64,000 bases of DNA, taken from NCBI RefSeq assembly GCF_022842375.1, contig NZ_JALHPR010000006.1:97001-161000 (forward strand), read 5' to 3'. Both the position numbers and the translations under genes were made by a program. A model generated the notes under the pieces. The model ran no database searches. It was not told the DNA's origin and saw nothing but the letters and a program-made list of their open reading frames with translations. This DNA is from Elioraea sp. (GTDB taxonomy: Bacteria; Pseudomonadota; Alphaproteobacteria; Acetobacterales; Acetobacteraceae). Within the stretch, counting starts at the first letter, position 1. Every line of letters starts with the position of its first letter. Below are positions 1 through 64,000 of the stretch, one piece after another.

Positions 1-483
1 CGTCTCGGCGACGGCGGGGAACCACCAATCCTCGCAGATCATCAGCCCGATGCGGAAGCCGCGGAACTGCACCGGGCCCGGTGCCGGGCCGGGCACGAAG
101 TGCCGCTTGTCGTCGAACACGCCGTAGTTCGGCAGCTCGTGCTTGGCGCGTGCCGTCACGATGCGCCCACCCTCGAGCAGGAAGGCGGCGTTGTAGAGCT
201 TGCCCTCCGTCCGCCACGGGCCGCCGACGATGAGGCCGGGGCCCCCATCGCCCGTCTCTGCCGCCAGCGCGGCAATCCGCGCGTCGCAGGCATCGAGGAA
301 GGCGGGCTTCAGGATCAGGTCCTCGGGCGGGTAGCCGGCGATCGAGAGCTCCGGCGTCACCACGAGGTCGGCGCCCATCGCGGCTGCCTTTGCGCGGGCG
401 GCGCTGATGCGCGCGGCATTGGCCGTCACGTCGCCCTGGTGCGGGTTCAGCTGCGCGAGCGCGATGCGGAGGGTGTCTCTCAT
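1..483 (-). CDS. nadE: Glutamine-dependent NAD+ synthetase, N-terminal part (runs off window)
   Basis: Only the first 161 residues are in the window; the gene continues past base 1. This part is the nitrilase-type amidase domain that releases ammonia from glutamine for NAD+ synthesis. The catalytic triad is visible: Glu45 in TPELSIAGYPPED, Lys114 in AKHELPNYGVFDD and Cys150 in LMICEDWW. The PED and NYGVFD signatures point to the NadE amidase rather than a generic nitrilase. The ATG at 483 follows the stop of the EamA gene by 9 bp, and pncB lies just upstream of that, so the three genes probably form an operon for NAD supply. The synthetase domain itself is not visible. Confidence 0.88.
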   Translation of the reverse strand, partial: MRDTLRIALAQLNPHQGDVTANAARISAARAKAAAMGADLVVTPELSIAGYPPEDLILKPAFLDACDARIAALAAETGDGGPGLIVGGPWRTEGKLYNAAFLLEGGRIVTARAKHELPNYGVFDDKRHFVPGPAPGPVQFRGFRIGLMICEDWWFPAVAET

Positions 484-492
484 GGGCGGAAG

Positions 493-1419
493 CTAGGTTC
501 GGGGTGCCGGAGCGTCAACGCGTGACGGTGCGGGGCCTGATCCGCGCAGCACCCCGTAGAGCATGCCGGCCGTGACGAAGCCGACGCCCGCCAGCGCCCC
601 GGGCCCAAGCGGCTCGTCGAGCAGCGGCCAGGCGGCAAGGGCCGCGAGCGCCGGCACGATGGCGGTGAAGAAGGCCAGCTTGGCCGGGCCGAGGGCCACC
701 AGGGCGCGGGTATAGAGCAGCGAGGCGATCACCATCGCGAGCAGCCCCTGGTAGGTCGCCTGGAACGCGATCTCTCCCCACGAGGCTTCGCCGAGCCGGG
801 AGGGGAGTGCCACCAGCCACACCGGGAGGTAGAGCGGCGCGCAGGCGACCCCGACCGCCACCGTCGCCTGCAGCGCCGTGACGCCCCAGCGGCGGATCAG
901 CAGCGTGTAGACGGCCCAGAACGTGGTGCCCAGGAGGAACAGCAGGTCGCCCCGCCAGGCGCCGGGCTCGGCGATGAACCCGGCACCGGCCAGCAGCACG
1001 ATGCCGGCGGCGACCATGGCGAGAGAGATCGCCTTCGCCCCGCCGACCCGTTCGCCGAGCCAGGCCCAGGCGACGAGCGCGGTGGCGAAGGGCAGCGCAC
1101 CCGGCAGCAGAACCGCCCCGTGCGCGGCGGGGGCGAGGGTGAACGCGACATAGGCAGCGATCGGGAAACCCAGGCCCGCGCAGGCACCGAGTGCCAGCAC
1201 GCGGGAGGGGGCGAGCCCCTTCAGCGCCCCGAACGCGGCAAAGGGGGCCAGCACCACGAAGGCGACGACGAGGCGGAGCGCGGCAATGTCCCACGGCGTC
1301 AGCACGCCGCGCGTCGCCCCCGCGCGGGTGACGAGGATGAAGCCCGTCCAGACGAACAGCACGAGGAACGCGCAGGCAAAGCCGATGCGCTGTTCGCGCG
1401 CGCGTGACGCCGGCTCCAC
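493..1419 (-). CDS. DMT-superfamily (EamA) transporter
   Basis: 308-aa integral membrane protein of the drug/metabolite transporter superfamily with two EamA repeats (about residues 15-150 and 155-290) and ten hydrophobic segments, typical family length. FVWTGFILVTRAGA near the N-terminus is the usual start of the first repeat. Such proteins export metabolites; the substrate cannot be read from sequence. It sits between pncB (3 bp upstream) and nadE (9 bp downstream) on the same strand, so a role in export of a pyridine or amino acid compound is possible but only inferred from context. Confidence 0.85.
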   Translation of the reverse strand: MEPASRAREQRIGFACAFLVLFVWTGFILVTRAGATRGVLTPWDIAALRLVVAFVVLAPFAAFGALKGLAPSRVLALGACAGLGFPIAAYVAFTLAPAAHGAVLLPGALPFATALVAWAWLGERVGGAKAISLAMVAAGIVLLAGAGFIAEPGAWRGDLLFLLGTTFWAVYTLLIRRWGVTALQATVAVGVACAPLYLPVWLVALPSRLGEASWGEIAFQATYQGLLAMVIASLLYTRALVALGPAKLAFFTAIVPALAALAAWPLLDEPLGPGALAGVGFVTAGMLYGVLRGSGPAPSRVDAPAPRT

Positions 1420-1422
1420 CCG

Positions 1423-2550
1423 TCAGCGGGCCGGGTTGGCCAGCAGGAACTCGCGGCCGATCTTCACGCGCGGGATGCCGCCATAGGCGATGATGTCGGC
1501 CGTGGCGTAGGTCTCGCTCCACGCCTCCGGCAGGTACGAGCCGGTGCCGACGAGGTCGAGCGGGGCCTGCGTCTCGGCCATGATGCGGCACTTGGCGACC
1601 GAGAAGCCGGAGGAGCCGACGATGCGGGCGGCGCGGAACCCTGCCTCGTCCAACGCCTCGCGCATGCGCCACACCGCGGCGGCCGAGACGCCCGTGCCGA
1701 CCAGCCAGCGCAGTTCCTCCTCCGACCGGTAGCGCCGGATCGCCTCGGGTGCGTGGCGTTCGAGGACGGCGTAGGAGGCAGCGGGGTCGAGCCCTTCCAT
1801 GAACCGCCCGCCATGGGTGTCGAGGCGGAATGCCACCTGCCCCGACGCCGCCATGTCGGGGAAGCGGCGGCAGACGGCGAGCGCATCGGTGGTCTCGGTA
1901 CCGAAATAATCGACCAGCACGGTGAGCGGTTCGTCGGGGAAGGTCTCGACGAACATCTCGGCGGCACGCAGCGTCGAGCCGGCATAGCCGATCAGCGCGT
2001 GCGGCATCGTGCCGAGGCCACGCTCGCGCCCGAAATGATGCGCGGTGGCATGCGTGGCGTTGCCGATGAACCCCCTCGCCCCGCGCGCCTGCGCCGCCCG
2101 CGAGCCGACGGAGGCCGCATAGGCCATCAGCTCCGCCATCTCGGTGCCGGCGCAGTGGCGCGCATCCATCGCGAGGAAGCCCGCCTGCGGGAGGGCGAGG
2201 CACATCTCGCGCGCGTTCCATGCCGCCACGCTTGGCGCGCCCAGCTTCTGCAGCAGGATCGTTTCGAGCTCGGCGAGTGCGACGAAACTGCCGGTGAGCG
2301 TGAGCAGCTTCTCGCCCGCCCCCACCTCGTCGCCTTCCTCGTAGAGCGGCGTGATGGTGACGGCATCGCCACGCACCGCGCGCAGCCAGTCGAGCGCGGG
2401 TTTCGCCGCCATCAGCACGGGGCGGCGGAGGAACACCGCATAGGTGACGGGAACGTCGCCGAAACGTTCGACGATCGCGCGCGTGCGGCTGAAATAGACA
2501 TCGGTGCGCGCCGCGATCTCATCGTCCCGCGGCGACGCACCCGGTGCCAT
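1423..2550 (-). CDS. pncB: Nicotinate phosphoribosyltransferase
   Basis: 375 aa, shorter than the E. coli enzyme (about 400) and like the compact type. It makes nicotinate mononucleotide from nicotinate and PRPP, the entry step of NAD salvage. Family features seen: the N-terminal DVYFSRTRAIVERFGD, the conserved HATAHHFGRERGLGTMPHA segment, the VDYFGTETTDAL strand-loop, RLDTHGG and a phosphate-binding SSGFSVAK loop near residue 315. It overlaps no gene but is 3 bp from the EamA gene and 4 bp from the DAHP synthase stop, so it is probably co-transcribed with both. With nadE two genes downstream this forms a compact NAD module. Confidence 0.88.
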   Translation of the reverse strand: MAPGASPRDDEIAARTDVYFSRTRAIVERFGDVPVTYAVFLRRPVLMAAKPALDWLRAVRGDAVTITPLYEEGDEVGAGEKLLTLTGSFVALAELETILLQKLGAPSVAAWNAREMCLALPQAGFLAMDARHCAGTEMAELMAYAASVGSRAAQARGARGFIGNATHATAHHFGRERGLGTMPHALIGYAGSTLRAAEMFVETFPDEPLTVLVDYFGTETTDALAVCRRFPDMAASGQVAFRLDTHGGRFMEGLDPAASYAVLERHAPEAIRRYRSEEELRWLVGTGVSAAAVWRMREALDEAGFRAARIVGSSGFSVAKCRIMAETQAPLDLVGTGSYLPEAWSETYATADIIAYGGIPRVKIGREFLLANPAR

Positions 2551-2554
2551 GGCC

Positions 2555-3937
2555 CTATTGGGCAGCCACCCGGCGGCGATCGGCCGGGATGCGACGCTCC
2601 TTCAGCTCGGCCGCCACGAGGAAGGCGAGCTCGAGGCTCTGCTCCGCGTTCAGGCGCGGGTCGCAGAAAGTGTGGTAGCGCGAGGAGAGAGCGGCTTCCG
2701 TGACGGTGCGCGAGCCGCCGAGGCACTCCGTCACGTCCTGGCCCGTCATCTCGACATGCACGCCGCCGGCCCAGGTGCCTTCCGCCTCGTGCACGTCGAA
2801 GAACTGCCGCACCTCGGAGAGGATCGCGTCGAAGCTCCGCGTCTTGTAGTCGTTCGAGGCCTTCACGGTGTTGCCGTGCATCGGGTCGGACAGCCACACG
2901 ACCTTCCGCCCCTCGCGCTTGATGGCGCGCACGAGGCCGGGCAGCTTGGCCTCGACCTTGTCCGCCCCCATGCGGGTGATGAGCGTCAGCCGCCCGGCCT
3001 CGTTCTCCGGGTTCAGCGCATCGCAGAGCCTGAGCAGGTCGTCCGCCTCGAGCGACGGGCCGCATTTGAGGCCGAGCGGGTTCCTGACCCCGCGCAGGAA
3101 CTCGATATGCGCGCCATCGGCCTGGCGGGTGCGGTCGCCGATCCAGAGAAGATGCGCCGAGCACGCGTACCAGTCGCCCGACGTGGAATCGACGCGCGTC
3201 ATGGCCTGCTCGTAGGGCAGCAGCAGCGCCTCGTGGCTGATGTAGAAATCGGTCTCGCGGATCTGCGGCGTCGTGTCGCTCGTGATGCCGCAGGCGGCCA
3301 TGAAGGCGAGCGTCTCGTCGAGGCGCGAGGCAAGGTCCTGGTAGCGGGCGGCGGCAGGGCTGCGCTCGACGAAGCCGAGGTTCCAGCGATGCACCTGGTG
3401 CAGGTCGGCGTAGCCACCCTGGGCGAAGGCGCGCAGCAGGTTCAGCGTGCTGGCGGAGTGGAAATAGCCCTGTTCCATCCGGCGTGGATCGGGAACGCGC
3501 GCCTCGGCGGTGAACTCGGGGCCGTTGACGATGTCGCCGCGGTAGGAGGGCAGCGTCACGCCGCCGATCGTCTCGTTGTCGGAGGAGCGCGGCTTGGCGA
3601 ACTGCCCCGCCATGCGGCCCATCTTCACCACGGGAACGGCCCCGCCATAGGTGAGCACGACGGCCATCTGCAGCAGCACGCGGAACGTGTCGCGGATGTT
3701 GTTCGCCGTCATGTCGGAGAACGCCTCGGCGCAGTCACCGCCCTGGAGCACGAAGGCGCGCCCCTCGGCGGCGTCGGCAAGGGATGCCTTCAGCCGGCGT
3801 GCCTCGCCCGCAAAAACCAGCGGGGGAAATCGCCCGACCCGCTCCTCGACAGCGGCAAGGGCTGCGGCATCCGGGTAGGCCGGAAGCTGCCTGGCCGTCT
3901 TGCCCCTCCAGGAATCGGGAGTCCAGGGCGCGGTCAT
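2555..3937 (-). CDS. 3-deoxy-7-phosphoheptulonate synthase, class II
   Basis: 460 aa, the normal size for the plant/mycobacterial-type (class II) DAHP synthase that joins phosphoenolpyruvate and erythrose-4-phosphate at the start of the shikimate pathway. Visible motifs are the opening [19 protein letters not shown], the metal-binding cysteine in [10 protein letters not shown], the GLKCGPS loop and the [10 protein letters not shown] metal site, followed by the C-terminal [15 protein letters not shown]. The ATG at 3937 is the only start that fits the family N-terminus. It is 4 bp upstream of pncB. About 100 bp of noncoding DNA separates it from the gor stop codon. Confidence 0.95.
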
Positions 3938-4038
3938 GACGTGTGTTCCTCGCGTGTTATGGTTGCAGTGCAGCGCAAGTTATGCACAAGCCGCCGCCCC
4001 GCGCTACTGCGCAGGGCGCATCGCTGCGTCGGGGCTCG

Positions 4039-5403
4039 CTACTCCGCGGCCTTGGCCAGCTGGTCGGGCCTGCGGGTGCGCATCGTCACGAACTCCTCGG
4101 CCGCCGAGGGGTGGATGCCGATGGTGCGATCGAAATCCTGCTTCGTCGCCCCCATCACCACCGCCACCGCGAAACCCTGCAGGATCTCGCCCGCATCCTC
4201 GCCGAGCATATGGACGCCGAGCACGCGCTGCGTCGGCCGGTCGACCACGAGCTTCATCAGCGTCCGCCGCTCGCGGCCCGAGATGGTGTGGCGCAGCGGG
4301 CGGAACCGGCTGAGATAGACATCGACCTCGCCATGCTTCGCAGCCTCAGCCTCCGTCAGCCCCACCGTGCCGATGGGCGGTGCGGTGAACACGGCGGTGG
4401 GGATGTTGGCGAGGCTGATGGTGCGGGGGTTTCCGCCGAACAGCGTATCGGCCAGCGCATGGCCCTGGCCGGTGGCGACGGGAGTGAGGTTCACCTGGTC
4501 GGTCACGTCGCCCAAGGCGTAGATGTGCGGCACCGAGGTGCGCCCGCCGGGCTCGACGATCACCGCACCCGTCTCCGTCACCGCGACGCCGGCAGCATCC
4601 AGGCCCAAGCCAGCGGTGGCGGGGCGGCGGCCGATCGTTGCGAACACCGCGTCGGTCTCGATGATCGTGCCGTCTGTCGCGTGCACAAGATACTCGTCGC
4701 CCGCACGCTCGACCTTGGCAATGCCCGTCTCGAAGCGAAGGTCGACGCCCGCCTCGCGCATCTCGGCGGCCAGCGCCTCGCGGATGTCGGCGTCGAAGCC
4801 GCGCAGGAACAGATGGCCGCGGTAGAGTTGCGTCGTCGCGACACCGAGGCCGGCGAGGATGCCGGCGAACTCGCAGGCGATGTAGCCGCCGCCGAGCACG
4901 ACGGCGCGCCGGGGCTTCTCGGGCATCGCGAACAGCGCATCGCTGACGAGGCAATGCTCCGCCCCCGGGAACTCCGGCATCACCGACGCGCCGCCCGTGG
5001 CGATGACGATGTGCCTGGCCGTGATCCGCTCATCGCCCACAGCAACCGTGTGCGCATCGACGAGGCTCGCATCGCCATCGATGATGCGCGCGCCGGCACC
5101 GTCGAGCAGGCGGCGATAGACGCCGCCGATGCGCGTCGTCTCCGCCGTCACCGCCTGCTGCAGCTTGCCCCAGTCATGGCCGCGCACGTCGATGTCCCAG
5201 CCGAAACCGGCTGCGTCAGCGGCCCAGGCGCCGTATTCGGCGGCCTGGACCATCAGTTTCTTCGGAACGCAGCCGACATTGACGCAGGTGCCGCCCCAGA
5301 AGCGCCGTTCCGCCACCGCAACCTTCGCGCCATGGCCGGCGGCAATCCGCCCGCAGCGCACACCGGCGGAACCACCGCCGATGACGAAGAGATCGAAATC
5401 CAT
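4039..5403 (-). CDS. gor: Glutathione-disulfide reductase
   Basis: 454 aa FAD- and NADPH-dependent reductase restoring reduced glutathione. The FAD site is the N-terminal GGGSAG; the redox disulfide is Cys40/Cys45 in GGTCVNVGCVPKKLM; a second Rossmann motif (VVLGGGYIACEFAG) and the C-terminal catalytic His431/Glu436 in TIGIHPSAAEEF are all intact. The GCVPKKLM context separates it from lipoamide and mercuric reductases. The start codon at 5403 is preceded by the 145-bp inverted repeat that also covers the gabD stop, so gor probably has its own promoter between the two, or depends on read-through. Confidence 0.94.
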   Translation of the reverse strand: MDFDLFVIGGGSAGVRCGRIAAGHGAKVAVAERRFWGGTCVNVGCVPKKLMVQAAEYGAWAADAAGFGWDIDVRGHDWGKLQQAVTAETTRIGGVYRRLLDGAGARIIDGDASLVDAHTVAVGDERITARHIVIATGGASVMPEFPGAEHCLVSDALFAMPEKPRRAVVLGGGYIACEFAGILAGLGVATTQLYRGHLFLRGFDADIREALAAEMREAGVDLRFETGIAKVERAGDEYLVHATDGTIIETDAVFATIGRRPATAGLGLDAAGVAVTETGAVIVEPGGRTSVPHIYALGDVTDQVNLTPVATGQGHALADTLFGGNPRTISLANIPTAVFTAPPIGTVGLTEAEAAKHGEVDVYLSRFRPLRHTISGRERRTLMKLVVDRPTQRVLGVHMLGEDAGEILQGFAVAVVMGATKQDFDRTIGIHPSAAEEFVTMRTRRPDQLAKAAE

Positions 5404-5427
5404 CCACTGCCTCCGGTCGAACGTTCT

Positions 5428-5572
5428 AAAGCCCGTTCGAGACGTCGCTGCCGTGAGTCGTATGGCGAGCGGTTTCGAGAACCGGAGCGGAGCGGCCTTG
5501 GGGCCGTGAGCACCGGAAGCGCAGAAACCCGAAGCCAGACGGCCACGGCAGTAGACGTATCGAGCGGGCTTT
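5428..5572. repeat. 145-bp imperfect inverted repeat between gabD and gor
   Basis: The outer arms 5428-5445 and 5555-5572 match as inverted repeats at 16 of 18 positions (AAAGCCCG..TCGA.ACGT). The match continues inward, 5446-5466 against 5534-5554, at about 16 of 21, and a small inner stem (GCGGCC/GGCCGT) caps the structure. Read in the gabD direction, the RNA would fold into one long hairpin starting at the gabD stop codon and ending in CGGGCTTT. It could serve as terminator for gabD, or be a miniature inverted-repeat element that inserted here. I cannot see a clear target-site duplication. Confidence 0.7.
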
Positions 5573-7050
5573 CAGGTGCCGATGCCTCCAAGCGCGACAT
5601 ACTTGATCTCGAGGTATTCCTCGATGCCGTACTTGGAACCCTCGCGGCCGAGGCCGCTTTCCTTGAACCCGCCGAAGGGTGCCACCTCGGTCGAGATGAT
5701 GCCCTCGTTCGCGCCGATGATGCCGTATTCCAGCGCCTCGGACACACGGAACACGCGGCCCACGTCACGCGTGTAGAAATAGGCCGCGAGCCCGAACTCG
5801 GTGTCGTTGGCGAGCGCGATCGCCTCCTCCTCGGTGCGGAAACGGAACAGCGGCGCCACGGGCCCGAACGTCTCCTCGGTGAAGATCTTCGCCTCGCGGG
5901 GAACGTCGGCCAGCACGGTCGGCTGGAAGAAATTGCCACCGCGCGCATGCCGCGCCCCGCCGGTGACGATGCTGGCCCCCTTGGCCAGCGCGTCGGCGAT
6001 ATGCTCCTCGACCTTCGCCACCGCATCGGCGTTGATCAGCGGCCCCTGGCCCACGCCCGGCTCGGTGCCCGGCCCCACCTTCATCGCGGCGGCAGCCTCG
6101 GCCAGCCTCTTCGAGAAGGCGTCGAAGATGCCGTCCTGCACCAGGATGCGGTTGGCGCACACGCAGGTCTGCCCGGTGTTGCGGAACTTCGAGGCCATCG
6201 CGCCGACCACGGCGGCATCGAGGTCGGCGTCGTCGAACACGATGAAGGGCGCGTTGCCGCCGAGTTCCATCGAGACCTTCTTCACGGTCTTGGCGCAGGC
6301 CTCGAGCAGCACCTTGCCCACTTCGGTCGAGCCGGTGAAGGAGAGCTTGCGCACGATCGGGTTCTCGGTGAGCTCACGCCCCGTCTCGCCCGAAGGGCCG
6401 GTGATGATGTTCATCACGCCCGGCGGAAGCCCCGCACGCTCGGCCAGCACGCCGATGGCGAGCGCGGTGAACGGCGTCTGCGACGCGGGCCGGACGATGC
6501 CGGTGCAGCCGACGGCAAGCCCCGGCCCCATCTTCCGCGTGATCATCGCGGCGGGGAAGTTCCACGGCGTGATGGCGGCGAAAACGCCGACAGGCTCCTT
6601 CATCACCAGGATGCGCCGGCCCTTCGCGTTCTGCGGGATCATGTCGCCGTAGGCGCGCTTGCCCTCCTCGGCGAACCACTCGATGAACGATGCGGCATAG
6701 ACCACCTCGCCCTTGGCCTCGGCGAGCGGCTTGCCCTGCTCGGTGGTCATGATGAGCGCAAGGTCGTCGGCGTTGGCGATCATCAGGTCGAACAGCTTGC
6801 GCAGGATCGCGCTGCGGTCCTTCGCCAGCATCGCGCGCCAGGCGGGGTAGGCCGCGGCGGCGGCCTCGATCGCGCGCTTCGTCTCGGCACGGCCGAAGGC
6901 AGGCACCTCGCCGATGACCTCGCCGGTGGCGGGGTTGCGCACGGGTGTTCCCCGGCCGTTGTCGGCCTCGACCCACTTGCCGTTGACGAGGCAGGCCTGG
7001 CGGAACAGCGAGGGGTCCTTGAGCGGCAGTGGTGCGGCTGGGTTCAGCAT
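5572..7050 (-). CDS. gabD: NAD(P)-dependent succinate-semialdehyde dehydrogenase
   Basis: 492 aa from the ATG at 7050, which has GGGAGAA 5' of it and fits family length; the open frame extends 43 codons further upstream without homology. It oxidises succinate semialdehyde to succinate in GABA catabolism. Aldehyde dehydrogenase landmarks: TPWNFP (162-167), the cofactor loop GSTEVG, catalytic Glu262 in MELGGN and Cys296 in NTGQTCVCANR, with Cys298 as in GabD enzymes. One oddity: the normally lysine position in the cofactor-binding VKPA motif is Arg187 (IVRPAS). The assignment to GabD over other ALDHs rests on the FRNTGQTCVCANR and SEALEYGIIGANEG segments. Confidence 0.9.
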   Translation of the reverse strand: MLNPAAPLPLKDPSLFRQACLVNGKWVEADNGRGTPVRNPATGEVIGEVPAFGRAETKRAIEAAAAAYPAWRAMLAKDRSAILRKLFDLMIANADDLALIMTTEQGKPLAEAKGEVVYAASFIEWFAEEGKRAYGDMIPQNAKGRRILVMKEPVGVFAAITPWNFPAAMITRKMGPGLAVGCTGIVRPASQTPFTALAIGVLAERAGLPPGVMNIITGPSGETGRELTENPIVRKLSFTGSTEVGKVLLEACAKTVKKVSMELGGNAPFIVFDDADLDAAVVGAMASKFRNTGQTCVCANRILVQDGIFDAFSKRLAEAAAAMKVGPGTEPGVGQGPLINADAVAKVEEHIADALAKGASIVTGGARHARGGNFFQPTVLADVPREAKIFTEETFGPVAPLFRFRTEEEAIALANDTEFGLAAYFYTRDVGRVFRVSEALEYGIIGANEGIISTEVAPFGGFKESGLGREGSKYGIEEYLEIKYVALGGIGT

Positions 7051-7292
7051 GGCGGTTCTCCCGTTTCCCTTTGGCGGCGAGCATACACCCCTCCGCCGCG
7101 CCGGTCGAACCGCCCTGGGCAGCGGGCACGCCGGGAACACAAGCCGGGAGAACGAGCCAGGAAAACGGGCTGGGCACACAAGCCGGTGAATTCACCCCCG
7201 GCGTGACTCGGATCAAGGAAAGCCGATCCCCATTTCTGCTAGCGCCGCCGGATGCGCCGTATTGCGGCATGACACAAAGGGGGGATTGCCCG

Positions 7293-7877
7293 ATGACCTC
7301 CGCTGACTGGCAGCGACAGCCTGCCCGGGCCATGCCATGGGCTGCCTGGCCGGGACATCTGCGCCGGCGGTTCGGCCGGATGCTCGGCATCGGCATCGCC
7401 GTGATCGCGGGGCTCGTGGCGCTGATCGTCGCCCGCGCGGCCGAGGGGCGGCTCACGCCAGGCATCAGCCTCGGTATCCTCCTGGCCATGCTGCTGGTCG
7501 CCGGCGCGATCGTCAGCCGCGGCATCGCGCTCGGGCGGCGCGGCCGCGTGCCAGAGGCGAGCATGACGCTCGCATTCCTGGCCGTGCCGGCGGGCGTGAC
7601 CGGCCTGCTGCTCGCCCCGGTTGCCCTGCTCGCACTGGGTGCCGGGATCTCCGATCCCGCTGCCTTCCGCACCTGGATCACGCCCGTGGTGTACGGGCGG
7701 CTCGAGCATTGGATCGTCGTCTCGGCAGGCCTCGCCCTGCTCGGCGTGGCGAGCATCGTGGTTGCGAGCCGTGGCGACAAGGCAGTCGCCACCGGCATGT
7801 GGCTCGGCGCAGCGTCCCTCGTCTCGGTGATCGTGTTCGGCGTTGCCGGCGGTTTCCTGTTCCGACCGGCGCTCTGA
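7293..7877 (+). CDS. Polytopic membrane protein of unknown function
   Basis: 194 aa. I chose the ATG at 7293 because AAAGGGGGG lies about 8 bp upstream; an in-frame ATG at 7269 has no such site. After a basic, tryptophan-rich N-terminus there are about five hydrophobic segments (roughly residues 30-52, 57-77, 90-115, 130-155 and 165-190). No conserved family motif is recognised. It stands alone: divergent from gabD and convergent with the esterase gene, 14 bp away. Confidence 0.6.
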   Translation: MTSADWQRQPARAMPWAAWPGHLRRRFGRMLGIGIAVIAGLVALIVARAAEGRLTPGISLGILLAMLLVAGAIVSRGIALGRRGRVPEASMTLAFLAVPAGVTGLLLAPVALLALGAGISDPAAFRTWITPVVYGRLEHWIVVSAGLALLGVASIVVASRGDKAVATGMWLGAASLVSVIVFGVAGGFLFRPAL

Positions 7878-7891
7878 CGAACGCGGCCGGA

Positions 7892-8797
7892 TCAGTCCTG
7901 CCGCTGGGCGAGGGACTGGCGGGCGAGATGCGAGAACATGAAGGTCAACGCCTCATCGACCGTCGTTTCCCAGACCCGCATGGTGTGCCCGCCATCGACG
8001 ACGCGAAGCTCGATCTCGTCGGGCTGGTGGGGGGTGAGCGTCTTGGACAGCATCGCACCCTCGAACGCCGTCTCGAGCCGGTCATGGTCGCCGGCGGCGA
8101 TGAACAGCGGCACCCGCAAGGGCTGTGCCACGTAGCCGGGCAGGAGCGACGGCCAGTTGTCGGCAGCCCAGGCCTCGAGGCTGAACGCGCCGTCTCGCCC
8201 CGCGAACACGCGGGCGCGCCGCGCGGCGGATAATTGCGGCGGGATGTCGTAGTAGGTGGCAGGTGCCCAGAGGGTCGCTGCGCCGAACAGGCCCGGGTGG
8301 CGCATCGCGATCCGGAGCGCGCCATAGGCACCGGCCGAGTAGCCGGCGATGGCACGCCCCTCGCGCGTGGCCATCACGGGGTATTTCGCGGTCAAGTCCG
8401 CCAGCAGGTCCTCGACCACGGCACTTTCCGCCGGCTGGCCGGGACGGTCGAGCCACCAGGAATTGCGGCTGCCTGGCATCACCGCGATCAGCCTCGGCAG
8501 CCTGCCTGCCTTGATGCCCGCCTCGACGGCCTGCCAGAGCCTGAATTGGCCCGCCCAGAACTGTTCGTCCGCCCCGGCGCCATGCAGCAGCACGAGCAGC
8601 GGATAGGGGCCGCGCGCAGGATCGTACCCGGCGGGCAGGAACACGTTGTAGGGCAGGGTGCGGGTATCGTCGGCCGTGGTGATGCGGTCAGGAACGACGC
8701 GCCATTCGCTGTTCTGGCCGGAGGCCGCAGCAGCGGTCACGCCACCTGAGAACAGGATCGCTGCAAAACCCAGGCGAAGAGCAATACGACGCAGCAT
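7892..8797 (-). CDS. Secreted alpha/beta-hydrolase (esterase D / PF00756-like)
   Basis: 301 aa with a signal peptide (about residues 1-26, ending AAAASGQ). The fold matches the putative esterase family: LLVLLHGAGADEQFW oxyanion region, nucleophile Ser154 in GYSAGAYGA, acid Asp in AAGDHDRL and His in GGHTMRVWE. An SRNSWWLDRP segment after strand 6 is typical of S-formylglutathione hydrolase/feruloyl esterase relatives. The enzyme should act in the periplasm on an ester; the substrate is unknown. It lies 48 bp downstream-side of glmS on the same strand. Confidence 0.82.
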   Translation of the reverse strand: MLRRIALRLGFAAILFSGGVTAAAASGQNSEWRVVPDRITTADDTRTLPYNVFLPAGYDPARGPYPLLVLLHGAGADEQFWAGQFRLWQAVEAGIKAGRLPRLIAVMPGSRNSWWLDRPGQPAESAVVEDLLADLTAKYPVMATREGRAIAGYSAGAYGALRIAMRHPGLFGAATLWAPATYYDIPPQLSAARRARVFAGRDGAFSLEAWAADNWPSLLPGYVAQPLRVPLFIAAGDHDRLETAFEGAMLSKTLTPHQPDEIELRVVDGGHTMRVWETTVDEALTFMFSHLARQSLAQRQD

Positions 8798-8845
8798 CAG
8801 GCCAGGATCATCCCCTTTACGGGAAGTGTGCCATGGAACGAGGCA

Positions 8846-10669
8846 TCACTCCACCGTCACGCTCTTGGCGAGATTGCGGGGCTGGTCCACGTCCGTGCCC
8901 TTCAACACCGCAACATGGTAGGCGAGCAATTGCGCCGGAATTGCGTACAGGATCGGTGCGACGAAAGGATGAACGGATGGCAGGGCGATGGTATGCGCGC
9001 AGAGCGGGGCCAGCCGCGCGCAGCCAGCCTGGTCGGAGATGAGGATCACCCGTCCACCGCGCGCATGCACCTCCTGCACGTTCGAGGCGGTCTTCTCGAA
9101 AAGCGGTCCTGAGGGGGCCATCACCACCACGGGCACGGCCTCGTCGATCAGCGCGATGGGGCCGTGCTTCATCTCGCCCGCCGGATAACCTTCGGCGTGG
9201 ATGTAGCTGATCTCCTTCAGCTTCAGCGCCCCTTCCATGGCGATGGTCCAGGCCGTGCCGCGGCCGAGATAGAGGACGTCGCGCGCCTCGGCCACCTCCT
9301 CGGCGACACCGCGGACGATGTTGTCGGCCTCCAGCACCTCGGCCGCCATCGCGGGCACCTCGATCAGCGCCGAGGTCAACTCCGCCTCCCGCCCGGCGGA
9401 CAGGGTGCCGCGGGCGCGGCCTGCGGCGATCACGAGGCAGGCGAGTGCCGCCAGCTGCGTCGTGAACGCCTTGGTCGAGGCAACCCCGATCTCGGGCCCG
9501 GCCAGCGTGTGCAGCACGCCGTGGCTCTCGCGCTCCATCGCACTCTCGCGGGAATTCACCACCGCGAGGATCCGCTGGTCCTGCGTCTTGGCCCAGCGCA
9601 GTGCCGAGAGCGTGTCGATCGTCTCGCCGGACTGGCTGATGAACAGCGCCAGCGCGCCAGGGTCGAGCACCGGCTCGCGGTAGCGGAACTCCGAGGCGAC
9701 CTCCGATACGGCCGGCATGCGGGCAATCTGCTCGAACCAGTCGCGCGCCACCTGCCCGGCATAGAGCGAGGTGCCGCAGGCAACGATCGACACGCGCGGG
9801 ATGGCGGCAAGGTCGATGCCAAGGTCGGGCAGCGTCACCGCCCGCGTGGTGGGGTCGATGTAGCTTTTCAGCGTATCGCCGATCACGGCAGGCTGTTCAT
9901 GGATCTCCTTCTCCATGAAGTGGCGGTAGTTGCCCTTGCCCACCATCGCGCCCGACACCGAGGTGCGGCGGATCTCGCGTTCGACCGGCTTGTCGTCGGC
10001 GTCGAACACCTCGGCCCCCGCGCCGGTGACGACGGCCCAGTCGCCCTCCTCGAGGTAGGCGATGCGCTCGGTCAGCGGTGCCAGCGCCAGCGCGTCAGAG
10101 CCGACATACATCTCGCCATCGCCATAGCCGATCGCCAGCGGCGAGCCGCGGCGCGCGGCCATGATCATGTCGTGGCGGCCGGCGACGAGGACGGCGAGGG
10201 CGAAGGCGCCGTGGATGCGCTTGAGCGTCGCTGCCATCGCGGCCTCGGGCGAGGCGCCGGCGGCAAGGTCACGGTCGAGCAGGCGGGCGACGGTCTCGGT
10301 GTCGGTCTCGCTCTCGAACTCCGCCCCCCCGGCGATCAGCTCGGCCTTCAGGTCGGCGTGGTTCTCGATGATGCCGTTGTGCACCACCGCGACATGGCGG
10401 GTCGCGATCGGGTGCGCGTTCACCTCCGACGGCCGCCCATGCGTGGCCCAGCGGGTGTGGCCGATGCCGGTGGTGCCTGGCAGGGGGCGCTGGTCGATCA
10501 GCGCGCAAAGGCGGGCGATCTTGCCCTCGGCCCTGCGGCGCTCGATGTGGCCATTCACCAGCGTGGCGATGCCAGCGCTGTCATAGCCGCGATACTCGAG
10601 GCGCTTCAGCGCATCGAGCAGAAGCGGTGCCGCGACCCCACGCCCGACGATCCCGACAATGCCGCACAT
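8846..10669 (-). CDS. glmS: Glutamine--fructose-6-phosphate aminotransferase (isomerizing)
   Basis: 607 aa starting MCGIVGIVG at 10669, which puts Cys2 as the N-terminal nucleophile after methionine removal; the open frame upstream to 10753 is not coding. It makes glucosamine-6-phosphate for cell wall synthesis. The glutaminase domain shows GHTRWATHG and HNGIIENH; two SIS sugar-isomerase domains follow, with CGTSLYAG and SQSGETIDT, and the protein ends in DQPRNLAKSVTVE as in other GlmS. It is 4 bp from glmU, so the pair is translated from one message. No glmS ribozyme is seen, as expected outside Gram-positives. Confidence 0.97.
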   Translation of the reverse strand: MCGIVGIVGRGVAAPLLLDALKRLEYRGYDSAGIATLVNGHIERRRAEGKIARLCALIDQRPLPGTTGIGHTRWATHGRPSEVNAHPIATRHVAVVHNGIIENHADLKAELIAGGAEFESETDTETVARLLDRDLAAGASPEAAMAATLKRIHGAFALAVLVAGRHDMIMAARRGSPLAIGYGDGEMYVGSDALALAPLTERIAYLEEGDWAVVTGAGAEVFDADDKPVEREIRRTSVSGAMVGKGNYRHFMEKEIHEQPAVIGDTLKSYIDPTTRAVTLPDLGIDLAAIPRVSIVACGTSLYAGQVARDWFEQIARMPAVSEVASEFRYREPVLDPGALALFISQSGETIDTLSALRWAKTQDQRILAVVNSRESAMERESHGVLHTLAGPEIGVASTKAFTTQLAALACLVIAAGRARGTLSAGREAELTSALIEVPAMAAEVLEADNIVRGVAEEVAEARDVLYLGRGTAWTIAMEGALKLKEISYIHAEGYPAGEMKHGPIALIDEAVPVVVMAPSGPLFEKTASNVQEVHARGGRVILISDQAGCARLAPLCAHTIALPSVHPFVAPILYAIPAQLLAYHVAVLKGTDVDQPRNLAKSVTVE

Positions 10670-10673
10670 GCAA

Positions 10674-12014
10674 TCAGCCCTCCTTGCGCGCTTTCGCGGC
10701 AGCGCGGAAGCGCGCCGCGTGCCCAGGCTTTTCAGTCTGACGCGCGCGGGCAAGCGCCAGTGCGTCAGCCGTCACATCCTCGGTGATCGTGCTGCCAGCC
10801 GCCACGATCGCTCCCTCGCCCACCGTGACGGGAGCGACGAGGGCCGTGTTGGAGCCGATGAAGGCGCTGGCACCGATCACCGTGCGGTGCTTGCCGACGC
10901 CATCGTAGTTGCAGGTGATCGTTCCGGCACCGATATTCGCGCCCCGCCCGATCGTCGCATCACCCAGGTAGGAGAGATGGTTGGCCTTCGCCCCCGGGCC
11001 AAGCGTGGTGTTCTTGAGCTCGACGAAATTGCCGACATGCGCGCCGGCGCCGACATCCGCCCCCGGCCTGAGCCGCGCATAGGGCCCGACCGTCGCCCCC
11101 TCGCCCACCTGCGCGCCCTCGAGGTGACTGAAACTGAGGACCGTGGCCCCGGAGGCAACGCGCACGCCAGGGCCGAACACGACATGGGGGTGGATGGTGA
11201 CATCGGTGCCGAGCACCGTGTCGGCGGCGAGGAAAACCGTCTCGGGTGCGACGAGTGTCGCCCCGCCCGCCATCGCCGCCGCCCGCAACCGCCGCTGCAA
11301 CGCCGCTTCGGCGGCGGCGAGCTCGGCGCGCGAGTTGATGCCGAGCACCTCGTCGGCCGGCGCCTCGGCGACCGCGACCGTCAGGCCATCGGCACGGGCC
11401 AGGGCCACGATATCGGTGAGGTAGTACTCGCCCTTGGCGTTGGCATTGCCCACGGCCTTCAGCCAGCGGCGCATGTCGGCGGCCGGCGCGCAGAAGAGGC
11501 CCGCGTTGCAGAGGCCGATCGCGCGTTCGGCGGCCGTCGCGTCGTTGAACTCGATGATCCGGTCGACCGACCCGTCCGGGCCGAGCACCACGCGGCCATA
11601 CTGCGCCGGATCGGATGGCGTGAAGCCGAGCAGCGCCAGCCCCGCCCCAGCCTCGGCCCGGCGCCTGACCATGGCGGCGAGCGTGGCGGCCGAGACCAGC
11701 GGCACGTCACCGTAGAGGATGATCGCCTCGCCGCCGGTGGCGGCCAGCGCCTCGTCGGCCATCAGCGCGGCATGGGCGGTGCCGAGCCGGTCAGCCTGCA
11801 CCACCACGGCATGGGGTGCGGCGACCTCGCGCATCGGCGCGAAGGACGGCTCCGGCCCCGCGACGACGACGATTCGCGAGAACCCCGCTGCCTCGCAGGC
11901 ATCAAGCAGGAGGCGCACCATCGGCCGGCCGCCAAGCCGGTGCAACGGCTTCGGCACGGCACTCCTGAGCCGTGTGCCAAGCCCTGCGGCAAGGATGATG
12001 GCGAGCTGATCCAT
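10674..12014 (-). CDS. glmU: Bifunctional GlmU: glucosamine-1-P acetyltransferase / UDP-GlcNAc pyrophosphorylase
   Basis: 446 aa from the ATG at 12014 (MDQLAIILAAGLGTRL); a GTG 27 bp further upstream is also in frame but gives a nonfamily extension. The N-terminal half is the nucleotidyltransferase with LAAGLGTRL...PKPLH and ILYGDVPL; the C-terminal half is a left-handed beta helix of hexapeptide repeats (for example ATVGPYARLRPGADVGAGAHVGN), with the acetyltransferase NYDG/GSNT region near the end. It follows glmU-glmS order, giving the second and third steps of UDP-GlcNAc formation next to the first. Confidence 0.96.
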   Translation of the reverse strand: MDQLAIILAAGLGTRLRSAVPKPLHRLGGRPMVRLLLDACEAAGFSRIVVVAGPEPSFAPMREVAAPHAVVVQADRLGTAHAALMADEALAATGGEAIILYGDVPLVSAATLAAMVRRRAEAGAGLALLGFTPSDPAQYGRVVLGPDGSVDRIIEFNDATAAERAIGLCNAGLFCAPAADMRRWLKAVGNANAKGEYYLTDIVALARADGLTVAVAEAPADEVLGINSRAELAAAEAALQRRLRAAAMAGGATLVAPETVFLAADTVLGTDVTIHPHVVFGPGVRVASGATVLSFSHLEGAQVGEGATVGPYARLRPGADVGAGAHVGNFVELKNTTLGPGAKANHLSYLGDATIGRGANIGAGTITCNYDGVGKHRTVIGASAFIGSNTALVAPVTVGEGAIVAAGSTITEDVTADALALARARQTEKPGHAARFRAAAKARKEG

Positions 12015-12132
12015 CGGTTGTGCGCGTTCCTGCACTTGCACGGGGCACGGTTCTGCCCGGCACGGGCCCCCCTGTCAAAGCAGGGCCCCGTCACGCATTG
12101 TGTCGCCGAGCAACATGGATAAAGGTTCAAGA

Positions 12133-12813
12133 ATGCGACGAGCTGTCTGCCTCGACCTCGATGGAACGCTGATCGACAGCGCACCCGACATCGCCGCCGC
12201 GTTGAACCGCCGGCTTGCGGCCTCCGGCCTCGGCCCGCTCAGCCTGGCCGCGATCACCCGGATGATCGGCGATGGCGCGAAGGTGTTGCTGACGCGCGGC
12301 TTCGCCGCCGCCGGGCGCCCGATCAGCGGGCCTGCGCTCGATGACGAGGCCGCCGCCTACATCGCCGACTATGAGCGGAACGCGCTGATCGAGACACGCC
12401 CCTACCCCGGCGTGCCGGAGACGCTCGCGGCACTGGCCGATGCCGGGCATGCGCTGGCCGTCGTCACCAACAAGCCGGCGGAGGCGACGCGGATCGTGCT
12501 CGACGCGCTGGGGCTTGCCGGGATGTTCGCAACCGTCGCGGGCGGCGACAGCTTCCCCGTGCGCAAGCCCGACCCTGGCCACCTGCTCGGCGCTCTCGCT
12601 GCCCTCGACATCCCGTCCAGCCGGGCCGTCATGGTGGGCGATCACCGCAACGACCTGCTGGCCGCGCGCGGGGCGGGGATCGCCTCCGTCTACGCCGCCT
12701 TCGGCTATGGCGAGGAAGACCACGCGGCGCTCGGCGCGATCGCGGCCATCGACCGGTTCGCCGACCTGCCGGGCGTGCTCACAACCCTGTTCGCCGCCCC
12801 CGTGCGGGCTTGA
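12133..12813 (+). CDS. gph: HAD-family phosphoglycolate phosphatase
   Basis: 226 aa from the ATG at 12133, which has AAAGG with 7-bp spacing; in-frame starts at 12100 (GTG) and 12115 (ATG) are less supported. Haloacid-dehalogenase motifs: Asp8 and Asp10 in CLDLDGTLIDSAPDI, VVTNKP (motif II), the lysine in VRKPDPGHLL and VGDHRNDLLAARGAG (motif IV). The cap insertion after motif I and the TRPYPGVPETL segment match Gph, which removes phosphate from 2-phosphoglycolate. It is divergent from glmU and followed 54 bp later by moaE. Confidence 0.86.
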   Translation: MRRAVCLDLDGTLIDSAPDIAAALNRRLAASGLGPLSLAAITRMIGDGAKVLLTRGFAAAGRPISGPALDDEAAAYIADYERNALIETRPYPGVPETLAALADAGHALAVVTNKPAEATRIVLDALGLAGMFATVAGGDSFPVRKPDPGHLLGALAALDIPSSRAVMVGDHRNDLLAARGAGIASVYAAFGYGEEDHAALGAIAAIDRFADLPGVLTTLFAAPVRA

Positions 12814-12866
12814 GCGGCGGCGGAGGAGGCCGCATCTCTGGCCTGACGGAACCGGGGAGGAGTGGG

Positions 12867-13319
12867 ATGACGCCCACCGTGCGCGTCCAGGAGGAGCGCT
12901 TCGACATCGCGGCAGAGACAGCGGCACTCAGCGCCGGCCGCCACGATGTCGGCGGCGTCGCGAGCTTCATCGGCATCGCGCGCAGCGATGACGGCCTCTC
13001 CCGCATGGTGCTCGAGCACTACCCCGGCATGACCGAGCGTGCGATCGGCCGGATCGCCGCGGAGGCCGCGGAACGCTGGCCGCTCACGGGCGTGACGGTG
13101 ATCCACCGCGTCGGCCCTCTCGTGCCCGGGGAGCCGATCGTGCTCGTGCTCGCCGCATCGCGCCACCGCACCGCCGCGCTCGAGGCGTGTGCCTTCCTGA
13201 TCGACTGGCTGAAAACCAAGGCACCGTTCTGGAAGCGCGAGGAGTTCGCCACGGGCGAGAGCCGCTGGGTCGAGGCGCGGGAGAGCGACGAGGCAGCCGC
13301 GGCGCGCTGGGGGCGCTGA
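12867..13319 (+). CDS. moaE: Molybdopterin synthase catalytic subunit
   Basis: 150 aa from the ATG at 12867, preceded by GGGGAGGAG. MoaE converts precursor Z into molybdopterin using sulfur from MoaD. Seen: the opening VRVQEERFDIAAE, the GGVASFIGIARSDD loop, LEHYPGMTERAI, the substrate-binding HRVGPLVPGE and the catalytic lysine region WLKTKAPFWKRE. No moaD is next to it. Molybdenum enzymes elsewhere in the window (MsrP) would need this cofactor. Its TGA overlaps the ATG of the next gene. Confidence 0.92.
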   Translation: MTPTVRVQEERFDIAAETAALSAGRHDVGGVASFIGIARSDDGLSRMVLEHYPGMTERAIGRIAAEAAERWPLTGVTVIHRVGPLVPGEPIVLVLAASRHRTAALEACAFLIDWLKTKAPFWKREEFATGESRWVEARESDEAAAARWGR

Positions 13320-14737
13320 TGGCGTCGCGCATCCAGGCACTCGCCGCCATCGCGGCCGGCGCGGCGCTGCTGGTCTGGCCCGCGATCGTCAATGGCTACC
13401 CGATCCTGTTCAGCGACACCGGTGCCTTCCTCGCCCAGAGCCTCGTGCCGCTGATGATCTGGGACAAGCCCTGGGTCTACGGCCCGCTGCTGCACCTGTT
13501 CCACTGGCGCATCACCCTCTGGCTGCCGCTCGTCGCGCAGGGGCTGATGATGTCGCACCTCCTCTGGCTCACAGGACGGGTCGTGTGGGGGGCGCGGCCG
13601 CTGGCCCACGTGGCGCTCACGACCTTCGCGGCCGCCGTTACCACCGCACCCTTCACCATCGCGCTGCTGATGCCCGATGTGTTCACCGCCGCGGTCGTGC
13701 TCGCGCTGTTCCTGCTCGGCTTCGGGGCCGACAGGCTCGGGCGGTGGGAGATGCTCTGGGCAGGGGCGGTGGCGACGCTCGGGATCGCGGCGCACCTCTC
13801 GCACCTGCCGGTGGCTGCCGCCGTCATCGCCATGGGCATCCTGCTCCGGCGGAAGCTTCGCCCCGCGCTGCGCATGACGGCCCCGCTCGCGGCCGCGCTC
13901 CTGCTGCTGCTCGGCACCAATCTCGTGGGCCACGAGCGGCTCTCGCTGTCTCCGCACGGCTCGACGTTCCTGCTCGCGAGATTGCAGGCCGATGGGCCTG
14001 CCGCACGCACCATCGCCGCCCTTTGCCCCGATCGCGGCTGGTATCTCTGTGACTTCACCGCGTGGATGCCGATGGACAGCGATCTGTTCCTCTGGGAACG
14101 CAGCAGCCCGGTGAACCGCGACGCGGCGGGCAATGACCGGTTCCTCGGCGGCGCGCTGCTCTCGGCCGAGGCGCGGGAGATCGTGCGCGAGACGATCGCC
14201 CGCGAGCCCGCGGCGGTCGCCCGCGCGATGGTGGCGAACACGCTGCGCCAGGCGGTCACGGCCGGCGCCGGCGACGTGATCGCCCAGCCCTGGTCCGATA
14301 TCGACAACGCGACGGGAAGCAGGATCAGGGAGTTCTTCCCGGCAGCGGAAGCTGAACGCTATGCCGCCTCGCGCCAGGCTGACCGCAGCCTTCCCGGCAT
14401 CGTCTCCCCCCTCGCCTGGGTGCATGCGCCGGTTCTGGCTGGCGGCGTGCTGCTGGCGTTCTACGCTGGGTGGCGAAGCTTCCGTCGCGGCGATATCCGG
14501 AGCCTGGCACTCGTTCTGGTCGTGCTCACCGCCGCTGGCGCCAATGCCTTCGCCGCCGGGGCGCTGTCGAAGCCGCACCACCGCTACCAGGCCCGGATCG
14601 CCTGGCTCATCCCCGTCGTGGCGGTCATCGCGCTGCTTCCGGCGCCGGTGCCTGGACACGGTCACGTCCCGTTTAGCCGTCCTGCCTATCGCGGTGGCAA
14701 GGGGCAACGGCAGCGTGGAGCGGACAGCGAAGCTTGA
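13319..14737 (+). CDS. Large polytopic membrane protein, unknown function
   Basis: 472 aa starting at the ATG that overlaps the moaE stop (TGATG), so translation is probably coupled. It has around nine to ten hydrophobic segments in two groups, before residue 210 and after about 355, separated by a roughly 140-residue hydrophilic stretch containing SLSPHGSTFLLARLQADGPAA and paired cysteines (CPDRGWYLC). This layout is that of glycosyltransferase-like or O-antigen-ligase-like membrane proteins, but no diagnostic motif is recognised. Function is not assigned. Confidence 0.65.
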   Translation: MASRIQALAAIAAGAALLVWPAIVNGYPILFSDTGAFLAQSLVPLMIWDKPWVYGPLLHLFHWRITLWLPLVAQGLMMSHLLWLTGRVVWGARPLAHVALTTFAAAVTTAPFTIALLMPDVFTAAVVLALFLLGFGADRLGRWEMLWAGAVATLGIAAHLSHLPVAAAVIAMGILLRRKLRPALRMTAPLAAALLLLLGTNLVGHERLSLSPHGSTFLLARLQADGPAARTIAALCPDRGWYLCDFTAWMPMDSDLFLWERSSPVNRDAAGNDRFLGGALLSAEAREIVRETIAREPAAVARAMVANTLRQAVTAGAGDVIAQPWSDIDNATGSRIREFFPAAEAERYAASRQADRSLPGIVSPLAWVHAPVLAGGVLLAFYAGWRSFRRGDIRSLALVLVVLTAAGANAFAAGALSKPHHRYQARIAWLIPVVAVIALLPAPVPGHGHVPFSRPAYRGGKGQRQRGADSEA

Positions 14738-14795
14738 GCAGGTTATGTCGGCCCTGCAATGATACCGTACGTAGTGGCAGCGGGAGAACATCGCC

Positions 14796-15755
14796 TTGGC
14801 CGATGAGGGTGTGGCGGCAGGCGCGGATTTCTGGTGTCCCACCTGCCATGGCGGGCCGCTTGCAACGGGGGGCAGCGAACTCGTCTGCCACGCCTGCGGC
14901 CGGCGATACCCTGTCGTCAGGGGCGTGCCGATTCTCATCAACGACGAGAACAGCGTCTTCGCGATCGACGACTATCGGTCCGCCGGCGCCTATCAGGGTG
15001 TCTCCTACGGCGAGGCGTCGGACCCGCATGGCGGCCTTCGTGGCCGCTATCGGCGTGCCGTGCATCGGCTCGCGGAGTACGAGATCAGCCGCAGGACGCT
15101 GGATGTCGAGCGCGCACTGCACGACTTCTGCGCGGCGCGTGCCGAGCGGCCCCGTGTGCTGGTCATTGGCGCGGGCAACTGCCGCTACCAGGATGCGGCG
15201 GAGTTCCACTACACCGATGTCGCGTTCTCCGACGGCGTGAACGCGATCGCCGACGCCCACGACCTGCCCTTTGCCGATGGGACGTTCGACTTCGTCATCG
15301 CCATCGCCGTGCTCGAGCATGTGGCCGATCCGGCGCGCGTGGTGGGCGAGGTCTGGCGGGTGCTGAAGCCGGACGGACGCGTCTTTGCCGAGACGCCATT
15401 CCTCCAGCCCGTGCACATGGGGGCTTATGACTTCACCCGATTCACGCCGCTCGGCCACCAGCGCCTCTTCCGGCGCTTCTCGGAGATCGAGAGCGGGATC
15501 GCACGCGGCCCCGCAGCGGCGTCTGCCTGGTCGCTGAAAATGGTGCTGTCGAACCTCCACCCGTCGCGGCGGTTCCGGAGCGTGATGTCGCTCGTGGCGC
15601 TGCTCCTCAGCATTCCGATCAAGCAGCTCGACCGCATGCTGGTGCGGAACGCTGGTTCGCTTGACGGTGCGGGCGGCGTGTTCTTCTACGGCGCAAGGCA
15701 GGAGAGGACGATCCCGGACCGCGAGATCATCACGCTCTATCGCGGCGGTTTTTGA
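14796..15755 (+). CDS. Class I SAM-dependent methyltransferase with N-terminal zinc ribbon
   Basis: 319 aa with a TTG start at 14796 supported by GGGAGA about 8 bp upstream. Residues 10-50 form a Trm112/zinc-ribbon-like module (Cys14, Cys17, Cys31, Cys34) followed by YPVVRGVPILIND. The methyltransferase core begins near residue 110: RVLVIGAGN (SAM motif I), DAHDLPFADGTFDFVI and VLEHVADPARVVGEVWRVLKPDG. The target is unknown; similar two-part proteins occur in surface polysaccharide loci. It is 58 bp after the polytopic membrane protein gene and may belong to the same operon. Confidence 0.82.
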   Translation: MADEGVAAGADFWCPTCHGGPLATGGSELVCHACGRRYPVVRGVPILINDENSVFAIDDYRSAGAYQGVSYGEASDPHGGLRGRYRRAVHRLAEYEISRRTLDVERALHDFCAARAERPRVLVIGAGNCRYQDAAEFHYTDVAFSDGVNAIADAHDLPFADGTFDFVIAIAVLEHVADPARVVGEVWRVLKPDGRVFAETPFLQPVHMGAYDFTRFTPLGHQRLFRRFSEIESGIARGPAAASAWSLKMVLSNLHPSRRFRSVMSLVALLLSIPIKQLDRMLVRNAGSLDGAGGVFFYGARQERTIPDREIITLYRGGF

Positions 15756-15790
15756 TCGCGCGCGACCGGCGCCCCCGTGACACCGCCAAG

Positions 15791-16654
15791 TCAGCGGCGC
15801 TCGGTCTGCCGCGCCGGCAGGGCGAGCACGCCCGGGGCGGCACGTGTCATGTGAAGGTAGACGGTACCCCAGTTGCTGTCGGCCTCGATCCGCACGGGGA
15901 TGATCGGCAGGCCGGCGCCTGGGCTTGCGAACCACGCCGTGCCGCCGCGGGGCTTGGAGGCCTCCGCGCGGTCAGCCTCCTTCCAGAACCCCGCCACCTG
16001 GCGGCCCTCGAACCGGCAGCGCAGCGCGGGGCCCGAGAAGCCGCTCCAGCGATTGGCCGCGAGCATCTCGTTCCCGTCGGTCACGGCGGTGAAGTCGCTG
16101 CGCCGGCGGCCGTCGAACACCTGGGCGCTGCCATCGCAACGCCCCGTGGCAGCAGCCTGGCGCACCAGGGCGGCCAGGGCGGTCAGCGTATCCACCGTGC
16201 CGCGCTGCAACTCCGTCGGCACCGGCTCCCGCTCATCCTGGTTGGCGGGCAGAAGCGCCAGGACCTCGGGCTGCCCACCCGTCCAGCTCATCGAGACGCG
16301 GCGCGGCGTGTCGCGCCAGCGCCCTTCCATCGAGAAGCGCTGCGGGGCCAGCGCCAGCGGCGTCGCTGCCGGCTGCACGCGGCCTTCCACTACCGTGGTG
16401 GTCTCGCCGCGCACGAAGGTGGAAAGCAGGCCGGCGGTGCGCATGGTCGAGGCGACGCGATAGGCCTCGGGGCCGAGCTCGATCGAGGCATCGAGCGTCA
16501 TCATCGTGAAGCCCGACCAGTAGGCGGTGTAGCTCGCCTGCACCGGACCTGACATCACGGCGCCGGCGGGACTGGCGAGCGGCGTGTTCGCCCGCCCCTC
16601 ACCCGCCAGCGGCAAAGCGATCAACGAGAGGGAGACGAGGAGGATGCTGCGCAT
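15791..16654 (-). CDS. DUF3108 domain protein, exported
   Basis: 287 aa from the ATG at 16654, chosen because it begins a signal peptide (RSILLVSLSLIALPLAGEGRA); the open frame upstream lacks one. After cleavage the protein shows the DUF3108 pattern: a YTAYWSGFTMMTLDASIEL strand, RVASTMRTAGLLSTFVRGE, and the later FDGRRRSDF segment. Members are periplasmic beta-rich proteins of unknown role. It is convergent with the methyltransferase gene and divergent from the PEP-CTERM gene across about 200 bp. Confidence 0.78.
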   Translation of the reverse strand: MRSILLVSLSLIALPLAGEGRANTPLASPAGAVMSGPVQASYTAYWSGFTMMTLDASIELGPEAYRVASTMRTAGLLSTFVRGETTTVVEGRVQPAATPLALAPQRFSMEGRWRDTPRRVSMSWTGGQPEVLALLPANQDEREPVPTELQRGTVDTLTALAALVRQAAATGRCDGSAQVFDGRRRSDFTAVTDGNEMLAANRWSGFSGPALRCRFEGRQVAGFWKEADRAEASKPRGGTAWFASPGAGLPIIPVRIEADSNWGTVYLHMTRAAPGVLALPARQTERR

Positions 16655-16852
16655 GCGTTTCGATATGCAATGGCGGCATGCCGGCGCAAGGGCATTCGGG
16701 CCGGGACTGCCGGATTGGGGAAGCACCACGCGGATGTGACATCCGCAACACCGCACGCGAAATGCGCGTGATGCGTGTTGTTTCGTGGTTGCGACGCGGT
16801 ACAGTTGTGGGCAACCATCACAACTCACGACATTGTGTGCAGGGTAACCGTG

Positions 16853-17788
16853 ATGGAGTTCCGTTCGTTGAGACACGTCTCATCAGTCCTGCTCGCCGCC
16901 GCCTGGCTGGGCACGCCCGCCCTCGCCCCAGCCCCAGCCAGCGCGGCCGCGATCGCCGAGATCGGCCAGGCCTTCATCGGCCTCCGCCTCGGCGACGGGA
17001 TCATCGCTGGCAGCTTCGTCACCCCAGGCCCGGGCGAGATCGCCCTCTCGCTCGCCGCCGCACCGCCGACCGTCACCACCGCGACGACGGGTGACGGCGC
17101 GGTGAGCCATGCAACGGTGATCGACACACACCCTGGCCGCGCCGGTGCAGGCGTGACGGCAGCGGCGCGCGTCACCGACCAGGGCACAGCCCTGCTCGAC
17201 CTCGCCGTCACGCTGACCGCGACGCTCAGGAACGACGGCGCCCGCAGCTTCGACGCCCTGCTGGTGATGCTCGCCTTCAGCGCCGTGACGCCGACCGGCG
17301 GCCCTGTCCTCGGCGCCGCCCTGTCGGGCCTCGGCGCGCCCTTCACCACCTCGGGCCAAACCATCGCGCTGGCCTTCGACACGACGCGCGAGGCTGCCCG
17401 CGCCGCCTCGCGGCTCGGCGGCCCTCAGGCCAGCGATGCCCATGCCTGCACGACCGAGGCGGCAGGCTCGCCAGGCGGGGCGATCGTGGTCGACACACTG
17501 CCCTCGGCAGGCCGCGCCTGCGGCGTCGGCAGCGCCAACGTCTCGGAGGACTTCCTGCTGCTCGCCGATTTCGACCCGGGCGAGACGCGTGAGTTCTCCT
17601 GGAGCATCGGCATCACGGTGGAAGCCTTCACGATCGACGCGATCACGGCGGTGCCGGAGCCTGCGACGCTCGCCCTGCTCGCCGCCGGGCTGCTCGGCCT
17701 CGGCGCTGCCAGGGTCGGCGCTGCCAGGGTCGGCCCGGCCCGGGCCGGGCGGCGCCGCTGCTTGACAGCAGATACCCGCGCCTCCTAA
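16853..17788 (+). CDS. PEP-CTERM-type exported surface protein
   Basis: 311 aa from the ATG at 16853. It has an N-terminal signal peptide (to about ASAAA), a beta-rich middle without recognised domain, and a C-terminal PEP-CTERM sorting signal: AVPEPATLALLAAGLLGLGA, then a basic tail. Such proteins are cut by an exosortase and usually go to the cell surface or extracellular matrix. No exosortase is in the window. Two cysteines (HACTTEA and GRACGVG) could pair. A 15-bp duplication inside the sorting signal doubles the GAARV unit. Confidence 0.8.
   Translation: MEFRSLRHVSSVLLAAAWLGTPALAPAPASAAAIAEIGQAFIGLRLGDGIIAGSFVTPGPGEIALSLAAAPPTVTTATTGDGAVSHATVIDTHPGRAGAGVTAAARVTDQGTALLDLAVTLTATLRNDGARSFDALLVMLAFSAVTPTGGPVLGAALSGLGAPFTTSGQTIALAFDTTREAARAASRLGGPQASDAHACTTEAAGSPGGAIVVDTLPSAGRACGVGSANVSEDFLLLADFDPGETREFSWSIGITVEAFTIDAITAVPEPATLALLAAGLLGLGAARVGAARVGPARAGRRRCLTADTRAS
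17702..17731 (+). repeat. 15-bp direct tandem repeat, two copies, inside PEP-CTERM tail
   Basis: GGCGCTGCCAGGGTC is present twice head to tail. It adds five residues in frame between the hydrophobic helix and the basic tail of the sorting signal. It looks like recent slippage. Confidence 0.85.
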
Positions 17789-17805
17789 GACCCGCGGCCT
17801 TGGAT

Positions 17806-17880
17806 GGGCGCGTAGCTCAGCGGGAGAGCATCGCCTTCACACGGCGGGGGTCGTAGGTTCAATCCCTACCGCGCCCACCA
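17806..17880 (+). tRNA. tRNA-Val (anticodon CAC)
   Basis: 75-nt cloverleaf with encoded CCA: acceptor GGGCGCG/CGCGCCC, D arm GCTC/GAGC, anticodon stem TCGCC/GGCGG around loop TTCACAC (CAC at 17838-17840), and T arm GTAGG-TTCAATC-CCTAC. CAC reads GTG valine codons, common in this high-GC genome. It stands alone between the PEP-CTERM gene and cysK. Confidence 0.96.
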
Positions 17881-17890
17881 TCCAACACCC

Positions 17891-18850
17891 TCAGTCGAGA
17901 GCGGCGAAGAGCGGCGTCGAGAGATAACGCTCGGCGAAGGATGCGCATATCACCACCACGCGCCTGCCCGCCATTGCCGGCTCCCGCGCGATGCGAAGCC
18001 CCGCGGCGAGTGCGGCGCCTGAGCTGATGCCGCAGGCGATGCCATCGGTGCGCGCGACGCGCCGCGCGGTGGCGATGGCCTCTGCCTCGGCGACGCGCTC
18101 GACCTGGTCGAGCAGCGTCGCGTCGAGGACGGTGGGAACGAAGCCCGCGCCGATGCCCTGGATGCCGTGCGGCGCAGGCCCATCGCCCGACAGCACGGCG
18201 CTCTCGTCAGGCTCCACCCCGATGATGCGAAGCCCGGGCCTGCGCGGCTTCAGCGCACGCGCAATGCCGGTCAGCGTGCCGCCCGTGCCGATGCCGCCGA
18301 CGATGGCATCGACCTCACCGGCCGTGTCGGCCCAGATCTCCTCGGCCGTGGTCGCCTCGTGGATCGCTGGGTTGGCCGGGTTGTCGAACTGCCGCGGCAT
18401 CACCGCCCCGGGCGTTGCCGCGACGATCGCCTCGGCGCGGGCGATCGCACCTGCCATGCCCTCGCGCGACGGCGTCTCGACCACCTCGGCCCCGAGCAGC
18501 CTGAGCATCCGCCGCCGCGCCTCCGACGCCCCCTCCGGCATGGTGACTACCAGGCGATAGCCGCGCGCGGCAGCGACGAAGGCGAGCGCGATGCCGGTGT
18601 TGCCCGACGTCGGCTCGACCAGCGTTCCCTGGCCGGGGCGGATGGTTCCCGCCTCCTCCGCCGCCAGCACCATGGCGAGCCCGATCCGGTCCTTCACCGA
18701 GCCGAGCGGGTTGAAGAACTCGAGCTTCAGCACGAGGTCGGCCGCCAGCGCTTCGGATGCCGCCAGCCGCGGCGCGCGCACCAGCGGCGTGCGGCCGATC
18801 GTATCGAGGATGCTGTCGTGGATGCGGGAAACCTGGGATGGACCGTCCAT
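17891..18850 (-). CDS. cysK: Cysteine synthase A
   Basis: 319 aa PLP enzyme making cysteine from O-acetylserine and sulfide. Family signatures: TIGRTPLVR, the PLP lysine Lys53 in NPLGSVKDRIG, the substrate loop EPTSGNTGIAL, the phosphate-binding GGIGTGGTLTG and the C-terminal GISSGAAL. The start codon faces that of an Rrf2 regulator across 65 bp, a layout that suggests local control by sulfur status. Sulfite reductase genes are 2-3 kb away. Confidence 0.94.
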   Translation of the reverse strand: MDGPSQVSRIHDSILDTIGRTPLVRAPRLAASEALAADLVLKLEFFNPLGSVKDRIGLAMVLAAEEAGTIRPGQGTLVEPTSGNTGIALAFVAAARGYRLVVTMPEGASEARRRMLRLLGAEVVETPSREGMAGAIARAEAIVAATPGAVMPRQFDNPANPAIHEATTAEEIWADTAGEVDAIVGGIGTGGTLTGIARALKPRRPGLRIIGVEPDESAVLSGDGPAPHGIQGIGAGFVPTVLDATLLDQVERVAEAEAIATARRVARTDGIACGISSGAALAAGLRIAREPAMAGRRVVVICASFAERYLSTPLFAALD

Positions 18851-18915
18851 GCCGGATGGAATACCACGACGGGGAAGCGTAGTTTAGTCCCCTCAACGGG
18901 CCTGGAGGCGGTGCG

Positions 18916-19356
18916 ATGCTGGATGCGGGCGGCAGGGAGGCAATCGCGGTGGCCGCGGTGGTGGACGTCGCGCTGCACGGTGCCGCAGGCCCCGTCGGCG
19001 GGGCGGCAATCGCGGAACGGCTCGGCCAGAACCCGCGCGGGCTCGAACCGCTGCTGCAGGCGCTCAGCCGTGCCGGCATCCTGGCGTCGAGCAGGGGCAG
19101 GCGCGGCGGGTATCGCCTCGCTCGGGCGCGGCGCGACATCTCCGCCGGGGCAATCCTCCGTGCGCTGGCCGAGGGAGATGCCCCGGGCGAGGCGCTCCCC
19201 GCCCTCGTCACTGCCGCCGTGGCTCCCGCGTGGCTGGAGGCGCGCGAGGCAGCGCTGGCGCGCCTCGATGCCGTGACGATCGAGGCGCTGGCCCGCAAGG
19301 CCACCGCCGCCGGTCTCGCGCCGAAGCCGGATGTCCCCATCACTTATGCAATCTGA
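18916..19356 (+). CDS. Rrf2-family transcriptional regulator, cysteine-free (CymR-like)
   Basis: 146 aa from the ATG at 18916, with GGAGG about 7 bp upstream. A winged-helix N-terminus with AIAERLGQNPRGLEPLLQALSRAGILASSRGRRGGYRLAR is the Rrf2 pattern. It has no cysteine at all, so it cannot bind an Fe-S cluster as IscR or NsrR do. Family members of this type, such as CymR, act through cysteine synthase and sulfur metabolites. Being divergent from cysK supports a role in cysteine regulation; this is inference. Confidence 0.82.
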   Translation: MLDAGGREAIAVAAVVDVALHGAAGPVGGAAIAERLGQNPRGLEPLLQALSRAGILASSRGRRGGYRLARARRDISAGAILRALAEGDAPGEALPALVTAAVAPAWLEAREAALARLDAVTIEALARKATAAGLAPKPDVPITYAI

Positions 19357-19452
19357 GCTTTTCTGAAACCCACGTCTGCACGGCGTTTTTATTTGAACGC
19401 GTGCGCCGGCCATGCGTCCATGCTCTCCCGAACCCACGAGGGATCACACGCC

Positions 19453-20106
19453 ATGTCCATCCAGCTCGGCCAGATCGCGCCCGACTTCACCCAGGAGAGC
19501 AGCGAGGGGCCGATCAGCTTCCACGCCTGGCTCGGCCAGTCCTGGGGCGTGCTGTTCAGCCACCCGAAGGACTTCACCCCTGTCTGCACCACCGAACTCG
19601 CCGAGGCAGCGCGGCTGAAGCCTGAGTTCGACCGCCGGGGCGTGAAGATCATCGGCCTCTCCGTCGATACCGGCGAGCGCCATGCCGGCTGGGCCGCCGA
19701 CATCGCCGAGACGCAGGGCCAGGCCCTGAACTTCCCCGTCATCGCCGACGCCGACCGCTCGGTCTCGACGCTCTACGGCATGATCCACCCGGAGGCCGAC
19801 CCGACCGTGACGGTGCGGACGGTGTTCGTGATCGACCCGGCGAAGAAGGTGCGGCTGACCCTCACCTACCCGCCCGCCACGGGGCGGAACTTCACCGAGG
19901 TGCTGCGGGTGATCGACAGCCTGCAGCTGACCGATGCGTTCAAGGTCGCCACCCCGGTGAACTGGCAGCCGGGCGAGGAGGTGATCATCGTGCCGTCGCT
20001 GTCGGACGAGGAAGCGGCGAAGCGTTTCCCCAACGGCTGGAATGCGCTGAAGCCCTATCTGCGCCTGGTTCCTGACCCGTCCGGGCCGAAGAAGGCGGCT
20101 GAGTAG
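19453..20106 (+). CDS. Peroxiredoxin, 1-Cys (Prx6) type
   Basis: 217 aa from the ATG at 19453 (GAGGGA upstream). The peroxidatic cysteine is Cys45 in HPKDFTPVCTTE, and the long C-terminal domain with TYPPATGRNFTEVLRVIDSLQ and PVNWQPGE marks the Prx6 group. It reduces peroxides; the electron donor for this class is usually glutathione or ascorbate. There is no other cysteine in the protein, so a single-cysteine mechanism is expected. It converges with the 30-codon gene behind cobA, with a strong hairpin between them. Confidence 0.93.
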   Translation: MSIQLGQIAPDFTQESSEGPISFHAWLGQSWGVLFSHPKDFTPVCTTELAEAARLKPEFDRRGVKIIGLSVDTGERHAGWAADIAETQGQALNFPVIADADRSVSTLYGMIHPEADPTVTVRTVFVIDPAKKVRLTLTYPPATGRNFTEVLRVIDSLQLTDAFKVATPVNWQPGEEVIIVPSLSDEEAAKRFPNGWNALKPYLRLVPDPSGPKKAAE

Positions 20107-20110
20107 CAGC

Positions 20111-20139
20111 GCTGGCGGGCGGCTCAGCCGCCCGCCAGC
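20111..20139. terminator. Perfect 13-bp hairpin between convergent genes
   Basis: GCTGGCGGGCGGC pairs fully with GCCGCCCGCCAGC across a TCA loop. It lies 4 bp after the peroxiredoxin stop and its loop is the TGA stop codon of the minus-strand 30-aa gene. It lacks a long T run but is placed to stop transcription from both sides. Confidence 0.75.
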
Positions 20140-20216
20140 ACCGCGATCCCGCCGAGGATCGCAATGAAGATCGCCGCGCGCAGAGCGAGCGCAAGCAGCT
20201 CTCGCCCCGCTGTCAT
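20124..20216 (-). CDS. 30-aa membrane peptide, translationally coupled to cobA
   Basis: The ATG at 20216 overlaps the cobA stop (ATGA), and the frame ends at a TGA in the loop of the hairpin above. The 30 residues start MTAGRELLALALR, then a single hydrophobic helix (AAIFIAILGGIAVLAGG). The charge pattern (Arg5, Arg13 before the helix) predicts an N-in transmembrane peptide. No homologue is recognised. Coupling to a siroheme gene suggests a role linked to sulfite reduction, which is only inference. It may also be an unselected short frame, though the overlap geometry is typical of real genes here. Confidence 0.5.
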   Translation of the reverse strand: MTAGRELLALALRAAIFIAILGGIAVLAGG

Positions 20217-20998
20217 CGCGCGACCGCCGCATGCTTCGGCACCGCCATCCCGGCCGCCAGGGTCGCTGCGAGACCCACCACCTCGCCGATCACCACGAGT
20301 GCGGGCGAGCCGATCGACGCGCGTCGTGCCGCGAGCGTCGCCGCGCCGAGCGTCGTCGTCAGCGTCTCCTGGTTCGGCAGCGAGGCCCGGGAGATCACCG
20401 CCACGGGCGTCGCCGGATCACGCCCGGCCGCGATCAGCCGCACCGCCAGCGCATCGAGCGTGGTGAGCGCCATGAACGCGACCAACGTCGGCGCACCATG
20501 GGCGATCGCGGCCCAGTCGAGCCCTTCCGGCAGCCCGCCCTGCTCGTCATGACCCGTCAGGAACGTCACGGCCGACGCCATGCCACGGTGCGTCACCGGA
20601 ATGCCGGCAAGGGCAGGGCCAGCGGTACCGGCCGACAAGCCGGGGATGATCTCGAACGGGATGCCGGCCTCGGCGAGCGCCAGCGCCTCCTCCCCGCCAC
20701 GGCCGAACACGAAGGGGTCGCCGCCCTTCAGCCGCACCACGCGCCGCCCCGCCCGCGCATGCGCGACGAGCAGCGCGCTGATCCGTGCCTGCGGCAGCGA
20801 GGGCGCGGCCTTGCGCTTGCCGACGGCCATGATCTCCGACCCACGCCGCGCATGGGCCAGCGCCGCGCGGCCGGCCAGCGCGTCATGCAGCACCACGTCG
20901 GCCTGGCCGAGCGCGTGCACCGCCTTGAGCGTGAGGAGGGCGGGATCGCCGGGGCCAGCGCCGACGAGCCAGACGGATCCAGGGGCGAAACGCTGCAT
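20213..20998 (-). CDS. cobA: Uroporphyrinogen-III C-methyltransferase
   Basis: 261 aa from the ATG at 20998 (MQRFAPGSVWLVGAGPGDPALLTLKA). It adds two methyl groups to uroporphyrinogen III to give precorrin-2, shared by siroheme and cobalamin routes. Motifs: VGAGPGDP, RLKGGDPFVFGRGGEEA, IPFEIIPGLSAGTAGPA and PVTHRG. It lacks the N-terminal CysG dehydrogenase/ferrochelatase domain, which is supplied by a separate gene at 23845. It is divergent from cysI over about 100 bp, consistent with making siroheme for that enzyme. Confidence 0.93.
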   Translation of the reverse strand: MQRFAPGSVWLVGAGPGDPALLTLKAVHALGQADVVLHDALAGRAALAHARRGSEIMAVGKRKAAPSLPQARISALLVAHARAGRRVVRLKGGDPFVFGRGGEEALALAEAGIPFEIIPGLSAGTAGPALAGIPVTHRGMASAVTFLTGHDEQGGLPEGLDWAAIAHGAPTLVAFMALTTLDALAVRLIAAGRDPATPVAVISRASLPNQETLTTTLGAATLAARRASIGSPALVVIGEVVGLAATLAAGMAVPKHAAVAR

Positions 20999-21095
20999 GA
21001 GCCGATCATGACGCCGATCCGTATCGTGTAAAGAAAAAACTTGCGCTGTTGATCTGTGGTTTTTATGAATGCCTCCTAAGCCACGGAGAACCAGC

Positions 21096-22778
21096 GTGTC
21101 GGGCATCGAGGGCGTGAAGGCAGCGAGCAGGGGCCTGCGTGGCGACATCGCCACGGAGCTCGCCGACGCCACGACGCCGCAGGTGACCGAGGCCACCTAT
21201 GGGCTTTTGAAATTCCACGGCACCTACGAGCAGCATGACCGTGACACCGCCACCGCGCTCAAGCAGGCGGGCCAGGAGAAGGACTGGCAGTTCATGGTCC
21301 GCGTCCGCATCCCGGCGGGCAGGCTCACGGCGGCGCAGTACCTCGCGCTCGATGACCTGGCCGACCGGCACGGCAACGGCACGCTCCGCATCACCACGCG
21401 CCAGACCATCCAGTTCCACGGCATCGCCAAGCGTGACCTGCGCGAGACCATCGCCGCGGTCGATGCGACCCTGCTGACGACCTTCGCCACCTGCGGCGAT
21501 GTCGCGCGCAACGTCATGGCGACGGCAGCCCCGGTGAAGGACGGCGTGCATGCGATGCTGGAGGAGAGCGCGCGCATGCTCTCGGCCGCGCTGCTGCCCC
21601 GAACGCGCGCCCACCACGCCATCTTCGTTGCGGGCGAGGACGACGGCACCGAGGGCGAGGAGGAGCCGCTGTACGGCGCCACCTACCTGCCGCGGAAGTT
21701 CAAGATCGGCCTCGCGCACCCTGCCGACAACAGCATCGACGTCCTTGCCAACGACCTCGGCCTGATCGCCGAGGTCACGGGTGAGGCGATCACGGGCTGG
21801 ATCGTCTGCGTCGGCGGCGGGCACGGGATGACGCACAACAAGCCGCGCACCTATCCGCGGCTCGCCACCCCGGTCGGACGCGTCGACCACGCCGATCTGC
21901 TCGCCGCCGTCGAGGCCGTCATCAGGCTCTCGCGCGACTTCGGCGACCGCAGCGACCGCAAGCGCGCGCGCCTCAAATACGTCATCGACGACATGGGCCT
22001 CGATTGGGTGAAGGATCGGCTCGCGGAACGGTTCGGCAGGCGGATGGACGAGCCGCCCGCGCTGCCGACGCTTGCCATCCCCGATCATCTCGGCTGGCAC
22101 GCGCAGGGCGACGGGCGCTGGTGGCTCGGCCTTCCCGTGCCGTCGGGCCGCATCGCCGATCTGGGACAGGTGAAGCTCCGCGCCGCGCTGCGCCCGGTCA
22201 TCGCGCGGTTCGGTCTCTCGCCGATCCTGACGCCGCAGCAGGACATCCTGCTCGCCGACGTCGCGGAGGCGGATCGCGGTGCCGTCGAACGCTCGCTCCG
22301 CTCCCTCGGCGTGGAATTCGCCGAGGATCGCAGCCCGCTCGCGCGCTGGGCGCTCGCCTGCCCCGCGCTCCCCACCTGCGGCCTGGCACTGGCGGAAGCA
22401 GAGCGTGTGCGCGAGCCGATGATCGGCGCGATCGAGGCGGCACTCGCCCGCCACGGGCTTCTGGATGAGCGGATCAGCGTGCGCATCACCGGCTGCCCGA
22501 ATGGCTGCGCCAGGCCCTATGCCGGCGACATCGGCATCGTCGGCCGCATGCCGGGCCACTACGCTCTGCATGTCGGCGGCGATTTCGAAGGAACGCGGCT
22601 GTCCTACATGCTGCATGACAAGGTGAAGGAAGCGGCGGTCGCCGATGCGCTCGCGCCACTCTTCGCCGCCTTCGCGGCGTTGCGGTACAGCAACGAAGGC
22701 TTCGGCGATTTCTGCCACCGCCTCGGCCGCGATGCGCTGCTCGCCCTTCCCGGCCCCACGAAGCTGGCGGCCGATTGA
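21096..22778 (+). CDS. cysI: Sulfite (or nitrite) reductase hemoprotein, siroheme/4Fe-4S
   Basis: 560 aa from the GTG at 21096, which has GGAGA 7 bp upstream; an ATG at 21069 would add nine residues but has no ribosome site. The enzyme reduces sulfite to sulfide with six electrons. Four cluster/siroheme cysteines are present: Cys422 and Cys428 (ACPALPTCGLA) and Cys467 and Cys471 (TGCPNGCARPY). RITTRQTIQFHG and LKYVIDD match assimilatory CysI more than NirA. No cysJ flavoprotein is nearby, so the electron donor is not known; ferredoxin is possible. A four-codon ATG..TAA frame (21065-21079) overlaps the alternative start. Confidence 0.9.
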   Translation: MSGIEGVKAASRGLRGDIATELADATTPQVTEATYGLLKFHGTYEQHDRDTATALKQAGQEKDWQFMVRVRIPAGRLTAAQYLALDDLADRHGNGTLRITTRQTIQFHGIAKRDLRETIAAVDATLLTTFATCGDVARNVMATAAPVKDGVHAMLEESARMLSAALLPRTRAHHAIFVAGEDDGTEGEEEPLYGATYLPRKFKIGLAHPADNSIDVLANDLGLIAEVTGEAITGWIVCVGGGHGMTHNKPRTYPRLATPVGRVDHADLLAAVEAVIRLSRDFGDRSDRKRARLKYVIDDMGLDWVKDRLAERFGRRMDEPPALPTLAIPDHLGWHAQGDGRWWLGLPVPSGRIADLGQVKLRAALRPVIARFGLSPILTPQQDILLADVAEADRGAVERSLRSLGVEFAEDRSPLARWALACPALPTCGLALAEAERVREPMIGAIEAALARHGLLDERISVRITGCPNGCARPYAGDIGIVGRMPGHYALHVGGDFEGTRLSYMLHDKVKEAAVADALAPLFAAFAALRYSNEGFGDFCHRLGRDALLALPGPTKLAAD

Positions 22779-22860
22779 TGCGCCCCCTCCCTCCTCCTGC
22801 ACGGCGATGTCGGCGCGGCTGACCGCGCGCCGCATCCATCCCCCACGCAGGAGACACGAC

Positions 22861-23841
22861 ATGACCACCATCACACGCCGCGCCGCGCTGGCCTCCGCCG
22901 CCTCGGCCCTCGTCTCTGCCGCCACCGCGCGCCGCGCCACCGCGCAGGCCGCGTGGCCGTCGCGACCGCTCAAGCTCATCGTCCCCGTCGCCCCGGGCGG
23001 CAGCCAGGACGTGGTGGCCCGCCACTGGGCGCGGGCGGTGTCGGAGCGCATCGGACATGCGATCACCATCGAGAACGTTCCGGGCGGCGGCTCGACGATC
23101 GGCTATGCAGCCGCCGCACGCGCGGCCCCTGATGGCCATACGCTGCTTGCGGGCGCAGATTCACTGTCGATCGTCGGCACGCTCGCGCCACGCCTGGCCT
23201 TCGACCCGCTCGGCTTCGCCCCCGTGCACCGCACCGTGCGCGTGCCCCAGATCCTCGTCGTCAGGGCCGATCATCCGGCGCGCGACCTCGCAGCCTGGCT
23301 CGCGCTCCCCCGGGCGAAGGGCGCCTCTGTCGGCACGCCGGGAACGGGGCAGCTCTCGCACCTGCTGACGGCACAGCTCGCCGCCGAGAGCGGGGCCGAG
23401 CTCACGCATGTCTCCTATCGCGGCGGGCCGCTCGCGCTGAACGACCTTCTCGCCGGCCACCTCGACGGCGTGATGATCAACATCGGCGCCGTCACCGAGC
23501 ATGTGCGCGCGGGAAGGCTGCGTGGCCTTGCCGTCAGCCCAGCCGCACGCAGCACGGCGCTGCCCGACGTGCCGACGCTCACCGAAGCCGGATTCGGCGC
23601 GCTCACCGCCGTCGGCTGGCACGGCATCGTCGCCCCCCATGGCACCGATCCGACGATCCTTGCGAAGCTCAACGCCGCAAGCCGCGACGCCGTCCGTGAG
23701 CCAGGGCTGGTCGAGCGCCTCGCCGCCCTCGGCGTCGAGCCGACCGACGAGGGGCCGGAGGCCCTGGCCGACGCGATCCGCGAGGATGCCGTGCGCTACG
23801 GCGCGATCATCCGTCGCTTCAACATCGTCGCGGAGGGCTGA
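22861..23841 (+). CDS. TTT-family (TctC/Bug) periplasmic binding protein
   Basis: 326 aa from the ATG at 22861, preceded by GGAGA. An RR-containing N-terminus (ITRRAALASAASALVSA...ATAQA) is a Tat-like or Sec signal. Mature features of the Bug family: WPSRPLKLIVPVAPGGSQDVVAR, GGSTIGYAAAA, GTPGTGQLSHL and SYRGGPLALNDLLAGHLDG. Such proteins bind carboxylates for TctAB permeases. This copy is inside the siroheme block, between cysI and the CysG N-terminal gene (3 bp), with no permease beside it. Confidence 0.9.
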   Translation: MTTITRRAALASAASALVSAATARRATAQAAWPSRPLKLIVPVAPGGSQDVVARHWARAVSERIGHAITIENVPGGGSTIGYAAAARAAPDGHTLLAGADSLSIVGTLAPRLAFDPLGFAPVHRTVRVPQILVVRADHPARDLAAWLALPRAKGASVGTPGTGQLSHLLTAQLAAESGAELTHVSYRGGPLALNDLLAGHLDGVMINIGAVTEHVRAGRLRGLAVSPAARSTALPDVPTLTEAGFGALTAVGWHGIVAPHGTDPTILAKLNAASRDAVREPGLVERLAALGVEPTDEGPEALADAIREDAVRYGAIIRRFNIVAEG

Positions 23842-23844
23842 GCG

Positions 23845-24495
23845 ATGCGCCCTCCCGCTCTTCTGCCGCTTGCCTTCGATCTCACCGCCGCGCGCGTCGG
23901 CATCGTCGGGCGCGACCGCCAGGCGCTGAACCGCCTCCGTCTCGTCGAGGCGGCGGGCGTACGCGACATCGCCGTGTGGTCCGACGCGCCCTCACCGGCG
24001 CTCGCCGACGCAGCGACACGCTGGCTCCGCCCCAGCCTGCCGAGACCTGACGAGATCGCGGGCGTGAAGCTGCTCTTCGTGTGCGACCTTGCGGAGGAGG
24101 AGGCCGCCCCGCTTGCCGCCACCGCGCGGCGCATCGGCGTTCTCGTCAATGTCGAGGACGTGCCGAAATTCTGTGACGTGCATGTTCCCGCCATCGTCCG
24201 TCGCGGCGACCTGACGCTGACGGTCTCGACCCGCGGCGCGGCACCTGGCCTCGCCGTGCAGATCCGTCGCGACCTCGAGGCCCGCTACGGCCCGGAATGG
24301 GACGGCCGCGTGGCCGAGATCGCGGCACTGCGCGCCGATCTCCGCCGCCAGGGCCTAACGCCGCCACGCGTCGCCGCGGCGATCGCTGCCACCGTCGCCG
24401 CGCGCGGCTGGCTCGGCAACGCACCGGCACCGCCGCCGCAGGCACTCGCCGCCGACGGCACGGTCCCCGCCTGGCCGACCATCTGCGCCTGGTAG
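23845..24495 (+). CDS. Precorrin-2 dehydrogenase / sirohydrochlorin ferrochelatase (CysG N-terminal half)
   Basis: 216 aa. Equivalent to the first domain of CysG (or Met8p/CysGN): a Rossmann N-terminus (ARVGIVGRDRQALNRLRLV), then VNVEDVPKFCDVHVPAIVRRGDLTLTVSTRGAAPGLA, the conserved central region of siroheme synthase, and a helical C-terminal part. It oxidises precorrin-2 and inserts iron to make siroheme. The methyltransferase half is cobA. It starts 3 bp after tctC and probably shares a transcript with cysI. Confidence 0.9.
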   Translation: MRPPALLPLAFDLTAARVGIVGRDRQALNRLRLVEAAGVRDIAVWSDAPSPALADAATRWLRPSLPRPDEIAGVKLLFVCDLAEEEAAPLAATARRIGVLVNVEDVPKFCDVHVPAIVRRGDLTLTVSTRGAAPGLAVQIRRDLEARYGPEWDGRVAEIAALRADLRRQGLTPPRVAAAIAATVAARGWLGNAPAPPPQALAADGTVPAWPTICAW

Positions 24496-24534
24496 GGGCT
24501 GGACAGCGGCGAGGCCCACGCGCCACCGTGGCGC

Positions 24535-25902
24535 ATGGGCTTCGCGCACACGATCGGCGGCACACGCTTCGTCTTCGATGACCTCCGCACGCTCATGGCG
24601 CGCGCAACACCCTTCCGCTCGGGCGATGCGCTTGCCGGCGTGGCGGCAGGATCGGGGGCGGAGCGTGTCGCCGCGCAATGCGCCCTGGCCGATGTCCCCT
24701 TGCGCCACTTCCTCAGCGAAGCCGTCATCCCCTACGAGGCGGATGACGTCACCCGCCTGATCATCGACGGCCATGACGCACGCGCTTTCGCCCCCGTCTC
24801 ACACCTCACCGTCGGCGGCTTCCGCGACTGGCTGCTGGGGAAGGCCGACACCGCCACGCTCACCGCCCTCGCACCAGGCCTGATGCCGGAAATGACCGCG
24901 GCGGTGGCCAAGATCATGCGGCTGGCCGATCTCGTCGCGGTCGCGGCACGGTGCAGCGTCGTCACGCGCTTCCGCAACACGCTCGGGCTGCCGGGAACGC
25001 TCTCGGTGCGCCTGCAGCCGAATGACCCGACCGATGATCCACGCGGCGTCGCCGCCGCGGTGCTCGATGGGCTGCTGCTGGGCGCCGGCGATGCCGTGAT
25101 CGGCGTGAACCCGGCCACCGACAGTGTTTCGAATACGATACGGCTTCTCCAGCTGCTCGACGAGGTGCGCGCGCGCTACGACATCCCGACGCAGAGCTGC
25201 GTGCTCGCGCATGTGACGACGACGATGGCAGCGATCGCGGCCGGCGCGCCGGTCGATCTCGTGTTCCAGTCGATCGGCGGCACGCAAGGGGTCAACGAGA
25301 GCTTCGGCGTCTCGCTCTCCCTGCTCGCCGAGGCGCGGGATGCAGCGCTCGCACTCCGGCGCGGCACGGTGGGCTGCAACGTGATGTATTTCGAAACCGG
25401 CCAGGGCAGCGCGCTGTCGGCCGACGCGCATCACGGCGTCGACCAGCAGACGATCGAGGCCCGCGCCTACGCCGTCGCGCGTGCCTACGCCCCGCTGCTC
25501 GTCAACTCCGTCGTCGGCTTCATCGGCCCCGAGTATCTCGCCGACGGCAAGCAGATCACCCGCGCAGGCCTCGAGGATCATTTCTGCGGCAAGCTGCTCG
25601 GCCTGCCGATGGGGGTCGATGTCTGCTACACGAACCACGCCGAGGCCGACCAGGACGACATGGACGCGCTGCTCACCCTCCTCGGCGTTGCCGGCGTCAC
25701 CTACGTCATGGGCGTTCCGGGGGCCGATGACGTGATGCTGAACTACCAGTCCACCAGCTTCCACGATGCGCTCGCGGTGCGCGCCGCACTCGGCAAGCGA
25801 CCCGCCCCGGAATTCGTTGCGTGGCTGGACCGTGTCGGCATCGGCACCGATGGCGTGGCGATCCCCCCTGCCCTCTCGCCGACGCTGATCGGCCTTGGCT
25901 GA
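24535..25902 (+). CDS. eutB: Ethanolamine ammonia-lyase, large subunit
   Basis: 455 aa, near the E. coli EutB length. This adenosylcobalamin enzyme turns ethanolamine into acetaldehyde and ammonia. Strongly matching blocks: RSGDALAGVAAGSG, RLQPNDPTDDPRG, GAGDAVIGVNPATD, CVLAHVTTTMAAI, MYFETGQGSALSADA, VVGFIGPEYL and CYTNHAEADQDDMDALL. The ATG at 24535 is preceded directly by a GCGCCAC/GTGGCGC inverted repeat. It overlaps eutC. No microcompartment or eutA reactivase is seen in the window. Confidence 0.96.
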   Translation: MGFAHTIGGTRFVFDDLRTLMARATPFRSGDALAGVAAGSGAERVAAQCALADVPLRHFLSEAVIPYEADDVTRLIIDGHDARAFAPVSHLTVGGFRDWLLGKADTATLTALAPGLMPEMTAAVAKIMRLADLVAVAARCSVVTRFRNTLGLPGTLSVRLQPNDPTDDPRGVAAAVLDGLLLGAGDAVIGVNPATDSVSNTIRLLQLLDEVRARYDIPTQSCVLAHVTTTMAAIAAGAPVDLVFQSIGGTQGVNESFGVSLSLLAEARDAALALRRGTVGCNVMYFETGQGSALSADAHHGVDQQTIEARAYAVARAYAPLLVNSVVGFIGPEYLADGKQITRAGLEDHFCGKLLGLPMGVDVCYTNHAEADQDDMDALLTLLGVAGVTYVMGVPGADDVMLNYQSTSFHDALAVRAALGKRPAPEFVAWLDRVGIGTDGVAIPPALSPTLIGLG

Positions 25903-26638
25903 TCCCCCCGCCGCCTGGCGCGACCTCCGCCGCTTCACCGCAGCACGCGTGGCACTCGGTCGCGCCGGGAACGCACTGCCCACGGCAGCGCATCTCGACT
26001 TCCAGGCCGCGCATGCGCTCGCCCGCGATGCCGTGCACGCGCGGCTCGATACGGCGGTGCTTGCGGCCGACCTCGGCGCCCTCGGGCTTGCCGTCTCGAC
26101 CTGCCGGTCGCGTGCGCCGGACCGCGCGGCCTACCTGCTCCGCCCCGATCTCGGCCGGGTCGCTGACCCCGATGACCTCGCCGCCCTGCCGCGCGAGGGC
26201 GGCGTCGCGCTCGTGATCGGCGACGGGCTTTCGGCCACCGCGGCCGAGCGGCAAGCAGCACCGCTCGTCGCCGCCGCGCTGCCGATGCTCGCGGCGATCG
26301 GCGCGGCCCCGGTGCGTGCGGTGATCGCGACGATGGCGCGCGTCGCACTCGGCGATCACATCGGCGCAGCGCTGGGCGCGGAGGTGGTGATCGTGCTGAT
26401 CGGCGAGCGGCCCGGGCTGTCAGCACCCGACAGCCTCGGCGCCTACATCACCTTCGCACCGCGGCCGGGGCGAACGGATGCGGAACGCAACTGCATCAGC
26501 AACATCCGCCCTGGCGGGCTCGGCTTCCCCGAGGCCGCCGCCACGCTCGCCTGGCTGGTCGGGCAGATGCGGGCGCGCGGCCTCTCGGGCGTGGCGCTGA
26601 AGGACGACAGGCCGGCAGGCGTGCCACGGATCGGCTGA
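25895..26638 (+). CDS. eutC: Ethanolamine ammonia-lyase, small subunit
   Basis: 247 aa with a TTG start whose bases overlap the eutB stop, so expression is coupled. EutC completes the B12-binding site. Matching segments: FTAARVALGRAGNALPTAAHLDFQAAHA, RPDLGRVAD, VVIVLIGERPGLSAPDSLGAYITF and NCISNIRPGGL. Together with eutB this gives use of ethanolamine as a nitrogen or carbon source. An ethanolamine permease and aldehyde dehydrogenase are not next to it. Confidence 0.95.
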   Translation: MADPPAAWRDLRRFTAARVALGRAGNALPTAAHLDFQAAHALARDAVHARLDTAVLAADLGALGLAVSTCRSRAPDRAAYLLRPDLGRVADPDDLAALPREGGVALVIGDGLSATAAERQAAPLVAAALPMLAAIGAAPVRAVIATMARVALGDHIGAALGAEVVIVLIGERPGLSAPDSLGAYITFAPRPGRTDAERNCISNIRPGGLGFPEAAATLAWLVGQMRARGLSGVALKDDRPAGVPRIG

Positions 26639-26734
26639 CAATTTCCCTTTCGCCCGGGCGCGGTTCCGGCAACACTCGCGCGCGAAACCCGGCCCAAGCC
26701 GGGGTGCAACATTTGCGAATGGGGAGAGAAACCG

Positions 26735-27721
26735 ATGGTCCGTCGTCGCATCCTGCTTGCCGGCAGTGCCGGCATGCTCGCCGCGCCTGCATTGATTGGA
26801 ACGGCCGCAGCGCAGGCACAGTGGTCGCCCAACCGGCCGATCACCTTCGTCGTTCCCTGGGGTGCCGGCGGCGGCACCGATGCCACCGCGCGCTTCGTCG
26901 CTGCCGCCCTCGAGAAGGAACTCGGCCAGCCTGTCAACGTGGTCAACCGCACCGGCGGGTCGGGCGTCGTCGGCCATTCCGCGATCGCCACCGCGCCGGC
27001 CGACGGCTTCACGATCGGCATGATCACGGTCGAGATCGGCATGATGCACTGGCAGGGGCTGACCGAGCTCAAGGGCACGAGCTACACCCCGCTCGCGCTC
27101 ATGAACTCCGACCCGCCTGGCGTGCAGGTGAAGGGCGACAGCCCCTTCCAGAACGTCAAGGCGCTGGCCGATGCGATCAAGGCGAACCCGGGCCGGATGA
27201 CGGCGTCGGGCACCGGCCAGGGCGGCATCTGGCACCTCGCCCTCGCGGGCTGGCTGCGGGCGATGGGCCTGCCGGGCGATGCGGTGCGCTGGGTGCCCTC
27301 GAACGGTGCGGCGCCCGCGATGCAGGACCTCGCGGCGGGCGGCGTCGACATCGTCACCTGCTCGGTGCCCGAGGCGCGCGCGATGATCGAGGCGAACCGG
27401 GCGAAGTCGCTCGCCATCATGGCGCCGGCGCGCAACCCGCAATTCCCGACCGTGCCGACGCTGAACGAAGAGCTCGGCATCAACTACACCGTCGCTGCCT
27501 GGCGGGGCATCGCGGGCCCGCGCAACCTGCCCGCGCCGGTCGTCGCGCGCATCGTGCCGCTGCTCGAGAAGATCTGGAACAGCAACGACTTCAAGACCTT
27601 CATGAACGCCCGCGGCTTCGGCATGACCTGGGCGGGACCGGCGGATTTCGCCAAGCACATGGCCGATGACGACAAGCAGATGGGCGAGGTGATGAAGGCC
27701 GTGGGCCTCGCCAAGGCATGA
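26735..27721 (+). CDS. tctC: TTT-family (TctC) periplasmic binding protein
   Basis: 328 aa from the ATG at 26735 with GGGGAGAG upstream. The N-terminus (VRRRILLAGSAGMLAAPALIGTAAAQA) is a Tat-like export signal. Mature sequence shows FVVPWGAGGGTDATARF, NRTGGSGVVGHSAIA and ASGTGQGGIWHLALAGWL, normal Bug-family features. It is followed by tctB and tctA and should be the binding component of that transporter. A carboxylate substrate is expected; the neighbouring CGSC/MaoC operon may metabolise it. Confidence 0.92.
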   Translation: MVRRRILLAGSAGMLAAPALIGTAAAQAQWSPNRPITFVVPWGAGGGTDATARFVAAALEKELGQPVNVVNRTGGSGVVGHSAIATAPADGFTIGMITVEIGMMHWQGLTELKGTSYTPLALMNSDPPGVQVKGDSPFQNVKALADAIKANPGRMTASGTGQGGIWHLALAGWLRAMGLPGDAVRWVPSNGAAPAMQDLAAGGVDIVTCSVPEARAMIEANRAKSLAIMAPARNPQFPTVPTLNEELGINYTVAAWRGIAGPRNLPAPVVARIVPLLEKIWNSNDFKTFMNARGFGMTWAGPADFAKHMADDDKQMGEVMKAVGLAKA

Positions 27722-27755
27722 GGCAAGGCAACGCATCCGCACGGGGACGCCCCCC

Positions 27756-28226
27756 GTGCGGGTGAACGAGGCGGTGATCGGGGCGCTGCTGATCGGGCTC
27801 GCGCTTGCCGTGTTCTCGATCACCGCCTCCTTCCCGCGCATCCCCGGCCAGCCCTATGGGCCTGACCTGTTCCCCCGCGTGATCGCGGGGATGCTTGCAC
27901 TCTCGGGCGTGCTGATGATCATCCGCGGCGTGGCGATCCGCCCGCGGCACCCGCTCGTCACGGTCGCAGACTGGGCGAGGAGCCCGCGCGCGGCAGGGGC
28001 GATCGCGCTGACGCTGGGTGCCATCGTCGCCTACATCCTCGTGTCCGACACGCTGGGCTTCGTGATCACCGCGACACTGATGCTCGCGGGGATGATGCTC
28101 TATCTCCGCGTCAGCGTGGTCACGACAGCGATCGCAGCGGTTGCAACCGCGCTGGTCGTCGAATACGCCTTCGGCAGCCTGATGCGCATTCCGCTGCCGC
28201 GCGGGCTTCTCGTGGTGTTTGCCTGA
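27756..28226 (+). CDS. tctB: TctB small permease subunit
   Basis: 156 aa, GTG start. Four transmembrane helices: residues about 7-27, 40-58, 80-100 and 105-145. The family motif with GPDLFPRVIAGMLALSGVLMI is present. It forms the membrane complex with TctA. Its stop at 28224-28226 lies in a 14-bp duplicated block that carries the tctA start. Confidence 0.86.
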   Translation: MRVNEAVIGALLIGLALAVFSITASFPRIPGQPYGPDLFPRVIAGMLALSGVLMIIRGVAIRPRHPLVTVADWARSPRAAGAIALTLGAIVAYILVSDTLGFVITATLMLAGMMLYLRVSVVTTAIAAVATALVVEYAFGSLMRIPLPRGLLVVFA

Positions 28227-28251
28227 TGGACGCTGTCTGATGGACGCAGTT
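28224..28251 (+). repeat. 14-bp tandem duplication across the tctB stop / tctA start
   Basis: TGATGGACGCTGTC is followed at once by TGATGGACGCAGTT. Each copy encodes a TGATG stop-start and then Met-Asp-Ala-Val. The first copy ends after MDAV in the TGA that overlaps the real tctA ATG at 28240. Two overlapping stop-starts are therefore in series. Confidence 0.85.
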
Positions 28252-29742
28252 GGGCAGGCCTTCGGGCTCATCCTCGATACGAACGTGCTGCTCACCATCC
28301 TCGGCAGCGCCGTGTTCGGCATTCTCGTCGGCGCCATTCCGGGCCTGACCGCGACGATGGCGACCGCGCTGCTGGTGCCGGTGACGTTCTTCATGCCCCC
28401 TGTGCCCGCGCTGGCCGCGATCGTAACGGCAACAGCGATGGCGATCTTCGCCGGCGACATCCCCTCGACGCTGCTGCGCATGCCGGGAACGCCCGCCTCC
28501 GCCGCCTATACGGACGAGGCCTTCGCGATGACGCGGAAGGGCCAGGCGGAACTGGCGCTTGGCGTCAACGTCGTGTTCTCGGCGGTGGGCGGGCTGTTCG
28601 GCACCGTCGTGCTGATGTTCGCAGCCCCTGTTCTCGCCGACCTGGCACTCGGCTTCTCGAGCTTCGAGTATTTCTGGCTGGCCTGCCTCGGGCTCACCTG
28701 CGGCGTCTTCATCGCCTCGCTCACCCCGCTCACGGCGATGGTCTCGCTCATGCTCGGGCTGATGGTCTCGACCGTGGGCTTTGACACCATCTCCGGCTTC
28801 CCGCGCTTCACCTTCGGCGTGACGGACCTGATGTCGGGCGTGAGCTTCATCCCCGCGATGATCGGCCTGTTCGCGGTGAGCGAGGTGCTGCGCGGCATGG
28901 CAGACCCTGAGAGCCAGGCGTCCCTGCCGCAGCAGCGCATCGGCAACGTGTTCCGGGGCCTCGGAACGGTCACGCGCCGCTACTGGCCGAACGCGCTCCG
29001 CGGCAACGCCATCGGCACCATCGTCGGCGCGCTGCCAGGGGCCGGGGCGGACATCGCGGCGTGGGTCGCCTACGCCATGTCGAAGAAGTTCTCGAAGGAG
29101 CCGGAGAAGTTCGGCACCGGGCATGTCGAGGGCATCGTCGATGCAACGAGTGCCAACAACGCAGCCCTCGGCGCGGCGTGGATCCCCGCACTGGTGTTCG
29201 GCATCCCGGGCGATTCGATCACCGCGATCGTGATCGGCGTCCTCTACATGAAGGGCATGAACCCGGGGCCGACCGTGTTCATCCAGAACCCGCAGCTGAT
29301 CTATGCGGTGTTCATGGCCTTCATCGTCGCCAATATCCTCATGGTACCGCTCGGCCTCGCCGCGATCAGGGGCTCGACCTACATCCTGCGCGTGCCGCGT
29401 CGCGTGCTGCTCCCGATCATCCTGCTGTTCTGCATGGTGGGCAGCTTCGCCATCACCTCCTCGGTGTACGGCATCGTCATCATGCTTGCGGCCGGCGTGG
29501 TCGGCTGGATCATGGAGGAGAACGGCATCCCCGTCGCACCGGCCATCCTCGGCCTCGTGCTCGGCGAGATGCTGGAGCAGACCTTCATGACCAGCATGAT
29601 CAAGTCGGAGGGCAACCTCGCCGCGTTCTTCGACCGCCCGCTCTCGACCGCGCTTGGCGTGCTGACGATCGCGGTCTGGCTGTTCGCTGGCGTGAGCGCG
29701 CTGATGCGGCTGATCCGCTCGCGGCGCGAGGTGACCGCGTAG
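28240..29742 (+). CDS. tctA: TctA large permease subunit
   Basis: 500 aa from the ATG at 28240. About 12 transmembrane segments. TctA family blocks are present: GAIPGLTATMATALLVPVTF, a GDIPSTLLRMPGTPASAAY loop, GRR-less NALRGNAIGTIVGALPGAGADIAAWVAY, and the FGIPGDSITAIVIGVL repeat of the first motif. It forms the translocation core of the tripartite tricarboxylate transporter with TctB and the TctC at 26735. Its stop is only 3 bp from the stop of the convergent MaoC gene. Confidence 0.95.
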   Translation: MDAVGQAFGLILDTNVLLTILGSAVFGILVGAIPGLTATMATALLVPVTFFMPPVPALAAIVTATAMAIFAGDIPSTLLRMPGTPASAAYTDEAFAMTRKGQAELALGVNVVFSAVGGLFGTVVLMFAAPVLADLALGFSSFEYFWLACLGLTCGVFIASLTPLTAMVSLMLGLMVSTVGFDTISGFPRFTFGVTDLMSGVSFIPAMIGLFAVSEVLRGMADPESQASLPQQRIGNVFRGLGTVTRRYWPNALRGNAIGTIVGALPGAGADIAAWVAYAMSKKFSKEPEKFGTGHVEGIVDATSANNAALGAAWIPALVFGIPGDSITAIVIGVLYMKGMNPGPTVFIQNPQLIYAVFMAFIVANILMVPLGLAAIRGSTYILRVPRRVLLPIILLFCMVGSFAITSSVYGIVIMLAAGVVGWIMEENGIPVAPAILGLVLGEMLEQTFMTSMIKSEGNLAAFFDRPLSTALGVLTIAVWLFAGVSALMRLIRSRREVTA

Positions 29743-29745
29743 GCC

Positions 29746-30195
29746 TCAGTCGCGGCAGCGGACCATGATGTTGCCGGTCCAGAGCATCACCACGTCGCCG
29801 TTCTGGTTCAACGTCTCGGTGCGTTGCTTGACGATGCCGCGATCGGGTTTTGACTGTGACCGCCGCGTCTCGAGAACGGTGAGCCGCACCGAAAGCGTAT
29901 CGCCTGGCCTGACGGGGATGAACCAGCGCAACTCGTCGAGCCCCGGGCTGCCGAGGCCGTGGCGCGAGACGGCGTTGTCGGCGAGCATGCGCATAGAGAG
30001 GCTCGCGGTGTGCCAGCCGGACGCGATCAGCCCGCCATAGGGTGTCGCGCGCCCGCCCTCCTCGCTCAGGTGAAACGATTGCGGGTCGTAGTCACGCGCG
30101 AATGCGATGATTTCCTCGGCCGTCACGGTGCGCGCGCCGAAGGTCGCGACGTGGCCGACGATGTAGTCCTCGAAGGTGCGCTCGCGCAGGTCCAT
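29746..30195 (-). CDS. MaoC-family dehydratase (hot-dog fold)
   Basis: 149 aa from the ATG at 30195 ([20 protein letters not shown]). MaoC features: the active-site region [12 protein letters not shown] with Asp and His, [17 protein letters not shown], and [29 protein letters not shown]. Such enzymes add or remove water from enoyl-CoA or related esters. It is the last gene of a three-gene operon with the CGSC protein 4 bp upstream. The natural substrate is unknown. Confidence 0.88.
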
Positions 30196-30199
30196 CGCC

Positions 30200-30733
30200 T
30201 CACTCTGCCGCCACGACGCCGAGGGCGGCAAGCACGCCCGGCAACGCTGCCTCTGCCATCGCGTGCAGTTCCACCGTCGTGCGGTTCTGCACCGGGTGGG
30301 CGACGACGACGGACGCCCCCGCAAAGCCGATCGCCCGTGTCTGGCCCGCGAAGGCCTCCACGAAGGCCTCCGTGATGACGTTGACGCCGGGGATGCCACG
30401 GCGATCGAGGTCGTTGAGGTCATGCGTCGAGCAGGAGGTGCAGGAGCCGCAATCGGACAGTGCGATCACCACCGCGCTGCAGGTGGTGGCGATCTCCTGA
30501 AGCGTCTCGACCGGTGCGGTGCGCGTGTTGGTGGGCTTGCGGAAGCGGCGCGTGGCGATGGCGCGTTCCGTCAGCAGCATGGCGAGGCGGTCGATGAACT
30601 CGTCGCCGCGCATCTTGCCGATATCCAGCAGCGCGACGGTGACGCCGGCAAGGGAAGCAGGCGGGGCGACGCGTGGGCGCATCGCCCCGCTCGCCTCGGC
30701 CGTCGGGTCACGCAGCGTGATGCCATCGCTCAT
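30200..30733 (-). CDS. CGSC-motif redox protein (Cys form of UGSC-type selenoprotein family)
   Basis: 177 aa from the ATG at 30733, which overlaps the stop of the upstream gene (ATGA). The key feature is SDCGSCTSC: Cys95, Cys98 and Cys101 spaced as CxxCxxC. In the UGSC family the first position may be selenocysteine; here the codon at 30449-30451 is TGC, so it is cysteine. A flavodoxin-like alternation surrounds it ([10 protein letters not shown]..., [27 protein letters not shown]). The spacing recalls the UxxCxxC of glycine reductase component B. The reaction is not known to me. Confidence 0.72.
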
Positions 30734-32145
30734 GCAACGATCTCCCGTGTCACGGGCTGGCTCTCGTGGCGGAACCGCCCGCCTGTCCAGCCGGCGCAGA
30801 TTGCGGAGTAGAGGCCGGCGGCACCGCCGGCGCGGACGACGAGAAGCCCCTCCGGCCAGAACTTGTCGACCATGTCCTCGGCCCGCGCTGTCGCCATCCC
30901 CTCGCCCACCCCGCCGGCACCCGCGACGAGGTCGCGGCCGGGGCGGCGCAGGGCCGCACGCAACGCCCCTTCCACCTCGCCCCGCCCCCAGCCGGCGTTG
31001 CGGAAGATGGCATGATGTTCCGGGGCCAGCACGAGAATGGCGTTGAAGAACTCGCAGAGCTTCCAATGCCCGACAGCGAGCAGCGAGAGGGCCAGGGAGC
31101 GGGCGAGTTCATCGGCCGTGCGGCTCCTCCAGTCGATCACGCCCTGGATGCCCTCGCCCTGGAACAGCGTCACCGCACTGCGGCCCGGAGCAATGCCGCG
31201 GGCCTGCGCGAGGGGCTGCCAGGTCGGATCATCCTCGGCCTCGGCGAAGCAGAAGCCCACCTTGTGGGGGCCGCCGAGCGTCGCCTGGTCGATGCCACCC
31301 GGAACCGCGCCGCCGACGTTGCGGATGATGAGGTTGAGCGCGCGGCCGATCGTGGCGTTGGCGCGGTTGCCCTGGCCGAGCGCGTTCGCCCCGCTGTTCA
31401 TCCCGATGCGGCGCGCGATCGGCCCGTTCACCACGATCACGGGCGCGGAGAAGCAGGTGGAGCAGGTGACGCCATGCAGCGTGAACACCGGCTCGAGCGC
31501 CGCCTCGAGCGCGGCGAGCAGGACGGGCATGTATTCGGGCCGGCAACCCGCCATCACCGCGTTGATCGCCACCTTCTCGACCGTGCACGGCACGAGGTTG
31601 GGCGGGATGCTGCCGACAATCTCGTTTGGCAACCGTTTCGTTCCGGCGAGCATGCGCAGGATGCGCGCGTCCGTCGGCGGCACGACGGGAAGCCCATCGC
31701 TCCACCCCCGGTCGAAGCACGCCTCTGCGTCATCGTCCCAGGCGCCGAGCGGGATGGCGCGCGCGGCGAGGAGGGCTGGGCCGAAGCGGGCGGCGAGCGC
31801 CTCGTGCACGAAGGGCTCGCGCGTCTTCGATCCGCAGCCAGGCTGGAACGGCGGCAGGCCTGGGCCGAGGTCAGGCTGGCCGGTCAGCTCTTCCCACGCC
31901 GCACGGTCCCAGCCCTCGGCCTTCGCGCCGTCGTCGCGGACGACAGTTGGCACCGTCTCGACATCGGCGAGGAAGGAGGCGCGGAGGGATGTGTCATCCT
32001 CCGCCCCGAGGCTGGCGTAGAATCCGGGATCGTCCTGGACCCACGCGATCAGCGCCAGGCCGCGGGCGCGGAGCTCGGCGATGACGGGAGCAACGGCCTG
32101 GCAGGTGGCGCAGTCGCGCTTGAGGAAGACAGTGAAGTGGCTCAT
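30730..32145 (-). CDS. Large protein with N-terminal thioredoxin-like domain, partner of CGSC protein
   Basis: 471 aa. Residues 1-90 look like a glutaredoxin/thioredoxin fold with Cys12 and Cys15 in KRDCATCQ and a cis-proline-like ETVPTVV. A second part from about residue 105 starts PGCGSKTREPFVHEAL and continues with WSDGLPVVPPTDARI, PPNLVPCTVEKVAINAVMAGCRPEY and GMNSGANALGQGNRANATIGRA. I recall this second part as a widespread uncharacterised protein next to UGSC-type genes. It carries many cysteines (PGCGS, PCTVEK, TCSTCF). Its ATG lies 22 bp from the divergent GntR gene, with no ribosome site seen. Confidence 0.72.
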   Translation of the reverse strand: MSHFTVFLKRDCATCQAVAPVIAELRARGLALIAWVQDDPGFYASLGAEDDTSLRASFLADVETVPTVVRDDGAKAEGWDRAAWEELTGQPDLGPGLPPFQPGCGSKTREPFVHEALAARFGPALLAARAIPLGAWDDDAEACFDRGWSDGLPVVPPTDARILRMLAGTKRLPNEIVGSIPPNLVPCTVEKVAINAVMAGCRPEYMPVLLAALEAALEPVFTLHGVTCSTCFSAPVIVVNGPIARRIGMNSGANALGQGNRANATIGRALNLIIRNVGGAVPGGIDQATLGGPHKVGFCFAEAEDDPTWQPLAQARGIAPGRSAVTLFQGEGIQGVIDWRSRTADELARSLALSLLAVGHWKLCEFFNAILVLAPEHHAIFRNAGWGRGEVEGALRAALRRPGRDLVAGAGGVGEGMATARAEDMVDKFWPEGLLVVRAGGAAGLYSAICAGWTGGRFRHESQPVTREIVA

Positions 32146-32151
32146 AGCGAT

Positions 32152-32169
32152 ATGCTAGTATATTAGTAT
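32152..32169. promoter_or_regulatory. Candidate GntR/FCD operator shared by divergent genes
   Basis: ATGCTAGTATATTAGTAT is 14/18 palindromic and AT-rich in a GC-rich region, with TAGTATATTAGTAT like TNGTNNNACNA-type FCD-GntR sites. It fills most of the 22 bp between the start codons at 32145 and 32168. TATGCT on the plus strand and TATACT on the minus strand could be -10 boxes; each ends 11 bp before its own ATG, so both mRNAs would have very short or no leaders. Confidence 0.6.
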
Positions 32170-32824
32170 GATAAATGTCGATCCGCCCCAAGGCCCCCTC
32201 AAGCGGAGCCTCGCGGACGCGATCCGCTCCCTGATCGCCGACGGCACGCTCGGCCTCGGCGCGCGCATCTCGGACAAGGCGCTGGCGGCGGAGCTCGGCG
32301 TCAGCCGCACCCCCGTGCGCGAGGCGCTGCTCGCCCTCGTGGGGGAAGGGCTCGTCACCGTCCGCCCGCAATCGGGCAGCTTCGTCTTCCGGCCTGATGC
32401 TGACGAGATCGCCGCGCTCTGCGCCTTCCGGTCGCTGCTCGAAACAGGCGCCGTCAGGCTCGCGCCTGGGCCGGATACGCTGGCCGCGACCCTCGCCGGG
32501 CTTTGCGACGGGGCTGACGCAGCGCTCACGGTGGGCGATCTCGCGGCCTGCGAGACGGCCGATACCGCATTCCATGGGGCGATCGTCACCGCCTCGGCCA
32601 ATCCGGACCTCATCGGCGCGCATCGCGGCATTGCCGCGCGGGTGCGCGCGCTGCGCCACACCCTGCCGGCCACGCGCGGGCGCATCGCCGCCGCCAACGC
32701 CGCGCACCGGGCGATCGCTTCTGCCCTGGCGTCAGGCGAGCGCGAGCGGGCGGCAGCGCTGCTCGCCGCCCATGTCGAGGGCGTGGCGCGGCTTCTCGGC
32801 GCCCCGCCGATCCGCACGCCTTGA
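32168..32824 (+). CDS. GntR-family transcriptional regulator, FCD type
   Basis: 218 aa. Winged-helix DNA-binding part at residues 10-75 with LAAELGVSRTPVREALLALVGEGLV, and an all-helical FCD ligand-binding domain after residue 80 (FRSLLETGAVRL, ADTAFHGAIVTASANPDL, AHRAIASALASGE). The FCD domain usually binds a metal and an organic acid. The ATG at 32168 lies inside the palindrome, with no ribosome site, so translation may be leaderless. It most likely represses the divergent thioredoxin-CGSC-MaoC operon and itself. Confidence 0.88.
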   Translation: MINVDPPQGPLKRSLADAIRSLIADGTLGLGARISDKALAAELGVSRTPVREALLALVGEGLVTVRPQSGSFVFRPDADEIAALCAFRSLLETGAVRLAPGPDTLAATLAGLCDGADAALTVGDLAACETADTAFHGAIVTASANPDLIGAHRGIAARVRALRHTLPATRGRIAAANAAHRAIASALASGERERAAALLAAHVEGVARLLGAPPIRTP

Positions 32825-32927
32825 CCGGACGGCAACCGCATGGTCATTCGCCCGGCTTCTTGATCGTGCGGCCGGGCGTTTCCACATCCGCCGCCAAACG
32901 CGGGTTTCGACGGGGAGACTGGGCCGC

Positions 32928-33920
32928 ATGGCGGCGATGATCGAGGTCGAACGGCTGACGAAACGCTTCGGGCCCGTGCTCGCGGTCGACGACGTGTCGA
33001 TGGCCGTCGCGCGCGGCGAGGTGCTGGGCTTTCTCGGCCCCAACGGGGCCGGCAAGTCCACGACCATGAAGATGATCGCGGGCTTCCTCACGCCCACCGC
33101 CGGCACGGCCCGCCTCTGCGGCCATGACGTGCTGGCGGAACCGCTCGCGGTGAAGCGGCGCCTCGGCTACCTGCCGGAAGGGGCACCGACCTACCCCGAC
33201 ATGACCGTGCTCGCCTTCCTGCAATGGGTCGCGTCCATCCGCGGCTTCTCGGGAGCGGAGAAGCGGCGCCGTGTCGAGAAGGCGATGGGTGCGACCAGCC
33301 TCGGCGACGTCATCTACTACCCGATCGAGGCGCTCTCGAAGGGGTTCAAGCGCCGCGTCGGGCTTGCCCAGGCGCTCCTGCACGACCCCGAGGTGCTGGT
33401 GCTCGACGAGCCGACCGATGGCCTCGACCCGAACCAGAAGCACGAGGTGCGCGCGCTCATCACCGCCATGGCGGCCGAGAAGGCGATTGTGATCTCGACC
33501 CACATCCTCGAGGAGGTGGAGGCGATCTGCACCCGCGCGGTGGTGATCGCGCGCGGGCGCCTGGTCGCCGATGCTGCGCCCGCCTCGCTCGCCGCACGCT
33601 CGCGCTGGCACAATGCCGTGACCGTGCGCGTGCTGCCCGACCAGCGCGTCGCCGCCATCGCCGCACTCGCCCGCCTCGATGCCGTCGATGGCGTCGAGGC
33701 CGATGACCACCCGGTCGACGGACTTCTCGCGATCAGCGCCCTGCCGGTCGCCGGCAGGCCGGTCGAGGGGGCGGTGCGCGATGCGCTGGCCGCCGCCGGC
33801 ATCGCACCGCGCGACCTGCGCATCGAGAAGGGCAGGCTCGACGAAGTGTTCCGCGCGATTACCAGCGGCAAGGCGGGCACCAGCGGCAAGGCTCCAGCAC
33901 CGACGAGCGAGGCGGCCTGA
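32928..33920 (+). CDS. ABC transporter ATP-binding protein (Gld-type exporter)
   Basis: 330 aa from the ATG at 32928 (GGGGAG upstream; the next in-frame ATG at 32937 is possible). Walker A is GPNGAGKST, signature LSKGFKRRVGLAQALL, Walker B VLVLDEPTDGLDP and the switch H in ISTHILEEVE. The C-terminal extension ends with a duplicated TSGKAG/TSGKAP segment. It is the motor of a four-gene transporter (permease 2 bp downstream). The set resembles the GldA-GldF-GldG arrangement, here in a non-gliding context. Confidence 0.93.
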   Translation: MAAMIEVERLTKRFGPVLAVDDVSMAVARGEVLGFLGPNGAGKSTTMKMIAGFLTPTAGTARLCGHDVLAEPLAVKRRLGYLPEGAPTYPDMTVLAFLQWVASIRGFSGAEKRRRVEKAMGATSLGDVIYYPIEALSKGFKRRVGLAQALLHDPEVLVLDEPTDGLDPNQKHEVRALITAMAAEKAIVISTHILEEVEAICTRAVVIARGRLVADAAPASLAARSRWHNAVTVRVLPDQRVAAIAALARLDAVDGVEADDHPVDGLLAISALPVAGRPVEGAVRDALAAAGIAPRDLRIEKGRLDEVFRAITSGKAGTSGKAPAPTSEAA

Positions 33921-33922
33921 CC

Positions 33923-34657
33923 ATGCACGTTCTCCTCGCCGTCACGCGGCGCGAGCTCGCCGCCTACTTCGCCACCCCGGTGGCCTATGTGTTCATCGTC
34001 ATCTTCCTGGTGATGCTGGGCGCGCTGACCTTCTCCGTCGGCAGCTTCTTCGAGCGCGGCCAGGCCGACCTCGCGCCGTTCTTCACCTTCCACCCGTGGC
34101 TCTACCTGCTGCTCATCCCCGCCATCACCATGCGCCTCTGGGCGGAGGAACGGCGGACGGGAACGATCGAGCTCCTCCTCACCCTGCCGGTGGCGATGTG
34201 GCAGGCCGTGCTCGGCAAGTTCCTCGCGGCGTGGGCGTTCACCGCCATCGCGCTCGCGCTCACCTTCCCCTTCGTCATCGTCGTCAACATCCTCGGCGCG
34301 CCCGACAACGGCGTCATCCTCGCGGGCTACGCAGGCTCGCTGCTGATCGCCGGCTGCTATCTCGCGGTGGGGGCGGCCGTGTCTGCGTTGACGCGGAACC
34401 AGGTGATCGCCTTCGTGCTGGCCACCGCTGCCTGCTTCGTGTTCACCGTGTTCGGCAGCCCCGTCGTCGCCGGCTTCGTGGCCGATGCGGTACCCGCCGG
34501 GGTGCTGGAAGGGGCGCGGCGGATAAGCCTCATCGGGCGGTATGACAGCATCACCCGCGGCGTGATTGCCGTGCGTGACCTCGTGTTCTTCGCGACCTTC
34601 ATCGGCTTCTGGCTCTACGCCAACGCGGTGATCGTCGAGCTCAAGAAGGTCGGCTGA
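33923..34657 (+). CDS. ABC-2-type permease (GldF-like)
   Basis: 244 aa with six transmembrane segments. Typical pieces: VTRRELAAYFATPVAYVFIVIFLVMLGALTF, FTFHPWLYLLLIPAITMRLWAEERRTGTIELLLTLPV and the later GRYDSITRGVIAVRDLVFF. It pairs with the ATPase 2 bp upstream and the GldG-like protein 1 bp downstream. Confidence 0.92.
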   Translation: MHVLLAVTRRELAAYFATPVAYVFIVIFLVMLGALTFSVGSFFERGQADLAPFFTFHPWLYLLLIPAITMRLWAEERRTGTIELLLTLPVAMWQAVLGKFLAAWAFTAIALALTFPFVIVVNILGAPDNGVILAGYAGSLLIAGCYLAVGAAVSALTRNQVIAFVLATAACFVFTVFGSPVVAGFVADAVPAGVLEGARRISLIGRYDSITRGVIAVRDLVFFATFIGFWLYANAVIVELKKVG

Positions 34658-34658
34658 G

Positions 34659-36620
34659 ATGGCAGCTGCAACCGTGACGGCAGCGAAAGCGCCGCCGCGC
34701 CGCCTCTACGGTGCCGTGGGCATCATCGCCGCCCTCGTGCTCGCCATCGGCGTGAACGTGCTGGCCGACCGGTTCCTCGGCCGCTACCGGATCGACCTGA
34801 CCGAACAGCGCCTCTACACGCTGTCGGACGGCACCCGAAGCGTTCTGGCCGGCATCGATGAGCCGATCACCCTCCGCTTCTACTATTCGCAGCGCCTCGG
34901 CCGGGAGATTCCCGTCTATGCGGGGTTCGCGACCCGCGTGCGCGAGTTCCTCAGCGAATACGCCGCGCTCGCCGACGGCAAGCTCAGGCTCGAATTCTAC
35001 GAGCCGGAGCCGTTCTCGGAGGTGGAGGATCGCGCGCTCGCCTTCGGGCTGCAGGGCGTGCCGGTCGATCAGTCGGGCGAGCAGGTCTATTTCGGCCTCG
35101 CCGGGTCAAACACGCTGGATGACGAGAGGATCATCGCCTTCTTCCAGCCCGAGCGGGAACGCTTCCTCGAGGCCGACCTGACCCGCCTCGTCTACGAGCT
35201 CTCCAACCCCCGCCGCCCCACCGTCGGCGTCATGACGTCGCTGCCGATCAACGGCGAGATGCGCGGCCCCGGCGGCCGCCCCACCCCGCCCTGGGTGGTG
35301 ATGGCCCAGATGCGGCAGTTCCTCACAGTGAAGGACGTCGCCCTCGATGCCGCCGAGGTCCCCGCCGACATCGACGTGCTGATGGTCGCCCATCCGCAAG
35401 GCATCGGGCCGCAGACGGAATACGCGATCGACCAGTTCGTGATGCGTGGCGGCAAGCTGCTGCTGATGGTCGACCCGCATTCCGAGGCGCAGGCCTTCCG
35501 CCCCGACCCGCGCGGCCGGCCGCAGACCGAGACGGCGTCTGACCTCAAGCGCCTGCTCGAGGCCTGGGGCATCGTCTACGACAAGGACAAGGTGGCCGGT
35601 GACCTGCGCGGCGCCTTCCGCGTCCGCGCCGGGCCGCAGGACCGTGTGCAGGCGGTCGACTACGTCGCCTGGTTCGCAGCCTCGGGCCCCGGCCAGATCA
35701 GCCGCACCGACGTGGTGACGGGTGAGCTGAACCAGGTCGCCTTCGGCTCGGCTGGGTTCATCAGCCGCCGCGAGGGTGCCACCATCGCCTTCGAGCCGCT
35801 GGTCACTACCAGCACCGAGGCAGCCGCGATCGATGCGGCGAGCGTGCGCACCGATCCGAACCCGTCGGCCATCCTCGCTGCCTTCCGGCCTGGCGGCACG
35901 GCGCTGACGCTCGCTGCCCGCGTGCGCGGCGAGCTCCGCTCCGCCTTCCCCGACGGCCCGCCCGCAGCTGAGGCAGGCCAGGAGGCGCCGGCCCGCACCC
36001 AGGCCCACAGGGCGCGGAGCGTGGGCAACGCCAACCTCGTCGTGATCGCCGATGCCGATGTGCTCGAGGACCGGTTCTGGGTGCGCGTGCAGGATTTCTT
36101 CGGCCAGCAGGTGGCACAGCCGACGGCAGACAACGGCGCGCTGGTCATCAACACGCTCGACAACCTCGCGGGCTCGGATGCGCTGATCGGGCTGCGCAGC
36201 CGCGGCGAGAGCCGCCGGCCGTTCGAGCTGGTCGACGGCATGCGCCGGCAGGCGGAAGCCGCCTACCGCTCGCGCGAGCAGGCGCTGACCAAGCGGCTCG
36301 AGGAGACCGAGCGGAAGCTCCGCGAGCTTCGCCAGGGCGGGGCGACGGCAGCGGAGCGCGGCCGGGCCGAAGCGGTGCTGACGGCGGAACAGCGCGCGGC
36401 GATCGACCAGGCGCGGGCCGACATCGTCACGACGCGGCAGGAGCTTCGCGCCGTGCAGCGTGAGCTTCGCCGCGACATCGAGGGGCTGGAGAGGACGGTG
36501 AAGATCGCCACCATCGTCGCCGTTCCCGTCGTCGTGTCGCTCGTCGCGATCCTGCTCGGCCTCTGGCGCGTACGCCGGCGTGCAAGGCGGGCGGAGGAGC
36601 CGCTCGCGGCGGCCGCATGA
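34659..36620 (+). CDS. GldG-like auxiliary protein of ABC exporter
   Basis: 653 aa. One N-terminal transmembrane helix (about 20-38), then DLTEQRLYTLSDGTRSVL and a large extracytoplasmic domain of the ABC-transporter auxiliary type (LRFYYSQRLGREIPVYAG, GVMTSLPINGEMRGPGGRP, VLMVAHPQGIGPQTEYAIDQFVMRGGKLLLMVDP). A coiled-coil region (about 545-610, rich in Arg and Glu) precedes a last helix near 615-635. It is thought to act on the outer face of the transporter. The substrate is unknown. Confidence 0.88.
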   Translation: MAAATVTAAKAPPRRLYGAVGIIAALVLAIGVNVLADRFLGRYRIDLTEQRLYTLSDGTRSVLAGIDEPITLRFYYSQRLGREIPVYAGFATRVREFLSEYAALADGKLRLEFYEPEPFSEVEDRALAFGLQGVPVDQSGEQVYFGLAGSNTLDDERIIAFFQPERERFLEADLTRLVYELSNPRRPTVGVMTSLPINGEMRGPGGRPTPPWVVMAQMRQFLTVKDVALDAAEVPADIDVLMVAHPQGIGPQTEYAIDQFVMRGGKLLLMVDPHSEAQAFRPDPRGRPQTETASDLKRLLEAWGIVYDKDKVAGDLRGAFRVRAGPQDRVQAVDYVAWFAASGPGQISRTDVVTGELNQVAFGSAGFISRREGATIAFEPLVTTSTEAAAIDAASVRTDPNPSAILAAFRPGGTALTLAARVRGELRSAFPDGPPAAEAGQEAPARTQAHRARSVGNANLVVIADADVLEDRFWVRVQDFFGQQVAQPTADNGALVINTLDNLAGSDALIGLRSRGESRRPFELVDGMRRQAEAAYRSREQALTKRLEETERKLRELRQGGATAAERGRAEAVLTAEQRAAIDQARADIVTTRQELRAVQRELRRDIEGLERTVKIATIVAVPVVVSLVAILLGLWRVRRRARRAEEPLAAAA

Positions 36621-36666
36621 GGGTGCGATCTGCGATGCGGAATGCAATGCGTAACGGAGGCGGGCG

Positions 36667-37752
36667 ATGACACGGCGCGGCGTCCTCATGCTCGGGGCTG
36701 GGGCTGCGATCGTCGCGGCTGGGGCGGTCGCCGTCGTCATGACCGGCGAGACGACGCGCACCGAAGCCGCGCTGATCGGCCAGCCGGTGTTCCCCGGCGT
36801 CGCCGCCCGCCTCGCCGAGGCGCGGACGGTCGAGATCCGGAAAGCAGACGCGACCCTGTCGCTCACCCGCGCCGAGGACGGCACCTGGGGGCTGGCCGAT
36901 CGCGGCGGCTTCCCCGTCCGCGCCGACCGCGTGCGCGAGCTCTTCGCTGGGCTTGGCGAGCTTCGGCTGATCGAGGAGCGCACGGGCAACCCTGAGCTCT
37001 TCTCCCGCCTCGGCCTCGAGGACGTGACGGTCGCCGGCGGCACCAGCCAGCTCCTCACCGTGAAGGACGGCCAGGGCCGGGTGATTGCCGAGGCGATCCT
37101 CGGGCGTCGGCGCATCCGCACCGCCGGCAACCTGCCGGAGGCGATCTATATCCGCCGGCCGGGCGAGAACCGGACATTCCTCGCCGAAGGCCAGCTGCGC
37201 ACCGACACCGACCCGATGCTCTGGGTCGAGCGCGAGGTGCTGGACATCAAGCGCCAGCGCATCGCCTCCGCCACCGCCCACCGCGCCGGCGAGGACGCCG
37301 TGACGGTCGTGCGCGACACCCCAGCCGCCGAGCAGGCCACGATGGCCGACATGCCCGAGGGGTTCAGGCCTGACCAGGGCAAGATCGACGATCTTCCCCG
37401 CGCGCTGGAGTGGATGACGTTCAACGACGTCCGCCCCGCCGCCGCCGTCGCTGCCGGCACCCCGACCGGAGAGGCGCGGTTCGCGAGCTTCGACGGCCTT
37501 ACCCTGACGCTGCGCATCGTCACGGCGGACGACAAGCGCTGGGCGCTCGTCTCGGCCGGCTGGGAGGACAAGGGCCCGCGGTCGGAGGGTGCACCGCCCG
37601 AGGTCAGGACGCCCGAGGAGGCCCGCGCGGAAGCCGAAGCGCTCACCCGCCGCCACGCCCCCTGGGCCTACCAGCTCGTCGACTGGAAGACCGACATCCT
37701 GCTGCTCCGCCGCGAGGACATGCAGGCGCCGCCGCCGCGCGACCCGTCCTAG
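36667..37752 (+). CDS. DUF4340-domain protein
   Basis: 361 aa with an N-terminal membrane anchor (VLMLGAGAAIVAAGAVAVVM) and then a DUF4340 beta-rich domain: FPGVAARLAEARTVEIRKAD, GTWGLADRGGFPVRADRVRELFAGLGEL, RTGNPELFSRLGLEDV. The ATG at 36667 has ACGGAGG upstream. In many genomes this domain follows the GldG-type gene, as here, so it is very likely the fourth part of the exporter. Its molecular job is not known. Confidence 0.85.
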   Translation: MTRRGVLMLGAGAAIVAAGAVAVVMTGETTRTEAALIGQPVFPGVAARLAEARTVEIRKADATLSLTRAEDGTWGLADRGGFPVRADRVRELFAGLGELRLIEERTGNPELFSRLGLEDVTVAGGTSQLLTVKDGQGRVIAEAILGRRRIRTAGNLPEAIYIRRPGENRTFLAEGQLRTDTDPMLWVEREVLDIKRQRIASATAHRAGEDAVTVVRDTPAAEQATMADMPEGFRPDQGKIDDLPRALEWMTFNDVRPAAAVAAGTPTGEARFASFDGLTLTLRIVTADDKRWALVSAGWEDKGPRSEGAPPEVRTPEEARAEAEALTRRHAPWAYQLVDWKTDILLLRREDMQAPPPRDPS

Positions 37753-37755
37753 CCT

Positions 37756-38205
37756 GTGTCCTCCGGCAGGGAGTATCCGGTCCACCCGCGCGTCGGCGTC
37801 GGCGTCATCCTGTTCCGGGGCTCCTCCGTCCTGCTGATCCGCCGCGGCACGCCGCCGCGCGTCGGCGAATGGTCTCTCCCCGGCGGCGGGCAGGAGCTTG
37901 GCGAGACGGTCGAGGAGACCGCCAGGCGCGAGATCGCCGAGGAGACGGGGCTCGGCATCGCCGGCCCCCTCACCCTCGTCGACGTGGTCGATGCCATCAC
38001 CCGCGACGAGGCAGGGCGGGTGCGGTTCCACTACACGCTGGTCGATTTCGCAGGCTTGGCGGGTCCGGGCGAGCCCGTCGCGGGGGGGGACTGCGCCGGC
38101 GTTGCGTGGACGCCGCTCACCGCGCTGCCCGGGCTCGGCCTCTGGGAGAGGACGGAGGCCGTGATCATGAAGGCCTCCGCCATGCTGCGGCACGGCGAGA
38201 GCTAG
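37756..38205 (+). CDS. Nudix hydrolase
   Basis: 149 aa with a GTG start 4 bp after the DUF4340 stop. The Nudix box is complete: GGGQELGETVEETARREIAEETGLGI (positions 44-69; GX5EX7REXXEEXG). The N-terminal VGVGVILFRGSSVLLIRRGTPPRVGEWSLP is that of an ADP-ribose or NTP pyrophosphatase-like enzyme. Substrate cannot be assigned. Confidence 0.85.
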   Translation: MSSGREYPVHPRVGVGVILFRGSSVLLIRRGTPPRVGEWSLPGGGQELGETVEETARREIAEETGLGIAGPLTLVDVVDAITRDEAGRVRFHYTLVDFAGLAGPGEPVAGGDCAGVAWTPLTALPGLGLWERTEAVIMKASAMLRHGES

Positions 38206-38212
38206 AGCACGT

Positions 38213-38240
38213 TCCGATCGTGTGGGTTCACATGATCGGA
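38213..38240. repeat. Imperfect palindrome, REP-like / terminator
   Basis: TCCGATCGTGTG and CACATGATCGGA pair at 11 of 12 positions around a GGTT loop. It follows the Nudix stop by 8 bp, between convergent genes. The sequence resembles dispersed CCGATC-containing palindromes found in many alphaproteobacterial intergenic regions; I cannot search for copies here. It may end transcription from the Nudix side. Confidence 0.6.
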
Positions 38241-38306
38241 CGGGCCTCCCTTGGACGGGGCCATGGGAACCAGCGCCTCTCCGCGTCGCAGCATGGGTCC
38301 TGGACA

Positions 38307-38963
38307 TCAGAACCGGTAGCCCAGCCCCAGGAGCACGTCGACGCTGGCATAGCCGGCTTCGAGGGTTCTGCCGGCCTGCCCGGCGAGCTTGGGCGTTCCG
38401 GCGCTGAAGTAGCGGACTTCGCTGCTGACAACCCATTTCCTGGTCAGCTCCCAGTTCAACCCACTCCGAACCTGGAACGCAAAGCGACCGCTGTCGCTGA
38501 ATTCACTCGGACCGGTCCCACCCTTGAGGTCGAAATCGATCTCCTCGATGACGCCGAGCCCCACCCCGGCGAACGGACGCAGGCGCCGCCCCAGGCCGAC
38601 ATTCCACCCATCGAGCTGGTACGTGACATTCGCCATGACGGCGAGCGAGGCGTAGTCGCCTCCCGTGCCAAGTGCTGGATTGCCGAAGCTGGAGACACCG
38701 CCGGAGCGATAGGCCAGCTCGATTTCAGCGCTGATGTTCCGCGTCACCTCGTAGCCGAGCGCCCCGCCCAAGGCGAAGCCGGGATCGAAGCTGACGCTGC
38801 CCGACCCGGCGCCCGACAGGGTCGCGGTGTCATCGCGCAGGAACGACCCGCCGCCGAACAGCCTGATGTAGACCCCATCCGTCCAGCTTTGCGCCGCGCT
38901 CGGGGCGGCCGCCATCGTCAGAATCAGTGCGGACAGTGCGGCAAGGGTGATGGCATTTCGCAT
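38307..38963 (-). CDS. Outer-membrane beta-barrel protein
   Basis: 218 aa with signal peptide (to AAAPSAAQS) and eight predicted amphipathic strands ending in GLGYRF, the C-terminal phenylalanine typical of outer-membrane proteins. Strand pairs such as GVYIRLFGGGSFL, GFALGGALGYEV, ISAEIELAYRSGGV and RLRPFAGVGLGVI are of the small OmpA/OmpW-like barrel class. GAGGAG sits upstream of the ATG at 38963. It lies beside a membrane LytTR regulator on the same strand, which may control it. Confidence 0.8.
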   Translation of the reverse strand: MRNAITLAALSALILTMAAAPSAAQSWTDGVYIRLFGGGSFLRDDTATLSGAGSGSVSFDPGFALGGALGYEVTRNISAEIELAYRSGGVSSFGNPALGTGGDYASLAVMANVTYQLDGWNVGLGRRLRPFAGVGLGVIEEIDFDLKGGTGPSEFSDSGRFAFQVRSGLNWELTRKWVVSSEVRYFSAGTPKLAGQAGRTLEAGYASVDVLLGLGYRF

Positions 38964-39090
38964 ATTCGTGAACTCCTCGCGTCCCAGAAGCGCCGCGTCG
39001 TGGCGCAGGCCGGATCAGGGGAGCGGCGCCGGAGGACGGCAACGGCGAATGCACGAGCGGACGGCTTGCCTGCACGAACGGTCGATGCGG

Positions 39091-39948
39091 TCAGGCAGCG
39101 GAGGACGCTGTCTCGAAAGCGACCTTGAACGCGGCCCGGTTGGCGCGGCTGACCGGCAGGCTGAGGCCGGTATCGAGAACGCAGAACGTCTTGCCGTCCT
39201 TCTGCGCGAGCTCTACGACATGCGCGAGCGCGACCCAGTGCGAGCGATGGATCTGGAAACCGCGGTGGGGTGCGAGCGCCTCCACCGCGCGCCCGAAAGC
39301 CATGAAGATCAGGGCGTCACCCTGAACCGTGTAGACGCGCAGGTAGTGCAGCTCCGCCGTCAGGGCAACGATGTCCCGCCCCAGCCGGGGGGGAACCCGT
39401 TCCCACAGTTCCTGAAGGATGTCGGGATCGCGTTGGGCCGCTGGTGGGGTCGCATCCTCTTGCCGCCGTTCCGTCACCTGGTGGTCCGTGGCCGCCACCG
39501 GCGGCGTGGCCTCCTGGCGGAGGTGAACCAGCCTCGGTGCATTCAAGAGACCCCAGATGAGCCAGAGCGGCGGCGCCAACGCGGCGAATTCCTGCGCCAG
39601 GGCGCGCACGAGGCTGGGATCATCGACCAGCGTCGCGCTCAGGAACGCAAACAGCCTGTCGAGACCAAGCGCGACGGGGGTGAACAGCACGGCGCCGAGA
39701 AGACCTGCCAGCGCGACTTGCACGAACGGCGGGGCGCGACCCAGCCATCGGCTGCTTGTGATGGCAAGCTGGGCGACCGACAGCAGCACCAGCGCCCCGG
39801 CATTGTGGGCGGCCCAGAAGGCAAGGCGCGGCAGGAAGCCGAGGCCCTGCGACGATGCCGGCTCAAGGGCGGTGAATGCGAGTGTCAGCGTGAGGCCGGC
39901 AACGGCGAGGAAACCGATCCAGGAGCTGCGAGGATCAAGAAACGACAT
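39091..39948 (-). CDS. Membrane-bound LytTR-family transcriptional regulator
   Basis: 285 aa. Four hydrophobic segments (about 10-28, 42-62, 75-100 and 118-135) then a charged linker and a C-terminal LytTR DNA-binding domain: ELHYLRVYTVQGDALIFMAFGRAVEAL, GFQIHRSHWVALAHV and LSLPVSRANRAAFK. No receiver or kinase domain is present, so the membrane part may sense a signal directly. It is upstream of the barrel gene by 127 bp, on the same strand. Confidence 0.84.
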   Translation of the reverse strand: MSFLDPRSSWIGFLAVAGLTLTLAFTALEPASSQGLGFLPRLAFWAAHNAGALVLLSVAQLAITSSRWLGRAPPFVQVALAGLLGAVLFTPVALGLDRLFAFLSATLVDDPSLVRALAQEFAALAPPLWLIWGLLNAPRLVHLRQEATPPVAATDHQVTERRQEDATPPAAQRDPDILQELWERVPPRLGRDIVALTAELHYLRVYTVQGDALIFMAFGRAVEALAPHRGFQIHRSHWVALAHVVELAQKDGKTFCVLDTGLSLPVSRANRAAFKVAFETASSAA

Positions 39949-40217
39949 GCGACAGTGGTCCCATCATCTGGACCGGCTCGGAACACCAAGCATGTCCTTG
40001 TCCCCGAGGCCTCGGGGAGGTCCTGGTATCGCAGCCCACGCAAGGGACACAATGAACGATCCCGCAGGCCATCCCGCTCTGGGATCGGACACGCGTTGTG
40101 ATTGAAAAATCAGCCTCCTTGCTCTCGGTCAAGTAGCAAGCTCCAGCTTGCACGGCGCTTGCATCCCCTGCCGCAGACTTACGGGGTCCCGCTGCGAAGA
40201 GAGAGCATCGCCCACCC

Positions 40218-40562
40218 ATGGCCAGCGTTCAGTTCCTTGCCCGTGCCGCGATGACCGACGCCTCGCGCGACGAGGCGGCCGAGCGCGAGGCAGCGCGCGC
40301 GGCGCTGTTCTCCGCCGAATTGCTGCGGCGGGTGGATGCGATGGCGCGCGCGATCGAGGTCGATGCCCTGGAGGCCGTGGTGTCGGAGGCGAATGCGATC
40401 GCCACGGGTGCGATGGTGCTCGGCCTCGGGGCGCTGGCGGAGGATGCCGGGCGGATCGAGCGCGCCGCGCGGCAGGACAATCGTGGCCTTCTCTCGCTTG
40501 CCTTCGTCGCGCTGCAGAGCGGCCTGCACGACACGCTGGCGATGCTGCGCCGCCGCGGCTGA
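40218..40562 (+). CDS. HPt-like four-helix protein lacking the phospho-histidine
   Basis: 114 aa, ATG at 40218 (an in-frame ATG at 40251 is an alternative). The helical pattern LLRRVDAMARAIEVDALEAVVSEANAIATGAMVLGLGALAEDAGRIERAAR resembles an HPt domain, but at the place of the phosphorylatable AHxLKG histidine it has Asn (EANAIATGA). It converges with a LuxO-like regulator gene 28 bp away. In vibrios LuxU, an HPt protein, feeds LuxO; this could be a pseudo-HPt that binds without phosphotransfer. The assignment is by pattern, not by a clear family match. Confidence 0.5.
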   Translation: MASVQFLARAAMTDASRDEAAEREAARAALFSAELLRRVDAMARAIEVDALEAVVSEANAIATGAMVLGLGALAEDAGRIERAARQDNRGLLSLAFVALQSGLHDTLAMLRRRG

Positions 40563-40590
40563 ACGACGCTTTTATCGCAAATACAGAAGC

Positions 40591-42075
<1,485 letters not shown>

Positions 42076-42088
42076 GTCGCCGGCTCAT

Positions 42089-42391
42089 TCATCGTGAGCG
42101 TGGCCTCAACCAGAGCAGCGCGAGGCCCAGCCCGCCCAGGATGGGCCACGCAGGCTGTTCGAGCAGCGGCTGGAGAACGTCGTCCCATAGCCACGGGGCG
42201 ACGTGCCGCTGCACCCCTGCCTGGGTCATGTTCAGGAGAGCCGGGTCGAGTTCGAACGCCACCTGGCCGAGCGGGATGAAGCTGTGCGTGCCGGCGGCGA
42301 GCGCCATTGCCTCGCGCGCTGCCGGCCACAGCGCGAGCGCCAGGAAGCAAAGCCCGAGCACGCCAAGAAAAAGCCGAAAAAACAACCGCAT
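42089..42391 (-). CDS. Small two-helix membrane protein
   Basis: 100 aa. Hydrophobic segments at about 4-25 and 80-95 flank a periplasmic-looking stretch with HSFIPLGQVAFELDPALLNMTQAGVQRHVAPWLWD. It sits 30 bp after msrP. It is too short and lacks the haem histidines for MsrQ, the usual partner. No function is known to me. Confidence 0.7.
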   Translation of the reverse strand: MRLFFRLFLGVLGLCFLALALWPAAREAMALAAGTHSFIPLGQVAFELDPALLNMTQAGVQRHVAPWLWDDVLQPLLEQPAWPILGGLGLALLWLRPRSR

Positions 42392-42421
42392 GGAACGTAC
42401 TTCTGACCTTCCGCGCCAGGT

Positions 42422-43447
42422 TCAGGCGAACAGCCGCTCGCGCGTCAACCCGGTGTAGAGGCCCGCCACCTGCTCGCCATAGCCGTTCCAGATCAGCGTC
42501 GGCCGCCGCTCGCCGGTGCCCAGCATCCGCTCCGTCGCCTGGCTCCAGCGCGGGTGTGACACCTCGGGGTTCACGTTCGCCCAGAACCCGTACTCGGAGG
42601 GCTGCAGCTTCTCCCAGTAGCCGACGGGCCGCTCCGCCAGGAAGCTGATGCGGGTGATGGATTTCGGCTGCTTGAAGCCGTATTTCCAGGGGGTTATCGG
42701 CCGGATCGGCGCACCCATCTGCGGCGGCAGCGGCTTGCCGTAGACGCCGGTCGCTATGAAGGCGAGCTCGTTGGTGCATTCGTCGAGCGTGAACGCATCG
42801 CGGTACGGCCAGGGATACCAGGTCTGGCGGAAGCCAGGGGCGATGGCCGGGTTCTGGAACGTCTCGAACTGGACGTATTTCGCTCCCGCCTGCGGCTCGG
42901 CCCAGGCGATCAGCGCGGCGAGGGGGAACCCGGTCCAGGGCACCGCCATCGCCCAGGCCTCGACGCAGCGGAAGCGGTAGACGCGCTCCTCGAGCGGGAA
43001 GGTCTTGAGCAGCGTGTCGATGTCGGCGGTCTTGGTCTTGGCGACGAGGCCGTCGACCGTCAGCGTCCAGGGCCGCGTCTCGAGGCGCTGGGCGGCCTGC
43101 CAGATGCCCTTGTGGCTGCCGAACTCATAGAAGTTGTTGTAGGTGATCGCCTCCCGCGCCTCGGTGATCGGGCGGTCGAGGGTGAAGCGCTCGGTCCGTG
43201 CTGCGGGGTAGAGGCCCTTCGAGGGGTCATTGCCCACCTGGGCGTCCCACCAGCCGATCGGGTCACGCCCCTGCGCGAGTGCAGCGTAGCCGCCGGCACC
43301 GGCCAGCGCCGCCACCGCGGCGCCGCCGCCGAACAGCGCGCGGCGCGAGAGACCACCCCGTTTCGCCGCGGAATGGGCGAGCACGGCCTCCTCCGGTGTC
43401 ACGGCGCTCTCGGGCATCTGCCAGGGCTTGCGGCGGTGGATCGGCAT
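42422..43447 (-). CDS. msrP: Protein-methionine-sulfoxide reductase, catalytic subunit
   Basis: 341 aa from the ATG at 43447 (AAGGAG upstream). A twin-arginine signal (SRRALFGGGAAVAALAGAGG) sends the folded molybdoenzyme to the periplasm, where it repairs oxidised methionines. The molybdenum ligand is Cys161 in RFRCVEAWAMAVPWTG. YPWPYRDAFTLDECTNELAFIATGVYGKPLPPQMGAPIRP is typical of MsrP/YedY. No msrQ is visible next to it. Confidence 0.93.
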   Translation of the reverse strand: MPIHRRKPWQMPESAVTPEEAVLAHSAAKRGGLSRRALFGGGAAVAALAGAGGYAALAQGRDPIGWWDAQVGNDPSKGLYPAARTERFTLDRPITEAREAITYNNFYEFGSHKGIWQAAQRLETRPWTLTVDGLVAKTKTADIDTLLKTFPLEERVYRFRCVEAWAMAVPWTGFPLAALIAWAEPQAGAKYVQFETFQNPAIAPGFRQTWYPWPYRDAFTLDECTNELAFIATGVYGKPLPPQMGAPIRPITPWKYGFKQPKSITRISFLAERPVGYWEKLQPSEYGFWANVNPEVSHPRWSQATERMLGTGERRPTLIWNGYGEQVAGLYTGLTRERLFA

Positions 43448-43525
43448 GGCGGGGACTCCTTCGGCGTTCCTGATAGTGTGACTTCGATATGGGGCAGTGG
43501 AAGGTGTCGTCACGCCATCGTGGCC

Positions 43526-43924
43526 TCAGCGCTTCGGCCGCGGCTCATCGTCCGGCGGCGGCGGTGCTGCGCCCGGCGTCGTCTCGGGCGCGACCGGCAG
43601 GAGCTGGAACCCCTGCACGCGCAGGCAGAAGGCGGTGAGCTCCTGCGTGCGCTGGCTGATCGCCATGCTGCTCCAGCCGGGGCTCCACCCCATGCCATAG
43701 CCCCAGCCTGGCGCACGCCCCCGCCCCCAGACCATGCCGTAGGAGGGCCAGGTGCCCATGAACGCCGTGCGCTGCGCCTCGCGCGCCGCCTCGGCCCTGC
43801 AGGCGTTGATCAGTTCCTCCGACGGCCGCTCGCCCGTCTCGGGCCGCTGCCAGGCATAGGGCGTGGTGGCGCAGGCACCCAGGGCGAGCAGGAGGAGGAG
43901 GGATGGCACGCGCATGCAGGCCAT
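43526..43924 (-). CDS. Putative lipoprotein
   Basis: 132 aa. Signal peptide with lipobox (LLLALGAC, Cys18) so the mature protein is lipid-anchored. The remaining sequence is short, rich in Trp/Gly/Met (GTWPSYGMVWGRGRAPGWGYGMGW) and ends in a proline-rich acidic/basic tail. An in-frame ATG at 43915 is another possible start. Function unknown. Confidence 0.65.
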   Translation of the reverse strand: MACMRVPSLLLLLALGACATTPYAWQRPETGERPSEELINACRAEAAREAQRTAFMGTWPSYGMVWGRGRAPGWGYGMGWSPGWSSMAISQRTQELTAFCLRVQGFQLLPVAPETTPGAAPPPPDDEPRPKR

Positions 43925-43957
43925 GTGAGCAGCCCCGCATGGCGCCGCAATGGCAGA

Positions 43958-45052
43958 TCACGCTGCCGCCAGCGCCTCGCCCACCGCCGTCGCAACCGCC
44001 GCGGTGCCGGCCGCCCCGCCATGCTCAGCCGTCACCAGCTGGCCGGGTGCGAAGGCGGCATCGACCGCCGCGCGCAACAGCCCGCCCGCCCGCGCCGCCC
44101 GCGCGCTGCCATGCCGCTCGCCGAGCCATTCGAGCATCATCGCGCCCGAGAGGATCATCGCCGTGGGGTTGGCCAGGCCGCGGCCGGCAATGTCCGGTGC
44201 GCTGCCGTGGCAGGGCTGGAACACCGCGTGCTCGTCGCCGATGTCGGCCGAGGGGGCGTAGCCGAGCCCACCCATCAGCCCGGCGCCGAGATCGGAGAGG
44301 ATGTCGCCGAACATGTTCTCGGTCGGCAGCACGTCGAGCTCCCACGGCCGGCGGACGAAATCGAGCGCCATCGCGTCGACATAGGCGTGGGCTGCGCGCA
44401 CGTCGGGGTGGGCGGCCGCGCGCTCGTCGAACACGCGGCGGAAGAAGGCGAAGGAGGTGAAGACATTCGCCTTGTCGACGCAGGTGACGAGGTTCCTGCC
44501 CCCCTTGTCGCGGCGGGAACGCGCCAGCGCGAAGGCGAAGTCGAACAGCCGCTCCGACACCGCGCGGGTGATCACCATCGTGTCGGACGCCCGCGCATCG
44601 TTCTCCACGGTGCCCCGGCCGCGGCTGGCGAACAGCCCCTCGGTCGATTCGCGGAGGACGACGAAATCCATCTCCCGCGCACGCGGGTCAGCCAGCGGGA
44701 TGCGCACGCCCGGGATCGGCTTCACCGGCCTGACGCCGGCATAGAGGCCGAGGTCAAAGCGAAGGTCGAGCTGGGGCGCGATCTCGGTGCCGTCCGGGTA
44801 GCGGATCGCCGGGTCGCCCATGGCGGCGAGCAGGATGGCATCGGCGGCCCTCGCCGCCGCCATGGTCGCGGCGGGCAGGGCGGCACCGGTGTCGCGCCAG
44901 CAGACCGCGCCCGCCGGCAGGGTCTCGTGGCTGAGCGTGAGCCCGCCCGCCCGGGCGCAGGCGGCGTCCAGCAGCGCCAGCGTCGGCGCCATCACCTCGT
45001 GTCCGATGCCGTCGCCAGGCAGCACCGCGATGCGGAACGTTTCGATGGTCAT
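43958..45052 (-). CDS. Isocitrate/isopropylmalate dehydrogenase-family protein (tartrate dehydrogenase-like)
   Basis: 364 aa of the beta-decarboxylating dehydrogenase family: LPGDGIGHEVMAPT, the substrate arginines in LYAGVRPVKPIPGVRIPL, RESTEGLFASRGRGT, the VTCVDKANV lysine and NAD-site GDEHAVFQPCHGSAPDIAG. The absence of the Leu-specific LxxLL features and the RESTEG wording suggest tartrate or 3-methylmalate-type substrates instead of LeuB, but the exact substrate is open. It is divergent from the MBL-fold gene. Confidence 0.85.
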   Translation of the reverse strand: MTIETFRIAVLPGDGIGHEVMAPTLALLDAACARAGGLTLSHETLPAGAVCWRDTGAALPAATMAAARAADAILLAAMGDPAIRYPDGTEIAPQLDLRFDLGLYAGVRPVKPIPGVRIPLADPRAREMDFVVLRESTEGLFASRGRGTVENDARASDTMVITRAVSERLFDFAFALARSRRDKGGRNLVTCVDKANVFTSFAFFRRVFDERAAAHPDVRAAHAYVDAMALDFVRRPWELDVLPTENMFGDILSDLGAGLMGGLGYAPSADIGDEHAVFQPCHGSAPDIAGRGLANPTAMILSGAMMLEWLGERHGSARAARAGGLLRAAVDAAFAPGQLVTAEHGGAAGTAAVATAVGEALAAA

Positions 45053-45108
45053 GCACTCCCCGTGGGCTAAGCTCGCGGCATAGTTAAACCACGAACCGGG
45101 AGCACGCC

Positions 45109-45894
45109 ATGTGGGAGGTCTTCGCGCTGGCCTATGCCGAGAACACCGCGCGGCGACGGCGCAACCATTTCTTCCCGCCCGATCCCGCGCATGACACGCC
45201 GCACCCGCTCACCTTCTTCGTCTGGGCGGCGCGGCACGCGGGCACCGGCAAGGCCGTTGTGTTCGACACGGGCTTCCCGGCCGATCGCGCCCCGGCGCAT
45301 GGCCACACCTGGCTGCGTTCGCCCGCCGAGGCGCTCGCCCTCGTCGGCATCGATGCAGCGTCGGTCGAGGATGTCGTCATCACGCACCTGCACTACGACC
45401 ACGCCGGCGGCCATGCCGCCTTCCCCGCCGCGCGCTTCCATATCCAGGACGCCGAGATGGCCTATGCGACAGGCCGTTGCATGTGCCACCCGCATCTCCG
45501 CCGCCCCTTCCTGGCGGAGGATGTCTCTGCCCTCGTCCACCGCGTGTTCGAGGACCGGGTGGTGTTCCACGATGGCGACGACGAGCCCTGGCCCGGCATC
45601 CGCCTGCTGCGCATCGGCGGGCATTCGGCCGGGCTGATGGCAGCGCGGATCGAGACCGCCTCCGGCCCCATCGTGCTCGCCTCCGATGCCGCGCATTTCG
45701 ACGAGACGCTGACCGGAAACCCCTACCCGATCGTGCATGACATGCGCGCCGTGCTCGAAGGCCACCGGCGGCTCATCGGCGAGGCCGGGGGCGATCGGCG
45801 CCGGGTCGTGCCGGGCCATGACCCGGCGGTGCTCGTCCGCTTTCCCTCGGCCGGCCCGGGGCTCGACGGCATCGGCGTGCGTCTCGCGCCGTGA
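45109..45894 (+). CDS. MBL-fold hydrolase, N-acyl homoserine lactonase-like
   Basis: 261 aa. Metallo-beta-lactamase motifs: HLHYDHAGGH (zinc ligands), a later GHSAGLM histidine, SDAAHFDE aspartate and the C-terminal VPGHDP. The overall layout, with VVFDTGFPADRA near the N-terminus and YPIVHDM later, matches the AttM/AiiA lactonase group. It could open acyl-homoserine lactones or a related lactone; no luxI/luxR genes are in the window. Confidence 0.82.
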   Translation: MWEVFALAYAENTARRRRNHFFPPDPAHDTPHPLTFFVWAARHAGTGKAVVFDTGFPADRAPAHGHTWLRSPAEALALVGIDAASVEDVVITHLHYDHAGGHAAFPAARFHIQDAEMAYATGRCMCHPHLRRPFLAEDVSALVHRVFEDRVVFHDGDDEPWPGIRLLRIGGHSAGLMAARIETASGPIVLASDAAHFDETLTGNPYPIVHDMRAVLEGHRRLIGEAGGDRRRVVPGHDPAVLVRFPSAGPGLDGIGVRLAP

Positions 45895-46046
45895 CGCGCA
45901 TTCCCCGTCGGCACGCCCTGGTGAGCACCCACTGACAACCACGCGGGGCTGACCGCCACCGTTGCGCATACGCGGGGCTGTCTCGCTTTACCCTTCCGCA
46001 ATCGCGACGTGGCTCAGTGGCGCATCTGAACGCCACGGAGCGCGAC

Positions 46047-46433
46047 ATGCCCCGCCCTGCAGAGGCAGGCGTCACCCATTCCCAGCCCGCAGAGCATGTC
46101 CTCGATCCGGCCATGCTGGCGGAGCTTGGCGAAGAGCTGGGCGAAGCCGGACTCGCACGCCTGTTTGCCATCTTCGAGCACGATTTCGCCCTCCGCCTCG
46201 CCGCGCTGCGGGACGCGACGCATGCGGGTGACGGCGAGGCGAGCATGCGCCTCTGCCACGCCATGTCGGGTGCTGCTGCCTCGGTCGGGGCCGCTGCGCT
46301 GGCCGCGCGGGTGCGCGAGGGGCTCGCCGGCCCGATCGGCGAAGCCGATCTCGCCGCGATTGCCGTCGAGGCAGCCCGCGTCGTTGCCGCGGTCGGCACC
46401 TGGCGGCGTACGCGCTTCGGCGCCGTGGCGTGA
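46047..46433 (+). CDS. HPt-domain phosphotransfer protein
   Basis: 128 aa from the ATG at 46047, which has GGAG at 7 bp; a GTG at 46017 is also in frame. Helical domain with the phosphorylatable histidine His71 in RLCHAMSGAAASVGAAALAARV. The canonical lysine of HxxKG is serine. It overlaps the following REC-EAL gene (GTGA) and probably shuttles phosphate between the hybrid kinase at 48252 and that regulator. Confidence 0.82.
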   Translation: MPRPAEAGVTHSQPAEHVLDPAMLAELGEELGEAGLARLFAIFEHDFALRLAALRDATHAGDGEASMRLCHAMSGAAASVGAAALAARVREGLAGPIGEADLAAIAVEAARVVAAVGTWRRTRFGAVA

Positions 46434-47698
46434 CGCAGCCCTGGAAGGAGGGCACGGCGACACCATTGGCGGGGCACCGCGTGGTGATCGTCGAGGACGA
46501 TCGCACCATGGCGATGGTGGCGGAGAGCATCTGCCGCAAGCTCGGCGCACGCACCACCGTCGTCTGCGCCGACGGGGCTGCGGCGGCGGAAGCGCTGGCC
46601 GCGCCAGGCGAGGCGACGGACATCGTCCTGCTCGACATGATGCTCGGCGCGGGTGACGGCATTGCCGCGCTGCGGGGCCTCGATGCCACGCGCCTGACGG
46701 CGGAGATCATTCCAGTCAGCGCGTCGGACCCGCGCGTGCTTGATGCCGCCGTCAGGCTGCTCGCCGGCCGCGGCTTCAGGGTCCACTCCCCCATCGCCAA
46801 GCCGTTGACGGCAGACAAGCTTGCCCGCGCGCTCGATGCCGCCCCGCACCACTGCACCCTTGGCCACGCCGCCGAGGGGCAGCCAAGCGCGGAGCGCCTT
46901 GCCGCCGCGATCGCGGCTGACGAGATCGTTCCCTGGTTTCAGCCGCAACGCTGCGCGCGAACCGGCAGGATCATTTCCGTCGAGGTGCTCGCGCGCTGGG
47001 CCGATGCCGATCGCGGGCTGCTCACGCCCGCGTGGTTCATTCCCGGCCTGGAACAGTCAGGCCTGATCGCGCCGATGACCGAGCGCCTGCTCGACCAGGC
47101 AGCTTCGGCGCTCGCCCGGCTTGGCGCCGCGGCGCTGCCGCTCGGCCTCTCGATCAACATTTCCGCCCCCACGCTCGCCGACCCCGACCTGCCCGAGAGG
47201 CTCGAGGCAATCATCACCGCGCATGGGCTGGCCCCGCGGCAGGTGACCTTCGAGATCACCGAGAGCGCGGTGCTCGCCAACCCGCTGCTCCTGCTCGAGG
47301 GAACGGCACGGCTCAGGCTGCACGGGTTCGGGCTGGCGATCGACGATTTCGGCACGGGTTGGTCGTCGCTGGATCAGCTGCGCACGCTTCCCTTCACCGA
47401 ACTCAAGATCGACCGCTCCTTCGTCTCCGGTGCGCCTGCCGATCCAGCACGCCGCGTGATCCTCGCCAGCACGGTGACGATGGCGCACGGGCTTGGCCTC
47501 ACCGTCGTCGCCGAGGGCGTGGAAACGGAAGCCGAGCGTACGCTGCTTGCCGCACTCGGTGTCGACCTGATCCAGGGCTGGCTCTCCGGCCGGCCCACCG
47601 ACGCCGATGCGCTCGCCGCCCTGCTCGATGCGGAGCGGGCGTCCCAGCGCCACTCGGCCCCACACACGCGACCAGATGGCCCATCAGAAAGGACCTGA
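46430..47698 (+). CDS. Response regulator with EAL c-di-GMP phosphodiesterase domain
   Basis: 422 aa, GTG start overlapping the HPt stop. Receiver domain (acidic VEDDR, Asp69 in IVLLDMML, Lys in SPIAKPL) then an EAL domain from about 160. Catalytic residues look complete: Glu in SVEVLAR, Asn in SINISA, Glu in FEITES, the Asp pair in IDDFGTGWSSL, Lys in LKIDRSF, Glu in AEGVET and Gln in IQGWL. It should hydrolyse cyclic di-GMP under control of phosphorylation. Confidence 0.92.
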   Translation: MTQPWKEGTATPLAGHRVVIVEDDRTMAMVAESICRKLGARTTVVCADGAAAAEALAAPGEATDIVLLDMMLGAGDGIAALRGLDATRLTAEIIPVSASDPRVLDAAVRLLAGRGFRVHSPIAKPLTADKLARALDAAPHHCTLGHAAEGQPSAERLAAAIAADEIVPWFQPQRCARTGRIISVEVLARWADADRGLLTPAWFIPGLEQSGLIAPMTERLLDQAASALARLGAAALPLGLSINISAPTLADPDLPERLEAIITAHGLAPRQVTFEITESAVLANPLLLLEGTARLRLHGFGLAIDDFGTGWSSLDQLRTLPFTELKIDRSFVSGAPADPARRVILASTVTMAHGLGLTVVAEGVETEAERTLLAALGVDLIQGWLSGRPTDADALAALLDAERASQRHSAPHTRPDGPSERT

Positions 47699-47702
47699 CC
47701 CG

Positions 47703-48218
47703 ATGATGCTCACCCGACGCGCCGCGATTGCCGCCGCAGCCGCCATCGTTGCTACGCCGCACGCGTCGGCCGAGGCCTCGCTGCCACAGCCGACGGGACC
47801 CGTTGTGCTCACGCTCGGCGGTAACGTCAGGGCCACCAACGCCGCAGGTGCGGCCCGCTTCGACCGCGCGATGCTCGATGCGCTGCCGCAGACGGGCTTC
47901 GTGACCGGCTCACCCTGGACGGACAAGCCCGTCCGTTTCGACGGCATCTCGGGGGCAGCGCTCGTCGATGCCGTAGGCGCCCATGGCCGCGAGGCGACGG
48001 CAACGGCGCTGAACGACTACAAGGTCACCATCCCCTTCACCGATTTCGCCGCAGGCGGCCTGCTCGTCGCCTCGCGCATCGATGGCGAGGTGCTGCCCAT
48101 CCGCGCACGCGGGCCGCTCTGGATCGTGTACCCGTTCGACATCAACCAGCGCTTCCGGGCCGAGCTGTTCTATGCACGCTCGATCTGGCAGCTCAGGAGC
48201 ATCGTCTTCTCCGGCTGA
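47703..48218 (+). CDS. Exported molybdopterin-oxidoreductase-fold protein without cysteine
   Basis: 171 aa from the ATG at 47703 (GAAAGGA upstream), 4 bp after the EAL gene. A signal peptide (LTRRAAIAAAAAIVATPHASA) precedes a SUOX-like fold: VVLTLGGNVRATNAAG, ARFDRAMLDALPQTGFVTGSPWTD, VRFDGISGAALVDAVGA, NDYKVTIPFTDF and the C-terminal IVYPFD...YARSIWQLRSI. The cysteine that would bind molybdenum is missing; there is no cysteine in the whole protein. It may be a ligand-binding sensor for the hybrid kinase 33 bp downstream. Confidence 0.8.
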   Translation: MMLTRRAAIAAAAAIVATPHASAEASLPQPTGPVVLTLGGNVRATNAAGAARFDRAMLDALPQTGFVTGSPWTDKPVRFDGISGAALVDAVGAHGREATATALNDYKVTIPFTDFAAGGLLVASRIDGEVLPIRARGPLWIVYPFDINQRFRAELFYARSIWQLRSIVFSG

Positions 48219-48251
48219 GGAAGCAGGGACCGACGACGGCGGCTGCAGCGC

Positions 48252-50018
48252 ATGCCAAGCGCAAGGCGGTTCAGGACGGCCAGCTTCGCCGCTGCCCTGC
48301 TCCTGCTCGGTGTCGCGCTGTCTGCCGTTGCTGCCGTCATGGACTGGCAGGAGCGGCACGAGGCCGCCTTCTCGCACCCCTACGACAACGCCCAGTGGCT
48401 GGTCTTCCAAGGCGCCTACGAAACGTTCCGCCTGCATGACGCGCTCGATGCGCACGAGGCCGCCGCGAACGCGGATGACATCATCCTTCGCCACGAGATC
48501 TTCCAGAGCCGTGTCATTGCGCTTCAGAATTCGGCCGTCGGCAAGCTGCTCGCCTCCGACGCCGAGGCAGCGGCGCTGCTGTCCGGGATCGCCGCGCGGG
48601 CAGCGCTGATCGACGGCCGTGTGCAGCCAGGCGACCTCGCAGATCCAGCATTGCGCGAGGCGCTCGCCGCCGAGCTTGCCGGCGTCATCGCGCTGTTCAA
48701 CCGCACGGCGATGCGTGCGATCCACATCGCGGCGTACATGCGGACACGCGATCTCGTCGCGCTGCGCACGAGCCAGACGATGGTCTCCGACATCTTCCTC
48801 GTCGCCGCTGCCTCGGCACTCGGCCTGTTCGCCATCGTCACGGTGCAGCTGCGCCGCATCGACGAGGAGCGCGCGCGGGCGGAAGCGGCGTCGAAGACGA
48901 AGAGCGCGTTCCTCGCGACGATGAGCCATGAGCTCCGCACGCCGCTCAACGGCGTGATCGGCACGCTCGACCTCCTCGCTGACGACGCGATGCCGCAGGC
49001 AAGCCGCGCCCGCGTCGCCATCGCGCGGCGATCCGCCGACCTGCTGCTCGCAATCATCGGCGACGTGCTGGACATGGCCAAGCTCGAGGAAGGCCGCGTG
49101 ACGATCGACCGCGTCGTGTTCCCGCTCGCGCGCGTGGTCGAGGAGGTGCGCGAGACCTTCGCCGCCATCGCCGCGATCAGGGGCGTCGGGCTCTCGGTGA
49201 ATCTGGCGCCCGAGGCCGATGCCTGGTTCAAGGGCGACCCGGTACGACTCAGGCAGATCCTGTCGAACCTCGTCTCCAATGCCCTGAAGTTCACCGAGGC
49301 GGGCAGCGTCACTGTCACCGCCCAGGTGACCGATGCCGGCGATGCGGCGCGCCTGACGCTGTCGGTGGCCGACACCGGCATCGGCATTCCCGCCGCGGCC
49401 CTCGCGCGCCTCGGCAGGCGCTTCGAGCAGGCCGATGCCACGATCGCGCGCCGCTATGGCGGCACGGGGCTCGGGCTTGCGATCGTTCGTGCGCTGGCCG
49501 AGGCGATGGGCGGTGGGCTTGCGATCGCGTCGACCGAGGGGAAGGGCAGCGAGATCACCGTGACCTGCCTGCTCGTGCGCGCCGAGGCGCCGGCGCAACG
49601 CGAACCGCCGCTTCCGGCTGTGCCTGCCGGCATTCTCGTGTTGCTGGCGGAGGACAACGCGGTGAACCAGATCACCGCCACCGCGATGATCGAGCGGTTC
49701 GGTGCACGCGTCGACGTGGCCGTCAACGGCGCCGAGGCGGTGCGCCGCGCCGCGACCCAATGCTACGACATGATCCTGATGGACATGCAGATGCCCGAGC
49801 TCGACGGCATCGAGGCGACGCGCGCCATCCGCGCAGGACACTCCGCCTCGGCGCGATCGCCGATCGTTGCGCTGACCGCGAGCGCGTTCACCGAGGATGT
49901 CGAGCGTTGCCGCGCGGCGGGGATGGACGGCTACCTCACCAAGCCGCTGCGCAAGCGCGCGCTCGCAGAAGTGCTGGCGACGGTCGCACCGCCCCGCGCC
50001 GGGCGCGACGCGGCCTGA
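48252..50018 (+). CDS. Hybrid sensor histidine kinase with C-terminal receiver
   Basis: 588 aa. Two transmembrane helices (about 10-30 and 180-198) bound a periplasmic helical domain with no known fold. HisKA with His226 in ATMSHELRTPLNG; HATPase N box SNLVSNALKF, G boxes ADTGIGIPA and YGGTGLGLAIV; receiver with Asp511 in MILMDMQMPELDG and Lys in YLTKPL. It ends the HPt-EAL operon and very likely forms a phosphorelay (kinase, own receiver, HPt, REC-EAL). The periplasmic part may touch the exported protein encoded just before. Confidence 0.92.
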   Translation: MPSARRFRTASFAAALLLLGVALSAVAAVMDWQERHEAAFSHPYDNAQWLVFQGAYETFRLHDALDAHEAAANADDIILRHEIFQSRVIALQNSAVGKLLASDAEAAALLSGIAARAALIDGRVQPGDLADPALREALAAELAGVIALFNRTAMRAIHIAAYMRTRDLVALRTSQTMVSDIFLVAAASALGLFAIVTVQLRRIDEERARAEAASKTKSAFLATMSHELRTPLNGVIGTLDLLADDAMPQASRARVAIARRSADLLLAIIGDVLDMAKLEEGRVTIDRVVFPLARVVEEVRETFAAIAAIRGVGLSVNLAPEADAWFKGDPVRLRQILSNLVSNALKFTEAGSVTVTAQVTDAGDAARLTLSVADTGIGIPAAALARLGRRFEQADATIARRYGGTGLGLAIVRALAEAMGGGLAIASTEGKGSEITVTCLLVRAEAPAQREPPLPAVPAGILVLLAEDNAVNQITATAMIERFGARVDVAVNGAEAVRRAATQCYDMILMDMQMPELDGIEATRAIRAGHSASARSPIVALTASAFTEDVERCRAAGMDGYLTKPLRKRALAEVLATVAPPRAGRDAA

Positions 50019-50032
50019 TTGCGGAAGCCGTC

Positions 50033-50067
50033 GGCGCCGGCCGCATCGCAACGATGCGGCCGGCGCC
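50033..50067. terminator. Perfect 16-bp hairpin between convergent genes
   Basis: GGCGCCGGCCGCATCG pairs fully with CGATGCGGCCGGCGCC around a CAA loop, 14 bp after the hybrid kinase stop and before the PRC-barrel stop on the other strand. It is placed as a bidirectional terminator. Confidence 0.82.
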
Positions 50068-50113
50068 AGTCGTTGCTCAGTCAGGCGTCATCCGGCCGTC
50101 GTCATCCAGTGCG

Positions 50114-50599
50114 TCAGCCACGGTCAGCAAAGCGGAATTCCGGCAGCGCCTGCAGGCCTTCCTTCGTGGCACCCGCCATCACGAACCGCTCGCGCGAGGC
50201 ATCCCAGCGCAGGTCGTTCAGCGGCACGGACACGAGCTTCGCGCCGATGCCGAGGAACCCACCGACCGAGACGACGGCGGTCAGCGGCATGGGCGTCTCG
50301 CCGATCAGCATGTCGTCGATCGTGCCGATGCTCTCGTTCCGCTCGTTGTAGACGGTGGCACCGATCACGGTGCTCGCGCGCCGCACGCCGACAGGCTGCA
50401 CCGTCGTTCCGCCCGGCATGTTCGTGCCGGAAAGGTTGGTGCCCACCGTGCCGTCGATCGCGCGCGTCGCCGCCGTGCCGGGCGGGTTCTGCTGCGCGGG
50501 CGTCATCGGGCTGGTCGATGACTGGCCGCTGGCGAGCATTGGTGCGGCAAACAGGCCTGCCGCTGCAATCATCGACATCAAAGGAAGGCGCTTGGTCAT
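50114..50599 (-). CDS. Exported PRC-barrel protein
   Basis: 161 aa from the ATG at 50599. Signal peptide (MTKRLPLMSMIAAAGLFAAPMLASG), a low-complexity linker and a PRC-barrel: ASTVIGATVYNERNESIGTIDDMLIG, LTAVVSVGGFLGIGAKLVSVPLNDLRWD. PRC-barrel proteins in the alphaproteobacterial periplasm are common near stress genes; function unclear. It lies at the edge of the stress island. Confidence 0.82.
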   Translation of the reverse strand: MTKRLPLMSMIAAAGLFAAPMLASGQSSTSPMTPAQQNPPGTAATRAIDGTVGTNLSGTNMPGGTTVQPVGVRRASTVIGATVYNERNESIGTIDDMLIGETPMPLTAVVSVGGFLGIGAKLVSVPLNDLRWDASRERFVMAGATKEGLQALPEFRFADRG

Positions 50600-50709
50600 T
50601 GGAATTCTCCATTCATCTCGTACGGCCGCCAACAGAGCGCCGCTTGCATGATGAACGCCAGGAACCCGGCAAGGTTGCGTCTCGGCACGAAGGCCCCGGA
50701 GCAACGCCC

Positions 50710-51444
50710 TCAGAACAATGGGCGCGGCGGTGCGGGCTGTTCCCAGTACTGCGCGACGCGGCGCAACCCGCGCAGATCGCCGAGCACGAGGCGCCCGCCG
50801 GCCGTGTCGGCGAGGCCGGCGCGCCTGAGGCGCTGCAGCGTGCGGTTCGTATGCACGACGGAAAGCCCAAGCGTGTCGGCGATGTGGGCCTGTGTCAGCG
50901 GGAACGGCACTGATCCGCCATCGAGCAGGCCGGACGCGACAGCACGCTTGTAGAGATGCACGAGCAGGGCAGCGACCCGTTCGAGCGCGGTGCGGCGGCC
51001 GATCGAGAGGATCGCATCGTCGACCAGCCGCTCCTCATGCGCGGCAAGCCAGGTGAGGTCGAGCGCGAGCGCGGGATGGACGCGGAACACCGACCACACC
51101 ATGTCGCGCGCGAAGACGCAGAGCGACACGTCGGTCAGTGCCTCGACGCCATGCGCCATCGCGTCGAGCAGTTCCGCCTGCAGGCCGATGATGTCGCCGG
51201 GCAGCAGGATGTTCAGGATCTGCCGCCTTCCGTCGGGCAGCGACTTGTAGCGGAACGCCCAGCCCGCGAGCAGGGTGTAGATGCGATCATCCGCCCCGCC
51301 TTCGCTGATCACGCCCGCGCCCGCCCGAACGCGCAGCTGCCCGACCTTGCGCCGCGCGATGAAGGCGAGCTCGCCTTCGCGCGCCGGCTTGAAGCCCGGA
51401 AGCGGCCTCAGCGTGCAGAGGGTACAGGGAAGCGGCTTGTCCAT
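50710..51444 (-). CDS. Crp/Fnr-family transcriptional regulator
   Basis: 244 aa. Cyclic-nucleotide-binding-like barrel at about 30-135 (GAGVISEGGADDRIYTLLAGWAFRYKSLPDGRRQILNILLPGDIIGLQAELLD) and a C-terminal winged helix with TQAHIADTLGLSVVHTNRTLQRLRRAGLA. The N-terminal CTLCTLRPLPG has two cysteines, possibly redox-active but not the four of FNR. It is divergent from a histidine kinase gene. Confidence 0.86.
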   Translation of the reverse strand: MDKPLPCTLCTLRPLPGFKPAREGELAFIARRKVGQLRVRAGAGVISEGGADDRIYTLLAGWAFRYKSLPDGRRQILNILLPGDIIGLQAELLDAMAHGVEALTDVSLCVFARDMVWSVFRVHPALALDLTWLAAHEERLVDDAILSIGRRTALERVAALLVHLYKRAVASGLLDGGSVPFPLTQAHIADTLGLSVVHTNRTLQRLRRAGLADTAGGRLVLGDLRGLRRVAQYWEQPAPPRPLF

Positions 51445-51548
51445 CGAACGACCGGGCTCGGGTGGCGTCCAGGCTCTGCACGCATGGCAGCGGACCCTAT
51501 CACAGGTTAATGCGCAACCGCGGCGGCAGCGCTACGCAGAAGCCCACG

Positions 51549-52433
51549 ATGACGAACAACGACACGATGCTCGATCCCTCGACGATGCCGGCCGTGTTCC
51601 GCGCGGGCGACGGCCTCGTCATGCTCGCCTCCGGGCTCGTCGCTGCCGGGGCGGTGGTGGCGGCTGCACACGGCGTGGGGCAGGTGGGAGAGGAGCTCTC
51701 CTCGCCGATGCTGCTTGCGCTCATTGCGGCCGGCTTCGTTGCGGGCGTGCAATTTCCGCTCCTCGCGCGGCTGGTGCTCATGGTCCGCCGCGCGCGGGCC
51801 GATACCTGCCGCCTCGCCGCCAAGCTTCGCGCCGAGCGCGCGATGTTCCATGATCTGCAGCACCAGGTGGCGAATGCCACGCAGTTCGCGGGAAGCCTTC
51901 TCTCGCTCGCCGCCTCGCGGGTGCGTGACCGCGATGATGCGCAAGCCGCGCTCGAGGACGCCGCCGCGCGCCTGGCCGCGATGGCCGCGATCCACCGCCG
52001 CCTGCACGACCCGGCGCTTGCCGACCGCAGGCTCGGCGAGACATTGGCCGCACTCGCGCGTGATCTGCTGGCGGTGCAGGGCCGGCAGGACATCGCGCTC
52101 TCAGCCACGGTCACCGAGGACCTGCCGACGCTCGGCCTCGGCCACATCTCAGCGATCGCAAGCATCGTGGTCGAGGCCGTGACGAACGCGGTGAAGCATG
52201 CCTTCGTCGATCGCGAAGGCGGCAGGCTCGAGATCTCGCTCCACCGTGGCGCAGGGACCCTCCTCCTCGCCATCGTCGACGATGGGCCAGGCCCTCGCGC
52301 GGAAGCCCCCGATCCGACCAGTCTCGGCCTTGCGGTGATGGAGGCGATGGCGGCTCGGCTAGGGGGGCGCTTCATGCTTGAGCGGGCGGCCGGGGGTGGT
52401 GCTGCGGTGCGGGTCGTTTTTCCGGCCCCATGA
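51549..52433 (+). CDS. Membrane sensor histidine kinase (HisKA_2-like)
   Basis: 294 aa from the ATG at 51549; an ATG at 51510 is an alternative and neither has a strong ribosome site. Two transmembrane helices (about 17-40 and 50-70), then a dimerisation helix with His in FHDLQHQVANATQFAGSLLSL, similar to the HRVKNNLQ type, and an ATPase domain with VVEAVTNAVKHAF, VDDGPGPRAE and LGLAVMEAMAARLGG. It lacks a long sensor domain. Its likely partners are the stress regulators nearby, such as PhyR; that is inference. Confidence 0.78.
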   Translation: MTNNDTMLDPSTMPAVFRAGDGLVMLASGLVAAGAVVAAAHGVGQVGEELSSPMLLALIAAGFVAGVQFPLLARLVLMVRRARADTCRLAAKLRAERAMFHDLQHQVANATQFAGSLLSLAASRVRDRDDAQAALEDAAARLAAMAAIHRRLHDPALADRRLGETLAALARDLLAVQGRQDIALSATVTEDLPTLGLGHISAIASIVVEAVTNAVKHAFVDREGGRLEISLHRGAGTLLLAIVDDGPGPRAEAPDPTSLGLAVMEAMAARLGGRFMLERAAGGGAAVRVVFPAP

Positions 52434-52442
52434 TCCAGCCCG

Positions 52443-52838
52443 TCAGCGCCGGCGGATGACCGCGAGCGCGGTGTCCGCCAGGAGCGCGCCGGCGCTGATG
52501 AGGGGCGCGCGCGCCACGTCGCGTATCGCCCGCCTGAGCAGCGCACGCCGCAGCGCGGCCGCTTCCTCCACGACCGGGTCATAACGCGTGCGCGCAATGA
52601 ACGCGAGCAGGAGCGCGACGACGGCATCGGCCACCGCGATGGCGAGTGCCGCCGTCACCAAGCCCAGGCTCGGCACAAGTGCGTGCCACGCCGCGACGTG
52701 GAGGAGGGCGATCGCGGCGACGCCGAACCCCGCGGCCCCGGCGCGCCAGGCGAAGGCACGCGCCTGGATGGAGAAGGCACGCTTCAGCCTGATCGCCTCC
52801 GCCTCGGCTGCGAGGCTGACCAGCCCCACCGCGCGCAC
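52443..52838 (-). CDS. YqjE-like (phage-holin-superfamily-III-type) membrane protein
   Basis: 131 aa with two long hydrophobic helices (about 31-55 and 60-82) and a basic C-terminus. The sequence is in the style of YqjE/holin-X small membrane proteins, which in proteobacteria follow YqjD. It starts 3 bp after the DUF883 stop. No phage genes are nearby; the holin label is only a family name. Confidence 0.7.
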   Translation of the reverse strand: MRAVGLVSLAAEAEAIRLKRAFSIQARAFAWRAGAAGFGVAAIALLHVAAWHALVPSLGLVTAALAIAVADAVVALLLAFIARTRYDPVVEEAAALRRALLRRAIRDVARAPLISAGALLADTALAVIRRR

Positions 52839-52841
52839 GGC

Positions 52842-53105
52842 TCAGCGCCGGGTCAGCAGGGCAAGCACGAAGCCGACGGCAATCGCGGTGCCGATCGCAG
52901 CCAGCGGCTGCGCGCGCACCGCGTCACTCACACGCGTCGACTGGTGGCGCACACCTTCCACCGCACTGTGGGCCAGGTCCTCCGCCTGCCCGGCGAGCGA
53001 AGCCACGGCGGGCGTCACCCGGTCTTCCATCAGCGTCTCGACCTTCTCGCGCAGCTTCGCGATCTCGTGCTCCGCGGTGCTGGCGGCAGAATTCTGGCTG
53101 GCCAT
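52842..53105 (-). CDS. DUF883 (ElaB/YqjD-like) membrane-anchored protein
   Basis: 87 aa from the ATG at 53105. A coiled-coil-like N-terminal part (HEIAKLREKVETLMEDRVTPAVASLAGQAEDLAHSA) leads to a C-terminal anchor, VRAQPLAAIGTAIAVGFVLALLTRR, the DUF883 hallmark. E. coli relatives bind ribosomes at the inner membrane in stationary phase. Position inside the general-stress island fits that. Confidence 0.85.
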   Translation of the reverse strand: MASQNSAASTAEHEIAKLREKVETLMEDRVTPAVASLAGQAEDLAHSAVEGVRHQSTRVSDAVRAQPLAAIGTAIAVGFVLALLTRR

Positions 53106-53137
53106 GGTCACACTCCCTTTGCAGCTGTCCTGCTCAA

Positions 53138-53162
53138 GGAACGCGTGCGGCTGGCGAAGGTT
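53138..53162 (+). promoter_or_regulatory. EcfG-type promoter for the 25-aa membrane peptide
   Basis: GGAAC (53138-53142), 17 bp, then GTT (53160-53162) matches the consensus for sigma EcfG (GGAAC-N16/17-CGTT). It lies 99 bp upstream of the small gene at 53261, in plus orientation. Confidence 0.65.
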
Positions 53163-53260
53163 GCGACGCCAGCCAGGACGGTGTCGGGGCAACCGCCACA
53201 GGCGGCAGGCGTTGGGTTGGCGGGTGCCGCTTCCCGCGGCGAAGCAAGGAGACCGCAACC

Positions 53261-53338
53261 ATGCGATCAATCTTTCTCTACTTCCTCGGCGTTCCGGTGG
53301 TGCTGATCATCCTCCTGAACCTCTTCGGCGTGCTCTGA
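53261..53338 (+). CDS. 25-aa hydrophobic membrane peptide
   Basis: ATG at 53261 with AAGGAGA 7 bp upstream, a strong site. The product starts MRSIFLYFLGVP and consists of one transmembrane helix (VPVVLIILLNLFGVL). Similar 24-30-residue peptides beginning MRxIFLYFLGVP occur, to my memory, in other proteobacteria, but I cannot check. An EcfG-type promoter lies 99 bp upstream. It converges with the stress kinase gene 21 bp away. Too small for routine gene callers. Confidence 0.65.
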   Translation: MRSIFLYFLGVPVVLIILLNLFGVL

Positions 53339-53347
53339 ACACGCGGC

Positions 53348-53371
53348 CGGGAGGCCCGCTCAGGCCTCCCG
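53348..53371. terminator. 9-bp hairpin at the end of the stress kinase gene
   Basis: CGGGAGGCC pairs with GGCCTCCCG around a six-base loop that contains the kinase stop codon (53360-53362). It lies 9 bp after the 25-aa gene, so it can serve both strands. Confidence 0.65.
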
Positions 53372-55114
53372 CTTCGGAACATCCCCGCGTTCCTCGGCCT
53401 GAGGGTCCGGCAGCGGAAACACGACCTTGAGCACGGTTCCCCGCACGCCATCGAGCGGGGAGATCGACAGCGTTCCACCCAGCTGCGCCGCAAAGGCCTC
53501 GATCAGCTGCGTGCCCAGGCCCACCGTTTCATGCCCATCCACCGGTACGCTGAACACCTCCCCGCTGCGGCCCACGCCGTCATCGGCGATGACGAGCGAT
53601 GCCATCCCGCCATCCAGGTTCACCGCAACACGCACGGTGCCACCCTCGTTGAAGGCAAACTTGAGCGCATTCGTGACGGCCTCGGTCACGACGAGCGCCA
53701 GTGGCACCACGACATCGCTCGGCAGCACGACCTCGGGCGCCTCGACGAGCAGCCTGATCGGACTCCCCCCGCCACCATTTCTGATCCCGAACGAATCGAG
53801 GAGGTGATCGCACAGCTCGGTGAGGAACGGCAGGAGCGAGATCCGTTCGGGATCGTCATGGAGATAGAGGTGCCGGTGCAGCGTCGAGAGCGTGCGCACG
53901 CGCTCGCCCGCGACCTTCAGCTCCTGCCGTACCGCAGGGTCGGTCGCCCGGCCGGCATGCAGGCTGAGCAGGCTCGCGACGATCTGGAGGTTGTTCTTCA
54001 CCCGGTGGTGGATCTCGGCAAAGATCAGGTCGCGCTGCGCCACCGCCTGGCTCAGCCCCCTCTCGCGCTCGAGGAGCGCTCTTGTCGCATCGGCGTAGGC
54101 GAGCGCGACATCGCGCACCTCCTGCGGCGCGCCCGAGAGGTCGCCCGGATCGAACGGCCCCGCCCCTTCCCGCCAGGCACGGATGCGCAGCGACACGCTC
54201 CGCAGCGGCTTGGTTACCGAGAGGTGCAGGCCGGCCAGCACCGCCGCGAAGCTGACCGCAAGCAGCAGCCCCGCCTCGCCGGAGCGGCGCAGCAGGGCCG
54301 CGTCCGGCCCCTCCATCCAACCGCGCGCCCCGGCAGCAACGACCAGCCTGAGATCATCGCGCAACGCGATCGCGGTATAGCGCCTGACGACCCCGCCTAC
54401 CCCCCGGCCTTCGATTTCCGCGCGATCGACCTGCATGAGCGCCGCGAGCGTTGCTGCATCCGGAAGCGCGGCGGGCGCGGCCCCGCTGGTGACGCCGAGC
54501 GTGGTTCCCACCTCGTCGACCAGCCAGGCATCCACGCCATCGCGCAACGTATTGCGGCGCCCGTGCCGCGCAAGCATCTCCGTGCCGAGGCCGAGCACGA
54601 TGGCATCGATCGACCCATCCGCCTGCGGCATCGGCACGCCGAGCGAAATGATCGGAAGGCCGGTAATCGGTCCAAGCCGGAAACGCCCGACAACGGGGCT
54701 CTTGCCGCTGACGATCTCACGGAAGGCAGCGGCCTCCGCGAACAGCAGGCCACGCGGCCCGGGGCCGTGGCTGCTGCACCGCACGCGCCCCGCCGAATCG
54801 AGCACGACGACGACCGTGTAGGCGTGCCGCGCCGCACCGTGGGTCCGCGCGAGCAGGGCATCGCAACGGTCGGCGTCATCGTCGAAGTCGACGAGGACCT
54901 GGGCCAGCGTTACGAGCGTCTGTTCGGCGCCTGCAATGACCTGGTCGATGCTTCCGGCAATGGCCTCGGCGGACAGCCTGAGCCTGTCCCCCTCCTGGTG
55001 CTTGGCCGCCCGATAGCTCTCGACAGCCCCGATGATTGCGAGGACGAGGATGGGAAGCGCTGCCAGCAGGAAGAAGGCGGCGACACGTCCACGTACGGAG
55101 CGGAACAGCTCCAT
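53360..55114 (-). CDS. HWE/HisKA_2-type sensor histidine kinase of the general stress response
   Basis: 584 aa from the ATG at 55114, with AGAGGGAT upstream. An N-terminal helix (about 8-30), a periplasmic dCache-like sensor domain up to 280, a second helix (about 282-300), a HAMP-like linker and the kinase. The phospho-accepting His370 is in EIHHRVKNNLQIVASLLSLHAGR; ATPase boxes are VVTEAVTNALKFAF and IADDGVGR. Kinases of this class phosphorylate PhyR. It is last in the ecfG-nepR-kinase gene order, separated from nepR by 135 bp. Confidence 0.9.
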   Translation of the reverse strand: MELFRSVRGRVAAFFLLAALPILVLAIIGAVESYRAAKHQEGDRLRLSAEAIAGSIDQVIAGAEQTLVTLAQVLVDFDDDADRCDALLARTHGAARHAYTVVVVLDSAGRVRCSSHGPGPRGLLFAEAAAFREIVSGKSPVVGRFRLGPITGLPIISLGVPMPQADGSIDAIVLGLGTEMLARHGRRNTLRDGVDAWLVDEVGTTLGVTSGAAPAALPDAATLAALMQVDRAEIEGRGVGGVVRRYTAIALRDDLRLVVAAGARGWMEGPDAALLRRSGEAGLLLAVSFAAVLAGLHLSVTKPLRSVSLRIRAWREGAGPFDPGDLSGAPQEVRDVALAYADATRALLERERGLSQAVAQRDLIFAEIHHRVKNNLQIVASLLSLHAGRATDPAVRQELKVAGERVRTLSTLHRHLYLHDDPERISLLPFLTELCDHLLDSFGIRNGGGGSPIRLLVEAPEVVLPSDVVVPLALVVTEAVTNALKFAFNEGGTVRVAVNLDGGMASLVIADDGVGRSGEVFSVPVDGHETVGLGTQLIEAFAAQLGGTLSISPLDGVRGTVLKVVFPLPDPQAEERGDVPKREA

Positions 55115-55186
55115 TCGATCCCTCTGATCAGTGCGAGGAGGCGCCAAGCGCGGTCATCACCGCATCGCACGTTGCCGTGACGCTCT

Positions 55187-55220
55187 CGTCAGGCGAACCC
55201 GTCAGGCGAACTCGTCAGGC
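55187..55220. repeat. 13-bp tandem repeat, 2.6 copies
   Basis: CGTCAGGCGAAC recurs at 55187 and 55200 and as CGTCAGGC at 55213, a 13-bp period, in the noncoding stretch between nepR and the kinase. It may be a regulator-binding array or slippage product. Confidence 0.75.
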
Positions 55221-55249
55221 TGCCTCCTGCCGGGGAGGACCTGCTCCGG

Positions 55250-55444
55250 TCACTTCTTCCGGTCGGCCTCGATGAGGCGGCGCAAGGCCTCCGGCACCGG
55301 CTCCTGCGCGACGCCGTCATACATGGCGCGCAAGCCACGCTCGAGCCACAGGTCGAACGCCGCTTCCGGCTTCGCACGGCGTTCGCGGCGCACTGGGCGT
55401 TCTGTCGGCATCGCCTTGTCGTCCGGCCCGCCCTGGTCGTCCAT
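55250..55444 (-). CDS. nepR: NepR anti-sigma factor
   Basis: 64 aa. NepR holds EcfG inactive until phosphorylated PhyR takes it away. The helical core is recognisable: GLRAMYDGVAQEPVPEALRRLI (positions 39-60; LRxxYDxVxxEPxP), preceded by a charged variable part. It starts 21 bp after the ecfG stop, giving order ecfG-nepR, reversed from many relatives. Length is normal. Confidence 0.88.
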   Translation of the reverse strand: MDDQGGPDDKAMPTERPVRRERRAKPEAAFDLWLERGLRAMYDGVAQEPVPEALRRLIEADRKK

Positions 55445-55465
55445 CGTGCCTCTCGGCCCTCGCCG

Positions 55466-56176
55466 CTACACCGCGCTCATGTCGGTGCACACGGCCTCTG
55501 CTTCGCCTCGCGAAGAGTTTACGCGCCGAGGCGATGCAAGCCAACGATCGTTTCGCGGCGCAGTCGAGATTCGCACCCGGGCTTCGCGCCCAGCGCGCCG
55601 GTCCCGGCCGAGCCCATCATCCCCCATCACGCTCTCGTTACCCAGCAGCATCGTCTGCAGTGTCCGCCGGGCGCGAAACACGCGCGCCTTCACGGTGCCA
55701 ACGGCACAGCCCATCGCCGCGGCGATCTCCTCGCAGGACATGTTCTGCACCGTCAGCAGCACCAGCGCCTCGCGCTGGTCGGATGGCAGCCGCGCGAGGG
55801 CGGCGGAAAGTTCGCTAAGCACCAGTCGCTCCTCCGCCCCGCCGGAGCGGGCGAGGGCGTCACCCGGTGCATCCTCGATCGAGACCGTGGGGCGGCGGCG
55901 GCGCATGTCGGAAATGAAGGTATTGCGGAGGATGCGATGCAACCAGCCATGGAAATTCGTGCCCGGCTCGAAGCTCCCGCGCGCGGCCAGGGCCTTGGCC
56001 ACGGCATCCTGCACGAGGTCATCAGCCGCGGCGCGGTTGCGGGTCAACGCCATCGCCTGCACGCGAAGCCGCGGCAGTGCCGCGATCAGGTCATCGTGGA
56101 AGCCGTCGTCCGGAGAAGCAGCCCTGGCGGTGGCCAGGGGTGTGGCGAGGGATGTCGCGCTCGTGCGGTCGGGCAT
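55466..56176 (-). CDS. ecfG: ECF sigma factor, EcfG type (general stress)
   Basis: 236 aa. Region 2: RLRVQAMALTRNRAAADDLVQDAVAKALAARGSFEPGTNFHGWLHRILRNTFIS, with the typical sigma-2.2 DDLVQDA. Region 4: LPSDQREALVLLTVQNMSCEEIAAAMGCAVGTVKARVFRARRTLQ. These match ECF15 (EcfG/SigT). A C-terminal tail of about 45 residues after the HTH is longer than usual. The ATG at 56176 is preceded by GAAGGAG. It is followed by nepR on the same strand. Confidence 0.9.
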   Translation of the reverse strand: MPDRTSATSLATPLATARAASPDDGFHDDLIAALPRLRVQAMALTRNRAAADDLVQDAVAKALAARGSFEPGTNFHGWLHRILRNTFISDMRRRRPTVSIEDAPGDALARSGGAEERLVLSELSAALARLPSDQREALVLLTVQNMSCEEIAAAMGCAVGTVKARVFRARRTLQTMLLGNESVMGDDGLGRDRRAGREARVRISTAPRNDRWLASPRRVNSSRGEAEAVCTDMSAV

Positions 56177-56444
56177 CTTGTCACTCCTTCACGGCATCAT
56201 CGATCGCTGCATCACCTGCGACCAGGCACTCCGGCCGTTCAGCAAATCGGCCTCCCCTAAATGGGTTGGGCGAACGTCTTCCTGTGCCGTCTACAATCAC
56301 TACGCATGGCGGGTGCGAATGGTTGCGAGAAAAAATATCGGCCCCGCATGCAACCAGTGCCTCCTTGGCGCGTTTACGGCGCGAGGTCCTGGGTGTTGCA
56401 GTGCATTGACAGGGAGCGGCATGCGGCGACGGACTCGAGGACGG

Positions 56445-57008
56445 TTAGCGGTGATCCGCGCGCGCGAGATCGGCAAGGCGGGCGCGGGCGCGCGACACGC
56501 GTGCCTTCATCGTGCCCTCCGCCACGCCGCAGATCGACGCCGCTTCCGCATGGCTGAGCCCGTGGGCTCCCACCAGGATCACGGCCTCGCGCAAGGCCGG
56601 CGCGAGTTTCTGCAACAGCGCGATCATCGCGTCTGCCGTGAGCGCGCTTTCGGGCCGTGGCGCGGCCGCGGTTTCCGACACGGCGAGAATGTCGCCGACG
56701 GCGCGCTGCTCCGCCGTGCGACGACGCAGCGCGCTGATGCGGATATTGCGCAGCGTCGTGAACGCGAAAGGGCGCAACCCTTCGCCCGCGGGAACGGTGG
56801 TGGCCGCAAGCAGGCGCAGCACCGCCTCCTGGACGAGATCGTCCGCCTCCGTCCTGTTGCCCGACAGCGCCAGCGCGTAGGCGCGCAGGCGGGGCACGAG
56901 GGCCAGCAGGGCCTCGCGGTCCACCCCGGCACTGGCGCCTTGCCCCTGGGCCCCAACACCTTCGCCCGGCTTGTCGCTCCGCTGGCCACGACCGTCCACG
57001 CCGCTCAC
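56445..57008 (-). CDS. Second EcfG-like ECF sigma factor
   Basis: 187 aa if it starts at the GTG at 57008; GTGs at 56999 and 56924 are also in frame, and homology begins only at about 56915 (ALLALVPRLRAYALALSGNRTEADDLVQEAVLRLL). Region 4 is LAPALREAVILVGAHGLSHAEAASICGVAEGTMKARVSRARARL, close to ECF15. It is divergent from phyR across 26 bp. Two EcfG paralogues in one locus are known in some alphaproteobacteria. Which one NepR controls cannot be read from sequence. Confidence 0.85.
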   Translation of the reverse strand: MSGVDGRGQRSDKPGEGVGAQGQGASAGVDREALLALVPRLRAYALALSGNRTEADDLVQEAVLRLLAATTVPAGEGLRPFAFTTLRNIRISALRRRTAEQRAVGDILAVSETAAAPRPESALTADAMIALLQKLAPALREAVILVGAHGLSHAEAASICGVAEGTMKARVSRARARLADLARADHR

Positions 57009-57034
57009 GCCGCCATCACCGAGGGAGACCGACG

Positions 57035-57781
57035 ATGCCCCACGCCGCGAACATGAGCGCGCGCAGCGCCTGGCCGGAAAGCGCGCTGCTCGATGCCCTC
57101 CCCGCGGCACGACGCTTCGCGCGCGTGCTCGTCGGCAGCCAGCAGGAGGGAGATGCGATCGTCGCCCTCGCACTCCTGTCGCTGCCCGAGCGTGCCTCGG
57201 CGCGCGCGGCCCTCTATGCCGCGATCGCCGCTGCGGCACCGGACGGGCCGGCCGATGCCACGCTCGGCCGCGCCGGACGGCGGATGCTGCTTCTCACCAC
57301 ACTCGAAGAGCAGGCGCCCGACGAGGCCGCGGCGGTCCTCGGCCTGCCGCTCGATGACGCCCTGCCCGCCCTTGCCGCTGCGCGTGCGGCCCTGCAGCAG
57401 GCAGTCTCGGCCGACGTTCTCGTGATCGAGGATGAGCCGATCATCGCGATGGACATCCAGGCCCTCGTGCGTCGCGCCGGCCATCGCGTGGTCGGCGTCG
57501 CGGCGACGGAGGCACAGGCTATCGGGCTCGCCGAACAGCTGCGCCCGAGCCTGATCCTCGCCGATGTCAATCTCGGCCGCGGCGGCGATGGCTCGCGCGC
57601 CGTCGCCCGCATCCTCGAGACGATGCGGGTGCCGGTGATCTTCGTCACCGCGTATCCCGAACGGCTGCTGACCGGCGAAGGGCGGGAGCCTGCCTTCGTG
57701 GTGACCAAACCGTTCGACCCGACATCGCTTGCCGTCGCGACCTACCAGGCCACCGCCGGGCGCACGCCGCAGCTGATCTGA
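57035..57781 (+). CDS. phyR: PhyR anti-anti-sigma response regulator
   Basis: 248 aa. Residues 1-125 mimic an ECF sigma factor (sigma-like domain that binds NepR), residues 126-240 form a receiver with VIEDEPIIAMDI, Asp177 in LILADVNLG, VIFVTAYPERLLTGE and Lys225 in VVTKPFDP. This layout is unique to PhyR, the switch of the alphaproteobacterial general stress response. ATG at 57035 with GAGGGAG 7 bp upstream. The sigma-like half is shorter in identity to EcfG than usual but its position and receiver are clear. Confidence 0.94.
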   Translation: MPHAANMSARSAWPESALLDALPAARRFARVLVGSQQEGDAIVALALLSLPERASARAALYAAIAAAAPDGPADATLGRAGRRMLLLTTLEEQAPDEAAAVLGLPLDDALPALAAARAALQQAVSADVLVIEDEPIIAMDIQALVRRAGHRVVGVAATEAQAIGLAEQLRPSLILADVNLGRGGDGSRAVARILETMRVPVIFVTAYPERLLTGEGREPAFVVTKPFDPTSLAVATYQATAGRTPQLI

Positions 57782-57794
57782 CCGGAACCGACCC

Positions 57795-57899
57795 GATCGG
57801 ACGCGATCTGATCGGACGTGAGCTGATCGGACGTGAGCTGATCGGACGCGATCTGATCGGACGCGATCTGATCGGACGCGATCTGATCGGACGCTATCT
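57795..57899 (+). repeat. 15-bp tandem repeat, seven units, behind phyR
   Basis: GATCGGACGCGATCT (with variants GATCGGACGTGAGCT and GATCGGACGCTATCT) repeats seven times from 13 bp after the phyR stop. Each unit has GATC at its start and near its end, so the array contains 14 GATC-like sites and could fold. The 313 bp between phyR and csbD otherwise holds one weak promoter-like motif. Confidence 0.93.
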
Positions 57900-57979
57900 G
57901 GCACGGCCGCAACACGACAAGCCATGGAATACGTTGCGTTATCCGATCGATATGCGATGCCAGCATCGGCCATGCCCGA

Positions 57980-58004
57980 TGAACGTGCCTCCCTCATGCA
58001 GGTT
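57980..58004 (+). promoter_or_regulatory. Weak EcfG-type promoter upstream of csbD
   Basis: TGAAC (57980-57984), 17 bp, GTT (58002-58004). One mismatch to GGAAC at the -35 and the same spacing as the motif at 53138. It lies 91 bp upstream of the csbD start. Confidence 0.45.
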
Positions 58005-58094
58005 TCCGCGCAACCAGGCCCGGCGCGCCGCGTTCCTCCAGCATGGTTGCGGTATTCCGTCGCAGCCGCAAGCTGAAGCAAGCGGAGAAATCCC

Positions 58095-58298
58095 ATGAAC
58101 TGGGACCAGATGGCCGGCAACTGGAAGCAGATGACCGGGAAGGTCAAGGAACAGTGGGGCAAGCTCACTGACAGCGACCTCACCGAGATCAACGGCAAGC
58201 GCGACCAGCTGATCGGGCGCGTGCAGGAGCGCTACGGCATCGCCAAGGAAGAGGCCGAGCGCCGGGTCTCCGACTGGGAAACCAGCTTCCGCGGCTGA
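58095..58298 (+). CDS. CsbD-family stress protein
   Basis: 67 aa from the ATG at 58095 with CGGAG upstream. Full CsbD pattern: MNWDQMAGNWKQMTGKVKEQWGKLTDSDLTEINGKRDQLIGRVQERYGIAKEEAERRVSDWE (read in parts: NWKQMTGKVKEQWGKLTDSD, LIGRVQERYGIAKEEAE). A soluble four-helix stress protein, commonly under EcfG control in relatives. Confidence 0.93.
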   Translation: MNWDQMAGNWKQMTGKVKEQWGKLTDSDLTEINGKRDQLIGRVQERYGIAKEEAERRVSDWETSFRG

Positions 58299-58450
58299 TC
58301 GTTGATTGACCGAACGCCCTCCCCTCTCGCGGGGCGGGCCACGACCAGTGCCGGCCACATCCATTTCCCCCCTCCTGGATGAGCCGGTCGCTGCCATCGC
58401 CGCCGCTGCCGCACGCCCACGGGCGGCGGCACGGCGGCGATGTGCGTTCC

Positions 58451-58476
58451 GGGACCGCACCGTTCCAGCCCCGGTT
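58451..58476 (+). promoter_or_regulatory. Possible EcfG-type promoter upstream of DUF1328 gene
   Basis: GGGAC (58451-58455), then 18 bp to GTT (58474-58476). One mismatch at -35 and spacer at the long end of the consensus. It is 97 bp from the small gene. Weak alone, but consistent with the two others. Confidence 0.35.
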
Positions 58477-58572
58477 TGCCTCCACCATTCGCCCCGGCGG
58501 GGCTCGCTGCAACCCGGGCCCGCCCTGCGGCGTTGATGACAACGCAACGATCCGCCCAAGGGAGTCGCCATC

Positions 58573-58734
58573 ATGCTCAGCTACGCCCTCGCCTTCCTCG
58601 TGCTCGCACTGATCGCCGGCGTATTCGGCTTCGGTGGCATCGCCTCTGCCGCCGCCGGCATCGCCAAGGTGCTGTTCGCGATCTTCATCGTACTGTTTGC
58701 CGTCTCGCTGATCGCCGGGGCGGTCGGAGCCTGA
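58573..58734 (+). CDS. DUF1328 small membrane protein
   Basis: 53 aa from the ATG at 58573 with AAGGGAG upstream. The typical DUF1328 sequence: [20 protein letters not shown], then [28 protein letters not shown], two short helices. Widespread in proteobacteria and often stress-induced. Too short for many callers. It lies between csbD and the lipid kinase gene. Confidence 0.9.
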
Positions 58735-58772
58735 GACAGGCCGGAACGCAAGGGGGAAGCGTGTGCGGCCTC

Positions 58773-59621
58773 ATGCGCATCGCCTTGGTGGTGAACCCGC
58801 GCGCACGCGGCGTATCGCGGCTCGCCGGCGGCGCTGACGGTCTCGTCGCCGCCGTCGCCGACGCGGGCTTCACATTCGCCGTGCCGTCCGCTCCTGGCGC
58901 GCCGATCGAGGACCAGCTCGCCGCCGCGCTCGCGGCCGCGCCCCAGGCGATCCTCGTGGCCGGCGGCGACGGCACGGTGACAGCCGTTGCCGCGCGCATC
59001 GCGGGCACTGAGATCGCACTCGGCATCCTTCCGGGCGGGACGATGAACCGGCTCGCAGAGCGGCTCGGCCTGCCGAAGGACCCGCACGCAGCGATCGCGC
59101 TGCTCGCGACGGCAGCACCAGCGCCGCTCGATGCCGCCTCGGTGAACGGGCAGTTCTTCCTCTACCAGTCGCTGATCGGACGCCCCGCGCGGCTGGCGCA
59201 TTTCAGGGAACGCGCGCGCGACGGTGACGCTGGCTGGCGAAGCCTCGCACTCGCCCTTGTGCGCTCCCTCGCCCGCCCGTTCCGCGGCCGGCTGAGGCTT
59301 CGCGCCCACGGCGGTTGGCGGCGGTTGGCGGTCGCGGCCGTGGTCACCGTGCCAGCTTCCGGCGCCGCGAACGGGCTCCTGGCCGAAGCAGTGCGCCGCA
59401 GCAGCACGGTGGTCGGCGCGCTCCAGGGCTGGGCCTGGCTGCGCGGCAGGCTCGCGACTGCGCCTGGCGTCGACCACGTCACGACACCGACGCTCGCGGT
59501 GCTGGCCGGTGGCGGCGCGGTCCGCGTCACGCTCGATGGTGAAATGAAGCTGCTGGCCTCGCCGCTGCGCTTCCGTCACCGCCCGGCAGCGCTCAGCGTC
59601 CTCGTTCCTGTGTCAAAATGA
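58773..59621 (+). CDS. Diacylglycerol/sphingosine-kinase-family lipid kinase
   Basis: 282 aa from the ATG at 58773 (MRIALVVNPRARG); a GTG at 58761 is also possible. The DAGK catalytic domain shows VVNPRARG, the ATP loop VAGGDGTVTAVAARI and LGILPGGTMNRLAERLGLP. The C-terminal lobe (SVNGQFFLYQSLIGRPARLAHFRERA and later) is shorter. Such kinases phosphorylate membrane lipids; the exact lipid is not fixed. The gene runs into the phosphoesterase gene with 1 bp between. Confidence 0.82.
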   Translation: MRIALVVNPRARGVSRLAGGADGLVAAVADAGFTFAVPSAPGAPIEDQLAAALAAAPQAILVAGGDGTVTAVAARIAGTEIALGILPGGTMNRLAERLGLPKDPHAAIALLATAAPAPLDAASVNGQFFLYQSLIGRPARLAHFRERARDGDAGWRSLALALVRSLARPFRGRLRLRAHGGWRRLAVAAVVTVPASGAANGLLAEAVRRSSTVVGALQGWAWLRGRLATAPGVDHVTTPTLAVLAGGGAVRVTLDGEMKLLASPLRFRHRPAALSVLVPVSK

Positions 59622-59622
59622 T

Positions 59623-60405
59623 ATGGCTGTCATGCCAAGGGTGATCGCGCATCTGTCCGACCTGCATTTCGGAACCGTTCCGCCAGGTGCGGTCGAGGCG
59701 CTGGCCGTCGACATCGCCGCGGCGCGGCCCGATCTCGTCGCCGTCACCGGCGATCTCACGCAGCACGCGGATCCGGGCGAGTTCGCCGAGGCGAAGCGCT
59801 TCCTCGCCGCCCTCCCCTGCCCCTGGATCGCCGTGCCCGGCAACCACGACATCCCGCGCTTCGGGTTCGGCGAGCGCCTGTTCGATCCGTTCGGCCGCTG
59901 GCGCCGGCACCTCGCCCTCCCGACCGAACCGGTGTTCGACGACGGCGAAATGCTCGTGATCGGCGTCAACACCGTCCGCCGCACCGCGGCGCATCTCGAC
60001 TGGTCCGCCGGACGCGTCTCGGGCGCGCAGGTCGCGCGCATCGCGCGGCTGGCGGATGAGCGGCGCGGCAGGCGCATCGTGATCGCGCTGCACCATCCCG
60101 TGCGACACCCACGCTGGGCGGCGGGGCGCCGCGCGCTCGGCCGCGGCGGGGCGATGCTCCGCGCGCTCAGGCCCTTCGGCGTCGATGCGCTGCTGGCGGG
60201 CCACCTGCACCGCGCGATTGCTGGAGGGGCCAAAGCGAGGCCTGTGGAACTCGTCGCGGGCTCTGCCCTCTCGGCGCGCGATGGCGGCGAGGGCAACAGC
60301 TACAATCTCGTCTCGCTCTCGGGCGATGGCCTCGGTGTCACGGTGCGGCGGCACATCGATGGGTGCTGGTGCGAACGCCATCCTGGCGTTGCAGGTGTTC
60401 CGTGA
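59623..60405 (+). CDS. Calcineurin-type metallophosphoesterase
   Basis: 260 aa. Motifs in order: HLSDLHFG, VTGDLTQHAD, VPGNHD, ALHHPV and AGHLHRA, all the metal ligands of a class III cyclic-nucleotide/nucleotide phosphodiesterase family. The likely product is a phosphodiesterase acting on small phosphoesters. It overlaps the AI-2E gene by GTGA. Confidence 0.9.
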   Translation: MAVMPRVIAHLSDLHFGTVPPGAVEALAVDIAAARPDLVAVTGDLTQHADPGEFAEAKRFLAALPCPWIAVPGNHDIPRFGFGERLFDPFGRWRRHLALPTEPVFDDGEMLVIGVNTVRRTAAHLDWSAGRVSGAQVARIARLADERRGRRIVIALHHPVRHPRWAAGRRALGRGGAMLRALRPFGVDALLAGHLHRAIAGGAKARPVELVAGSALSARDGGEGNSYNLVSLSGDGLGVTVRRHIDGCWCERHPGVAGVP

Positions 60406-62195
60406 TCCCCCCGGGGCCAGCGCCGCCGCCGCCTCCCCCGCCCCGCTCGCTCGCCGGGGTGATCACCGTCGGAATCCTGCTGGCGGTTCTCTATGTCGGG
60501 CAGGCGGTGTTCGTGCCGCTCGCTCTCGCGCTGCTTCTCTCCGTCGCGCTGCTGCCGCCCGCCTCGTGGCTCGAGCGGCAGGGACTGCCGCGCATTGCCG
60601 CCGTGCTGGTCGTTCTGCTGCTCGCCCTCGCAGCGATCGGCGGGGTGCTGCTGCTGGTCGTGTCGCAGGCGATCACGCTGGCCGAGAACCTGCCAGCGTA
60701 CGAGGCGAGCCTGCGCGAGCGGCTGCGCGCGGTAAGCGACGGCTCCGGCGTGCTCGACCGCGCGGCGCAGACGCTCGGCCGCCTGGCGGAAGAGCTTTCG
60801 TCCCCACCCCCCACGGCACCGACGCAGGTGGTGACGGTCGCATCCGACAGCGGCGGGTCACTCGCCGCCCTGCTCGATTTCGCGACCTGGCTTGCGGCCC
60901 CCGCGGCATCACTCGCCGTTGCACTTCTGTTCATGACGTTCCTGCTGTTGCAGCGCGAGGATGTGCGTGACCGCGTGCTGCGCCTCGCCGGGCTGCAGGA
61001 CCTGCCGCGCACCACGCTGGCGATGACGGATGCGACGGCACGCGTCGGTCGCTACCTGCTGATGCACGCCTCGGTGAATGCGTTCTTCGGCACGGCCATG
61101 GGGCTTGGGCTCTGGGCGGTCGGGATCCCCAATGCGCCGCTCTGGGGCGTTCTCGCCTTCGTGCTGCGCTTCGTCCCGTTCATCGGCGTCTGGCTGTTCC
61201 TGTGCTTTCCCGTCGCGATCGCGGTCCTGACCTCCGAGGGCTGGGTCACGGTGCTTCTCGTGCTCGCCGTGTTCGTGGTGGTCGACATCATCGCAACCTA
61301 TGCGCTGGAGCCGTGGCTCTATGGCTCAAGCGCGGGGATCACGCCGCTCGCGCTGCTGCTGTCATCGGCGACGTGGACCGTGCTGTGGGGACCCGTCGGG
61401 CTGATCCTCGCACCGGCCATCACCGCTTGCCTCGTGATCATCGGCCGGCACGTCCCGGCACTCGGCTTCCTCGACGTGCTGCTGGGGACTGGCGAGGCGC
61501 TGCCGGCGCCGACGCGGTTCTACCAGCGCCTGCTGGCCGACGACATCGCCGGCGCGCGAGCGATCGCCGAGGCGCATGCGGCGCGCGAGGGACAGCTCGC
61601 CGCGCTGAGCGACCTGGCCGTGCCAGCGATCGCCGCCGTGGCGCGGGACAGGCGCGAGCAGAGGGTGTCGGAGCGTGAGGTCGCGCGGCTTGCGGCCGCC
61701 ATCGCCGGCAGCGTGCGGACGCTATGCCCGGCGGTGGGGGCGCCGGGGGTGGCGGCGGAGAACGCTGCGCGCCCTGTGGCGCTGATCCCCGTCGCAGGCC
61801 CGCTCGATGCTGCCGCTGCGGCGATCGTTGGCACGGCGCTGCGCTGCTCCGGCCGCGCCGTGGCATCGGGCATCGAGGGCGGGGAGGACGCTCCGGCACT
61901 GGCACTGCTGTGCGCGGCAGGCAGGACGGGGCGGCGGATCGCGCGTGCGCTCGCGCTCGGCCAGCGCAGCGGCGCAGCCGTCGCACTCGTCACGCTCAGT
62001 GGCGAGGGGCCGGCGAGCCTGCCGAACGGGCTCGGCCGCCACTTCGCCGGCCTCGGCCCCATGCTCACCGCTCTCGGCGGCGTGACCGCCCCGACAGACC
62101 CCAGGCACCCCGACCCTGGGCCCCCGCACCCGACGCAACCCGGGGCCCGGCGTGGCGTTGAGACTGCACGAACAGTGACGGAGATCGTGTCATGA
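60402..62195 (+). CDS. AI-2E family transporter with long cytoplasmic C-terminus
   Basis: 597 aa from the GTG at 60402 overlapping the previous stop. About eight transmembrane helices in the first 360 residues, with an extracellular-side helical insertion (about 80-160) and the family blocks GLWAVGIPNAPLWGVLAFVLRFVPFIGVWL and LEPWLYGSSAGITPLALLLSSATWTVLWGPVGL. The C-terminal 230 residues start FYQRLLADDIAGARAIAEAHAARE, a helical bundle that recalls the B12-binding helical module, then an alpha/beta segment. AI-2 transport itself is not shown by sequence; many members are antiporters. Confidence 0.85.
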   Translation: MIPPGPAPPPPPPPRSLAGVITVGILLAVLYVGQAVFVPLALALLLSVALLPPASWLERQGLPRIAAVLVVLLLALAAIGGVLLLVVSQAITLAENLPAYEASLRERLRAVSDGSGVLDRAAQTLGRLAEELSSPPPTAPTQVVTVASDSGGSLAALLDFATWLAAPAASLAVALLFMTFLLLQREDVRDRVLRLAGLQDLPRTTLAMTDATARVGRYLLMHASVNAFFGTAMGLGLWAVGIPNAPLWGVLAFVLRFVPFIGVWLFLCFPVAIAVLTSEGWVTVLLVLAVFVVVDIIATYALEPWLYGSSAGITPLALLLSSATWTVLWGPVGLILAPAITACLVIIGRHVPALGFLDVLLGTGEALPAPTRFYQRLLADDIAGARAIAEAHAAREGQLAALSDLAVPAIAAVARDRREQRVSEREVARLAAAIAGSVRTLCPAVGAPGVAAENAARPVALIPVAGPLDAAAAAIVGTALRCSGRAVASGIEGGEDAPALALLCAAGRTGRRIARALALGQRSGAAVALVTLSGEGPASLPNGLGRHFAGLGPMLTALGGVTAPTDPRHPDPGPPHPTQPGARRGVETARTVTEIVS

Positions 62196-62440
62196 CGACC
62201 ACACGCCTTCTAGCGACCGGTGCGATCCTTGCCCTCGCGCTGGCCGGCTGCGGCCAGACGACGGGCGATCGTGCGATCTCGGGTGGTGCGCTCGGTGCCG
62301 CGGGCGGTGCTGCCGTCGGTGGGTTGACGGGCGGAAGCCTGCTCGGGGGCGCCGCACTCGGCGGTGTCGCCGGCGCCGCCGCCGGCGCGCTGACAACGCC
62401 CGATGACGTGAACCTTGGCAAGCCCGCCTGGCGGGACTGA
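62192..62440 (+). CDS. Glycine-zipper lipoprotein
   Basis: 82 aa, ATG overlapping the preceding stop (ATGA). Lipobox LALAGC, then a glycine-zipper: ISGGALGAAGGAAVGGLTGG, LLGGAALGGVAGAAAGAL. Such proteins insert in the outer membrane or its inner leaflet. Coupling to the AI-2E gene may mean joint expression only. Confidence 0.82.
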   Translation: MTTTRLLATGAILALALAGCGQTTGDRAISGGALGAAGGAAVGGLTGGSLLGGAALGGVAGAAAGALTTPDDVNLGKPAWRD

Positions 62441-62450
62441 TGCGCGCTGC

Positions 62451-62466
62451 GTGAGGCGCCCCTCAC
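62451..62466. terminator. Short hairpin after the lipoprotein gene
   Basis: GTGAGG and CCTCAC around CGCC, 11 bp past the lipoprotein stop and 8 bp before the tRNA-Lys 3' end. A weak bidirectional terminator candidate. Confidence 0.4.
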
Positions 62467-62474
62467 AGGGCGCA

Positions 62475-62550
62475 TGGTGAGCCGGGTGGGACTCGAACCC
62501 ACGACCACGAGATTAAAAGTCCCGTGCTCTACCAGCTGAGCTACCGGCCC
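62475..62550 (-). tRNA. tRNA-Lys (anticodon TTT)
   Basis: 76 nt with encoded CCA. On the minus strand: acceptor GGGCCGG/CCGGCTC (one G-U pair), D arm GCTC/GAGC, anticodon loop CTTTTAA (TTT at 62517-62515) and T arm GTGGG-TTCGAGT-CCCAC. It reads AAA and AAG lysine codons. Confidence 0.96.
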
Positions 62551-62577
62551 CCACCGCGCCCTGGCGAGACAACGCCG

Positions 62578-62609
62578 CGGCGCGGCGGGTTTCTATGCCC
62601 GCCGCGCCG
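62578..62609 (-). terminator. 12-bp hairpin downstream of the cyclophilin gene
   Basis: CGGCGCGGCGGG pairs fully with CCCGCCGCGCCG around an eight-base loop. It lies 33 bp past the cyclophilin stop on the minus strand and before tRNA-Lys, so it should end the cyclophilin message. Confidence 0.75.
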
Positions 62610-62642
62610 AGACGTCAAAGCAGGTCGGTCAGCGGAGCCCGC

Positions 62643-63212
62643 TCACTCCCGCACATCGGCGGCAACGCGCAGCCTGACGATGCGGTCGGGCGGGTTGGCG
62701 ACTGTGCCGTTGCGATTCGCGTCGCCGCGCTTGATCGCGTCGACATGCTCCATGCCCTGCACCACCTGGCCCCAGATCGTGTACTGGTTGTCGAGGAACG
62801 GCGCCGGCGCGAACATGATGAAGAACTGGCTGTTGGCGCTGTTCGGGTCCTGCGATCGCGCAGCGCCCACGGTGCCGCGCAGGAAGCGCGCGCGGTTGGA
62901 GAACTCTGCCTGGATGTTCGGCAGGTCGCTCTTGCCGGTGCCGGTGCCCGTCGGGTCGCCGCCCTGGGCCATGAAGCCCTCGATCACGCGGTGGAACGGC
63001 GTGTTGTCGTAGAAGCCCCTGCGCGCGAGCGCCTTGACCTGCTCCACATGCTTCGGCGCGAGGTCGGGGCGAAGCTGGATCACGACGCGCCCTCCCCTGA
63101 GGTCGAGGAACAGCGTATTCTCCGGGTCGCGTGCCGGCGCCTGGGCGTCAGCCGCGGTGGCCGTCATCAGGAACACCGCACCCATCAGCGCACGGCGAAG
63201 CGTTGTCGTCAT
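62643..63212 (-). CDS. Exported cyclophilin-type peptidylprolyl isomerase
   Basis: 189 aa from the ATG at 63212 (GGGGAGA upstream). Signal peptide (LRRALMGAVFLMTATAADA), then a cyclophilin domain: YDNTPFHRVIEGFMAQGGDPTGTGTG, SQFFIMFAPAPFLDNQYTIWGQVVQGMEHVDAI. It assists folding by turning proline bonds in the periplasm. It lies 40 bp after coaD on the same strand. Confidence 0.9.
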   Translation of the reverse strand: MTTTLRRALMGAVFLMTATAADAQAPARDPENTLFLDLRGGRVVIQLRPDLAPKHVEQVKALARRGFYDNTPFHRVIEGFMAQGGDPTGTGTGKSDLPNIQAEFSNRARFLRGTVGAARSQDPNSANSQFFIMFAPAPFLDNQYTIWGQVVQGMEHVDAIKRGDANRNGTVANPPDRIVRLRVAADVRE

Positions 63213-63252
63213 ATGGCATCTCCCCTGGGAGGTTTTTCCGGTCCTTGTGGCG

Positions 63253-63804
63253 TCAGTCGTGCGCCGAACCCGACCCTGATGCAAGCCGGGCGGCATCGCC
63301 CTCCGCCGCCACCTTCACCGTCACGGCAGAGAGCACATCGGGCGTGACGAAGGGCGAGATGTCACCCGACAACCGCGCGATTTCCTTCACGAAACGGCTC
63401 GAGATGAAGTGCACGCCCTCGCTCGCCATCAGGAACACCGTCTCGATACCGGGGTCGAGCCGCGCGTTCATCCCGGCCATCTGGAACTCGTACTCGAAAT
63501 CGCTCACCGCCCGCAGGCCGCGGATGATGACACGCGCCTCCATGCGCCTGGCGAAATGGATCAGCAGCGTATCGAACGCCACGACCTCGATCACCGTGCC
63601 GTTGCGTTCAGCGATCGGCGCGATCGCTGCCTGGAGCATGGCCACACGCTCGCCGATCTGGAACAGCGGCCCCTTCCCGGCGTTGGCGGCAACGCCCAGC
63701 ACCAGGCGGTCGACCAGCTTCGCCGCACGACCGACGATATCGAGATGCCCCTTGGTGACCGGATCGAACGTGCCGGGATAGAGGCCGATGCGGGGCGCGC
63801 TCAT
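63253..63804 (-). CDS. coaD: Phosphopantetheine adenylyltransferase
   Basis: 183 aa. Transfers AMP to 4'-phosphopantetheine in coenzyme A synthesis. Motifs: [20 protein letters not shown] (TxGH nucleotide site), [25 protein letters not shown] near residue 95 (ISGLRAVSD-like) and the [17 protein letters not shown] C-terminal signature. It overlaps the gyrA stop by 4 bases (ATGA). Confidence 0.95.
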   Translation of the reverse strand: [183 protein letters not shown]

Positions 63805-64000
63805 GACGCGTCGTCCTCTCCACCATCCTCCGGCGCAGCGGTGTCAGGGCCATCCTCCGGTGCCGTGTCGCCATCCTCGTCCTCGACGATGGGGAAGGCA
63901 GCGGCGACGTGCTCGTCATCCTCGATGCGGAACAGCGTGACACCCTGCGTCGCGCGGCCGGCAAGGCGGATCTGCGCCACAGGCATGCGGATCGTCCGGC
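63801..64000 (-). CDS. gyrA: DNA gyrase subunit A, C-terminal end (runs off window)
   Basis: Only the last 65 codons are present. The sequence RMPVAQIRLAGRATQGVTLFRIEDDEHVAA is the final blade of the GyrA C-terminal beta-propeller, followed by an acidic tail (EDEDGDTAPEDGPD...EDGGEDDAS) that is common in GyrA of this class. coaD overlaps its stop codon, a gyrA-coaD order seen in many alphaproteobacteria. Confidence 0.9.
   Translation of the reverse strand, partial: RTIRMPVAQIRLAGRATQGVTLFRIEDDEHVAAAFPIVEDEDGDTAPEDGPDTAAPEDGGEDDAS

Follow-up and report, generated by a model that had tools for sequence, protein, structure and literature searches.

A cysteine-only UGSC-family protein and its thioredoxin-fused partner in Elioraea: parts of a candidate GrdB-like reductase

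Overview of the locus

Two overlapping genes of an Elioraea sp. encode proteins of 471 and 177 aa that are probably parts of one thioredoxin-driven, GrdB-like UGSC-type reductase in a natural all-Cys version, a reading to which a rough probability of 0.6 can be given. The 177-aa protein looks like a natural Cys version of an enzyme that contains selenocysteine (Sec) in nearly all close relatives. The window, the whole stretch of DNA that was analysed, is 64,000 nucleotides long. The original prediction described a redox operon of a thioredoxin-fold large protein, a CGSC protein and a MaoC hydratase under a divergent GntR regulator, and inspection of the open reading frames located every one of these elements. 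The features are as follows.

29746..30195, (-) strand: MaoC-type hydratase, 149 aa; operon mate, outside the conserved core
30200..30733, (-) strand: UGSC-family protein, 177 aa, Cys form; C95-G-S-C98-T-S-C101, flavodoxin-like alpha/beta fold
30407..30451, (-) strand: site at which Sec relatives have the SECIS hairpin; the window fold begins on the Cys95 codon
30449..30451, (-) strand: Cys95 codon (TGC) of UGSC; TGA/TAG position in relatives
30730..32145, (-) strand: partner protein, 471 aa; C12-A-T-C15, thioredoxin fold at residues 1-91
31834..31836, (-) strand: Cys104 codon (TGC) of the partner; TGA there in L080, L084 and L134
32149..32170, no strand assigned: 22-nt AT-rich element between the divergent genes; possible operator
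32168..32824, (+) strand: GntR/FCD regulator, divergent from the operon

The UGSC gene starts within an ATGA shared with the stop codon of its 471-aa neighbour, and the UGSC stop is followed after 4 nt by MaoC (Pfam MaoC_dehydratas 53.1 bits, cut-off 27). The start codons of the 471-aa gene and of the regulator gene (GntR HTH 65.3 bits, cut-off 27; FCD 66.3 bits, cut-off 24.3) are 22 bp apart, and the inner 18 nt of the 22-nt element are self-complementary at 14 of 18 positions. The closest named relative is Elioraea rosea (84% identity), in which the element has one difference; from its sequence it is a possible operator. Comparison with E. rosea indicated purifying selection on the partner, UGSC and MaoC genes (dN/dS 0.17, 0.15 and 0.14, respectively).

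The UGSC protein and its relation to GrdB

The assignment of the 177-aa protein to the UGSC-type family was borne out by its match to Pfam PF24696 (121.5 bits, gathering cut-off 25); against NCBIfam NF041046 it scored 122.3 bits, marginally below the equivalog cut-off of 125, and that model was matched by all 73 UGSC rows, the window included (E up to 0.01). The [U/C]GSC motif is present as CGSC at 95-98. An alignment of the window with 72 of 78 UGSC loci (L086, L095, L102, L109, L123 and L141 omitted) showed no variation across the 73 rows at residue 95 (with Sec counted as Cys), G96, S97, C98 and C101 and almost none at T99 and S100, so that the Cys residues singled out in the original prediction are conserved. 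C101 is not universal, as other subfamilies carry UGSC-SSW or CUGSCTPA. The structure was predicted with a pLDDT of 91; its PDB fold matches were generic flavodoxin-like folds, with no GrdB or PrdB entry among the matches listed.

The family has been known since the GOS survey, in which it was among the major selenoprotein families with 255 Sec and 21 Cys homologues (PMC2398784). The original description of it as uncharacterised agrees with the literature found, which in the sections available gives UGSC no function, and a 2026 review naming UGSC states in the part available that the functions of such selenoproteins are largely uncharacterized (PMC13188914).

The suggested resemblance to GrdB around UxxCxxC was upheld, with weak scores. 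The GrdB and GrdF models were matched by 39 and 41 of the 73 UGSC members (E up to 0.01). The window protein itself scored 24.2 bits against the GrdB model (E 1.4e-5), short of the cut-off of 602.2 bits, and on its sequence is not classed as GrdB. In the NCBIfam GrdB alignment residues 77-151 corresponded to model positions 328-398, with C95, C98 and C101 present, and hhalign paired C95/C98 with Sec/Cys in alphaproteobacterial GRDB proteins at a probability of 34%. A GrdE/PrdA-type partner (PF09338), the pyruvoyl-bearing proprotein of those systems, was found in 0 of 299 genomes, the search giving no match in any control either. Matches to PF07355 in alphaproteobacteria were rejected as kin, being a different family with UPxC-type motifs (16/17 rows; L163 left out); L170 and L174 of that family carry Cys.

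The partner protein and its pairing with UGSC

The partner consists of a thioredoxin fold at residues 1-91 (CATC at 12-15, Pro66), a PGCGS linker containing C104 and a domain of ~330 aa without a Pfam or NCBIfam model. Structure comparison aligned the thioredoxin domain with 3ios (Z 9.2, rmsd 2.2, 90 residues), and fold, CxxC (C12, C15) and P66 were all found. The phrase "thioredoxin-fold large protein" is thus right as to the fold, but the fold takes up no more than the first ~91 residues of the 471-aa chain. C15, C104, C201 and C299 were Cys in 81/81 partner rows (three of the C104 rows being Sec read as C) and C12 in 80/81, the remaining row having X. Besides CATC the conserved thiols are therefore C104, C201 and C299, the last two invariant and in the ~330-aa domain. 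C227/C230 of the window partner were dropped as functional thiols, the positions not being conserved across the 81 rows.

Other candidate relationships were also rejected. For the C-terminal domain Foldseek gave weak matches to a cyclic amide hydrolase (5hy4) and to DUF1185 (3byq) (probability up to 0.25), profile comparison with AtzD (3 rows), AA_synth (27 rows) and GRDB (16 rows) gave ~0.1%, and an FBPase_glpX Pfam match of the window partner at 13.8 bits, below the cut-off of 27, was taken as chance.

Family searches and neighbourhood counts established the 471-aa and 177-aa proteins as a conserved pair. The partner domain and UGSC both occurred in the same 21 of 240 genomes, and UGSC was present at 78 of 80 partner loci, a set that comprises the best 80 of 578 or more relatives, with a bias toward thioredoxin-fused forms. 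In 73 of the 78 it followed the partner gene on the same strand at no more than 400 nt; three were adjacent and divergent and two ~4-5 kb off. The two domains form a single chain in L193, L194, L198, L266 and L267, with no in-frame TGA between them except that of the motif.

Selenocysteine and cysteine forms

Motif position 95 in the 78 UGSC loci was TGA in 73, TAG in two, Cys in two and uncovered in one; the window also has Cys, and the three Cys cases belong to one clade, beside a Sec form. The TGA form is carried, for instance, by the culturable Pseudonocardia bannensis (L119). One TGA occurred in 53/54 UGSC genes of the 21 genomes, the window gene being the exception. The hairpin after the Sec codon exceeded coding constraint in the relatives, with a mean synonymous-variant z of -1.87 in 76 Sec rows against -0.23 in 243 control stretches. 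Of the two marks of a UGSC selenoprotein, a TGA or TAG codon and a downstream SECIS, the window has neither: its codon is TGC and its stability at the SECIS place is not above that of synonymous variants (z +1.55). The SECIS hairpin is lost in the window gene. In E. rosea a hairpin persists whose loop falls where Sec forms have theirs, but the synonymous z is only -1.05. SelA, SelB or tRNA-Sec genes adjoin some of the pairs in relatives.

It might be supposed that the Cys copy is a decaying remnant, inactive after loss of Sec decoding, and this would accord with the lost SECIS and with a window genome in which no clear SelA, SelB or tRNA-Sec was found. Such decay is very improbable given dN/dS values of 0.15-0.17, the retention of every family thiol and the conservation of the operon and possible operator in E. 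rosea.

A second Sec site is suggested by TGA at the place of window Cys104 in three of the 80 partners (L080, L084 and L134). In the stem there 7/7 same-residue codons were identical, against 122/307 gene-wide, for the range +4 to +12, the better of two examined (+1 to +14 gives 9/11), a result in favour of a hairpin; synonymous-variant z was flat (0.13, 1.25 and 0.20 in the three partners). Because the range was the better of two, position 104 of these partners is judged from the codons to be probably, not provenly, a second Sec.

Thioredoxin reductase and relatives without the thioredoxin domain

A TrxB-like gene lay within 4 kb at 12 of 42 loci picked from match lists as thioredoxin-less and at none of the 80 thioredoxin-fused loci (Fisher 8.5e-7), leaving 30 of the 42 in which none was found at that distance. 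Fourteen of the 42 lie on plasmids, and the queries of the first count came from three of these; when loci with complete 2-kb flanks were counted again using an outside query, the result was 11/36 against 0/63, and exclusion of the 14 plasmid loci left 8/28, two of the 28 fitting the label poorly (L193 also has a thioredoxin-fused pair and L196 only a thioredoxin-fused partner). Nine of the 12 matches, from the eight non-plasmid loci and one haloarchaeal locus, were only 27-39% identical to the TrxB encoded by the window genome (404.7 bits). UGSC was undetected at five of the 42 loci. In Arthrobacter trxB and trxA directly adjoin partner and UGSC, and in the thioredoxin-fused L076, L079 and L081 a TrxB-like gene is 4.6-5.9 kb away.

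Neighbouring genes and alternative functions

The original prediction joined three genes and suggested a thiol relay feeding a dehydratase, perhaps as a new reductive pathway for the acid imported by the neighbouring TctCBA. On this route MaoC would hydrate or dehydrate a CoA ester of that acid. Only the pairing of partner and UGSC stood as a general co-occurrence; that with MaoC mostly failed, since of 60 first-downstream open reading frames in the named partner loci only that of E. rosea is MaoC. MaoC comes immediately after UGSC, in the same orientation, in the window, at the E. rosea locus, where the operon is kept, and at one alphaproteobacterial locus (G011:C70; 32% identity, Pfam MaoC 94.8 bits), and is nearby on the opposite strand at six actinobacterial loci; together with the close spacing and the selection on MaoC these cases speak for the route. 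A homologue of the GntR regulator was found at 1/80 partner loci, again E. rosea. The set of upstream reading frames comprised 49 of the 50 listed, that of L073, antisense to GntR, being left out. TctCBA lies outside the operon and converges on it, and no TctCBA was found in 21 kb of the E. rosea locus. TctC-type receptors do occur near the wider family: at six loci, the window among them, and on plasmids of Natrinema, Variovorax and Acidovorax. TctC receptors are abundant in betaproteobacteria, and for this reason their presence is weak evidence. As MaoC recurs in few lineages and TctCBA was not found at E. rosea, a relay feeding a dehydratase is thinly backed and the proposed pathway quite unlikely.

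No widely conserved metabolic operon mates of the pair were found among the neighbouring reading frames of the partner loci, as would suit a general redox defence in which the pair is a thioredoxin-dependent peroxidase or an electrophile or organometal detoxifier rather than a catabolic reductase. In the GOS survey, going by the part of that report available, thiol oxidoreductases and proteins of thioredoxin-like fold make up the majority of selenoprotein families (PMC2398784), which points the same way. A defence role is nevertheless unlikely: up to eight UGSC paralogues in one genome (G187) fit substrate diversity better, the annotated neighbours of the thioredoxin-less relatives include CoA transferases, CoA ester lyases, TctC/TRAP receptors, the PEP-mutase family and AcnX, and the sequence kinship of UGSC is with GrdB.

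Proposed mechanism

In the thioredoxin-driven reductase favoured here, NADPH would reduce thioredoxin reductase, encoded elsewhere in the window genome, and electrons would pass to C12/C15 of the fused thioredoxin domain and onward through the partner thiol C104, with C201/C299 as possible further steps, before reaching C95/C98 in UGSC. Cys95, in place of the relatives' selenolate, would attack a substrate held by the ~330-aa domain, giving a mixed (seleno)sulfide or C-S(e) adduct that C98/C101 could resolve. The relay would then re-reduce the site. A comparable cycle has been proposed for the Sec of GrdB and PrdB in the reductases of glycine and proline. By inference, the probable substrate class is that of small carboxylic acids or CoA esters.

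This electron path is testable, given the fused thioredoxin domain, the probable Sec104 in relatives and TrxB/TrxA beside some thioredoxin-less relatives. A Cys-only UGSC under purifying selection is expressible in E. coli without Sec recoding, and would ease study of a widespread enzyme.

Comparison with known systems

Residues 1-91 of the partner resemble thioredoxin/TlpA-like proteins (Z 8-9, CxxC, invariant Pro66), although the matching fold is only its N-terminal fifth. The window protein matches the UGSC family PF24696/NF041046 over its full length and has the GSC motif, but with Cys where Sec is usual. The thioredoxin-fused partner is absent from the published description of the family as far as available (PMC2398784). 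The same source reports a UGSC/Unknown_1 fusion, in which UGSC is joined to an uncharacterised domain as in the fused chains here, and Unknown_1 may correspond to the partner domain.

Documented Sec-to-Cys conversions are said, in the available part of the review, to be primarily limited to FdhA and SelD (PMC13188914), and the window UGSC is a clear conversion outside these two. Conversions with a remnant SECIS (FdhA, HesB-like) described in the accessible text of PMC1794560 are similar in having Cys at the Sec place, and the E. rosea hairpin is comparable; they differ in family, and the window also is without clear Sec machinery.

UGSC differs from GrdB and PrdB in length, with 177 aa against a 431-position model, and the partner domain is without a profile match to GRDB. 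A further difference is that many UGSC carriers are aerobes. Shared with GrdB and PrdB are the UxxCxxC-type motif, a local match around it and a link to thioredoxin. Very tentatively, the UGSC pair may stand beside glycine and proline reductase as another Sec-dependent enzyme class of the reductive-cleavage type, found widely among bacteria and also in haloarchaea, with a partner fold not yet solved, a fused or adjacent thioredoxin and, in some betaproteobacteria, two Sec (UGSC Sec95 and partner Sec104), of which Elioraea would have a sulfur-only form.

Gene layout and protein anatomy

The original prediction placed a large thioredoxin-fold protein (here the partner), a UGSC-type CxxCxxC protein and a MaoC hydratase beside a divergent GntR regulator, and all four were found in that layout, the partner and UGSC reading frames sharing an ATGA overlap and MaoC following 4 nt further on.

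29746..30195 (-), MaoC hydratase, 149 aa
30200..30733 (-), UGSC protein, 177 aa, motif C95-G-S-C98-T-S-C101
30730..32145 (-), partner, 471 aa
32168..32824 (+), GntR/FCD regulator

Pfam identified the 177-aa protein as UGSC (121.5 bits), the third gene as MaoC and the fourth as GntR/FCD, and gave nothing above cut-off for the partner (FBPase_glpX, 13.8 against 27 bits). A family scan of 81 partner members returned thioredoxin-type matches only, any one family in at most 24 of the 81 rows. The AlphaFold2 models were confident (pLDDT 92.6 for the partner, 91.0 for UGSC) and supported the proposed thioredoxin fold for partner residues 1-91 (3ios: Z 9.2, rmsd 2.2, 90 residues); beyond residue 91 a search with the whole-chain model found no clear PDB match. 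UGSC was modelled as a flavodoxin-like alpha/beta fold with CGSC opening helix 96-111. Partner thiols were kept at C12 in 80 of 81 rows and at C15, C104, C201 and C299 in all 81, the C104 count including three rows where Sec was read as C. UGSC had been called uncharacterised, and in the literature retrieved it figures as a protein family solely in surveys of selenoproteomes, in reviews and in a single paper on tRNA-Sec; PMC10778597 points to Mukai 2016.

Pairing of partner and UGSC

Among 240 genomes of the class the partner domain was found in 21 and UGSC in the identical 21. The predicted three-gene co-occurrence held for this pair, with UGSC present in 78 of 80 partner loci (the top-ranking 80 from a set of at least 578 relatives), but not for MaoC, which was one of 60 first-downstream ORFs and occurred in few lineages. 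In 73 of the 78 loci UGSC shares the partner's strand and follows it by no more than 400 nt, in three (L127, L128, L133) it is adjacent but divergent, and in two (L084, L110) it lies ~4-5 kb away; it was not found at L136 and L151, where downstream sequence covered only ~0.2 kb and ~1.3 kb. Five further loci (L193, L194, L198, L266, L267) encode UGSC and the partner domain as one chain, in which the sole in-frame TGA between the domain ends is that of the motif. These chains read CUGSCTPA and mostly have a second partner-domain gene next. A UGSC/Unknown_1 fusion appears in the GOS survey (PMC2398784).

Apart from each other, the pair has few constant neighbours. By crude ORF calling the other first-downstream ORFs included thiolase (8), SelA (6) and TctC (2), and the 49 first-upstream ORFs included alpha/beta hydrolase (6) and SelB-wing (3). 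Partner-domain matches occurred in 23 of 100 family genomes, and one genome of the window's genus was without the system; its distribution is patchy, and it may have been transferred.

Selenocysteine and cysteine at UGSC position 95

The assignment to a UGSC-type family with a Cys motif stood, but the relatives mostly carry Sec at the first Cys: in the 78 loci the codon was TGA in 73, TAG in two, TGC in two and uncovered in one. Both TAG loci (L109, L141; UGSC gene 11383-11880 in each) are from Geodermatophilaceae (Blastococcus, Geodermatophilus), a group in which PMC5330540 records Sec encoded by UAG together with selenoproteins bearing the UGSC motif. In the 21 class genomes 53 of 54 UGSC genes had one TGA, the window being the sole exception. 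A hairpin (loop ~nt 20-27) followed the Sec codon in 67 of 76 Sec rows. Across all 76 the fold exceeded that of synonymous variants in stability (mean z -1.87, 59/76 below -1), against a mean z of -0.23 (sd 0.95, 52/243 below -1) for control stretches. The same z was +1.55 in the window, -1.05 in E. rosea, the nearest named relative, and -0.64 in L074, another Cys locus.

All three Cys genes fall into a single clade (97/89) beside a Sec form (100/97), which makes one Sec-to-Cys conversion the simplest reading. Cys also turns up outside this clade: CGSC occurs in relatives whose partner has no N-terminal thioredoxin domain (Trx-less; haloarchaea and some bacteria), and GOS lists 21 Cys homologues. 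A 2026 review describes such changes as rare, primarily in FdhA and SelD (PMC13188914), and a 2006 study counts 15 events across four families, some with remnant SECIS (PMC1794560). Low dN/dS between the window and E. rosea (partner 0.17, UGSC 0.15, MaoC 0.14, GntR 0.28) shows the Cys form to be in use.

Of the 240 genomes, 31 gave tRNA-Sec matches of 67-83 bits, while all others scored <=54.9; apart from the window genome, 20 genomes hold UGSC, and 19 of these had a high match, the exception (G011) being 77% complete. The window genome (99.3% complete, 78 contigs) gave 52.8 bits, above the Rfam cut-off of 47, yet within the lower band, into which matches in control genomes also fall, and its SelA (51.3 against 267.9 bits) and SelB (180.1 against 242.25 bits) were below cut-off. 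PF07355-like selenoproteins with a UPxC motif occur in alphaproteobacteria (e.g. L166, L168, L169), several near tRNA-Sec genes on the same contig; none was found in the window genome.

A probable second selenocysteine

Three of the 80 partners, all from betaproteobacterial MAGs and forming one clade, carry a TGA in frame at the very codon of C104 (the PGCGS cysteine).

L080:5023-6438, partner with in-frame TGA at C104
L084:10001-11410, partner with in-frame TGA at C104
L134:7681-9099, partner with in-frame TGA at C104

In the stem downstream, which folds at -8.5 kcal/mol, same-residue codons were identical in 7/7 cases (9/11 across the first 14 codons, 122/307 gene-wide); the synonymous z-score at the site was flat. 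The TGA is probably a second Sec in the same system, which would flag C104 as redox-active.

Thioredoxin supply

In Arthrobacter ERGS1:01 the order is trxB-trxA-partner-UGSC, and trxB also lies near the pair in Roseovarius THAF8 and Variovorax SRS16; all three partners are Trx-less. Of 42 loci selected as Trx-less, 12 had a TrxB-like gene no more than 4 kb away, against none of the 80 Trx-fused loci (Fisher 8.5e-7); without the 14 plasmid loci the count was 8 of the 28 genome loci (Fisher 8.8e-6). With the window genome's own, normal TrxB (404.7 bits) as query, the counts were 11/36 against 0/63 with full 2-kb flanks and 10/33 against 0/47 with full 4-kb flanks; three Trx-fused loci had a TrxB-like gene 4.6-5.9 kb off. 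From this gene placement the fused domain and separate trx genes look interchangeable, with 30 of the 42 Trx-less loci showing neither.

Wider neighbourhood

The order GntR-partner-UGSC-MaoC is kept in E. rosea, with a single difference in a 22-nt element that lies between GntR and the partner gene. MaoC also lies directly 3' of a Sec-form UGSC, on the same strand, in an alphaproteobacterium (L057, G011:C70, 965-1357), and on the opposite strand nearby in six actinobacterial loci (L124, L131, L138, L140, L145, L149; 26-29% identity), where both genes checked exceeded the Pfam cut-off. MaoC is thus a thin but repeated neighbour of the pair. Against the supposed tie to TctCBA, no Tct gene was found within the 21-kb E. 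rosea locus. Two further gene groups were seen in the window.

24535-26638 (+), EutB and EutC (ethanolamine ammonia-lyase), immediately 5' of TctC
32932-37752 (+), genes of an ABC transporter, ABC_transp_aux and DUF4340, 3' of GntR

The permease and ABC_transp_aux genes past GntR are syntenic in E. rosea.

Substrate clues and comparison with glycine reductase

Up to 8 UGSC paralogues occur per genome, and neighbours of Trx-less relatives include CoA transferase, CoA ester lyase, the PEP-mutase family, TctC/TRAP receptors and AcnX-DUF126, which together suggest that the substrates may be small acids. On plasmids of Sporomusa termitida and Vibrio europaeus (L238, L246) the gene of a long partner-domain protein has aconitase X and DUF126 genes beside it, UGSC not being detected there; this is a possible substrate clue. 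Annotated phosphosulfolactate synthases near the pair in Arthrobacter (L237:4668-5456; ComA model 127.5 bits, cut-off 280) and Natrinema (L234:3865-4332; no NCBIfam match) are a possible link to C-S chemistry.

Profile comparisons of the partner domain reached a probability of about 0.1%. The likeness of CxxCxxC to glycine reductase component B was upheld: 39 of 73 UGSC members matched the GrdB model and 41 of 73 the GrdF model (E up to 0.01), and in a profile comparison with GRDB proteins of alphaproteobacteria C95 aligned with their Sec (probability 34%, E 4e-4). By model score the window protein is not a GrdB, and the resemblance lies around the Sec/C95 position.
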